Source: a virus. Taken from it: a stretch of DNA of 30,332 nucleotides. The translations under genes were made by a program, and so were the position numbers. The DNA lies in the IMG/VR virus record IMGVR_UViG_3300044712_000255, positions 1-30,332 of that record; one strand, written 5' to 3'. The notes below the pieces were generated by a model. That model was not told where the DNA came from. It did not search any database and was given only the letters and a program-made list of their open reading frames with translations. This document shows, one piece after another, positions 1-30,332 of the stretch; within the stretch, counting starts at the first letter, position 1, and each line of letters starts with the position of its first letter.

Positions 1-11
1 TGGAGAAATAA

Positions 12-203
12 ATGCCAAATCTTAATGAGTTTTTTGGTCCAAAACCTACATTTGAACAAGTTTCAAATTTGGAAAAGATAGCTGGTTCAAAGCCATGCTC
101 TAAGTGTGACAAAGATGCTGGTGAAGCTTACTGGGATCCAGCAAGTTTTACCATGTCATGGACATGTCCTGACGGTCACAGCAACACGTTTGTGGTAAAT
201 TAA
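12..203 (+). CDS. Small zinc-ribbon-like protein
   Basis: A 63-residue protein with a CSKC pair near residues 29-32 and a second Cys/His group (TCPDGH) near 51-56, a spacing that suggests one structural zinc site. A GGAG Shine-Dalgarno-like sequence lies just upstream at the window edge, and the stop codon overlaps the next start. I do not recognise a family with a defined function. Small zinc proteins of this size are common in actinophage operons; here it leads a group of DNA-processing genes. The zinc site is inferred from Cys/His spacing only. Confidence 0.7.
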   Translation: MPNLNEFFGPKPTFEQVSNLEKIAGSKPCSKCDKDAGEAYWDPASFTMSWTCPDGHSNTFVVN

Positions 204-511
204 TGTCAGAAAGATCTGAAGTAAAGCGTGATGGGGCAAAAGCCCAGAAGAATAGTGGTCGTGGGAATTACCAAAAGGGTGACGCTCAATGGCATGATTT
301 TGTAGTAGATTATAAAGAGTATGAGAAAAGCATCTCTATATCACAGAGTATTTGGTCAAAAATTTGTACAGATACTTTCAAGGTTAGCAGAGATAAGTAT
401 CCAGTACTAAAGATAATTTTGGGTAAAGATAACTCTAAAACAAGATTAGCTGTTATTGAGTGGACACTATTTGAGCAAATGGTTGAGGCGTGGGAGGATA
501 AAAATGGTTAG
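203..511 (+). CDS. Possible PD-(D/E)XK nuclease, Holliday-junction-resolvase-like
   Basis: A 102-residue protein. The N-terminal half carries NSGRG, then KGDA, then VDYKEY, an order that resembles the archaeal-type resolvase core (basic GRG, a GD acidic residue, then a D/E-x-K pair). Proteins with this layout are often labelled Holliday junction resolvase in actinophages; I recall this from family knowledge and have not searched it. The start overlaps the previous stop as TAATG, so translation is probably coupled. Neighbours include a Cas4-like nuclease and a RuvC-like resolvase, which fits recombination or packaging work. It could be a nuclease-fold protein without activity. Confidence 0.55.
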   Translation: MSERSEVKRDGAKAQKNSGRGNYQKGDAQWHDFVVDYKEYEKSISISQSIWSKICTDTFKVSRDKYPVLKIILGKDNSKTRLAVIEWTLFEQMVEAWEDKNG

Positions 512-614
512 TTTTTTATTTGGTATACTTATAGGTATGGTAACTGGGTTTGGAATGTATACAATTCTAGACGAAATGGATAGGCGTATTAAGGAAGATA
601 ATGATGGAAGATAA
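504..614 (+). CDS. 36-residue single-pass membrane peptide
   Basis: A short gene: hydrophobic residues 2-21 (VSFLFGILIGMVTGFGMYTI) form one likely membrane helix, followed by a charged tail. A strong GGGAGG Shine-Dalgarno sequence at 492-497 sits six bases before the ATG. The gene overlaps the end of the nuclease-like gene by 8 bases and the start of the next gene by 14, the usual packing in this region. Function is unknown. Confidence 0.6.
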   Translation: MVSFLFGILIGMVTGFGMYTILDEMDRRIKEDNDGR

Positions 615-936
615 GAATCCGCTAGAATTAATTAGCAATATTACTGAGTTTAATGATCTTCATGAGTTTATGAAGGATGAGCAACTGGATAAGGCATTGG
701 AGATTGTTGTAAAGCTTTTAATGAAGCCAGATGTTCCTGCTGCAAAAGCTCCTCAGCTTATTATTGAGTTGCAGGCATTATCAACTAAGTTTGCTATATT
801 GGCATCAATTTATTCTACAATTGCAAAGGATAAGGCTGGCTCAGTAAATAATAATAAGAAGAATATTTACTATTCAGTAAAGGAGTCCATCGACAAGCTC
901 GTAGATGCGCTTAAGTATGTTGTTAGGTATAATTAA
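601..936 (+). CDS. Hypothetical helical protein
   Basis: A 111-residue, Lys-rich, predicted all-helical protein with no recognisable catalytic motif. AAGGA at 592-596 serves ATG 601 (or the adjacent ATG 604). It lies directly before the Cas4-like nuclease with a 2-base gap, so the two are likely co-translated. Its position suggests an accessory role in DNA recombination or repair, which is inference from context only. Confidence 0.75.
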   Translation: MMEDKNPLELISNITEFNDLHEFMKDEQLDKALEIVVKLLMKPDVPAAKAPQLIIELQALSTKFAILASIYSTIAKDKAGSVNNNKKNIYYSVKESIDKLVDALKYVVRYN

Positions 937-938
937 AA

Positions 939-1754
939 TTGGCTAGAGAAATTGTAAAAAATTTAAAGTTTAAAAAATATAATGGAAAGTTTGATCCTTT
1001 AGAATTTGGCAAACTGTTAGATGATGCATACCTGGCAACTAAGCGTCCAGATGGCGAGATGACTAAGAAGTCATTTAGTCCAAGCTCCTTTGGATATGGT
1101 CACGGTAATTGTCCTAGATATTGGTATATGGCTTTTAGTGGTGCATACTTTATTGATAATAACGATGCTCAGGCTGTTGCCAACATGAAATATGGTACTG
1201 AAGCTCATGAGAGACTTCAAGATCTAATCAAGAGCAAGTCATCAGATTTATTTCAAACTACAAAAATTGTATCAGTAGATACTGAAGTTGAAATTAAAAA
1301 TGAGTATCCACCAATCCGTGGGTTTATCGATCTTGTCTTGAATTGGGATGGAACAAGTGTAATTGGTGAAATTAAAACAGCTAAGCAGGAAGTTTGGGAT
1401 ACAAGACAGTCTGAAATGAACCCAACATCTAACCATATTTTACAGTTGTTGACATATATGAAGCTAAAGAATATCGATGAGGGATTCTTTCTTTATGAGA
1501 ATAAGAATACCCAGGAGATTCTTATTCTACCAATTCAAATGAATGATCGAAACAGAAAGATCGTAGATGAGTTGTTTATATGGCTTCAGGAAGTTTGGGA
1601 TAACTTTAATGATGGCGATATGCCTTTCCGTCCAGAAGGCGCTACAAAAACAAAAGCTCCATGCACGTATTGTCCAATCAAGAAGGAATGTTGGTCTAAA
1701 GATGCAGAGCTGGGAACTGTTCAAATAGAGACATATAAGGTTCCAAAGCTATGA
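939..1754 (+). CDS. Cas4/RecB-like Fe-S PD-(D/E)XK exonuclease
   Basis: A 271-residue nuclease starting at TTG. The core is visible in order: Cys58 (NCPRYWY), His90 in GTEAHERL, Asp131 in RGFIDLVL, and the E-x-K pair Glu144/Lys146 in GEIKTAK, followed by QLLTYM. Near the C-terminus Cys242-x2-Cys245-x5-Cys251 completes a four-cysteine set with Cys58, the arrangement that holds a [4Fe-4S] cluster in Cas4 and AddB-type nucleases. The expected activity is single-strand DNA exonuclease or end resection. No cas1, cas2 or repeat array is nearby, so this is a phage recombination nuclease rather than a CRISPR component. The last four bases overlap the next gene. The TTG start follows the previous stop closely and lacks a strong Shine-Dalgarno sequence, so the exact start is less certain. 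Confidence 0.85.
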   Translation: MAREIVKNLKFKKYNGKFDPLEFGKLLDDAYLATKRPDGEMTKKSFSPSSFGYGHGNCPRYWYMAFSGAYFIDNNDAQAVANMKYGTEAHERLQDLIKSKSSDLFQTTKIVSVDTEVEIKNEYPPIRGFIDLVLNWDGTSVIGEIKTAKQEVWDTRQSEMNPTSNHILQLLTYMKLKNIDEGFFLYENKNTQEILILPIQMNDRNRKIVDELFIWLQEVWDNFNDGDMPFRPEGATKTKAPCTYCPIKKECWSKDAELGTVQIETYKVPKL

Positions 1755-2029
1755 AGTGCAGTAATAAAGAATGCTCAATAGATTTTGAGCCAAAGACTCA
1801 TAACCAAAAATATTGTTCTGATGAGTGTTGTAGAGTTGCAACAAATCGAAGAATTATGGAAAAGTATTATGAGAAAAAAGCTATTCGAAACGGTGCTTAT
1901 AGAGAATGCAAGAAGTGTAAAACTCAGCTAAGCAGATATAATCAGAATATGGTCTGTGGACTATGTGAAAAAAATAGCGCATTAAAAAATAAAAGCAAGA
2001 TACTGGGGATGCTAGATGACATTAGCTAG
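1751..2029 (+). CDS. Zinc-finger protein with three Cys pairs
   Basis: A 92-residue basic protein. The N-terminal half contains C3-x4-C8, then YCSDECC, resembling small MYM/HNH-like zinc fingers; the C-terminal half contains CKKC and CGLC, a second zinc ribbon. Lys/Arg-rich linkers suggest nucleic-acid binding. It starts within the end of the nuclease gene (ATGA overlap) and overlaps the RuvC-like gene by 14 bases, implying coupled expression with both. The specific role is unknown; a DNA-binding partner for the nuclease is an inference. Confidence 0.75.
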   Translation: MKCSNKECSIDFEPKTHNQKYCSDECCRVATNRRIMEKYYEKKAIRNGAYRECKKCKTQLSRYNQNMVCGLCEKNSALKNKSKILGMLDDIS

Positions 2030-2582
2030 TTTGCATAAAACTCAGGCATACTCAGTTCTTGGTATAGATGCATCTACTAACTCTGTAGCATTTTGTCTAT
2101 TCACAAATGGATATCCTTTTAAATGGGGGAAAATCGAATTTACTGGATCAGATATATTTGAGAAGATTGTAGATGCAAAAATTAAGATGCATGCTATGCT
2201 TTCAGAACTACAATCAGACTATATTGCAATAGAGGGTGCTGTTCTAGTAAGATCGCCAGATGCAGTAATAAAGTTGTCTTATGTATATGGTGCAGTTATA
2301 GCAGAGCTAATGACTACTGGATCAAAAGTAACTACAGTTTCTCCAACTGCATGGCAGGCAAAGATTGGTAATAAGAATCCAACTAAGGCAGAAAAGGAAT
2401 ATATTCGTCTAAAGAATCCAGGTTATGCGGAGTCTTGGTATAAGAACCAGTTAAGAAATATGCGTAAACAGAGAACTTGCGATTGGGTTTTATCTGAATT
2501 TAATATTCATGTTACAGATTATGATGTGGCAGATGCTATTGGCATTGCTTATTATGCACATGAGGAGCTTACTAAAAGATGA
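2016..2582 (+). CDS. RuvC-like Holliday junction resolvase
   Basis: A 188-residue RNase H-fold endonuclease. The acidic catalytic set is visible: Asp18 in LGIDAST, Glu73 in IAIEGAV, and Asp170/Asp173 in YDVADAIG near the C-terminus. Length and motif order match RuvC (about 170-190 residues). The enzyme would cut four-way junctions or branched replication intermediates before packaging. It overlaps the zinc-finger gene upstream and the 48-residue helix-turn-helix gene downstream by four bases (ATGA). The region between Glu73 and Asp170 is Lys-rich and divergent, as usual for phage RuvC. Confidence 0.85.
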   Translation: MTLASLHKTQAYSVLGIDASTNSVAFCLFTNGYPFKWGKIEFTGSDIFEKIVDAKIKMHAMLSELQSDYIAIEGAVLVRSPDAVIKLSYVYGAVIAELMTTGSKVTTVSPTAWQAKIGNKNPTKAEKEYIRLKNPGYAESWYKNQLRNMRKQRTCDWVLSEFNIHVTDYDVADAIGIAYYAHEELTKR

Positions 2583-2725
2583 AGCTTTATCAAAGTAAGG
2601 ATTGGCTTTACCGAAGGTACGTGGTTCAAAAGAAAACAGTTACAGAAATAGGAAAGGAATGTGGGGTATCTGCTATGACTATTCAAAGATACTTAGAGCA
2701 GTTTAGCCTCATTAAAAAAAGATGA
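2579..2725 (+). CDS. 48-residue helix-turn-helix protein
   Basis: A short gene joined to both neighbours by ATGA overlaps. The protein ends in a recognisable helix-turn-helix: VTEIGKECGVSAMTIQRYL, of the type seen in transposase and resolvase N-termini and small phage DNA-binding proteins. The N-terminus (MKLYQSKDWLYRRYV) resembles the start of HTH segments appended to phage homing endonucleases, but there is no nuclease domain here. Likely a DNA-binding peptide or a relic of a longer HTH protein. Confidence 0.7.
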   Translation: MKLYQSKDWLYRRYVVQKKTVTEIGKECGVSAMTIQRYLEQFSLIKKR

Positions 2726-3999
2726 AAAAGTTTATATTTATTCCAGTTGTAAATAGATTTGATTTGCTTGAAAAAGCAGTTAGAAGTGTTAAACAGGATA
2801 TTTATGATGAGTATATTATAGTTAACAACTCTGGTTCTGTAATTCCAGAAGAAGTTTATTCTGGAACTAAGTTTAGAGTTTTAAATCCAGAATCAAGCTT
2901 ATCATTTAAAGATACTCAAAATGCAATGATGAATTATGCAATTGAGAATGATTATGACTTTTATTCATTTATGCATAACGATGGAGAAATTCATGATGAT
3001 ACTGATAGAGAGCTAGTTCAATATGCAGAAGAATGTACAGATAATTGGGCTGTAATTTTTACAAACTACGACGTACTTTGTGCCTTTAAAACAAAGGCTG
3101 TTGAAGAAATTGGAGTTTGGGGAGACTGTAATTGGCCAGAGCAAAAGAACGGTTATTTACTAGATAATGATTATTATAGAAGAGTTAGATCATTTGGTTA
3201 TCAAATCAAAGAATTAACTGATAGAGAGATAACGTACAGGCCACTTGAGCTTGTTGGAGGTGTTTCTCACGTAGGATCTGCAACATTAAAAGAGCCAGAA
3301 GAACAGGCAATCTGGGACAGTCAGGTTCAAAGAGTTTATGATCACTATGTTTTGAAGTGGGGAGGACACCCAGGAGAAGAAAAATATACTCATGCATATA
3401 ATAAATATGCTGGATATGTAATGGATTTTCCAAACTGGTTTCACGGAATGAGAGATAACTTTGACGCTATTCTTTCTGAATACGTAGGAAAAGATAATTT
3501 AAATTTCTTAGAGATAGGGTCATTTACTGGAGATGCTTCATACTATATGCTTAAAAATATATTGACTGGAACTGACTCAACTCTTACCTGTGTAGATACA
3601 TGGGGAGGCAGTGTAGAGCATGTCGGAGAGCTAAGAGATGATTTTAATACTGGAAACATAGAAAAAGAGTTTAATAGAAAGATTAAGCCTTATAAGAATA
3701 AGGTATTAAAGCATAAAAAAACTAGCACAGATTTTTTAATTAATAATAGAGACAATCAGTATGATTTTATATATATTGATGGAGATCACTACGCAAAAAC
3801 AATTATATCTGATGCTGTGCTTTCATGGGATAATCTTAAGCCAGGCGGAATAATGGGATTTGATGATTATGAGTGGACTCATCCAGAAGGAAGTATGTAC
3901 GCTCCAAAAGTTGCTATAGATGCTTTTGTCTCGATTTATGATCCATATATCGATGTAATTTATCGTGGATATCAGCTATGGATAAGGAAGAAAGCATGA
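2722..3999 (+). CDS. Glycosyltransferase-2 / SAM-methyltransferase fusion
   Basis: A 425-residue two-domain protein. Residues 1 to about 215 look like a GT-A glycosyltransferase: an N-terminal beta strand (FIFIPVVNRFDLLEKAV), IIVNNSG, and an acidic metal-site candidate in HNDGE. Residues about 240-425 form a class I methyltransferase of the Methyltransf_24 type: FLEIGSFTGDASYYML (SAM loop), CVDTW, FIYIDGDHY and LKPGGIMGFDDY. The fusion suggests one protein adds a sugar and a methyl group to the same product, perhaps a virion or surface glycan, or modifies the phage DNA. An NAD-dependent epimerase follows with an ATGA overlap, which fits nucleotide-sugar use. The acceptor cannot be told from sequence. 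Confidence 0.8.
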   Translation: MKKFIFIPVVNRFDLLEKAVRSVKQDIYDEYIIVNNSGSVIPEEVYSGTKFRVLNPESSLSFKDTQNAMMNYAIENDYDFYSFMHNDGEIHDDTDRELVQYAEECTDNWAVIFTNYDVLCAFKTKAVEEIGVWGDCNWPEQKNGYLLDNDYYRRVRSFGYQIKELTDREITYRPLELVGGVSHVGSATLKEPEEQAIWDSQVQRVYDHYVLKWGGHPGEEKYTHAYNKYAGYVMDFPNWFHGMRDNFDAILSEYVGKDNLNFLEIGSFTGDASYYMLKNILTGTDSTLTCVDTWGGSVEHVGELRDDFNTGNIEKEFNRKIKPYKNKVLKHKKTSTDFLINNRDNQYDFIYIDGDHYAKTIISDAVLSWDNLKPGGIMGFDDYEWTHPEGSMYAPKVAIDAFVSIYDPYIDVIYRGYQLWIRKKA

Positions 4000-4895
4000 A
4001 GTGTTTAGTTACTGGTGGGGCAGGATTTATTGGATCACATTTAGTTGATAGGCTTGTCGAGCTAGGCCATAAGGTTGTATGTATAGATAATGAAAGTGCC
4101 GAATCAAATGAAATGTTTTATTGGAATGATAAGGCAAGTAATTATAGATTTGATATATGTAATTATGATCAGATCTTTGACTTATTTAATTCAGTAGATA
4201 TTGTTTTCCATTTAGCATCTGATGCTAGAATTCAGCCAGCAATTTTAAATCCAAGAAAGTCTGTAGATACAAATGTCATTGGTACCTTTAATGTGTTAGA
4301 GGCATCTAGAAAGAATAATGTAGGTAGAGTAGTTCTTGCCAGTACATCATCTACTTATGGCAAAAAGAACAGCTTACCAAATGTAGAAACGCAGAAAGAG
4401 GATTGCCTTACACCTTATTCTGTTTCCAAGCTTTTCTCAGAAAACATGGCAAAGGTTTATCATAATTTGTACGGACTTGAAACGCTATCTTTAAGATATT
4501 TTAATGTATATGGTGATAGGCAACCACTAAAGGGACAGTATGCTCCAGTAATTGGACTATTTTTAAAGCAATTTAGAAATGACATTCCTTTAACAGTTGT
4601 TGGAGATGGTCAGCAAAAAAGGGACTTCACGCACATTTCAGATGTTACTACTGCTAATATATTGGCAGGATTTAAGGCTAGCTCGGAAGGTATGTTTGGA
4701 CAAACTTATAATATAGGATATGGTCAAAGCCACAAGATACTTGACATAGCACACATGATATCTGATAGAATAGAGTTCATTGATGCAAGGCCTGGCGAGG
4801 CTGCAGAAACCTTGTCAGATACAAATAAGTTTAGAAAAGCATTTGGTTGGAGACCAACTAAATCATTAGTCGAATGGATTGAGGAGAATAAGTAA
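3996..4895 (+). CDS. NAD-dependent nucleotide-sugar epimerase/dehydratase
   Basis: A 299-residue short-chain dehydrogenase/reductase of the extended (GalE-like) type. The Rossmann motif TGGAGFIGSHL is at the N-terminus, the catalytic pair is Tyr141-x3-Lys145 (PYSVSK), and RYFNVYG and a C-terminal RPGE..GWRPT motif are present. It probably epimerises or dehydrates a UDP- or GDP-sugar to feed the upstream glycosyltransferase. I place the start at 3996 rather than at the in-frame ATG 3978 because AAGGAAG sits five bases before it, it makes an ATGA overlap with the previous gene, and the protein then begins directly at the Rossmann strand. The substrate is not determined. Confidence 0.88.
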   Translation: MKCLVTGGAGFIGSHLVDRLVELGHKVVCIDNESAESNEMFYWNDKASNYRFDICNYDQIFDLFNSVDIVFHLASDARIQPAILNPRKSVDTNVIGTFNVLEASRKNNVGRVVLASTSSTYGKKNSLPNVETQKEDCLTPYSVSKLFSENMAKVYHNLYGLETLSLRYFNVYGDRQPLKGQYAPVIGLFLKQFRNDIPLTVVGDGQQKRDFTHISDVTTANILAGFKASSEGMFGQTYNIGYGQSHKILDIAHMISDRIEFIDARPGEAAETLSDTNKFRKAFGWRPTKSLVEWIEENK

Positions 4896-5230
4896 TGGCG
4901 GGATACCCAGAAAAGGATAAGGGCTATCAGATGTGGATTACAGATCTACAATTAATAGCAACCGATGCACCTTCAGGAATAAAGATCCTCAACGAGACTC
5001 TTGAAATAGCAGAGATGCTAATTAAAAAGAATATTTCTTATGGAGACTCAGCTTTAAATCCAATGAGACTATTTGCCTCATCAGACTCTGTAGAGCAATT
5101 AAAAGTTCGTATTGATGATAAATTAAATAGAATCAATAATGCTCAAGGTTTTGCAGGAGATAATGATATTGATGATTTAATTGGATATCTTATTCTTCTA
5201 AAGATAGCTAATAAAATTTCAGTTGACTAA
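4895..5230 (+). CDS. Conserved phage helical protein, possibly nucleotide-modification-associated
   Basis: A 111-residue protein with three conserved-looking blocks: KKNISYGDSALNP, then VRIDDKLNRI, then DIDDLIGYLILL. Proteins with YGDSALNP/RIDDKL/DxxGYLxLL are widespread in actinophages, and they resemble the MazG-like or DUF1599 (nucleotide modification associated domain 1) fold, where acidic helices bind a nucleotide and metal. This match is by memory of the motif. The start overlaps the epimerase stop (TAATG). A role linked to modified nucleotides would fit the neighbouring glycosyltransferase-methyltransferase, but this is speculative. Confidence 0.6.
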   Translation: MAGYPEKDKGYQMWITDLQLIATDAPSGIKILNETLEIAEMLIKKNISYGDSALNPMRLFASSDSVEQLKVRIDDKLNRINNAQGFAGDNDIDDLIGYLILLKIANKISVD

Positions 5231-5251
5231 GATTAAATTATAGGCTATAAT
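5223..5251 (+). promoter_or_regulatory. Leaderless sigma70-type promoter for terminase operon
   Basis: TTGACT at 5223-5228, a 17-base spacer and TATAAT at 5246-5251, then seven bases to the ATG at 5259. With transcription normally starting 6-8 bases after the -10 box, the mRNA would begin at or next to the start codon. No Shine-Dalgarno sequence is present. The -35 box lies inside the last codons of the upstream gene. Confidence 0.75.
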
Positions 5252-5258
5252 ATATAAT

Positions 5259-5798
5259 ATGGCTGAAGTAGAATTAGCTGATCATTTTGATCGCATGAAT
5301 AGAGTTGTGTCTGAGTTATTAAAGGGCAATAGCGCCACTCAGATTGCCACCATTACAGGGCTTCAACGCAAGGAAGTTCTGTCGTTAATTGACGACTGGA
5401 AGAATGTGGTGCATAACGACAACTCTGCCAGAGAGCGGGCTAAAGAGGCTGTGTCTGGGGCGGATCAACATTACGCTATGCTCATCAAGGAGGCATGGAA
5501 GACTGTTGAGGACGCAGACACTCAAGGCCAACTCGGAACAAAAGCAACTGCATTAAAACTAATTGCAGATATTGAAACAAAAAGAATCGGCATGCTTCAA
5601 CAGGTTGGTTTATTGGACAATGCTGAACTAGCCACACAGATTGCAGAGACAGAGCATAAGCAGGAGATACTTGTTAAGATTCTAAAAGAAGTAACCTCTT
5701 CATGCTCTAAGTGTAAGCTTGAGGTTGCAAAAAGATTGTCTCAAATTACTGGTGTTGTTGAGCCTGTTGTCATTGAGCAGGAAGTAAGTGGATCTTAA
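5259..5798 (+). CDS. Probable terminase small subunit
   Basis: A 179-residue protein directly upstream of, and overlapping, the terminase large subunit. Residues about 12-45 contain a helix-turn-helix-like segment (SATQIATITGLQRKEVLSL), followed by long helices suited to oligomerisation and a C-terminal tail with CSKC. This domain order is typical of small terminase subunits, which bind the packaging site and regulate the motor. The family assignment rests mainly on position plus the HTH. The first part of the gene is visibly richer in G+C than the terminase gene that follows. Confidence 0.65.
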   Translation: MAEVELADHFDRMNRVVSELLKGNSATQIATITGLQRKEVLSLIDDWKNVVHNDNSARERAKEAVSGADQHYAMLIKEAWKTVEDADTQGQLGTKATALKLIADIETKRIGMLQQVGLLDNAELATQIAETEHKQEILVKILKEVTSSCSKCKLEVAKRLSQITGVVEPVVIEQEVSGS

Positions 5799-7581
5799 TT
5801 TTGATGACCTTATCGATCTACTTGATGGCGAAGAATTCGATGAACGCCCAGTAGATTTAAGGACATTTGTAACCAGTCCAGAATATCTAGGACTACCACC
5901 TCTTTCAGAATATCAATACACATTAATTGAAAAGTCTTCACAGATATATAAAGAGTCAACTCTAATTAAATTATTTGGAGAAGAAGAGGGAAAGCGCATG
6001 TTTAAGCAAACATGCAACGAAGTTATTGCCCAGCTTGGTAAGGGTTCTGGAAAAGACTACTCTTCTACTATATCAGTAGCATATCAAGTTTATTTATTAT
6101 TATGTTTAAAAGATCCAGCAACTTATTATGGTAAACCTCCTGGAGATACAATCGATATTATCAACATTGCGATTAACGCACAGCAGGCCAATAACGTCTT
6201 CTTTAAGGGTTTTAAGACACGAATAGAGCATTGCCCATGGTTTATAGGTAAGTATGATCCAAAGGCCTCTGAGATCAAATTTGACAAGAACGTTACTGTC
6301 TATTCTGGACACTCTGAAAGAGAAGCTTGGGAAGGTTATAACGTTCTCACAGTTATTCTTGATGAAATTTCAGGATTTGCTACTGAAAATACAACTGGTC
6401 ATGACCAGGCTAAAACAGCTGATGCTATTTATGACATGTATCGTGGATCTGTTATTTCTCGTTTTCCAGATTACGGCAAGATTATTCTTCTTTCGTTCCC
6501 ACGCTTTAAGAATGATCCAATTCAAAAGTTTTATGATTCTGTAATCGCAGAAAAGGAAGTTGTTGTAAGAAGTAAAATTTTAAAAATGGATGATGATCTT
6601 CCAGACGGAACAGAGGGTAATGAAATCACTGTTGAGTGGGAGGAAGATCATATTATATCTTATGCAATCCCAAAGACATACGCCCTAAAAAGACCTTCAT
6701 GGGAAGTGAACCCAACAAAGAAAATTGAAGATTACAAGGTTGAGTTCTACAAGAATATGCCAGATGCCCTTGGCCGTTTTGCATGTATGCCACCAGAAAT
6801 GGTTGATGCATTCTTTAAGTCTAGAGAAAAGGTTGAAAAGGCATTTAATAATACTGCGCTGGCAGTAGATAAATTTGGAAGACTAGAGCCATGGTTTGCG
6901 CCAGACCCAGATAAAACATACTTTATTCACGTTGACTTGGCTCAAAAGCATGACCATTGCGCCGTTGCTTTAGCTCATGTTCAGAAGTGGGTTAATGTAA
7001 AGGTAACTAATGAATATTCTCAGCCAGCTCCTATTGTTGAAGTTGATGCCGTTAGATACTGGACTCCAACACCAGATAAGTCAGTAGACTTTACAGAGGT
7101 TAAGGACTATATATTATCTCTAAGAACTGCTGGATTTAATATCAGCGTATGTACATTTGACCGATGGAACTCTCACGATATGATGCAGCAATTAAAACAA
7201 TATGGAATTAATACTGAAACCCTGTCGGTTGCTAAAAAGCATTATGACGATATGGCAATGGTTATTGCCGAAGAAAGATTATCTGGACCAGCAATTAAAT
7301 TACTTATAGATGAATTACTTCAATTAAAGATAATGCGAGATAAGGTTGATCACCCTAGAAAGGGATCAAAAGACTTGGCTGACGCAGTTTGTGGGTCAGT
7401 ATATAATGCGATTAGTAGGACAAGACCTACAAATAATACACAGATTGAAATACATGCATATGACTACGATAGTTATAGAAGAGAGCTGGAGGAATCTAGA
7501 AAAGATTCTATTAATTTAGTTCGGCCTCCAAGAATGCCAAATGATTTAAAGACCGCAATGGATAGGATGATGATAATATGA
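5788..7581 (+). CDS. terL: Terminase large subunit (packaging ATPase-nuclease)
   Basis: A 597-residue DNA-packaging motor. The ATPase domain has a variant Walker A loop, Gly84-KGSGK-Asp90 with Lys89, and Walker B VILDEI with Asp192/Glu193. The C-terminal RNase H-like nuclease shows Asp383 in IHVDLA, Asp458 in CTFDRWNS and Asp532 in KDLADAV. The start is GTG, with a GGAAG-type ribosome site, overlapping the small subunit gene by 11 bases. Length is slightly above average. It pumps DNA into the prohead and cuts the concatemer. No portal, protease or major capsid gene follows in this window. Confidence 0.95.
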   Translation: MDLNFDDLIDLLDGEEFDERPVDLRTFVTSPEYLGLPPLSEYQYTLIEKSSQIYKESTLIKLFGEEEGKRMFKQTCNEVIAQLGKGSGKDYSSTISVAYQVYLLLCLKDPATYYGKPPGDTIDIINIAINAQQANNVFFKGFKTRIEHCPWFIGKYDPKASEIKFDKNVTVYSGHSEREAWEGYNVLTVILDEISGFATENTTGHDQAKTADAIYDMYRGSVISRFPDYGKIILLSFPRFKNDPIQKFYDSVIAEKEVVVRSKILKMDDDLPDGTEGNEITVEWEEDHIISYAIPKTYALKRPSWEVNPTKKIEDYKVEFYKNMPDALGRFACMPPEMVDAFFKSREKVEKAFNNTALAVDKFGRLEPWFAPDPDKTYFIHVDLAQKHDHCAVALAHVQKWVNVKVTNEYSQPAPIVEVDAVRYWTPTPDKSVDFTEVKDYILSLRTAGFNISVCTFDRWNSHDMMQQLKQYGINTETLSVAKKHYDDMAMVIAEERLSGPAIKLLIDELLQLKIMRDKVDHPRKGSKDLADAVCGSVYNAISRTRPTNNTQIEIHAYDYDSYRRELEESRKDSINLVRPPRMPNDLKTAMDRMMII

Positions 7582-7826
7582 GTATATATCAAGAGAGAGC
7601 AAAAGAATGTAAATGTTGTGGAAAGCATGTACCTCTCCCAACAGTATTAAAAGATTATAACGGAATCACCTTGTGTCCAACCACATTTTCAAATGTAGTT
7701 GAATATAAGAGGTTGTGGATAAGCATTGGCAAAAGACCTTCTGGAAGCATTAGAAAACATTTTTCTGATTATGTTCAACAAATTGTTGAATCAACTATTG
7801 ACAAGAACGATGACGGCACACTATAA
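7578..7826 (+). CDS. Small zinc-motif protein downstream of terminase
   Basis: An 82-residue protein beginning with a CKCC cluster at residues 11-14 and a later Cys (LCPTTF), suggesting a zinc site, followed by basic helices. It overlaps the terminase stop by four bases (ATGA), so it is likely translated with it. I do not recognise a function. Its stop codon is 12 bases before the first tRNA. Confidence 0.7.
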   Translation: MSIYQERAKECKCCGKHVPLPTVLKDYNGITLCPTTFSNVVEYKRLWISIGKRPSGSIRKHFSDYVQQIVESTIDKNDDGTL

Positions 7827-7838
7827 TTAACCTATTAT

Positions 7839-7912
7839 GCAGCGGTAGCCAAGTTGGTCAAGGCCCCGAACTCATAATTCGGTTATCGTCGGTTCAAGTC
7901 CGACTCGCTGTA
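7839..7912 (+). tRNA. tRNA with CAT anticodon (Met, or Ile2 reading ATA)
   Basis: A full 74-base cloverleaf: acceptor GCAGCGG pairs with TCGCTGT (two G-U pairs), D stem GCC/GGC, anticodon stem CCGAA/TTCGG with loop CTCATAA, T stem GTCGG/CCGAC with loop TTCAAGT, discriminator A. The CCA end is not encoded. Anticodon CAT fits elongator Met, or isoleucine if the C is modified to lysidine. Given how often ATA occurs in the surrounding genes, tRNA-Ile2 is a real alternative; sequence alone does not decide it. It sits between two protein genes, so processing from a longer transcript is likely. Confidence 0.93.
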
Positions 7913-7925
7913 CTAGGAGGTACAA

Positions 7926-8198
7926 ATGGATCCAGATGATTTAATATCTAAGTATATTGAGATGGGTGTTATCAATATTGAAGGCTTAGATGATAATGGT
8001 GAGTTTATGCTAAGTATTACTGAAAAGGCAGAAGAGCTTGCCCCAGAGCTTTTTGAGCAGCACCAAAAACATGTAGAGTCTATAATATTAGATTGGTTTG
8101 AAAAAGGCTGGGTCAATATAACATATGACGAAGATTTAACAGCATACATAGAAATAACTGAAGCTGGTGAAGAAATAGCTAAAAAGTTTGGCATGTAG
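7926..8198 (+). CDS. Small acidic protein, possibly winged-helix-like
   Basis: A 90-residue acidic protein with alternating helices and short strands. The repeated pattern of I-x-E/L-T-x-A-E-E near residues 36-46 and 76-86 (SITEKAEEL and EITEAGEEI) suggests two similar halves resembling the wing of winged-helix domains. A strong AGGAGG lies immediately after the upstream tRNA, 5-7 bases before ATG. Function is unknown. It is enclosed by two tRNA genes. Confidence 0.75.
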   Translation: MDPDDLISKYIEMGVINIEGLDDNGEFMLSITEKAEELAPELFEQHQKHVESIILDWFEKGWVNITYDEDLTAYIEITEAGEEIAKKFGM

Positions 8199-8205
8199 GT
8201 AACAC

Positions 8206-8278
8206 GCCTCCATAGCTCAGGGGATAGAGCGAGACTCTTCTAAGGTCTGCGTCGGTGGTTCGAATCCATCTGGGGGCG
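8206..8278 (+). tRNA. tRNA-Arg (TCT anticodon)
   Basis: A complete 73-base cloverleaf: acceptor GCCTCCA/TGGGGGC with one T-G pair, D stem GCTC/GAGC, anticodon stem AGACT/GGTCT with loop CTTCTAA, T stem GGTGG/CCATC with loop TTCGAAT, discriminator G. CCA is not encoded (CA follows). It reads AGA, the dominant Arg codon in this AT-rich phage sequence, so it plausibly boosts translation of phage genes in a host with less of this tRNA. Confidence 0.94.
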
Positions 8279-8285
8279 CAAATGC

Positions 8286-8322
8286 TATAATAGATTATAT
8301 AGTATTACGAAAGGGGTATAGT
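8286..8322 (+). promoter_or_regulatory. Promoter and short leader before lysis operon
   Basis: TGCTATAAT (extended -10 form, hexamer at 8286-8291) just after the tRNA, with transcription expected near 8298. Unlike the leaderless cases, a leader of about 25 bases carries an AAAGGGG ribosome site before the ATG at 8323. No clear -35 box is visible; the TG dinucleotide may compensate. Confidence 0.55.
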
Positions 8323-8505
8323 ATGCCTTGGAACATTAAAAGAAACGCAGCAGGATGCAAAGGTTTTGCTGTTGTCAAAGAAGATGGAGAACTTGTAGGT
8401 TGTCATCCATCAGAATCTAGAGCGCAGGCTCACCTAAAAGCTTTATACGCATCAGAAGCTGATTCAAAGAAAACAAAGAAATCGATTTTAAGAGGAGAAA
8501 AGTAA
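8323..8505 (+). CDS. Conserved small phage protein (MPWNI/CHPS/ALYASE type)
   Basis: A 60-residue protein with the pattern MPWNI..., GFAVVKEDGELVGCHPS, then LKALYASE. This short module occurs widely in actinophages, alone or attached to capsid-maturation proteases and other head proteins, from my knowledge of such proteins. The core is likely a small beta-beta-alpha fold. The stop overlaps the endolysin start (TAATG). A virion role is possible but unproven. Confidence 0.75.
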   Translation: MPWNIKRNAAGCKGFAVVKEDGELVGCHPSESRAQAHLKALYASEADSKKTKKSILRGEK

Positions 8506-9308
8506 TGGCAGCAAAAGGATCATCAGCAGCAATCATTGAAATTGCTCGCAAAGAAATTGGTACAATTGAAGGACCAAAGGATAACGAAACAAAGTACGGT
8601 AAATGGACTGGTGCAAATTTCCAGCCGTGGTGTCAGTCCTTCGTTTCTTGGTGTGCAGATCAATCTGGACTAGACCCAAAGAAGTATCCTAAGACTGCTT
8701 CGACAGTTGCAGCAGCAGACTGGTTTAAGAAAAATAATCGTTGGGCTGATGCTCGCAATGACGATCCAACTCCAGGTGACTGGATCTTCTTTGATTTCCC
8801 AGAAGATGGTGTAAATAGAATCTCACATGTTGGCATTTGCGTAAAGAACAACGGAGATGGAACAATCGAAGTTATTGAAGGAAACACATCTGGAACTGCA
8901 AAGGGAGACCAGCGAAATGGCGGAATGTGTGTACTTAAAGTTCGTGGTTATGAAAAGAATAACAAGAAGAAGTTACTTAATGCAGTAGTTGGATGGGGAC
9001 GTCCAGTGTATGCTGGAGAAGAGGATGCACCATTGCTTTCAAAAGCGGGTGTGGTTACAGCACCAGCATCTAAGCCAACAGCTCCAGTAAAAAAGGTGGC
9101 GTCTAAGCCAGCAGCATTTAAGGCTATCAAAAATGGATCAAAGGGTACAGGTGTAAAGAATGTACAGACACTCCTTGGAATCAAGGCAGACGGATCATTT
9201 GGCCCAGGAACTGAAAAAGCAGTTAAAGATTTTCAGCTTAAGGCAAAGCTTCCAGTAACTGGAATTGTTGATCAAGCAACATACAATGCATTAAAGTCGG
9301 CTAAATAA
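8505..9308 (+). CDS. Endolysin: CHAP-type peptidase plus peptidoglycan-binding domain
   Basis: A 267-residue cell-wall hydrolase. Residues about 8-165 form a CHAP/NlpC-P60-like cysteine peptidase with Cys43 in QPWCQSF, His108 in ISHVGI and Glu125 in VIEGNTS as the likely catalytic triad. A Pro/Ala/Lys linker (about 185-200) leads to a PG_binding_1 domain at about 203-267 (GSKGTGVKNVQTLLGI, DGSFGPGTEKAVKDFQ, VTGIVDQATYNAL). It would cut the peptide part of host peptidoglycan. There is no signal peptide, so export depends on a holin; holin-like genes lie about 5-6 kb downstream. AGAGGAG upstream gives a strong ribosome site. Confidence 0.9.
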   Translation: MAAKGSSAAIIEIARKEIGTIEGPKDNETKYGKWTGANFQPWCQSFVSWCADQSGLDPKKYPKTASTVAAADWFKKNNRWADARNDDPTPGDWIFFDFPEDGVNRISHVGICVKNNGDGTIEVIEGNTSGTAKGDQRNGGMCVLKVRGYEKNNKKKLLNAVVGWGRPVYAGEEDAPLLSKAGVVTAPASKPTAPVKKVASKPAAFKAIKNGSKGTGVKNVQTLLGIKADGSFGPGTEKAVKDFQLKAKLPVTGIVDQATYNALKSAK

Positions 9309-9784
9309 TGAGAGATAAATACTTGGCATCATCGCTAAAAGAGTTACAGGCAAATGTACTTGTATTCTCTCATTTAGTGCAGGGGTTTTACTGGAATACC
9401 GAATCTGTTCTAATGAGACAATCTAGAATTGTCTATGAAGAAATGTATCGTAAGTCAGCAAAGCATGTTGATGAAATATCAAATTGGCTCAGACGGCTAG
9501 ACGAAGAAGCTCCATATACTCTAGAAGAGTTTATTACAAATAGTAGTTTGGGTAATGTAAAGCCAGACACATATTGTGGTGTAGAGATGGCAATGCATCT
9601 TCAGCCAATCAATAATGTAATGGTAAATGATATCAAGTTTGTTATTGATCAGGCTATTCTAAATAAAGAGCATGGCCTAGCAAACTATTTATCTGAATTG
9701 CTTACAGACCATCAAGAGTGGGACTGGTTCTTGAAGTCAAGCCTCAAGCTTCCACCAAATCCATGGAAGTCTTTAAAGGACTAA
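9308..9784 (+). CDS. Dps/ferritin-like protein with altered metal site
   Basis: A 158-residue four-helix-bundle protein resembling Dps: LKELQANVLVFSHLVQGFYWN aligns with the first Dps helix and HWN motif, and YRKSAKHVDEISNWLRRLD with the second. By counting from the HWN position, the usual ferroxidase ligands His, His, Asp, Glu become Tyr28, Arg40, Asp55 and Asn59, so classical iron oxidation looks doubtful. Length is close to Dps (about 160). It may bind DNA, act structurally, or be a virion protein with this fold. It starts at the endolysin stop codon (TAATG). Confidence 0.7.
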   Translation: MRDKYLASSLKELQANVLVFSHLVQGFYWNTESVLMRQSRIVYEEMYRKSAKHVDEISNWLRRLDEEAPYTLEEFITNSSLGNVKPDTYCGVEMAMHLQPINNVMVNDIKFVIDQAILNKEHGLANYLSELLTDHQEWDWFLKSSLKLPPNPWKSLKD

Positions 9785-9785
9785 A

Positions 9786-10814
9786 ATGTTTGAAGATAAG
9801 TCTATCAATACGTTATGTTACGATGATATACTTTTAGTACCTGGTGAGTCCAAAATTGAGTCCAGATCTAATGTTGACTTGGATTCAATTTTGGGCAATC
9901 CTAAAAATCCAGAAGGATTTTTGCATATGTATAATCCAATATGCATAGCTCCAATGGAGTTTATAAGTAGTGTTGAAATGTTATTTACAATACATGAATT
10001 GGGTGCTGTTGGATTTGTACATAGATTTCAACCACTCTCAAAAAGAATTTCTGATTACAATGAGTTAAAGGCTCGTATAAATCCAGTAAGAATTGGAATA
10101 GCTATAGGTACTGAAGATATAAATAGCAATTCAATAAATGAGATATTAAAAACTGGATGTAGAATTATCTTGCTAGATATTCCATTTTCTCATACTCAGA
10201 GAGCTATTATTTCAATAAAAGATTTAAGATCAATGGTACCAAATAGTGTTCACCTAATGGTTGGCAATAGCTCTTCTGTTGAGTCGTATTTGCAATTAAT
10301 GGAAGCTGGTGCAGACTCAGTAAGAATTGGAATAGGTGGAGGAGCAGCCTGTACAACTAGAGTGGAAACTGGATTCGGTAGACCAGTTTTGGGTTCTGTC
10401 ATGGATATATATGCTGCAGTAGAAAATGATAAAGTTAATGGAATTATTGCTGATGGCGGAATAAAAAGTAGTGGTGATGTTGTCAAGGCATTAGCTGGCG
10501 GAGCTAGCATGGTTATGATGGGATCAATGTTTGCTGGTTATGATGAGTCTGGAAATGTATTTAGAGGACTCGCATCAGAAGATATGCAGATAGAACATTA
10601 CCCAGTAGACGATCCCGCTAAAATGAATATCGAGGGTGTGTCTGGTATGGTAGTAAGCAAAGGGCCAGCTAGAGTTGGAATTCATAGAATGATTAATAAT
10701 ATTAAAAGCGGTGTGTCTTATGTAGGCGCAGAAAACCTAGAGCAATTTAGAGATAGAGTTAAATTTATTCGTGTATCTCAGGCATCTATTTTAGAATCAA
10801 AACCAAGAATATAG
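9786..10814 (+). CDS. IMP dehydrogenase / GMP reductase family enzyme
   Basis: A 342-residue TIM-barrel enzyme. The N-terminus CYDDILLVPG, the catalytic-loop Cys189 in GGAACTTRVETGFG, IADGGIKSSGDVVKALAGGA and the C-terminal GPARVG...SGVSYVGA are all family marks. There are no CBS domains, and the length and RVETG wording of the Cys loop are closer to GMP reductase (about 345 residues) than to bacterial IMP dehydrogenase (about 490). GMP reductase would turn GMP into IMP and so toward adenine nucleotides, useful to an AT-rich genome; IMP dehydrogenase would do the reverse. The Gly-Gly-Ala before the Cys replaces the usual G-P-G-S. Ribosome site AAAGGA. Confidence 0.88.
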   Translation: MFEDKSINTLCYDDILLVPGESKIESRSNVDLDSILGNPKNPEGFLHMYNPICIAPMEFISSVEMLFTIHELGAVGFVHRFQPLSKRISDYNELKARINPVRIGIAIGTEDINSNSINEILKTGCRIILLDIPFSHTQRAIISIKDLRSMVPNSVHLMVGNSSSVESYLQLMEAGADSVRIGIGGGAACTTRVETGFGRPVLGSVMDIYAAVENDKVNGIIADGGIKSSGDVVKALAGGASMVMMGSMFAGYDESGNVFRGLASEDMQIEHYPVDDPAKMNIEGVSGMVVSKGPARVGIHRMINNIKSGVSYVGAENLEQFRDRVKFIRVSQASILESKPRI

Positions 10815-10898
10815 ACATAAGTCTTATAATTTGATATAATATATATGAGTCGCCGATAGGGGCTCTAAATTAATTTATTTGCTTAAAGGAGAAATAAA
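10812..10898 (+). promoter_or_regulatory. Promoter and hairpin leader of hsp20
   Basis: TAGACA at 10812-10817, a 17-base spacer and TATAAT at 10835-10840; a second TATAAT lies at 10825-10830. The leader of about 50 bases starts with a hairpin (GAGTC and CC pairing with GG and GGCTC, loop GATA, at 10847-10865) and ends with AAAGGAG before the ATG at 10899. A structured leader before a small heat-shock gene could act as a thermosensor or simply stabilise the mRNA; the hairpin is far from the ribosome site, so stabilisation is more likely. Confidence 0.6.
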
Positions 10899-11327
10899 AT
10901 GAGTTACATTAGTTCAACAGAAAACGCCTTAGGGCCAACATGGTTAAATGATCCATTCTTTATTGGATTTGATAAAATGTTTAACCGATTAACAAATACA
11001 ACACACCAACAGTCTGGATTTCCACCATATAATGTTCGTAAGGTAGATGAGGATACGTTTGTAGTAGAGCTAGCAGTAGCTGGATACAACAGGCACTCTC
11101 TTGAAGTTACAGAGCATGATGGGCTTCTTTCTATCAAGGGGGAGCGTCCAGAGGATGTAGAAGAGTATCTTCACAAGGGAATTGCTGGAAGAAAGTTTAC
11201 AAGAACATTTGCTCTAGGAGAGTATATGTACGTAGACTCAGCAGATCTAAATGATGGTATGCTTTATGTAATTGTAAAGCGTGAAGTGCCAGAAGAAAAA
11301 AAGCCAAAGACAATTAAAATAAAATAA
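10899..11327 (+). CDS. Hsp20 small heat-shock protein (IbpA-like)
   Basis: A 142-residue alpha-crystallin-domain chaperone. FPPYNV begins the core, followed by LAVAGYNRHSLEVTEHDGLLSIKG and the HKGIAGRKFTRTFAL block, with a C-terminal basic IKIK extension in place of the usual I-x-I motif. Hsp20 proteins of this IbpA type hold unfolded proteins for refolding and are found in several phage lineages. It has its own promoter and a strong AAAGGAG ribosome site, so it is probably well expressed. The window also holds GroES and proteases, which suggests a phage effort to control protein folding. Confidence 0.93.
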   Translation: MSYISSTENALGPTWLNDPFFIGFDKMFNRLTNTTHQQSGFPPYNVRKVDEDTFVVELAVAGYNRHSLEVTEHDGLLSIKGERPEDVEEYLHKGIAGRKFTRTFALGEYMYVDSADLNDGMLYVIVKREVPEEKKPKTIKIK

Positions 11328-11329
11328 GG

Positions 11330-11431
11330 TATAATAGTCTTATCACGCCATTCGTGATACTGGGCTAGTTACCCTTAGGATAGACCTGAGCACGTCTAGA
11401 AACTGCTCTTTACTATTAGAAAGATAATATA
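11330..11431 (+). promoter_or_regulatory. Promoter with about 90-base structured leader before fmdB-like gene
   Basis: TATAAT at 11330-11335 (weak AAGACA 17 bases upstream). The RNA would begin near 11342 with a perfect hairpin, TATCACG (11341-11347) and CGTGATA (11353-11359) around a 5-base loop. Downstream, TAGAC (11381-11385) can pair with GTCTA (11394-11398), while GAGCA (11388-11392) can instead pair with TGCTC (11404-11408); these two pairings exclude one another. The ribosome site before ATG 11432 is weak. It may be a cis-regulatory element or a small RNA; no known riboswitch class was recognised. Confidence 0.5.
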
Positions 11432-11614
11432 ATGCCAGTATATGAGTATAAATGTGAATGCAATGATCAAGTGGTTCCAATAAAAATGTCTATCTCTGAA
11501 TACCAGCCAACTCAAGCATGTGGGTTGTGTGGCAAAGATATGGGAAGATATTACACTCCAGCTGGAATTCAGTTTAAAGGTAGCGGGTTCTATAAAACCG
11601 ATAATCCTAAGTAG
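11432..11614 (+). CDS. FmdB-like zinc-ribbon protein
   Basis: A 60-residue protein starting MPVYEYKCEC, with a second pair CGLCG and the ending GIQFKGSGFYKTD. This matches the small FmdB/CxxC zinc-ribbon family of putative regulatory proteins very well in order and length. The first cysteine pair is C-x-C instead of the more usual C-x2-C. The role in phages is unknown. It sits behind a long structured leader and has no obvious operon partner, since the next gene has its own promoter. Confidence 0.82.
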   Translation: MPVYEYKCECNDQVVPIKMSISEYQPTQACGLCGKDMGRYYTPAGIQFKGSGFYKTDNPK

Positions 11615-11616
11615 GA

Positions 11617-11622
11617 TATAAT
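11617..11622 (+). promoter_or_regulatory. Leaderless -10 promoter element
   Basis: TATAAT followed by six bases and the ATG at 11629, with no ribosome site between, so the mRNA probably starts at the start codon. No good -35 box is seen. It overlaps nothing but the short gap after the zinc-ribbon gene. Confidence 0.6.
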
Positions 11623-11628
11623 AGAGTA

Positions 11629-11898
11629 ATGATACGCCAAGAAGTTATATTATTAAATGAAACACCAATAGATTTAACTATATCTGGAGCTATTGATCCA
11701 CTAATAGTAATGTCTATTCAAAATATTATGCCTACAGGATATGCTTATCTTGGAAATGAAAATGTCTCTAGGTCTAATTATGGACATAAGCTTTATCCAG
11801 GACAATCATTTATTATTCAGTTAGCCCCAAACGACAAGATTTTTGCCGTTGGAGATTCTGGTGTATCAGTTGCTAAGTTTATATTGGATATAGGATGA
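11629..11898 (+). CDS. Small beta-rich phage protein, possibly virion
   Basis: An 89-residue protein predicted to be mostly beta strand, with motifs YAYLGNENVSRSNYGHKL and YPGQSFIIQLAPNDKIFAVG. Short beta proteins with this YLG..NVS...G..L.PGQ pattern are frequent near phage structural genes and look like cupin-like or head/tail decoration proteins; this is recollection, not a search. It is translated from a leaderless promoter and overlaps the next beta-rich gene by four bases. Confidence 0.7.
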   Translation: MIRQEVILLNETPIDLTISGAIDPLIVMSIQNIMPTGYAYLGNENVSRSNYGHKLYPGQSFIIQLAPNDKIFAVGDSGVSVAKFILDIG

Positions 11899-12380
11899 CA
11901 CAGCAATTCATATCAATAAGCGGACCAGCATTTGGAGATATTGTTAGATGGTCTCCAAACCTAAAGGCAACTGGTTTAACCTTTACTGGAGCAAATGGCA
12001 CATACCCAACATACAACTCACATTATGTAAAAAATGGTCAGATAGTCAGCTTTTGGATTAACATCAATCTTTCTACAGTTACAAACTTTGGTACAGGTCA
12101 GTATATTACAGAGCTTCCATTTATGCCACTATCTGGAACAATGAATCACTTTCAGGCATGGTGTTTAGTTGATCCGACACAGAACCCAGATAATGCTGGG
12201 CATGCAATTCTTCAAGCAGATCACCTGGCAAACACTAAAGACTTAGACATCCATTACTTAAAGCAAGCTGGTGGAGCAAACTCTCCAATCATGGAGGCAA
12301 TGTTTAAACAGAATGATCCAGTAGTTCTTACAACACAGACTCATGTTTACATAAACGGAACATACATAACAGCAGAGTAA
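11895..12380 (+). CDS. Beta-rich tail- or fibre-like protein
   Basis: A 161-residue protein rich in Thr, Asn, Gly and aromatic residues. The segment NSHYVKNGQIVSFWIN followed by TELPFMP is typical of C-terminal domains of phage receptor-binding or minor tail proteins (a strand-rich module starting with 'variable quantity measured'). It overlaps the preceding gene by four bases. It may be a small appendage subunit or a detached fibre head. No chaperone or long fibre gene is adjacent. Confidence 0.6.
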   Translation: MTQQFISISGPAFGDIVRWSPNLKATGLTFTGANGTYPTYNSHYVKNGQIVSFWININLSTVTNFGTGQYITELPFMPLSGTMNHFQAWCLVDPTQNPDNAGHAILQADHLANTKDLDIHYLKQAGGANSPIMEAMFKQNDPVVLTTQTHVYINGTYITAE

Positions 12381-12404
12381 AACTTATTTAAACAGTCAGC
12401 ATGA

Positions 12405-12454
12405 TATAATTACTAAGTAATTCGAACAGTTCGTTTTACTTAGGAGGGTCTTAG
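12405..12454 (+). promoter_or_regulatory. Promoter with inverted repeat over the start site and strong ribosome site
   Basis: TATAAT at 12405-12410. An inverted repeat, CTAAGTAA at 12413-12420 and TTACTTAG at 12436-12443, brackets the expected transcription start near 12417, with a smaller CGA/TCG repeat inside. Because the left arm is partly upstream of the start site, a DNA operator is more likely than an RNA hairpin. GGAGGG at 12443-12448 is a strong ribosome site for the TTG start six bases later. Confidence 0.55.
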
Positions 12455-14602
12455 TTGACCAGAAAGCAAGAGTTACTTTTATTTACCCTGCTTGTGCTAG
12501 GGTTTTTGTCATTTGTATCGACATCATATGCAGATGACGCAAGTGTATCTGTTGATCAAGTCCAGGTATCTGATACTTCTACGGTTGTTGTTTCCCCTAG
12601 TCCTTCTCAAATAATAATATCTGCTCAGTCTCAAATAAATAATGCTGAGTCCACTACCGCTATCATAGAATCTCAATCTCAATCTATTACAAATATTACG
12701 GATACTGTGACAGCTACAATATCACAAGCACAGAACTCTATAATTCAGGCACAGGAGGCAGTTGATAGTGCTACAGTTGCTGTTTCTCAGGTTGATTCTG
12801 CTACTGTATTATTTGCTAATGCTGAAGAAGATGTGCAAATAGCACAAATTGCAGTAGATTCACAGACTGCGGTAGTAGAAGATAAAACTTTAGTTGTTGA
12901 ATCGGCTACAGCATTAGTAAATGAAAACACTTCTTCTGGGCTCACAATGACTGTATATCAAGATATTGGTTACAATAATGCTCCGCCACAAGGTGCTGGA
13001 AATTTAGTTTCTGTAACTACTGATACAAATGGTATTAATGAGCAATGGGGCGGATCTGGTCCATCCAATACCTATCCCGAAGATTTTCAAGTAAAATGGG
13101 AAGGTTTTTGGACACCACAGTATACAGGAACCCAATATATTCACGCTCCAGCTGATGATGGAGTTAGACTATACCTTGATGGTGAATTAGTAATTAATGA
13201 TTGGTACGACAAAGGTGGAGGGGGATCAACCGCTGACGTAATGACTACTGCTGGAGTATCAAAACAATTTGAAATGTGGTATTACGAAAATGGCGGTGGT
13301 GCAAACGTAGCTTTATATAGATATACAGGCAATGGATGGGAGTTAATTCCAGCATCAGAGTTTAGTACATCTTCAGCAACAGTAGAACAAATTCAAACAC
13401 TACAGCAGGCACAGACAAACTTACAAGTTGCACAGGCAACACTCGATATCCTTGAATCTGATCTCGCATCTGCAGAGGGAGAGCTTGTTGAAGCTGCAGA
13501 AAATTTACAAAATGCTCAAAATGAATTAAACTCAGCACTTACTTTAGTAGCAACAACTGTATTAGAAATGAATTCAAATGTATCGGAAGCACAAACGCTA
13601 ATTACACAAACACTTGTAAATGAAGAAGCAGAAAGAGCAAGAATTGCTGAAGAGGCAAGGCAGGCGGAAATTGCTAGACAGGCAGCAATAGCAGCTGAAG
13701 CTGCAAGAGTTGCTGCACAACAGGCTTATGAGGCAGAGCAGGCAAGAATTAAAGCAGAGGCAGAGGCAAAGGCAGCTGCAGAATTAGCTGCAAAATTAGA
13801 AGCAGAAAGAATCGCTGCTGAAGAGGCTGCTAAAAAAGCTGAAGAGGAAAGAATAGCAGCGGAAAAAGAGGCTGCAGAAAAATTAGCAGCAGAAGAAAAA
13901 GCAAAGGCTGAAGCAGAGGCTAAATTAAAAGCTGAAGAGGAAGCAAAAGCTAAGGCAGAATTAGAAGCTAAATTAAAGGCAGAAGAAGAGGCTAAAAAAA
14001 TAGCAGAAAAAAAAGCGGCTGAAGAAGCAAAAGCAAAAGAAGAGGCAGATAGATTAAAGGCTGAAGAAGAAGCCGCTAAAGCAGAAAAAGATAGATTAGA
14101 TAAATTAGCTGAAGAAGCTAAGGCTGGGAAAGAATTGTCTGAAGAAGAAAAAGAAGTAGTTGTAGAAGCATTAGTAGAAAATCTTAAGCCAGGAGAATCG
14201 ATATCTGCAGCACAAGTTAAGGCATCTGGTGTATCTTATGCGGACCTACCACCTTCAACTCCAATTAAATTAAGAACAGATGAAAGTGGAAACCCACTTG
14301 TTATTACAGCTGAAGTTGCTGCACAAGTTGAGTTAGTTCAAGACCCAGGAGCATTACTAGAAGCGGCATTAACTGATCCAGGAGCGGCATTAGCTGCTTT
14401 AGGCAGTATCGGTGCAGATATGACTGAAGAAGAAAGAGAAGAAGCAAAAGATATGGTGGTTGCAACTGTGGTAGCAGCAGGAGCAGCAATTAACGCAGTA
14501 GGTGCTGCAACAACTGGTGGATCAACTGGTGGTGGCGGAGGAGGTTCTGGTGGAGGCTCAGGAAGCAATTCACCAGGTTCAAGAGGAGGAAGAAGATGGT
14601 AA
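12455..14602 (+). CDS. Secreted PA14-domain protein with long Ala/Glu coiled coil
   Basis: A 715-residue exported protein starting at TTG. Residues 1-27 form a signal peptide ending near SYADD. Residues about 30-155 are Ser/Gln/Val-rich helix. A PA14 domain spans about 160-300, with FWTPQYTGTQYIHAPADDGVRLYLDG; the DD pair before R-L-Y is the calcium/sugar-binding mark of PA14 adhesins. Residues about 310-570 are a TolA-like Ala/Glu/Lys coiled coil. About 570-680 is a mixed domain and the last 30 residues are Gly/Ser-rich, ending RGGRRW. It may be a surface adhesin, a tail fibre or a host-envelope protein. The repetitive coiled-coil section could be length-variable. Confidence 0.85.
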   Translation: MTRKQELLLFTLLVLGFLSFVSTSYADDASVSVDQVQVSDTSTVVVSPSPSQIIISAQSQINNAESTTAIIESQSQSITNITDTVTATISQAQNSIIQAQEAVDSATVAVSQVDSATVLFANAEEDVQIAQIAVDSQTAVVEDKTLVVESATALVNENTSSGLTMTVYQDIGYNNAPPQGAGNLVSVTTDTNGINEQWGGSGPSNTYPEDFQVKWEGFWTPQYTGTQYIHAPADDGVRLYLDGELVINDWYDKGGGGSTADVMTTAGVSKQFEMWYYENGGGANVALYRYTGNGWELIPASEFSTSSATVEQIQTLQQAQTNLQVAQATLDILESDLASAEGELVEAAENLQNAQNELNSALTLVATTVLEMNSNVSEAQTLITQTLVNEEAERARIAEEARQAEIARQAAIAAEAARVAAQQAYEAEQARIKAEAEAKAAAELAAKLEAERIAAEEAAKKAEEERIAAEKEAAEKLAAEEKAKAEAEAKLKAEEEAKAKAELEAKLKAEEEAKKIAEKKAAEEAKAKEEADRLKAEEEAAKAEKDRLDKLAEEAKAGKELSEEEKEVVVEALVENLKPGESISAAQVKASGVSYADLPPSTPIKLRTDESGNPLVITAEVAAQVELVQDPGALLEAALTDPGAALAALGSIGADMTEEEREEAKDMVVATVVAAGAAINAVGAATTGGSTGGGGGGSGGGSGSNSPGSRGGRRW

Positions 14603-14778
14603 GAATAATAAAGAATATCGTAAAAGATATGATAGACCAAGCATGGACCCTTCTCGGTATGTTTATTGCTTGGGTAGTTTTGGACGGAAGTGCTAAAACT
14701 GTAGTTGGATATGGAATTATGTTGACTACAGCTATTTGGATAGTAACTAGTCCAATAAGAAATAAGGAGGATGAATAA
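14596..14778 (+). CDS. Small two-helix membrane protein, holin-like
   Basis: A 60-residue protein with two hydrophobic stretches, WTLLGMFIAWVVL and GYGIMLTTAIWIV, between charged ends. It overlaps the end of the PA14 gene by seven bases and uses the GGAGGAAGA sequence inside that gene as ribosome site. Size and topology suit a holin or a holin partner, but membrane proteins of other roles look the same. Confidence 0.7.
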   Translation: MVRIIKNIVKDMIDQAWTLLGMFIAWVVLDGSAKTVVGYGIMLTTAIWIVTSPIRNKEDE

Positions 14779-14779
14779 T

Positions 14780-15091
14780 ATGACAAAAAAGAAAGAAATT
14801 GATCTAACAGTTGTAGATGAAGCTACAGGACAGGAGGTCCTTGGTGGTGCAGTTACAAATCTATGGAATATCTTCCTTAGAATTATTGCAGTTTTTGCAG
14901 CATCTGGATTAACAGTTATTGGTGCAGGATCTGTTGTTGGTGTAGATACAATTACAGCAGTAACTATGGCAGGACTTCTTGGTGTAGCCACAGTTGTAGA
15001 GAGATTGGCTAGAGCCTTCCTTGATGACGGTAAGCTCTCAGCTGAAGAAATCAACGCAGCTTTTGCAAAAGTTGATAAAAAGTCAGAGTAA
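14780..15091 (+). CDS. Membrane protein, holin-like
   Basis: A 103-residue protein with two membrane segments (about IFLRIIAVFAASGLTVIGA and ITAVTMAGLLGVATVV) and a conserved-looking tail, AFLDDGKLSAEEINAAF. Proteins with this tail are often labelled holins or membrane proteins in actinophages. I chose ATG 14780 because AGGAGG at 14765-14770 is nine bases upstream; the in-frame ATG 14771 would directly touch that ribosome site. With the preceding small membrane protein it forms a candidate holin pair for the endolysin. Confidence 0.72.
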   Translation: MTKKKEIDLTVVDEATGQEVLGGAVTNLWNIFLRIIAVFAASGLTVIGAGSVVGVDTITAVTMAGLLGVATVVERLARAFLDDGKLSAEEINAAFAKVDKKSE

Positions 15092-15114
15092 TAGCAATAT
15101 GGCTATAGAAATGG

Positions 15115-15120
15115 TATACT
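15115..15120 (+). promoter_or_regulatory. Leaderless -10 promoter element
   Basis: TATACT, then six bases (AATATT) to the ATG at 15127 with no ribosome site, the same geometry as at eight other genes here. No convincing -35 box is seen. Confidence 0.6.
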
Positions 15121-15126
15121 AATATT

Positions 15127-15270
15127 ATGAACGCCTATAAGGTTAAAATTGAATTAGAGGCAGAAATTCAGGCATTTAGCCAGGGTGATGCTGACGACTA
15201 CATTAAAGATATTTTTGGTGTAGATGAAGAAATTAAAAGCGTCAAAATAATTAGTATTAAGGAGAAATAA
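15127..15270 (+). CDS. 47-residue conserved-type phage protein
   Basis: A short acidic protein, likely beta-alpha-beta: NAYKVKIELEAEIQAF, then GDADDYIKDIFGVDEEIKSVKI. Small proteins with the K-V-x-I-x-L-E-x-E-I-x-A-F start and DD.IKDIFG...IKSVKI end occur in actinophages, to my memory. It is preceded by a leaderless promoter and followed by one base and the next start codon, whose ribosome site lies in its last codons. Confidence 0.65.
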   Translation: MNAYKVKIELEAEIQAFSQGDADDYIKDIFGVDEEIKSVKIISIKEK

Positions 15271-15271
15271 G

Positions 15272-16207
15272 ATGGCAAAAGAAGGATACAAGCCTACAGC
15301 TGGAATGAAAGCTGCAGCTCGCAGAGCAATTAAATGGAAAGAGCAGGGAAAGGCAACAGGTGCTGGTACTCCAGTAGGCTGGACTCGTGCTGGACAATTA
15401 GTTAGAGGAGAGGCTTTAAGTTTAGATACTGTAAAGCGCATGTATTCCTTCTTTTCCCGTCATGAGGTAGACAAAAAGGGCAAGGATTTTAATAATACAT
15501 CAAACCCATCAAATGGAAGAATCATGTGGGACGCCTGGGGCGGAGATGCAGGATATTCTTGGTCACGAAAGATTGTAGAGCGTGAAAAGAATATGAAGAA
15601 GTATGATATAGCAGAGGATATGAAGAAGAGCATGAATGATGCAGAAGAGATCCTCAATGAAATTAAAACAGCATTAGATGATATTGTAGATCCAATTACC
15701 GATATTATTGAAATTGAAGACGATGTAGAGGTTACTAAGGCATTAAGGCCAGAAGTTACCAGAGAGCAGTTGTACGCTGTTGTAGAGGCCTTACACGAGG
15801 CTATTGAGTCCATGCTAGAAATGCCAGAAGAAGATATGGAAGAAGAAGAGCCAGAAGACGGAGAAGATCAATCTGAAACAATTGATACTCCAGAAGGCCC
15901 AACCGCAGTAGGAGATCCAGATAAAAATAAAGTAAATTGGCCAATTGCAAAAGCCTACGAGGGTTGCTCTTGCGAGACATGCAAAGCACAAGATATTTCA
16001 TGTGAAAGCTGCCCAGAGTGTGTTTCTAAATCTTATGAGTCAGATAATGAAGATGAAGATAAATGGGATAATATGCAAAAGGCATGCTGGAATGGGTATA
16101 AGCAAGAAGGCATGAAAGAAAAGAACGGTAGAATGGTGCCAAATTGTGTTCCAGTAGAAAAAATGGAAACAGTTAAAAAGTCTTTATGGAGCGGTATTTT
16201 TAAGTAA
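15272..16207 (+). CDS. Conserved phage protein with acidic middle and Cys-rich tail
   Basis: A 311-residue protein. Residues 1-105 contain the conserved-looking block AAARRAIKWKEQGKATGAG, SLDTVKRMYSFFSRHEVDKK and MWDAWGGDAGYSWSRKIV, a module I know from many phage head-associated or hypothetical proteins. Residues 105-220 are very acidic and helical. The C-terminal quarter has CSCETC, CESCPEC and the short module MQKACWNGYKQEGMKEKNG, also common at the ends of phage head proteins. A scaffold or virion-internal role is possible. Ribosome site AAGGAG. Confidence 0.7.
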   Translation: MAKEGYKPTAGMKAAARRAIKWKEQGKATGAGTPVGWTRAGQLVRGEALSLDTVKRMYSFFSRHEVDKKGKDFNNTSNPSNGRIMWDAWGGDAGYSWSRKIVEREKNMKKYDIAEDMKKSMNDAEEILNEIKTALDDIVDPITDIIEIEDDVEVTKALRPEVTREQLYAVVEALHEAIESMLEMPEEDMEEEEPEDGEDQSETIDTPEGPTAVGDPDKNKVNWPIAKAYEGCSCETCKAQDISCESCPECVSKSYESDNEDEDKWDNMQKACWNGYKQEGMKEKNGRMVPNCVPVEKMETVKKSLWSGIFK

Positions 16208-16213
16208 TTCCTA

Positions 16214-16261
16214 TTGACAAATCTGCAGCATCTCGTGTATAATTATACATGGGATGCTGCA
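16214..16261 (+). promoter_or_regulatory. Promoter with 38-base dyad centred on the -10 box
   Basis: TTGACA at 16214-16219, an 18-base spacer and TATAAT at 16238-16243. The -10 box sits at the centre of a dyad with no gap: the left arm is 16224-16242 and the right arm 16243-16261, 19 bases each, matching at 17 positions, with the two others being G-T pairs. Outer arms are TGCAGCATC and GATGCTGCA. Transcription would start near 16250, inside the right arm, so the dyad is best read as a DNA operator. It controls the operon that contains the WhiB gene. Confidence 0.75.
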
Positions 16262-16279
16262 TTTATGATGTAGAGGAAT

Positions 16280-16513
16280 ATGTTACATTTAAACGAAGAT
16301 GGCGTGGAAGTATTGATGTCACGCTACAAGAATAGCTATAGGGAATCCTACTGGGATAACTACGACTTAGTTGTATGGGATAGAAATCCAAACGGCTTTA
16401 GTGATATATCTGGATTATTTAGAAAAAACACATGGGGCTTAATGCAGAGATTCCATGTTAATGATAAAGGTGTATGGGTGCTTCCCAAAAAATATGTCAA
16501 GTATTTTAGATAA
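16280..16513 (+). CDS. Hypothetical small phage protein
   Basis: A 77-residue protein rich in Trp and Tyr: ESYWDNYDLVVW, KNTWGLMQRFHVN and GVWVLPKKYVKYF. This pattern of repeated W/Y with an ending KYVKYF resembles small actinophage proteins of unknown role. AGAGGA is just upstream of the ATG. It is first in the operon behind the dyad promoter and its end overlaps the WhiB gene. Confidence 0.75.
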   Translation: MLHLNEDGVEVLMSRYKNSYRESYWDNYDLVVWDRNPNGFSDISGLFRKNTWGLMQRFHVNDKGVWVLPKKYVKYFR

Positions 16514-16805
16514 CCTCGGTATAGATCAAGACAATGTTCGTTGGTGGCATTTGTCAGCATGTCAGGGAATGGATACTAACCTGTTCTTTGATAAATATGA
16601 AATAGATATAAACATAGCAAAAAATATTGATGAGGCATGCATATCATGTCCAGTCATATCTATGTGTTATGAATCAGCTATTGAAAATAAGGAAGACGGA
16701 GTTTGGGGTGGAGTCTATTTGAACTCAGGATCAATTGACAAAGCTCGAAATACTCATAAAACCCCAGAGGTATGGAAAAGATTGAAGGCTAAGAATGTTT
16801 ATTGA
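16494..16805 (+). CDS. WhiB-like Fe-S transcription regulator
   Basis: A 103-residue Wbl protein. The four cysteines Cys23 (SACQGMD), Cys49-x2-Cys52-x5-Cys58 (CISCPVISMC) would hold a [4Fe-4S] cluster, and GVWGGVYL is the conserved turn before the basic C-terminal tail. Wbl proteins are an actinobacterial and actinophage family that binds the primary sigma factor and changes promoter use. The start is uncertain: in-frame ATGs at 16455 and 16461 would add 11-13 residues, but they overlap the previous gene more and lack a ribosome site; 16494 has none either and may rely on coupling. The protein may control the dyad promoter upstream or shut down host genes. Confidence 0.9.
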   Translation: MSSILDNLGIDQDNVRWWHLSACQGMDTNLFFDKYEIDINIAKNIDEACISCPVISMCYESAIENKEDGVWGGVYLNSGSIDKARNTHKTPEVWKRLKAKNVY

Positions 16806-17121
16806 TAAAGCAGCTCAAGAAGAAAAACATTTTAAGCATGGTATCAATCTATGGACTGGTGAGCCTAACAAGCCAGTATTTTATAATGATGATATGAAGA
16901 AAAAGGTTCGTGAAATACCGAAGCCCATGTTCTTGCTGATGGATATAGCTATGTATCCAGAATTTTTAGCTTTAAGATTATATGAAGATAATTTTATTCA
17001 GTTTGACGGAATAGAAAAAGAAAAAGTGATTGATTATATAATGAAAGTTAAAAAGCTAATTGAGTCATATGGAGTAAGATGCGAATTGGAGGGTGTGCCT
17101 AGTGACAAAGGAATACTATGA
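16795..17121 (+). CDS. Hypothetical protein
   Basis: A 108-residue protein, overlapping the WhiB gene by 11 bases, with a GAAGG ribosome site about 8 bases before ATG. The middle (REIPKPMFLLMDIAMYP) and the C-terminal helix (KVIDYIMKVKKLIESYG) have no motif I can assign. The pattern P-x-F-L-L-M-D-I resembles small phage proteins of unknown role. It is part of the run of coupled genes from 16280 to 17538. Confidence 0.72.
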   Translation: MFIDKAAQEEKHFKHGINLWTGEPNKPVFYNDDMKKKVREIPKPMFLLMDIAMYPEFLALRLYEDNFIQFDGIEKEKVIDYIMKVKKLIESYGVRCELEGVPSDKGIL

Positions 17122-17302
17122 GGTAGTCAATATTGTATTCATACATACAGAAGGATGCTTTGGTTCTGTAGAAAAGCTTGGGGCATTTGCCTCATTGGTA
17201 AGATATAATAAAGATGGATTAGAATACGAAGAGCTTCTGGAGAATGAGGATTTTTCAGTAATTGATGAAATTGTTTTTAAACATGTAGAGGAAGAAAACT
17301 AA
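17102..17302 (+). CDS. Hypothetical small phage protein (GTG start)
   Basis: A 66-residue protein with YYEVVNIVFIHTEGCFGSV, LGAFASLVRYNKDG and FSVIDEIVFKHVEEE, probably a small beta barrel similar to KOW/SH3-like phage proteins. The GTG at 17102 is chosen because GGAGGG at 17088-17093 is eight bases upstream; the earlier in-frame GTG at 17093 overlaps that ribosome site. The stop overlaps the next start. Confidence 0.7.
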   Translation: MTKEYYEVVNIVFIHTEGCFGSVEKLGAFASLVRYNKDGLEYEELLENEDFSVIDEIVFKHVEEEN

Positions 17303-17538
17303 TGGATAAAATTTTATGTTACTCATGTAATAAGAGTAAGAACAAGTTAAATGTAAAGAAATCTGCTTTATTGCCGATTAATTTATTTTTATGTGAATCC
17401 TGCTCAACTAATAAGCTTGAGCCTAGGTGGGTAATCATTTTGAGCGGTAGACAAAATGGTATTGAAGCGGTGAGAGAGACTATTCTTAAGAGAAGATATA
17501 TTGGTGAAGAGATCTCTGCTCAGGAATTAATGATTTAA
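17302..17538 (+). CDS. Small zinc-ribbon phage protein
   Basis: A 78-residue protein with two Cys pairs, CYSC at residues 6-9 and CESC at 31-34, then EPRWVIILSGRQNG and a helical tail ending EISAQELMI. The CYxC-x20-CEsC-x-EPRWVIIL pattern is familiar from actinophage hypothetical proteins; the zinc site is inferred. It starts at the stop of the previous gene and ends this operon. Confidence 0.72.
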   Translation: MDKILCYSCNKSKNKLNVKKSALLPINLFLCESCSTNKLEPRWVIILSGRQNGIEAVRETILKRRYIGEEISAQELMI

Positions 17539-17566
17539 TATGTAATATAAGATATAATATTACATA
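17539..17566 (+). promoter_or_regulatory. Leaderless promoter inside a 10-base inverted repeat
   Basis: TATAAT at 17553-17558, then seven bases to the ATG at 17566. A perfect inverted repeat, TATGTAATAT at 17539-17548 and ATATTACATA at 17557-17566, overlaps the -10 box and reaches the A of the start codon. The arms are 8 bases apart. The arrangement suggests an operator controlling this leaderless gene. Confidence 0.6.
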
Positions 17567-17874
17567 TGAATATTGACGCAAATAGCGTAGCCATAGCCCT
17601 TATTGCCTCCGCAGTATCAGGCATGGCTACTGCTATTTACGGTGCTAAAAAAGAAGAGAAGTTAGAAAAAGCTAGAGAAATTGAAAGATATCAGGATAAT
17701 TTAAAGCTTGAGCTAAAAGATCTTAAAATACAGCTTTATCAGCTTGAAAAAGATTTATCTGAATGGAAAGATAAATATTATAATACCCTTCAGGATTTAA
17801 TTGGGGTAAAAGCTGAGCTTGAAGAGGCTTTGCTTAAACTATCTTTAATAGATTTAACCTTAAATGAGGGCTAG
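17566..17874 (+). CDS. Membrane-anchored coiled-coil protein, possible spanin-like or phage membrane factor
   Basis: A 102-residue protein: an N-terminal hydrophobic helix (VAIALIASAVSGMATAIYGA, residues 8-27) followed by a charged coiled coil over residues 28-95 rich in Glu, Lys and Leu. The layout, one membrane anchor with a long coiled coil, resembles phage Rz-like or other lysis accessory proteins, but those usually sit next to the endolysin, which is 9 kb upstream. The function is therefore open. Confidence 0.7.
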   Translation: MNIDANSVAIALIASAVSGMATAIYGAKKEEKLEKAREIERYQDNLKLELKDLKIQLYQLEKDLSEWKDKYYNTLQDLIGVKAELEEALLKLSLIDLTLNEG

Positions 17875-17893
17875 CCTTCGAATTTTTATTTAG

Positions 17894-17899
17894 TATACT
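17894..17899 (+). promoter_or_regulatory. Leaderless -10 promoter element
   Basis: TATACT, six bases (AGAGGT), then ATG at 17906. AGAGGT itself could serve as a weak ribosome site only if the mRNA started further upstream, which the -10 position makes unlikely. No clear -35 box. Confidence 0.58.
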
Positions 17900-17905
17900 A
17901 GAGGT

Positions 17906-18460
17906 ATGACATGCATTGTAGCCATAGCTCAAAATGGCACAGTTTATATGGGATCAGACCATGCTGCTTCAGATGATAAAAGCGGATGGATAATTGCAAG
18001 AAAAGAGCCTAAGTGTTTTAAGGTAGGTCAGTACGGTGTTGCATTTACTGATTCATTTAGAATGGGACAGATTCTTCAATATAACTGGAATCCGCCAAAG
18101 TATACTCCAACAAAAACAAACTCAGGATTAGATAAATTTATGCGTACAAAATTTATTGATTCAGTTAAAGATGCATTTCAAACTCATGGATATGGTAGCA
18201 TTGTGCCAGGTCAAGAAGCAGAAGGTGGAATATTTCTGATCGGAGTTGAAGGTAGAATCTTTACTATAGATGAAGACTTTCATGTTGGAGAAGCCGTAGT
18301 TAATTACATGGCGGAAGGCAGCGGAGCGTTCTTTGCTATGGGAGCTTTATACGCAACAAGAAATCAAAAAAATCCTAAGATGCGTATTAAAGTAGCGTTA
18401 GAAGCTGCTGCAGAATTCTCTATGAGCGTAGCACCACCCTTTACATATATTCAAGTCTAG
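17906..18460 (+). CDS. Proteasome beta / HslV-like Ntn hydrolase
   Basis: A 184-residue N-terminal nucleophile hydrolase. The protein starts MTCIVAIAQNG, so removal of Met exposes Thr2 as the nucleophile, as in HslV, which also lacks a propeptide. It continues YMGSDHAASDD, where the Asp aligns with the conserved Asp of the family, then Lys-rich EPKCFKVGQYGVAFTDSFR and AEGSGAFFAMGALYAT near the C-terminus, the usual G-S-G segment. Length matches HslV (about 175). It would form a barrel peptidase. No HslU, Mpa/ARC or other ATPase gene is visible in the window, so it may work alone or borrow a host unfoldase. Leaderless start. Confidence 0.82.
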   Translation: MTCIVAIAQNGTVYMGSDHAASDDKSGWIIARKEPKCFKVGQYGVAFTDSFRMGQILQYNWNPPKYTPTKTNSGLDKFMRTKFIDSVKDAFQTHGYGSIVPGQEAEGGIFLIGVEGRIFTIDEDFHVGEAVVNYMAEGSGAFFAMGALYATRNQKNPKMRIKVALEAAAEFSMSVAPPFTYIQV

Positions 18461-18468
18461 AGTATAAT
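18440..18468 (+). promoter_or_regulatory. Leaderless sigma70-type promoter
   Basis: TTTACA at 18440-18445, a 17-base spacer and TATAAT at 18463-18468, then six bases to ATG 18475. The -35 box lies inside the end of the peptidase gene. No ribosome site is present. Confidence 0.7.
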
Positions 18469-18474
18469 AGTTAT

Positions 18475-18801
18475 ATGAAATGGCTAGGAAGAATTTCAAC
18501 AGCCCTATTAGGATTGATAGCTTTCGTTGCTGGTAAAAAGTTCTTCAGAGATTATGAGCTTTTGATAATGAGCAAAGATGATATAGCAGAAATGCAAGAA
18601 GAGTTCAGGCAGATGGACTCTGAACCGTATATGGATCTTCGTGGCACACCCACTCATGTATGTGTATGTGGATCTGATGCATTTTACTTAAAGGCAACAT
18701 TTAAAGATTTTGAAATTGCTACATATATGTTAGATATGCAATGTGCAAATTGTGGAAGTTTGGCAACAGCGCCTACTCCAATTGACTATAAGCAGGATTA
18801 A
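18475..18801 (+). CDS. Membrane-anchored zinc-ribbon protein
   Basis: A 108-residue protein. The first 25 residues include a hydrophobic helix (ISTALLGLIAFVAG). The C-terminal half has CVCG and CANCG pairs separated by KATFKDFEIATYMLDMQ, a zinc-ribbon beta fold. The C-terminal block THVCVCGSD...MQCANCGSLATAPTP is familiar from actinophages, where the N-terminal membrane part is often absent. The leaderless promoter supports the chosen start with the membrane helix; an internal start would give a soluble zinc protein only. Confidence 0.75.
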   Translation: MKWLGRISTALLGLIAFVAGKKFFRDYELLIMSKDDIAEMQEEFRQMDSEPYMDLRGTPTHVCVCGSDAFYLKATFKDFEIATYMLDMQCANCGSLATAPTPIDYKQD

Positions 18802-18962
18802 TGAGAAAAGTAAAGAGGCTTGAGATACAGGTCGAATTCTTGTATCAAGCATTAGAGCTACAATCACAGTGGCTAATAGATGCGTTAAATAGAATTGAAA
18901 AGCTAGAATCAGACAAAGAGATTAATGATATTGATTCTGGAAAATGGTATAAAAAGTCTTGA
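18801..18962 (+). CDS. 53-residue coiled-coil peptide
   Basis: A short helical protein (MRKVKRLEIQVEFLYQALEL...NRIEKLES) whose start overlaps the previous stop (TAATG). Heptad-like Leu/Ile spacing suggests a coiled coil or dimeric helix. Its stop codon overlaps the -35 box of the next promoter. Function is unknown. Confidence 0.62.
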   Translation: MRKVKRLEIQVEFLYQALELQSQWLIDALNRIEKLESDKEINDIDSGKWYKKS

Positions 18963-18988
18963 CAAGGCTTTGGCTAGTAGAGTATACT
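18959..18988 (+). promoter_or_regulatory. Leaderless sigma70-type promoter for subtilase gene
   Basis: TTGACA at 18959-18964, an 18-base spacer and TATACT at 18983-18988, then seven bases to ATG 18996. A textbook -35 box and -10 position with no ribosome site: one of the best examples of the leaderless layout here. Confidence 0.75.
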
Positions 18989-18995
18989 GGTCACT

Positions 18996-19931
18996 ATGAA
19001 AAATAAACTAATCGCAGCTCTAGTAGCTATTACATTAACAGTACCAACAGCTGCAAATGCAGCTCTTCGATCATCTACAACTCCAACCCCAACGCTGGCA
19101 ATTCTTGATACAGCAATTGATGCAACAGTTCCAGAATTTGCTGGTAAGATTGTCCATGAGGTTTGTATTCTTGAATGGGACTCATGTCCAAATGGAAAGT
19201 CGTTCATGGAGGGTCCAGGATCTGGTCTAACATATCCAGCTAAGTTTGTTTCAAGCAAGACTTTTAACCATGGAACACAGATGGTTTCTGCAGCATTGAG
19301 AACTAACCCAAATATGAATATTGTATTCGTTAGAATTGCTGGTAATACTCCTACTGGAGTTCGACAGATTGCTTATGAGAAAACAGTATATCAGGCACTT
19401 CATTGGGTCTTAGCAAACGCCTCTAAGTATAATATCAAGGCGGTATCAATGTCTCAGGGACACCATAACCTTCTAAATTATGGTGCAGACTATTGTCCAA
19501 ATACACCAACAACTAAGACGGCAATAACCAACCTTAAGAATTTGGGTATTCCTACATTTTTTGCAGTAGGAAATGGTCGTGACTATAAGCGCATTGATTG
19601 GCCTTCATGCATTACAGAATCAATTGCAATCGGTGCAGTAGATCAGTATAATGAAATTGCAATCTATTCAAATGCAGATGCAGCAAGAACAGATTTCTAT
19701 GCTTTGGGTAATATGCGACTTAGCCTTCCTGGTGGTACAGAAACAAATGCTGCTGGAACATCAGTTTCTACACAAGTTGCTGCAGCACAATGGATTCAGG
19801 CATTGTCAGCAAAGCCTACATTAACCTATGATCAGCTTATTGCATTGTTTGATAAGACAGCTATTGCATCAAAGAATGCTTACGTATCTTACGGTAAGGT
19901 TATTAACGTGACTGGTGCTATCAATGGATAA
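18996..19931 (+). CDS. Secreted subtilisin-like serine protease (S8)
   Basis: A 311-residue exported protease. The first 22 residues are a signal peptide ending at an Ala-Asn-Ala site. The catalytic triad is visible: Asp38 in LAILDTAID, His92 in FNHGTQMVSA and Ser256 in NAAGTSVSTQ, with oxyanion Asn193 in FAVGNGRD. There is almost no propeptide between the signal peptide and the catalytic Asp, which is short for the family. Export would place it in the host envelope or medium, or it may mature virion proteins. It has a strong promoter of its own, and the next gene starts inside its last codons. Confidence 0.9.
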   Translation: MKNKLIAALVAITLTVPTAANAALRSSTTPTPTLAILDTAIDATVPEFAGKIVHEVCILEWDSCPNGKSFMEGPGSGLTYPAKFVSSKTFNHGTQMVSAALRTNPNMNIVFVRIAGNTPTGVRQIAYEKTVYQALHWVLANASKYNIKAVSMSQGHHNLLNYGADYCPNTPTTKTAITNLKNLGIPTFFAVGNGRDYKRIDWPSCITESIAIGAVDQYNEIAIYSNADAARTDFYALGNMRLSLPGGTETNAAGTSVSTQVAAAQWIQALSAKPTLTYDQLIALFDKTAIASKNAYVSYGKVINVTGAING

Positions 19932-20136
19932 TCAGCAAACAGTACTTGAGGGTATTATTGAGGATGTTGGCATGGACCTATATAATAAGTGGGTAATGGC
20001 TATGCCAGAAGAGGAGAAAAATGACATTGCTTTTCAGGTTATGTCTAAGAATGCTCACGAAACCACATTATTTGTAATTCAGACCTTCATGAGTAAGTTC
20101 AACTCAGCAGCAGAAGCCCTAAAAGGGGAGAGCTAG
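19924..20136 (+). CDS. Hypothetical small helical protein
   Basis: A 70-residue acidic helical protein (DNQQTVLEGIIEDVGMDLY..., FVIQTFMSKFNSAAEALKG), overlapping the protease stop by eight bases. ATG 19924 is preferred over an in-frame GTG at 19915 since both lack a ribosome site and ATG gives the more usual length. Similar short proteins with a DEEK..-type centre occur in actinophages. Function is unknown. Its stop codon lies inside a palindromic terminator. Confidence 0.68.
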   Translation: MDNQQTVLEGIIEDVGMDLYNKWVMAMPEEEKNDIAFQVMSKNAHETTLFVIQTFMSKFNSAAEALKGES

Positions 20137-20156
20137 GCATATGCCTAGCCCTCTTT
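20123..20156 (+). terminator. Palindromic terminator-like hairpin
   Basis: A perfect palindrome GCTAGGCATATGCCTAGC at 20132-20149, flanked by AAAGGGGAGA on the left and CCTCTTT on the right, which extend the stem imperfectly. A short T run follows (CTCTTTAAC). It overlaps the stop codon of the preceding gene and lies before the thioredoxin promoter, the right place for a terminator. A protein-binding palindrome is the alternative. Confidence 0.6.
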
Positions 20157-20163
20157 AACATGA

Positions 20164-20169
20164 TATAAT
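20164..20169 (+). promoter_or_regulatory. Promoter with very short leader for thioredoxin
   Basis: TATAAT followed by 11 bases to the ATG at 20181. Transcription would begin about 4-5 bases before the start codon, so the leader is too short for a full ribosome site. No clear -35 box is seen. Confidence 0.55.
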
Positions 20170-20180
20170 AGGATGGGATT

Positions 20181-20483
20181 ATGGATCTAACCACAGATAG
20201 TTTTAATGATTTTATTCAAAATAATAGGATCGCTATAGTAGATTTTTGGGCTACATGGTGTGGACCATGTAAGACCATGAAGCCTATTTTAGAAGAGTTC
20301 GAGTCTGACAACAATCTGGTAATTGGTAAAGTTGATGCAGATGAAAATGCAAAGATTTCAGCTAAGTACGATGTTGTTTCAATTCCTACAATACTAGTAT
20401 TTGAGAATGGTATACCAGTACACAGAATTATTGGTGCAATGCCAAAACATAAACTTGCTAAGGAGTTAGAAGGATGGATTTAG
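20181..20483 (+). CDS. trxA: Thioredoxin
   Basis: A 100-residue thioredoxin with the redox motif Trp26-Cys27-Gly28-Pro29-Cys30 in DFWATWCGPCKTMKPIL, the buried Asp21 region (AIVDFW), VDADEN, and the cis-proline loop SIPTILVF. Length fits the family. It would reduce disulfides, for example in a ribonucleotide reductase or as a processivity partner of a phage DNA polymerase. Neither is in the window. It overlaps the next small gene. Confidence 0.95.
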   Translation: MDLTTDSFNDFIQNNRIAIVDFWATWCGPCKTMKPILEEFESDNNLVIGKVDADENAKISAKYDVVSIPTILVFENGIPVHRIIGAMPKHKLAKELEGWI

Positions 20484-20644
20484 ACTTTGACTCTTGGATG
20501 AAGTATGGCTTTGATAAGGGTTGGATATCAGATGTATTTTGTAATACACATGATTTTGAACCCATGTCAGATGAAGAAATGCAAGAATGGGAAGATGGCG
20601 GAGATCCATGCTCTTTCCACGTAAGAGTAAACGAACTACACTAA
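20474..20644 (+). CDS. 56-residue conserved-type phage protein
   Basis: A short acidic protein: WMKYGFDKGWISDVFCNTHD, then PMSDEEMQEWEDGGDPC and FHVRV. The combination of W..YG...GW.S...C.THD..PM..EE...WE.GGDPC is a familiar small actinophage protein of unknown role, possibly zinc-binding (Cys, His, Cys, His). AAGGA immediately precedes ATG and the gene overlaps the end of thioredoxin by ten bases. Confidence 0.75.
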   Translation: MDLDFDSWMKYGFDKGWISDVFCNTHDFEPMSDEEMQEWEDGGDPCSFHVRVNELH

Positions 20645-20691
20645 GTTTCTGCGCTCAAAAAGAGGCAGAGGAAATAAGGAGAATAAATTAA

Positions 20692-21681
20692 ATGAACTCA
20701 TTTAAGAAAATCGCAGTAGGCGTAGTTGCAGCTATGTCTATCGCAACAATCGTAGCTACACCTGCTAGTGCAGCAACAACAACTTTAACAGTAGGCGGAT
20801 CGTCAGTTTCAACTGGCCTTGTTGCTTCAAATCCAGTTGTTTTGCCAGTCCCTGCAGACAACTCAGTTGATTCAGCTGATGCCCTAAAGATTGCTATCAC
20901 AGGACTTGATACAGGCACAGTAGTTTCAGCATCAGCAACAAATGCATCAATTGTTCCAGCATTGGCAACAGTTTCAGCACCAGTTTCTGCGTCAGTAGGA
21001 ACAGCAACACTTTCAGTTAATACAGGAACAGGCACAACAGCTGATTTCTATGTATTTACAAAGTCAGTCACCGCAGGTACAGTTGTAGTAACTATCGGTG
21101 GCAACACAACAACATATTACCTTAAGGGATCTGCAGGAGCAGCGTACAACCTTTCAGTTGTAGCACCTGATTCAGCAAATATCTCAACAGTAAATAAGGT
21201 TTACGCAAAGACAACAGATGTTTTTGGAAATCCAGTTGTGACAACAACACCAACATTGACAGCAATTAATGCTACAGTTGGATCTGTTTCTGTATCAGAT
21301 ACAGCAACAGGAACATTTGTTTTCGATTTAACAACACCAGCAACAGTTGGTCAGTCAGCTCTATCAGTTGCAATTTCAGCAACAGATGTTGTTGGTCTTC
21401 CAGCAGCAGTAAAGTCTGCTACAAAGTTTGTTGCGGTTATTAATCCAGCAGATGTACTAGCATCACTAAAGGCTGAGCTTGCAGCAGCACAGGCCGCTCT
21501 TACAGCAGAAAAAGCAGCGCATGCAGTAACTAAGGCAGCAGTCGATAAGGCAGCAGCAGATGCAGTTACAGCAAAAGCAGCAGCTGATCTTGCAGCAGCA
21601 GCTTACAAGGCAGAATACAATGTTCTTGCTAAGAAGTGGAATGCTAAGAATCCAAAGGCTAAGGTTGCTCTTAAGAAGTAA
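20692..21681 (+). CDS. Secreted Ala/Thr-rich surface-like protein
   Basis: A 329-residue protein with a signal peptide (NSFKKIAVGVVAAMSIATI... to TPASAA, cleavage near residue 28). Residues about 29-255 are beta-rich with Ig-like spacing and many Thr/Val/Ser; residues about 258-310 form an Ala/Lys coiled coil (LKAELAAAQAALTAEKAA). The end, KWNAKNPKAKVALKK, resembles tails of abundant secreted proteins of aquatic actinobacteria as I remember them. The gene uses far more GCA/ACA/GTT codons than its neighbours, pointing to host origin or very high expression. It could coat the cell or decorate virions. AAGGAGAA ribosome site; a strong terminator follows. Confidence 0.8.
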   Translation: MNSFKKIAVGVVAAMSIATIVATPASAATTTLTVGGSSVSTGLVASNPVVLPVPADNSVDSADALKIAITGLDTGTVVSASATNASIVPALATVSAPVSASVGTATLSVNTGTGTTADFYVFTKSVTAGTVVVTIGGNTTTYYLKGSAGAAYNLSVVAPDSANISTVNKVYAKTTDVFGNPVVTTTPTLTAINATVGSVSVSDTATGTFVFDLTTPATVGQSALSVAISATDVVGLPAAVKSATKFVAVINPADVLASLKAELAAAQAALTAEKAAHAVTKAAVDKAAADAVTAKAAADLAAAAYKAEYNVLAKKWNAKNPKAKVALKK

Positions 21682-21691
21682 ATAGCTTAAA

Positions 21692-21725
21692 TTAAAGGGG
21701 CAGGACTCAGGTCTTGCCCCTTTAA
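21692..21725 (+). terminator. Strong intrinsic terminator, 15-bp stem
   Basis: A near-perfect hairpin: TTAAAGGGGCAGGAC pairs with GTCTTGCCCCTTTAA (one G-T pair) around the loop TCAG. It begins 10 bases after the stop codon of the surface-like protein. The AAA/TTT flanks make it usable from both directions. Confidence 0.9.
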
Positions 21726-21736
21726 TATTTAAATGC

Positions 21737-21742
21737 TAGAAT
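21737..21742 (+). promoter_or_regulatory. Leaderless -10 promoter element (extended)
   Basis: TGCTAGAAT: an extended -10 box with the hexamer TAGAAT, then six bases to the ATG at 21749. It follows the strong terminator by 11 bases, so a new transcript must start here. No ribosome site. Confidence 0.65.
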
Positions 21743-21748
21743 TAATAT

Positions 21749-21949
21749 ATGGAATCAACTAAAAGAACATTACTAAAAACATTAAGCTGGGAAACATTTC
21801 ATCTAGTAGGGGTAGCTGGAGTAATATACTTATTTACTGGAGAGTGGGAATATGCAAGCCTTGGAGCTTTGCTATATATTGCATGGGAGGCTTTAGGCTA
21901 TTTCTTGCATGAAAGAGTATGGGCCAAGTTTGGAAGTAAAGTAAAGTGA
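21749..21949 (+). CDS. DUF2061 family membrane protein (first copy)
   Basis: A 66-residue protein with the family pattern KRTLLKTLSWETFHLVGVAGVIYLFTG, then a second helix ALLYIAWEALGYFLHERVW. DUF2061 proteins are small two-helix membrane proteins of unknown role, common in aquatic bacteria and phages. A second, diverged copy lies about 4 kb downstream. It has its own leaderless promoter. Confidence 0.85.
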   Translation: MESTKRTLLKTLSWETFHLVGVAGVIYLFTGEWEYASLGALLYIAWEALGYFLHERVWAKFGSKVK

Positions 21950-22083
21950 ATGAATTTGAGTTATACAAACAAGCATTCAAGAATAATTTAGTAAAAGAAA
22001 TTCAAGATCTTGAATTCCCATATGAGTGGACATCAAAAGACATTGTTAGATTTATTATAAATAAAATCGAAAGCGGTCAATGA
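21946..22083 (+). CDS. 45-residue helical peptide (GTG start)
   Basis: A short protein: NEFELYKQAFKNNLVKEIQDLEFPYEWTSK..., helical and charged. GTG overlaps the DUF2061 stop by four bases (GTGA) and GGAAG upstream is a fair ribosome site. Its end overlaps the following small gene (ATGA). Function is unknown. Confidence 0.58.
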   Translation: MNEFELYKQAFKNNLVKEIQDLEFPYEWTSKDIVRFIINKIESGQ

Positions 22084-22202
22084 TATTGATAGATAAATGT
22101 GATATTGATGGATGCGAAAATGAGGCTGAAAGAATAACGACTTCAGAAACCAGATATATCTACATTTGTATAATTTGCTATAATAAAAAGTATAAGGTTT
22201 AA
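22080..22202 (+). CDS. 40-residue zinc-ribbon-like peptide
   Basis: A short protein with two Cys pairs: CDIDGC near residues 7-12 and CIIC at 30-33, a spacing suited to one zinc site. It is joined to the previous gene by ATGA overlap and ends one base before the radical SAM start. Role unknown. Confidence 0.6.
   Translation: MILIDKCDIDGCENEAERITTSETRYIYICIICYNKKYKV
22179..22184 (+). promoter_or_regulatory. Extended -10 element before radical SAM gene
   Basis: TTTGCTATAAT with hexamer at 22179-22184 inside the end of the zinc peptide gene. A start near 22191 would leave a leader of about 13 bases holding an AAGG ribosome site before ATG 22204. It could give the radical SAM operon its own transcript. 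Confidence 0.45.
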
Positions 22203-22203
22203 T

Positions 22204-23193
22204 ATGATAAAAGCTGTTCAGATAGATGTCAATGGTCTATGTAATGCTGGATGCTGGTTTTGTCCAGTATCATATGAAGGGAATCCAGAATCAGCAAGAA
22301 GAGACATGACGCTGGAAGAACTAGAGTCAATTCTAATTCAATTGTCAAGTGGCAAAGGTGATTTTGTTGATCCAGATTTAAACTTAATATATACAGCAAA
22401 TTATAATGAGGTCCTGCTGTATAAGAATTTTGAAGAGATGTTGGCGCTTTACAGAAAATATGGATTTAAGATAAATATATTGACTAATGGTGTGGCGTTG
22501 ACTAAATCTAAAGTTAATTTAATTAAACAAAATGAAGATATAATAAATGGGATTCTGTTGAACATACCATCTGGAGACAGAAAGCGTTGGGCTAAATATG
22601 TCAACATGAATGAAAAGCTATTTAATAAAGTTATATCTAATACTAGATATGCAATAGACTCTCTTTCAGACATGGTTAAAAGAAAAGGCATATATCTAAT
22701 GATAAATGGCCTTAATGAAAAATCTTTAGTTGAAAATGGCGGATGGTTAGACATTCTTAGCAACGCACCAGATCTTGATTTGGATACAAATAACGGTAGC
22801 CTTGCTCAAGAAACTGAGGCTTTAAAAAACCTTTTCCCTGAGATAGAGATTTTTCCAGCTCATCATCTATACGATAGAGCTGGACACTTGGAATCATTTA
22901 ATATCATAGGCCAATCAAATGCTATAGCAAAATATTTAAAGCCTGGAAACTCTAAAGTAATAGGGTGTAATGGTGGAATAGGAGTTAGAAGCAGAACAGA
23001 AGAGTGGATACATGTAAATCCAAATGGTGATCTTTTCATATGCTGTGCCGACTTTGACTTCAAAACTGTTTTTGGAAACTTATTTAAAGAAAGCTTAAAA
23101 GATATTTGGTACGGTAAAAAGAGGCAGGATGCCATAAAGCAATCTTATTCCGATATGTGCACAAAATGCTCTGCTGCGATATGGGGCAACTAG
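22204..23193 (+). CDS. Radical SAM enzyme with SPASM-like C-terminus
   Basis: A 329-residue enzyme. The [4Fe-4S]-SAM motif is Cys13-x3-Cys17-x2-Cys20 (LCNAGCWFC). The C-terminal part carries further cysteines: IGCNGGIG, LFICCADFD and MCTKCSA, with GNLFKESLKDIW, the usual wording of a SPASM/twitch domain that binds auxiliary Fe-S clusters. SPASM enzymes often modify peptides or proteins. There is no N-terminal precursor-binding domain. A 23-residue MCxxCGC peptide and a Cys/Met PLP enzyme follow in the same operon. Substrate unknown: peptide, nucleotide or sugar modification are all possible. Confidence 0.88.
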   Translation: MIKAVQIDVNGLCNAGCWFCPVSYEGNPESARRDMTLEELESILIQLSSGKGDFVDPDLNLIYTANYNEVLLYKNFEEMLALYRKYGFKINILTNGVALTKSKVNLIKQNEDIINGILLNIPSGDRKRWAKYVNMNEKLFNKVISNTRYAIDSLSDMVKRKGIYLMINGLNEKSLVENGGWLDILSNAPDLDLDTNNGSLAQETEALKNLFPEIEIFPAHHLYDRAGHLESFNIIGQSNAIAKYLKPGNSKVIGCNGGIGVRSRTEEWIHVNPNGDLFICCADFDFKTVFGNLFKESLKDIWYGKKRQDAIKQSYSDMCTKCSAAIWGN

Positions 23194-23265
23194 ATGTGCT
23201 GGTTATGTGGATGTGCAGACCATATAGGGCCTGGAAATGAAAAAGAGGATAAAGATGAAGAATGA
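23194..23265 (+). CDS. 23-residue MCxxCGC micro-protein
   Basis: A tiny gene starting directly after the radical SAM stop codon. The protein begins MCWLCGCADHIGPG and ends in a run of Glu, Asp and Lys. The N-terminal C-x2-C-G-C and the IGPG both recur in a 55-residue protein about 1.2 kb downstream, which argues against chance. The same N-terminal motif type, MCxxCGCG, binds nickel in the hydrogenase factor HypB, but no other HypB feature is present. It overlaps the PLP enzyme gene by 11 bases. A metal-binding peptide or a substrate of the radical SAM enzyme are the two main ideas. Confidence 0.6.
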   Translation: MCWLCGCADHIGPGNEKEDKDEE

Positions 23266-24301
23266 TACAAGCATGATATACATTGGTAGGCCAAAGGCTG
23301 GCCCAGATATAGGAATGAACACTCCAATTTCATTAAATTCAACATTGCATGCTGGTGGTGATATTGGATATGCCAGATATGGAAATCAGTCATGTGCTGA
23401 TTTAGAATCAGTTATAGAATCTTTAGAACACGGAAAAACATTGGCATTTTCTTCTGGAATGTCAGCGTTCAGTGCTATTGCATCAAATATTCCAAATGGA
23501 TCAATAATTGTTGCATCAGATCAAGGCTACGCTGGAATTACAGAAACGCTTAGAAGGATGCATGATGATGGCAAAATAGTTTTAAGGTTTGTCGATATAG
23601 CCAATACAGCAGAAGTTTTGCATAATATGAACGATGCATTTATGGTATGGATTGAATCTCCAACAAATCCACTTTTAAAGGTTGCAGATTTAAAAAGGAT
23701 TATTAGGTACGCAAAAGAGTCTAAAGTCTTAGTCGGAATTGATAATACATTTGCTACCCCATTAAGACAAATCCCTTTAGACTTAGGTGCTGATATATCT
23801 TTAAATTCTGTGACTAAGTATATGGCTGGTCATTCCGATGTTTTGGCTGGATCTGTTTCTACTAATAATAAGGTAATTTTTGACAAGATAGAGTTTACTA
23901 GAAAGATTACTGGAACTATCATTCAGCCATTTGAAGCCTACCTTGCTTTGAGGGGAATGAGAACGTTTGCTCTAAGATTTGAAAAAGCTGAATCTAATGC
24001 TAAGATATTAGTAGACCTATTAAGATCTCATGAATTAGTTACAAATGTATACTATCCAGGATTTAGTGGAGTTATATCATTTGAGATTAAGGGTGATGCT
24101 GAGCGGGCTGAAAGAGTATGCTCTTCCGCTAGACTAATATCAAATACAACTAGTCTGGGTGCCGTTGAGTCTACATGGGAAAGACGTAGAAGGTGGGCTT
24201 TAGAAAGCCATACTGTGCCAGATAATCTAATTAGACTTTCTGTTGGATGCGAGAATATAGACGATCTTTGGCCAGATATCAAGTACGCCCTAGAATCATA
24301 A
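23255..24301 (+). CDS. Cys/Met metabolism PLP-dependent enzyme (cystathionine lyase/synthase-like)
   Basis: A 348-residue fold-type I PLP enzyme. The marks are YARYGN near the N-terminus, FSSGMSAFSAI, the tyrosine segment DQGYAGITETL, WIESPTNPLLKV, GIDNTFATP and the PLP lysine Lys188 in SVTKYMAGHSDVLAGS. LGAVEST and RLSVGCE close the protein. Family members split or join cystathionine, methionine or homocysteine; it is slightly shorter than usual (about 380). I chose ATG 23255, with AGAGGA five bases upstream, over ATG 23237. It may release sulfide or reduced sulfur for the phage or host, or serve the nearby radical SAM reaction. Confidence 0.88.
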   Translation: MKNDTSMIYIGRPKAGPDIGMNTPISLNSTLHAGGDIGYARYGNQSCADLESVIESLEHGKTLAFSSGMSAFSAIASNIPNGSIIVASDQGYAGITETLRRMHDDGKIVLRFVDIANTAEVLHNMNDAFMVWIESPTNPLLKVADLKRIIRYAKESKVLVGIDNTFATPLRQIPLDLGADISLNSVTKYMAGHSDVLAGSVSTNNKVIFDKIEFTRKITGTIIQPFEAYLALRGMRTFALRFEKAESNAKILVDLLRSHELVTNVYYPGFSGVISFEIKGDAERAERVCSSARLISNTTSLGAVESTWERRRRWALESHTVPDNLIRLSVGCENIDDLWPDIKYALES

Positions 24302-24308
24302 TAAATGA

Positions 24309-24356
24309 TATAATAGTTATAGGTGGATCTAGACCACTAATAAAAACCTATAGGAG
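24309..24356 (+). promoter_or_regulatory. Promoter and structured leader of three-peptide operon
   Basis: TATAAT at 24309-24314. The leader contains nested inverted repeats: TATAGGT at 24318-24324 with ACCTATA at 24346-24352, and GTGG at 24323-24326 with CCAC at 24334-24337. The right outer arm touches the AGGAG ribosome site at 24352-24356, so folding could limit translation of the peptide starting at 24363. Since the left arm begins near the predicted start site, only part of it may be in the RNA. Confidence 0.55.
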
Positions 24357-24362
24357 AATAAT

Positions 24363-24476
24363 ATGACAACAAATAACGTACCTGCAGCAAACTATACAGA
24401 GCCTCCAAAGCCTGCATTTCCTGCAACAGATAAGTCATCACAAGACAGCGCAGGTCTTGGCAACGGCGGTAAGTAA
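24363..24476 (+). CDS. 37-residue Pro/Ala-rich peptide
   Basis: A short, unstructured-looking peptide: NNVPAANYTEPPKPAFPATD then SSQDSAGLGNGGK. AGGAG lies upstream within a structured leader. It is the first gene of a small operon of three peptides between its own promoter and a strong terminator, which implies deliberate expression. No known family. It could be a virion tail peptide or a precursor peptide; the glycine-rich end is notable. Confidence 0.58.
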   Translation: MTTNNVPAANYTEPPKPAFPATDKSSQDSAGLGNGGK

Positions 24477-24478
24477 TC

Positions 24479-24646
24479 ATGTGCGAGATGTGTGGATGCG
24501 GTAGCAAAGATGCATTCATGGGTGTAGAGATGCCCAACAGAAGCGTATATGATATTGGCCCTGGCCAAATGGAAACACCGATTATGTTCGGTACAGACTC
24601 AATGAACAATCTTGGTGTCTCAAAAACAGAAATGGATATGAATTAA
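24479..24646 (+). CDS. 55-residue MCxxCGC protein
   Basis: A Met-rich protein starting MCEMCGCGSKDAFMG, later YDIGPGQMETP, with about ten Met in 55 residues. The N-terminal motif and IGPG match the 23-residue peptide after the radical SAM gene. Three closely spaced Cys plus many Met suggest metal binding, perhaps copper, nickel or an Fe-S cluster. It begins two bases after the previous stop and its own stop overlaps the next start. No full family is recognised. Confidence 0.65.
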   Translation: MCEMCGCGSKDAFMGVEMPNRSVYDIGPGQMETPIMFGTDSMNNLGVSKTEMDMN

Positions 24647-24834
24647 TGTCAGATAATGGAACTGGAATGTCTTCTCCAGCCAACTCAGCTCCTAGTGGAG
24701 CTTTAACTTCGCAAGAGGTAGGAAGACGAAACCCTAAGCAGAAGTTTACTTCTGGTATCAAGATCGATACAAATAAGCATGGGATTCGTAGAGAAACACA
24801 ACTTGCACCAAAGAAGAGTGGGAAGAGAAAATAA
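24646..24834 (+). CDS. Small basic disordered protein
   Basis: A 62-residue protein: a Ser/Gly/Pro-rich first half (GTGMSSPANSAPSGAL) and a basic second half (RRNPKQKF, APKKSGKRK). It looks disordered and may bind nucleic acid or acidic surfaces. It is last in the three-peptide operon and is followed by a UUCG-loop terminator. Function is unknown. Confidence 0.65.
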   Translation: MSDNGTGMSSPANSAPSGALTSQEVGRRNPKQKFTSGIKIDTNKHGIRRETQLAPKKSGKRK

Positions 24835-24847
24835 TCTTATCCATAAC

Positions 24848-24871
24848 CAAATGGCCCTTCGGGGCCATTTG
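24848..24871 (+). terminator. Intrinsic terminator with TTCG loop
   Basis: CAAATGGCCC pairs perfectly with GGGCCATTTG around a TTCG tetraloop, a ten-base-pair stem with an extra-stable loop, followed by TATTTATAT. It ends the peptide operon. Confidence 0.92.
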
Positions 24872-24884
24872 TATTTATATGCTA

Positions 24885-24913
24885 TTGACTAACTGAGAGT
24901 AAAATTCTATAAT
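24885..24913 (+). promoter_or_regulatory. Leaderless sigma70-type promoter
   Basis: TTGACT at 24885-24890, a 17-base spacer and TATAAT at 24908-24913, then six bases to ATG 24920. No ribosome site. Together with the upstream terminator it isolates a new transcription unit. Confidence 0.78.
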
Positions 24914-24919
24914 AGATAC

Positions 24920-25678
24920 ATGATTATTCAAATTATTGGTTTACCAGGTTCTGGGAAGACAGCATTAGCTAAAAGGTTAGCTGACAGAATTAATGCAATT
25001 CATCTTAATGGTGATGAGACTAGGGCTACTGTTAACTCAGACTTAGGATTTAGTATTGAAAGTAGAATTGAGCAGGCACGTAGGCTAGGAGAGCTTGCAA
25101 GACTTATTAATAAACAGGGTTATCATGTAGTAGTTGATTTCGTATGCCCAACAAAAGTAACACGTAACTCATTTGGTACACCTGATGTATTAATTTTTAT
25201 GGATACAATTGAGTCTGGAAGATTTAAAGATACAAATGATATGTTTGAAAAGCCAGAAAATGCAGATGAAGTATTTGTAAACCATGGACTAGATCCAGAT
25301 CAGAAGGCAAGATATATAATTAAGCAGTTTAATCTGCATGATTGGTATGAACCAACCACACTCATGCTTGGTAGATATCAGCCATGGCATGCTGGACACC
25401 ATGCATTATATAATGAGGCTGGCAAGCGAACAGAGCAGGTAGTTCTTGGAGTTAGAAGTACATATAATACTTCACCAAAGGACCCTCTTACATTTGAGCA
25501 GGTTAAGGTATTTATTGATCAAGATGAGCATATGAAGAATGCTATGGTAATTAAGATGCCTAATATTACCAATATTGTATATGGTCGTGATGTGGGATAT
25601 AAGATTGAGCAGGTAAAGTTAGGGGATGAGATTGAAGCTATTAGCGCTACTCAAAAACGTAAAGAGATGGGTCTATGA
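24920..25678 (+). CDS. APS-kinase-like / NMNAT-like nucleotidyltransferase fusion
   Basis: A 252-residue two-domain protein. Residues 1 to about 140: P-loop kinase with Gly7-LPGSGKT and the APS-kinase wording HLNGDETR, DLGFSIESRIEQARRLGELA and VVVDFVCPT. Residues about 148-252: a cytidylyl/NMN adenylyltransferase-type fold with MLGRYQPWHAGHHALY (His157-x-Gly-His160), IVYGRDVGY and the ISATQKRK segment near the end. APS kinase makes PAPS, the sulfate donor; a sulfotransferase-like gene lies 1.6 kb downstream. The second domain could make NAD or activate another phosphate compound. The kinase may also have a different substrate. This pairing is not one I know as a standard bifunctional enzyme. 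Confidence 0.82.
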   Translation: MIIQIIGLPGSGKTALAKRLADRINAIHLNGDETRATVNSDLGFSIESRIEQARRLGELARLINKQGYHVVVDFVCPTKVTRNSFGTPDVLIFMDTIESGRFKDTNDMFEKPENADEVFVNHGLDPDQKARYIIKQFNLHDWYEPTTLMLGRYQPWHAGHHALYNEAGKRTEQVVLGVRSTYNTSPKDPLTFEQVKVFIDQDEHMKNAMVIKMPNITNIVYGRDVGYKIEQVKLGDEIEAISATQKRKEMGL

Positions 25679-25737
25679 ATCGTTCTTTGATAATAATTTG
25701 GCGGATGTAGAAGAAAGGTTTTATTTTGGAGACAAGA

Positions 25738-25947
25738 ATGAAGGTAACTAAAGCCAGATCATTTATAAAGGCTTTAAGTTATAGAATTTGGGGAACGTTA
25801 TCCTCATTTGTTGTCGCATATGTTCTTACAGGAGATGCCAATCTATCTGGAGCAATTGCATTTTGGGAAACAGTAGTTAAAGTATTTATTTACTATGCAC
25901 ATGAACGTGGATGGAATTATATTCAATGGGGAAGAAAAGTTGATTAA
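25738..25947 (+). CDS. DUF2061 family membrane protein (second copy)
   Basis: A 69-residue two-helix membrane protein: ARSFIKALSYRIWGTLSSFV, VAYVLTGDANLSGAIAFWE and FIYYAHERGWNYIQWG, matching the DUF2061 layout of the copy at 21749. ATG 25738 is chosen because GGAGA lies five bases upstream; the longer TTG start at 25726 overlaps it. It overlaps the ThyX gene by eight bases, suggesting linked expression with DNA-precursor synthesis. The 59 bases before it hold no gene I can support. Confidence 0.83.
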   Translation: MKVTKARSFIKALSYRIWGTLSSFVVAYVLTGDANLSGAIAFWETVVKVFIYYAHERGWNYIQWGRKVD

Positions 25948-26626
25948 TGTATTAGATAAGGGTTATGTTAGATTAGTTGATACCATGGGAGACGATCTAG
26001 CAGTTGTTAATGCTGCTCGTGTTTCTTATGATAAAGAGTCTTATGAGTTTACAGATAAGGATAAGGGTCTGCTAAAATTTTTATGGAGAGAGGATCACAC
26101 CTCACCATTTAGACATGCCTCAGTTTCATTCGAGATATATGCCCCGTTATTTGTAGCAAGGCAGTGGTGGAAATATGCTGTTGCATCAACACATGTGGAT
26201 GACCAGAATGGCTGGAATGAGTCTTCTAGGCGGTATATCACGGAGGATGAAGAGTTTTATATACCTAGGGGTTCAGAATGGCGTTCAAAGCCTGAGAACT
26301 CAAAGCAGGGCTCAGGAGAGCCATTAGAGGATTCTGTAGGCGGATGGTTCACCAATAAACTATTTGATATTGCTGAAGAGGGCAATAAGCTTTACAAGGA
26401 GGCTTTAGAGGCTGGAATTGCACCAGAGCAGGCTAGATTATTCTTACCAGCATATGGAATGTATGTCAGATGGAGATGGACTACAAGCCTACACGGTCTA
26501 CTGCATTTCTTGGATCAAAGATTGAAGAACGATGCTCAGTCTGAGATTAGGGATTATGCTGAGGCTGTATTAGAATTAACTAAGGATAAGTTTCCAGAGA
26601 CATTTAAGGTTGTGTTTAATGGTTGA
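25940..26626 (+). CDS. thyX: Flavin-dependent thymidylate synthase ThyX
   Basis: A 228-residue ThyX enzyme making dTMP from dUMP with FAD and methylene-THF. HTSPFRHASVSFEI, the FVARQWW segment, NESSRRYI and the C-terminal FLDQRLKNDAQSEIRDYA match the family. The classical RHR-x7-S signature is altered: after RQWW comes KYAVAS, and about nine residues separate it from NESSRRY, an insertion form I associate with some phage and cyanobacterial ThyX. The TTG at 25940 is chosen for GGGGAAG five bases upstream; the longer ATG start at 25895 lies well inside the upstream gene. ThyX is the usual thymidylate enzyme of actinobacteria and their phages. Confidence 0.92.
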   Translation: MINVLDKGYVRLVDTMGDDLAVVNAARVSYDKESYEFTDKDKGLLKFLWREDHTSPFRHASVSFEIYAPLFVARQWWKYAVASTHVDDQNGWNESSRRYITEDEEFYIPRGSEWRSKPENSKQGSGEPLEDSVGGWFTNKLFDIAEEGNKLYKEALEAGIAPEQARLFLPAYGMYVRWRWTTSLHGLLHFLDQRLKNDAQSEIRDYAEAVLELTKDKFPETFKVVFNG

Positions 26627-26729
26627 TATTCCAGCTAAGCAATGTTTTTGTGGAAGATCTGCGTCATTTCCATACTGTGATGGCACACATAAAATAAAAA
26701 AGGAAAAAGATGAAGAAAAATCTGAGTAA
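26619..26729 (+). CDS. 36-residue CDGSH iron-sulfur micro-protein
   Basis: A short gene overlapping the ThyX stop. The protein holds a full CDGSH-type motif, CFCGRSASFPYCDGTH: Cys-x-Cys-x2-Ser-x3-Pro-x-Cys-Asp-Gly-Thr-His, which ligates a [2Fe-2S] cluster with three Cys and one His in mitoNEET-like proteins. At 36 residues it is near the minimum for this fold. A redox or Fe-S transfer role is inferred. Confidence 0.75.
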   Translation: MVDIPAKQCFCGRSASFPYCDGTHKIKKEKDEEKSE

Positions 26730-26844
26730 AGGTATTGTGCTAATCTCTGCTTTAATGGTATTATTGGGTACTGCAGTTTCAGGATTTTTATTATTAGCCA
26801 AACAAATGGAAGAGATTGATTATGGATTTGATCCAGAAGATTAA
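26710..26844 (+). CDS. 44-residue single-pass membrane peptide
   Basis: A membrane helix (IVLISALMVLLGTAVSGFLLL, about residues 9-29) with a basic N-terminus and an acidic tail. An AAGGA ribosome site precedes ATG; the gene overlaps both neighbours by about 20 bases in other frames. The function is unknown. Confidence 0.6.
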   Translation: MKKNLSKGIVLISALMVLLGTAVSGFLLLAKQMEEIDYGFDPED

Positions 26845-26983
26845 GAGTTATGTTGTAAGAAATACCCTGTGTAAAGGTTTAGGACACAATGCAGAGCCTG
26901 CTGGAAACTGCCCATATACAGGAGTTACATATGATTATTGCAAGCGTTGCAGTTACATGATACCAAGGGAGTATGTAGATTGA
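26822..26983 (+). CDS. 53-residue zinc-ribbon-like protein
   Basis: A small protein with LCKGLGHN, GNCPYTG and YCKRCSYM: Cys17, His22, Cys30, Cys40 and Cys43 could form a zinc site. GGAAGAG lies before ATG. It overlaps the membrane peptide by 23 bases and the GroES gene by four. Confidence 0.65.
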   Translation: MDLIQKIKSYVVRNTLCKGLGHNAEPAGNCPYTGVTYDYCKRCSYMIPREYVD

Positions 26984-27276
26984 TTAAGCCAGTAGGAGCA
27001 ATGCTTCTAGTAAAACTTGAAGAAGAAAAAGATACCGTTACAAAGTCAGGACTTGTTGTAGCAGCATCCTTTAAGCAAACTGATTTAAAGAGTGGTGAAG
27101 TTTTAGATGTAGGATACGGTGAGCCAAATGCGCTTAACGGTGAATTAATTACAATTCCATTTAAGGTTGGGGATGTCGTAATGTTCCAAGATCGCACATG
27201 GCATGATGTAGAGGATGAAGACGGTAATAAGTTTGCCCTACTCAACTACAAGCAGGTTCTTGCAAAGAAGGAATAA
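26980..27276 (+). CDS. groES: GroES co-chaperonin
   Basis: A 98-residue GroES, the usual length. IKPVGAMLLVKLEEE begins the fold, the mobile loop is TKSGLVVAASFK, and GEVLDVGYG, FKVGDVVMFQDRT and FALLNYKQVLA complete it. TTG 26980 is chosen because AAGGGAG lies eight bases upstream and the length then fits the family; an upstream TTG at 26938 would add an unrelated extension. No groEL is seen in the window, so it probably caps the host GroEL, as phage T4 Gp31 does for capsid folding. Confidence 0.92.
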   Translation: MIKPVGAMLLVKLEEEKDTVTKSGLVVAASFKQTDLKSGEVLDVGYGEPNALNGELITIPFKVGDVVMFQDRTWHDVEDEDGNKFALLNYKQVLAKKE

Positions 27277-27861
27277 ATGAAGATATTTGGTGTAAGTCTA
27301 GGTAGGAATGGAACGCAGTCTCTAAGCAAGTTCTTGAGACAGCAGGGGTTTAGTGTAACTCATTTCTATAACTATAAGCTAATACCATTGGGCCAGTTTG
27401 AAGAAAGTTTGGACGGGATCTTAAAGCATTTTGACAGTATCCCAGATACAGATGCCTATATAGATATACCAACTTGCTTAGTCTATGATGTAATGCATGA
27501 TAGATTCCCTGATGCTAAGTTTATTAATATAGTTAGGCCAATAGATGACTGGATTGCGTCTATGGAAAAGATGAATGGTTTGCATGGTCATGATGGTGAT
27601 CCTTATGCATTTGAAGAGGTATATTGCAATTTTTATGAAAAGACTGAAAAGAAAAAGATTCAGGATTTGACTAAAGACGAACTTAGATTTATTGGAATGT
27701 ATCATTTAACTAAGGCTCGTGATTTCTTTAAAGATAAAGATAATTATCTAGAGATATCCTTGCATGACCCAGAAATTGCTAGTAAAATAAGGGACTTCGT
27801 TGGAGGAACAGTAAACTGCGAATTCCCATGGACAGATATAGCTGGAGGAAGACCCGAATGA
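27277..27861 (+). CDS. Sulfotransferase-like protein
   Basis: A 194-residue P-loop-type protein. GVSLGRNGTQSLSKFL matches the PAPS 5'-phosphosulfate loop of the Sulfotransfer_4 type (G-x-x-R-T/N-G-T-x-S-L), followed by HFDSIPDTDAYIDIP and FPDAKFINIVRPIDDWIASM, where the R-x-x-D-x-W-x-x-S segment contacts the 3'-phosphate. It starts immediately after GroES. The substrate could be a glycan, lipid or peptide. The APS-kinase-like fusion upstream could provide PAPS. It is somewhat short for the family, and a kinase-like use of the fold cannot be excluded. Confidence 0.8.
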   Translation: MKIFGVSLGRNGTQSLSKFLRQQGFSVTHFYNYKLIPLGQFEESLDGILKHFDSIPDTDAYIDIPTCLVYDVMHDRFPDAKFINIVRPIDDWIASMEKMNGLHGHDGDPYAFEEVYCNFYEKTEKKKIQDLTKDELRFIGMYHLTKARDFFKDKDNYLEISLHDPEIASKIRDFVGGTVNCEFPWTDIAGGRPE

Positions 27862-27935
27862 TTCATTGGATATCAGGATTTTTTTGGTGGAGTGCTATTT
27901 TTATCTGTGGCTTTATGGTGGATAATAGGGGATGA
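27858..27935 (+). CDS. 25-residue membrane micro-protein
   Basis: A very short gene, largely one membrane helix (HWISGFFWWSAIFICGFMV). A strong GGAGGAAG ribosome site ends eight bases before ATG, and the ATGA overlap with the sulfotransferase gene is the usual style here. Too short for homology; kept because of the ribosome site. Confidence 0.5.
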   Translation: MIHWISGFFWWSAIFICGFMVDNRG

Positions 27936-27953
27936 CCGAAATTAGTTTTACTA

Positions 27954-28006
27954 TTGACAAGCGTGTTTCAATAGTATATTATTAATGCATACTAGAAAGG
28001 TATAAA
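27954..28006 (+). promoter_or_regulatory. Promoter and leader for SPFH gene
   Basis: TTGACA at 27954-27959, a 17-base spacer and TATTAT at 27977-27982. The leader of about 18 bases carries AAAGG at 27996-28000, six bases before ATG 28007. A conventional promoter with a ribosome site, in contrast to the leaderless ones. Confidence 0.72.
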
Positions 28007-28939
28007 ATGCTAACAACAGCTATTTTGGCGGTACTTTTAATCTCTACAATTATTTCAACAGTGGTGTCTGTTAAGACTAAGACAACTCAAAAAGAAACAG
28101 AATATGGAGATCAGATTAATCCAAGACGCATTTCCTGGGTTATCACATCAGTTTTATTTGTAATTACATTTTTAGGAACATTTTTATCAACATTTACAAT
28201 TGTTAAGGCAACAGAAGTTGCTGTTCCAGTATCATTTGGTCAGGTATCTGACCCACTACGATCTGGCGTACATTTTGTTGCACCATGGGTATCAGTTGAG
28301 ACATATCCAACCCGCCCAGTTACAATTGAATTGTCGGGCAACGATAAGATTCTTGCCCGTACAGCAGATGCTGGACAAATGACTGTAGAAATTGCTGCTC
28401 GTTGGCGTGTGGAGGCTTCAAAGGCTAAGCAGCTTTACTTGCAGGTTCGTACAGGAGATGATGATAGAATCAGTCAAGATATTGTAATCAAGAATCTTCG
28501 ACAGGCAGTAGGTCAGGTATATTCGGTTACAGGAAACCTTGATGCGCTTAATGATCGTGTTAAAACTACAGAAGCAATTAAGCTCCAGCTTGACCAACAG
28601 CTAGTAAAGTATGGTATCACAATCGAAGACATTAATCTTCGATCTGTAGAGCCTGATGAAAAGACAGCAGCAACAATTTCACAGTACGCTTCACAGCAAC
28701 AGGCAACCCGAATTGCAGAAGAGGCAAAGAAAACTGCTACTATTGAAGCAGAACGTCGTGTTATTGAAGCGCAGGGTCTTAAGCGTTCTGCTGCAGCAGC
28801 AGGTGGAATGACGGCCTCGGAGATGCAATCGGTTTGCATGCAGGTATGGCAGCAGGTAGTAACCAAGGGTATTGAAAAGGGCGTAACTGTCTATACAACA
28901 CCTTGTGGTAATTCAGCAACAACTGTGATTGCTAAATAA
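28007..28939 (+). CDS. SPFH/Band-7 (prohibitin-like) membrane protein
   Basis: A 310-residue protein with two N-terminal membrane segments (about 4-21 and 44-67) followed by an SPFH domain (VKATEVAVPVSFGQV, SGVHFVAPW, VEIAARWRVE, GQVYSVTGNLDAL) and a helical region, AEEAKKTATIEAERRVIEAQG, where flotillin-like proteins oligomerise. The tail ends with two Cys. SPFH proteins form membrane rings that control proteases or membrane domains; HflK/C of this family regulates FtsH and phage lysogeny in E. coli. Here it may guard the phage against host proteolysis or organise the membrane. Codon use is more even than in its neighbours. Confidence 0.88.
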   Translation: MLTTAILAVLLISTIISTVVSVKTKTTQKETEYGDQINPRRISWVITSVLFVITFLGTFLSTFTIVKATEVAVPVSFGQVSDPLRSGVHFVAPWVSVETYPTRPVTIELSGNDKILARTADAGQMTVEIAARWRVEASKAKQLYLQVRTGDDDRISQDIVIKNLRQAVGQVYSVTGNLDALNDRVKTTEAIKLQLDQQLVKYGITIEDINLRSVEPDEKTAATISQYASQQQATRIAEEAKKTATIEAERRVIEAQGLKRSAAAAGGMTASEMQSVCMQVWQQVVTKGIEKGVTVYTTPCGNSATTVIAK

Positions 28940-29182
28940 ATGAATTGCGGTCTCTGTGGTCATGAGATAACCAAAGCATGTAATGCTGCAGGTTATTACC
29001 AAAAAACGGACAATGGTGAAATAGATATTAAGCTATGCCATCCAGATTATCCGTCAGAAGATCACAGAGACTGCTATCATTTATACACAGTCTATGGAGT
29101 AAGGAGTAAGTCTACAATGAGAAGAATATCAAAGGAGTTAGAATGGCATCACCAATTATTATCTTTAATCCAACAGGATTAA
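28940..29182 (+). CDS. Small zinc-motif phage protein
   Basis: An 80-residue protein starting CGLCGHEITKAC, with SEDHRDCYHLYTVYGVR later. This Cys/His pattern suggests a zinc site and is familiar from actinophage hypothetical proteins. It begins directly after the SPFH stop and overlaps the next gene by 40 bases, which is long; the last 13 residues may be poorly conserved. Confidence 0.7.
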   Translation: MNCGLCGHEITKACNAAGYYQKTDNGEIDIKLCHPDYPSEDHRDCYHLYTVYGVRSKSTMRRISKELEWHHQLLSLIQQD

Positions 29183-29538
29183 CAGATGATCAAGTTAAAT
29201 TAATTAAGCAGGCATTAGATGAAGCTTATCGTGCAGGGTATGAAACTGCTAAAGAATTTTATCAATTAAAGCTAGATACAACGATTACAACTAAAAATCC
29301 TGATACTGGCATAACTTTTGGCTGGCCAAATGGTGGGTACAGTATTACGAATAATGAATGTTCTCATGGAGTTGAAAAGGGTACTTACCCAACTGCGGGT
29401 ATGACTTTTGCAGACACTGAGGGTACATTTGCAGATACCAAGAATGCTTATTGTGGTCATATGTTCGTTACACCTGAAAATAAGGCTAAAGGAATCTGTG
29501 GATTATGTGGCATATCATTTGATGAGTGGCATGGATAA
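29143..29538 (+). CDS. Hypothetical protein with C-terminal zinc ribbon
   Basis: A 131-residue protein: helical N-terminus (TDDQVKLIKQALDEAYRAGY), a middle Gly/Thr-rich part with two similar steps (GMTFADTEG and GTFADTKN), and a C-terminal zinc-type ending, YCGHMF and GICGLCGISFDEW. AAAGGAG before ATG gives a strong ribosome site. Function unknown. Confidence 0.72.
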   Translation: MASPIIIFNPTGLTDDQVKLIKQALDEAYRAGYETAKEFYQLKLDTTITTKNPDTGITFGWPNGGYSITNNECSHGVEKGTYPTAGMTFADTEGTFADTKNAYCGHMFVTPENKAKGICGLCGISFDEWHG

Positions 29539-29753
29539 TGCCTAAAAGAGCAAAAGCTTCTTCAAAGAAAGGAAGTAATGTGGGTTCATATATGACTGAT
29601 TCTGGACGAATCTTTGGACAACTGAATAAAGATTTAGATGATTTAACACGTAGAATTGCTGGTGAGAATACTATTCTCATTAAAGCACCAAAGAAAAAGC
29701 GTTCAAAGATATCTAGATGGGTAACGGGGGCTAAAAATGTGGAAGATAATTAA
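29538..29753 (+). CDS. Small basic protein
   Basis: A 71-residue Lys/Ser-rich protein, PKRAKASSKKGSNVG at the start and APKKKRSKISRW near the end, probably nucleic-acid- or membrane-associated. ATG 29538 is preferred over the in-frame ATG 29526 because it makes the TAATG overlap common in this phage. Unknown family. Confidence 0.65.
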   Translation: MPKRAKASSKKGSNVGSYMTDSGRIFGQLNKDLDDLTRRIAGENTILIKAPKKKRSKISRWVTGAKNVEDN

Positions 29754-29982
29754 AAGATATATTGATCGTGTTCCAGACGAAGTTTATATTTTTGTAATTT
29801 TTTTAATACCTCTTATAGTAATTTTTGTAACTGCTACCGCTTGTGATTCAGAAGAAAATACAGACCCTAAAAAGGGCATTGTTTGGGTTGGCAATTCTAT
29901 TACTAAAAGATGCGACGGTACTACACTAATATACAATGGCGAGGGAACCTCAGCAATTTTAAACAGTACAGAGTGTATGTAA
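29737..29982 (+). CDS. Membrane-anchored protein, possible lipoprotein
   Basis: An 81-residue protein with a basic start, a hydrophobic helix (YIFVIFLIPLIVIFVTATAC) and a Cys directly after it that resembles a lipobox, though the helix is longer than usual. The remaining 45 residues have two Cys and form a small exported domain (IVWVGNSITKRCDG). It overlaps its upstream neighbour by 17 bases. Phage lipoproteins can serve superinfection exclusion or lysis; neither is shown here. Confidence 0.65.
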   Translation: MWKIIKRYIDRVPDEVYIFVIFLIPLIVIFVTATACDSEENTDPKKGIVWVGNSITKRCDGTTLIYNGEGTSAILNSTECM

Positions 29983-30278
29983 TGGACAAAATTGAATGGC
30001 CAGAAGATCAATTAGATTATTCAGATAGCTTTACTATTAAAGTAACTAAGGTTAACTACGGCGGATTCTTTAATCATTGGGAAGCCGACCTCGAATTTGC
30101 AGAAGATGGCAAATATTGTGAAGTTACCGCTCCAACTATGGGCGGGGCTATTGACGAAGTTATTAATTACCTGTATGATACAGCCTATGAGTGGACAAAA
30201 GATGATGCTAACAACCCTGGATATAATGCAGATACATCAAGCAGTTTCAACGACAGCATTAGAAAACAATTGGAATAA
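29982..30278 (+). CDS. Hypothetical protein
   Basis: A 98-residue acidic protein with aromatic beta-rich first half (DSFTIKVTKVNYGGFFNHW, EADLEFAEDG) and a helical second half, reminiscent of small double-psi or KOW-like phage proteins, without a recognised family. ATG 29982 is preferred over the upstream in-frame ATG 29910 because it overlaps the previous stop (TAATG). Confidence 0.68.
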   Translation: MDKIEWPEDQLDYSDSFTIKVTKVNYGGFFNHWEADLEFAEDGKYCEVTAPTMGGAIDEVINYLYDTAYEWTKDDANNPGYNADTSSSFNDSIRKQLE

Positions 30279-30332
30279 AGAAAAACAGCAAGAAGTGTTT
30301 AATCAAACAGTGGCGGAGCTGATTAAATCACA
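30226..30332 (+). CDS. Partial hypothetical gene cut by window end
   Basis: An open frame running off the window: QIHQAVSTTALENNWNKEKQ then EVFNQTVAELIKS. It overlaps the previous gene by 53 bases, so the true start may be further downstream. The helical, charged sequence looks like coding sequence but no function can be assigned. Confidence 0.45.
   Translation, partial: MQIHQAVSTTALENNWNKEKQQEVFNQTVAELIKS

Follow-up and report, generated by a model that had tools for sequence, protein, structure and literature searches.

Uncultured actinobacterial viruses carry a movable set of genes in which a radical SAM enzyme (rSAM) is almost always followed by a tiny cysteine-rich protein with the start MCWxCGC, often together with a vitamin-B6 (PLP) enzyme. 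The set is described here from a 30,332-base virus fragment, all of which is referred to as the window (Table 1). The 23-aa micro-protein, mP1, is a dedicated partner of the rSAM, and the two make up a real enzyme-and-micro-protein system, as yet undescribed. By analogy with pairs such as PqqA/PqqE, the most likely reading, to which we would give an even chance, is that mP1 is a peptide substrate or carrier for the rSAM. A second micro-protein nearby, mP2, is not linked to the rSAM; it is a member of a broad viral group that has the MCxxCGC head alone in common. The terminase of the window is 62% identical to those of Streptomyces phages of the Stanwilliamsviridae and WhiB is present in nine of ten large related contigs, and the source is therefore an actinobacteriophage. 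A freshwater host is plausible.

Table 1. Features of the locus and its surroundings, in their order along the window
Feature	Position	Strand	Remarks
Subtilase; low-complexity protein with signal-peptide-like start (MNSFKKIAVGVVAAMSIATIVATPASA)	18996..19931; 20692..21681		also in syntenic loci
DUF2061 membrane protein	21749..21949	+	Pfam PF09834 4e-12; backbone gene that flanks the rSAM cassette, and the indel, on the left
45-aa ORF			
40-aa C-x4-C ... C-x2-C protein	22080..22202	+	just 5' of rSAM; backbone gene, exists without rSAM too
Radical SAM/SPASM (twitch-like) enzyme, 329 aa	22204..23193	+	Pfam Radical_SAM 6e-12, SPASM 8e-12, above cutoff
mP1, 23-aa micro-protein MCWLCGCADHIGPGNEKEDKDEE	23194..23265	+	immediately 3' of the rSAM stop; kept with rSAM in 46/46 contigs
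Cystathionine gamma-lyase/synthase-like PLP enzyme, 354 aa	23237..24301	+	Pfam Cys_Met_Meta_PP 9e-82; start overlaps mP1
TATAAT -10-like element (extended TGATATAAT, preceding TG)	24309..24314	+	5' of the p37-mP2-p62 operon
AGGAG ribosome site of p37	24352..24356	+	
p37, small low-complexity protein	24363..24476	+	first in the mP2 operon; conserved beside mP2 whether rSAM is there or not
mP2, 55-aa micro-protein MCEMCGCGSKDAFMGVE... (start MCEMCGCGSKDAFMGVEMPNRSVYDIGPGQ...)	24479..24646	+	relatives in 15 and 55 viral loci, mostly without rSAM
p62, small protein with basic C-terminus	24646..24834	+	constant 3' neighbour of mP2
Intrinsic-terminator-like hairpin, 10 pairs	24848..24871	+	closes the p37-mP2-p62 operon
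APS-kinase-like kinase + NMNAT-like nucleotidyltransferase fusion	24920..25678		
DUF2061			
ThyX			
36-aa mini CDGSH iron-sulfur protein	26619..26729		directly 3' of ThyX; Pfam zf-CDGSH 1.5e-7
Sulfotransferase-like protein	27277..27861		Sulfotransfer_4 2e-15

The rSAM belongs to the SPASM/twitch part of the radical SAM superfamily, having both the CxxxCxxC motif (C13, C17, C20) and C-terminal auxiliary-cluster cysteines (C255, C280, C281, C319, C322), all of which are invariant in 27 rSAM sequences. There is one C...C(C)...CxxC auxiliary set, as in twitch enzymes. The AF2 model has a pLDDT of 85, and its nearest solved fold is BtrN (Z 19.2), followed by SuiB (17.2), SkfB (16.8), anSME (16.6), ChlB (16.2) and EpeE (13.8); profile comparison likewise matches BtrN (8e-14) and YydG/EpeE (2e-5). 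Assignment as a prokaryotic viperin (pVip) was rejected, the partial matches to the core reaching 26 bits where NCBIfam sets a cutoff of 180, and 31 bits in PADLOC. Close cellular relatives were not found: a genome scan of 84,980 species of bacteria and archaea with the rSAM alignment gave three relatives of 21-28% identity, the scan using two short exact patterns that more distant relatives can escape. Several distant viral relatives of the rSAM adjoin genes that look, from their sequences, glycosyltransferase-like.

The association of mP1 with the rSAM is nearly without exception. Scanning with an mP1 alignment, independently of the rSAM, produced 60 raw pattern matches; 46 viral contigs were confirmed by tblastn, the 14 unconfirmed matches being left out, and all 46 carry an rSAM 60-84% identical to that of the window. 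In these contigs mP1 is directly 3' of the rSAM gene or the order is rSAM-PLP-mP1. After merging of overlapping loci, mP1 is present in 29 of 30 non-redundant groups of close rSAMs, the exception being L031 (L numbers denote the compared loci, most of which are contig fragments), where a decayed mP1 keeps the tail and has lost the MCW head. The gap from the rSAM stop to mP1 is -1 to +6 nt in most distinct rSAM sequences of at least 60% identity, and in the rest mP1 is 3' of the PLP gene. In the window the junction reads TAG ATG, with a gap of zero, and the 3' end of mP1 overlaps the PLP start, in agreement with the earlier note, which had placed the first micro-protein between a radical SAM gene and a Cys/Met PLP gene with overlapping frames. 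Translation of the rSAM and mP1 is probably coupled. When the natural read-through of rSAM, stop and mP1 was modelled by AF2 with the TAG read as Q, mP1 was left unplaced, with a pLDDT of 31-42. Neither mP1 nor any MC..CG peptide accompanies distant rSAMs of 35-47% identity (0 of 31 groups), and because these enzymes work without mP1 the catalytic core has no intrinsic need of it.

The set is mobile and varies in its third and fourth members. A clean indel separates L005 from L006, loci of related phages: where the one has rSAM-mP1-PLP (about 2.15 kb) the other has 58 bp, and the flanks are 90% and 97% identical. Among the 30 groups with a close rSAM, the PLP enzyme is found in 21 and a 2OG-Fe(II) oxygenase in nine, so that rSAM-mP1 is a mobile phage cassette with the PLP gene in most copies and the oxygenase in some. 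No instance of mP1, the close PLP enzyme or the oxygenase without the rSAM was seen among the merged loci, and an independent alignment-based scan for the PLP enzyme gave 27 contigs at 60% identity or more, every one with both rSAM and mP1.

The PLP enzyme itself is a full-family match to PF01053 (275 bits against a cutoff of 27). Its PLP-lysine motif (TKYMAGHSD) and the region that binds the carboxylate (LIRLSVGCE) can be aligned with those of cystathionine gamma-lyase. As the catalytic and carboxylate motifs are kept, the enzyme probably handles an amino acid tied to the rSAM product, and retention of the carboxylate-binding arginine region suggests that the amino acid would be a free one, not a residue inside a peptide. 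It differs from the known cystathionine gamma-lyases and gamma-synthases in falling below the listed NCBIfam equivalog cutoffs, and relatives of at least 60% identity are found only beside rSAM and mP1.

Both micro-proteins named in the earlier note are conserved genes under purifying selection. For mP1 the selection is strong, with a pN/pS of 0.10 (pS 0.84 and pN 0.086 in the head; 31 distinct sequences); for mP2 the ratio is 0.175 over the first 14 codons (31 distinct sequences). Neither has a Pfam hit, and scans with Pfam and PHROG gave no name to either. The invariant columns of the mP1 alignment are M1, C2, W3, C5, G6, C7, A8, H10 and G12. W3 and the ADHxGxGN stretch are particular to mP1, and MCxxCGC is common also to peptides that live without an rSAM.

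The tail of mP1 has a different explanation. In most relatives the mP1 stop is preceded, at a distance of 16 bases (37 in L103), by a TATAAT that encodes the 'NDII/NAII/DGII' tail; the relatives in question are those in which mP1 directly precedes the next operon with no PLP gene between. The NDII tail was rejected as a protein motif, the embedded -10 promoter element being sufficient to explain its conservation, and with the tail best taken as promoter DNA, conservation of the protein itself comes down to MCW[ILM]CGCADH[VI]G[PL]GN. The -10-like element inside the coding tail is kept where the cassette is absent, an instance of promoter-driven conservation of a peptide tail. An embedded promoter would also suit the idea that mP1 is a mere short ORF for translation coupling or regulation, conserved because of DNA or RNA signals. 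We consider this very improbable. Conservation at synonymous sites in the head would be expected and is not seen, the contrast of pS with pN there is a protein-level constraint, and in the window and the other copies with the PLP gene directly 3' the promoter is outside mP1 and the head is still intact.

A methionine preceding cysteine is normally removed. Loss of Met1 from mP1 would leave NH2-Cys-Trp-x-Cys-Gly-Cys-Ala-Asp-His, an N-terminus that may form a three-thiolate site, completed by the amine or the histidine, for a soft metal or an Fe-S cluster.

The earlier note had likened the heads of the two micro-proteins to the nickel-binding N-terminus of HypB, and the likeness is apt. M1, C2, C5, G6 and C7 are invariant in the alignments of both mP1 and mP2, and Cys2, Cys5 and Cys7 are, with the N-terminal amine, the ligands through which E. 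coli HypB binds Ni(II) in a high-affinity, sub-picomolar site (PMC7055735). All 16 of 16 mP1 members match the NCBIfam model HypB_prefix_1 weakly, the best at 19.5 bits (E 0.0019), below the curated cutoff of 30 bits, and matches to HypB_prefix_2 are also below cutoff. Unlike HypB, the micro-proteins stand free, ending at 23 and 55 aa with no GTPase domain, and no hydrogenase genes were noted in the window. As the head matches the Ni(II) site of HypB, metal or Fe-S binding is its most economical property, and MCxxCGC is probably, on this analogy, a soft-metal- or Fe-S-binding head.

How much else mP1 and mP2 share is limited. A downstream IGPG, which had been proposed as a second common motif, was rejected: the relatives of mP1 often have VGLGN, with leucine for proline, in those of mP2 the GPG is replaced by GATG or GPS, and the motif is missing from other MCxxCGC paralogues. 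Since IGPG varies in the relatives of both families, only the N-terminal MCxxCGC is shared. Within the window mP1 and mP2 are the sole matches to ATG-Cys-x-x-Cys-Gly-Cys, none arising in 100 shuffles. Ten related contigs, 68-120 kb in length, have the pattern at this locus alone, and none of them has a reversed control pattern. The suggestion that the micro-proteins are substrates or cofactor carriers for the rSAM holds as a live reading for mP1, which is found only with the close rSAM clade and directly 3' of the rSAM or PLP gene, but not for mP2. The mP2a family occurs in 36 non-redundant groups without the rSAM against six with it, so that the motif peptide lives mostly apart from the rSAM and PLP genes, an outcome that the earlier note had named as refuting its proposal. 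Four phage contigs of 105-113 kb encode mP2 and lack the rSAM over their whole length. For these reasons mP2 was rejected as an rSAM partner. The TATAAT element 5' of p37 is likewise found in phages without the rSAM.

mP2 has several paralogues associated with it, namely mP2b (MCVECGCESVGS), which recurs in L213, a locus that gave no rSAM, mP3 (MCKDCGCG) and mP4 (MCKxCGxCSKEH, 3' of p62). Values of pN/pS are 0.18 for mP2a, 0.28 for mP4 and 0.37 for mP2b. In L109 (5088-5177) and its relatives mP4 is directly 3' of p62, is 27-29 aa long, follows the pattern MCKxCGxCSKEHxxxIDDxVDxxLD and has invariant C2, C5, C8 and H12.

The class extends well beyond these loci. A collection-wide scan for a ribosome site followed by MCxxCGC gave at least 120 viral stretches, against four for the permuted control MCxxGCC. 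Among the matches listed, 77 of the 83 closed ORFs are of 75 aa or less (median 44), and those matches (including L192-L271) sort into roughly 21 crude clusters, for which no common feature is evident other than the head behind its strong ribosome site. The head also forms the N-terminal extension, MC[NT][ST]CGC, of a 238-aa 2OG-Fe(II) oxygenase in L032 (4515-5231) and L107 (1848-2564), the orthologues in L018 and L100 being without it. Recurrence on unrelated short viral proteins and fusion to an oxygenase argue for a role of the head that does not depend on the rSAM. A HypB-like nickel-site head on so many unrelated micro-proteins raises the prospect that viruses own micro-scale metal-handling parts. 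Among deposited phages, tblastn searches with the rSAM, mP2 and three micro-proteins of the census gave no convincing match (one at 36% identity, E=1), and no MCxxCG ORF lies within the 42 kb surrounding the terminase of Gilson, a stanwilliamsvirid in which that enzyme is 62% identical to its counterpart in the window.

The rSAM-independent occurrence of the head, most simply a matter of metal binding, bears on what mP1 does for its enzyme. It might be an accessory metallo-peptide, a phage-encoded mini-chaperone or mini-ferredoxin that supplies the rSAM with iron, electrons or an Fe-S cluster, the enzyme's own substrate being a sugar or other small molecule. We rank this next after the peptide-substrate reading, as a less probable but serious alternative. 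The fusion of the head to an oxygenase would fit it, as would the nearest fold, BtrN being a twitch aminocyclitol dehydrogenase, and the glycosyltransferase-like neighbours of several distant rSAMs. That BtrN acts on a small aminocyclitol and not on a peptide is indeed the counterpoint to mP1 as a substrate. Three cysteines alone, however, do not make a classical ferredoxin site, the additional invariant W3, H10 and G12 are typical of specific recognition, and distant rSAMs manage without any mP1.

For mP1 as substrate or carrier the closest parallels are the RiPP radical SAM systems, including PqqA/PqqE of PQQ, MftA/MftC of mycofactocin, YydF/YydG of the epipeptides and the sactipeptides. In these too a short conserved peptide gene abuts an rSAM with a C-terminal auxiliary-cluster domain, a juxtaposition seen here in 46/46 contigs and 29/30 groups, and the fold of the rSAM is similar to those of SuiB, SkfB, EpeE and ChlB. 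The differences are that modification of mP1 is putative, that the N-terminus of the peptide is its conserved part, that the partner is a cystathionine-lyase-like PLP enzyme and that the genes are phage-encoded. In addition, Pfam found no RRE/PqqD peptide-recognition domain in the rSAM; some maturases are also without one, and the neighbouring genes were scanned in part. BtrN and the twitch dehydrogenases resemble the rSAM in profile, fold and the single auxiliary set but are 16-24% identical in structural alignments, and we know of no micro-protein tied to BtrN. The set thus works like known kinds, with a HypB-type metal head and an rSAM plus short partner, yet falls within the full definition of no family. 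No description of the rSAM, mP1 and PLP set was found in the open-licence literature, whether on phage microproteins, on CXXCGC or on the radical SAM and RiPP systems of phages.

If mP1 is the substrate or carrier, the rSAM most likely modifies it, or takes it as a carrier peptide, and the PLP enzyme would act on a related amino-acid substrate. A broader proposal, which we advance only tentatively, is that micro-metalloproteins with an MCxxCGC head make up a large viral class, so far undescribed, and that one actinophage lineage has evolved a dedicated rSAM-PLP(-2OG oxygenase) cassette by which mP1 becomes a modified peptide serving as cofactor or carrier. The cassette would then be a RiPP-like cofactor pathway encoded by a phage, for which close cellular relatives were not found. 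Few uncharacterised phage rSAM genes offer so much: this one is tied to a specific partner of 23-41 aa, which can be made synthetically for in vitro tests.

A virion or secreted role for the micro-proteins, also raised in the earlier note, is possible. Among the matches listed, the neighbours of MCxxCGC micro-proteins include portal/terminase, major head protein, HslV-like peptidase and tail-fibre genes. Some micro-proteins are directly 3' of the portal gene, by the HslV-like peptidase or near major head and tail-fibre genes, and an HslV-like gene lies a few kb 5' of the mP2 locus. They could be virion or morphogenesis peptides that use the cysteine head to hold a structural metal, or to make disulfides, in the particle, the rSAM and PLP enzymes modifying mP1 or some other virion component. 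This we think unlikely, as the actinophage locus is in an accessory region, some 15-20 kb from the terminase in the window, with no adjoining capsid or tail gene recognised. The HslV-like peptidase recurs in L202 (3077-3637), 3 nt 5' of the micro-protein, and in L003 (2325-2879) and syntenic actinophage loci, a few kb 5'.

The accessory region around the locus in actinophages contains secreted-type proteins, DUF2061, ThyX and NMNAT-like genes. The subtilase and the low-complexity protein in Table 1 are conserved 5' of the locus. The kinase-nucleotidyltransferase fusion is possibly a NadR-like NAD enzyme with the domain order reversed. An ORF similar to the sulfotransferase-like protein is found in L018 near 12298, and the mini CDGSH protein is a second tiny Fe-S protein in the same phage.
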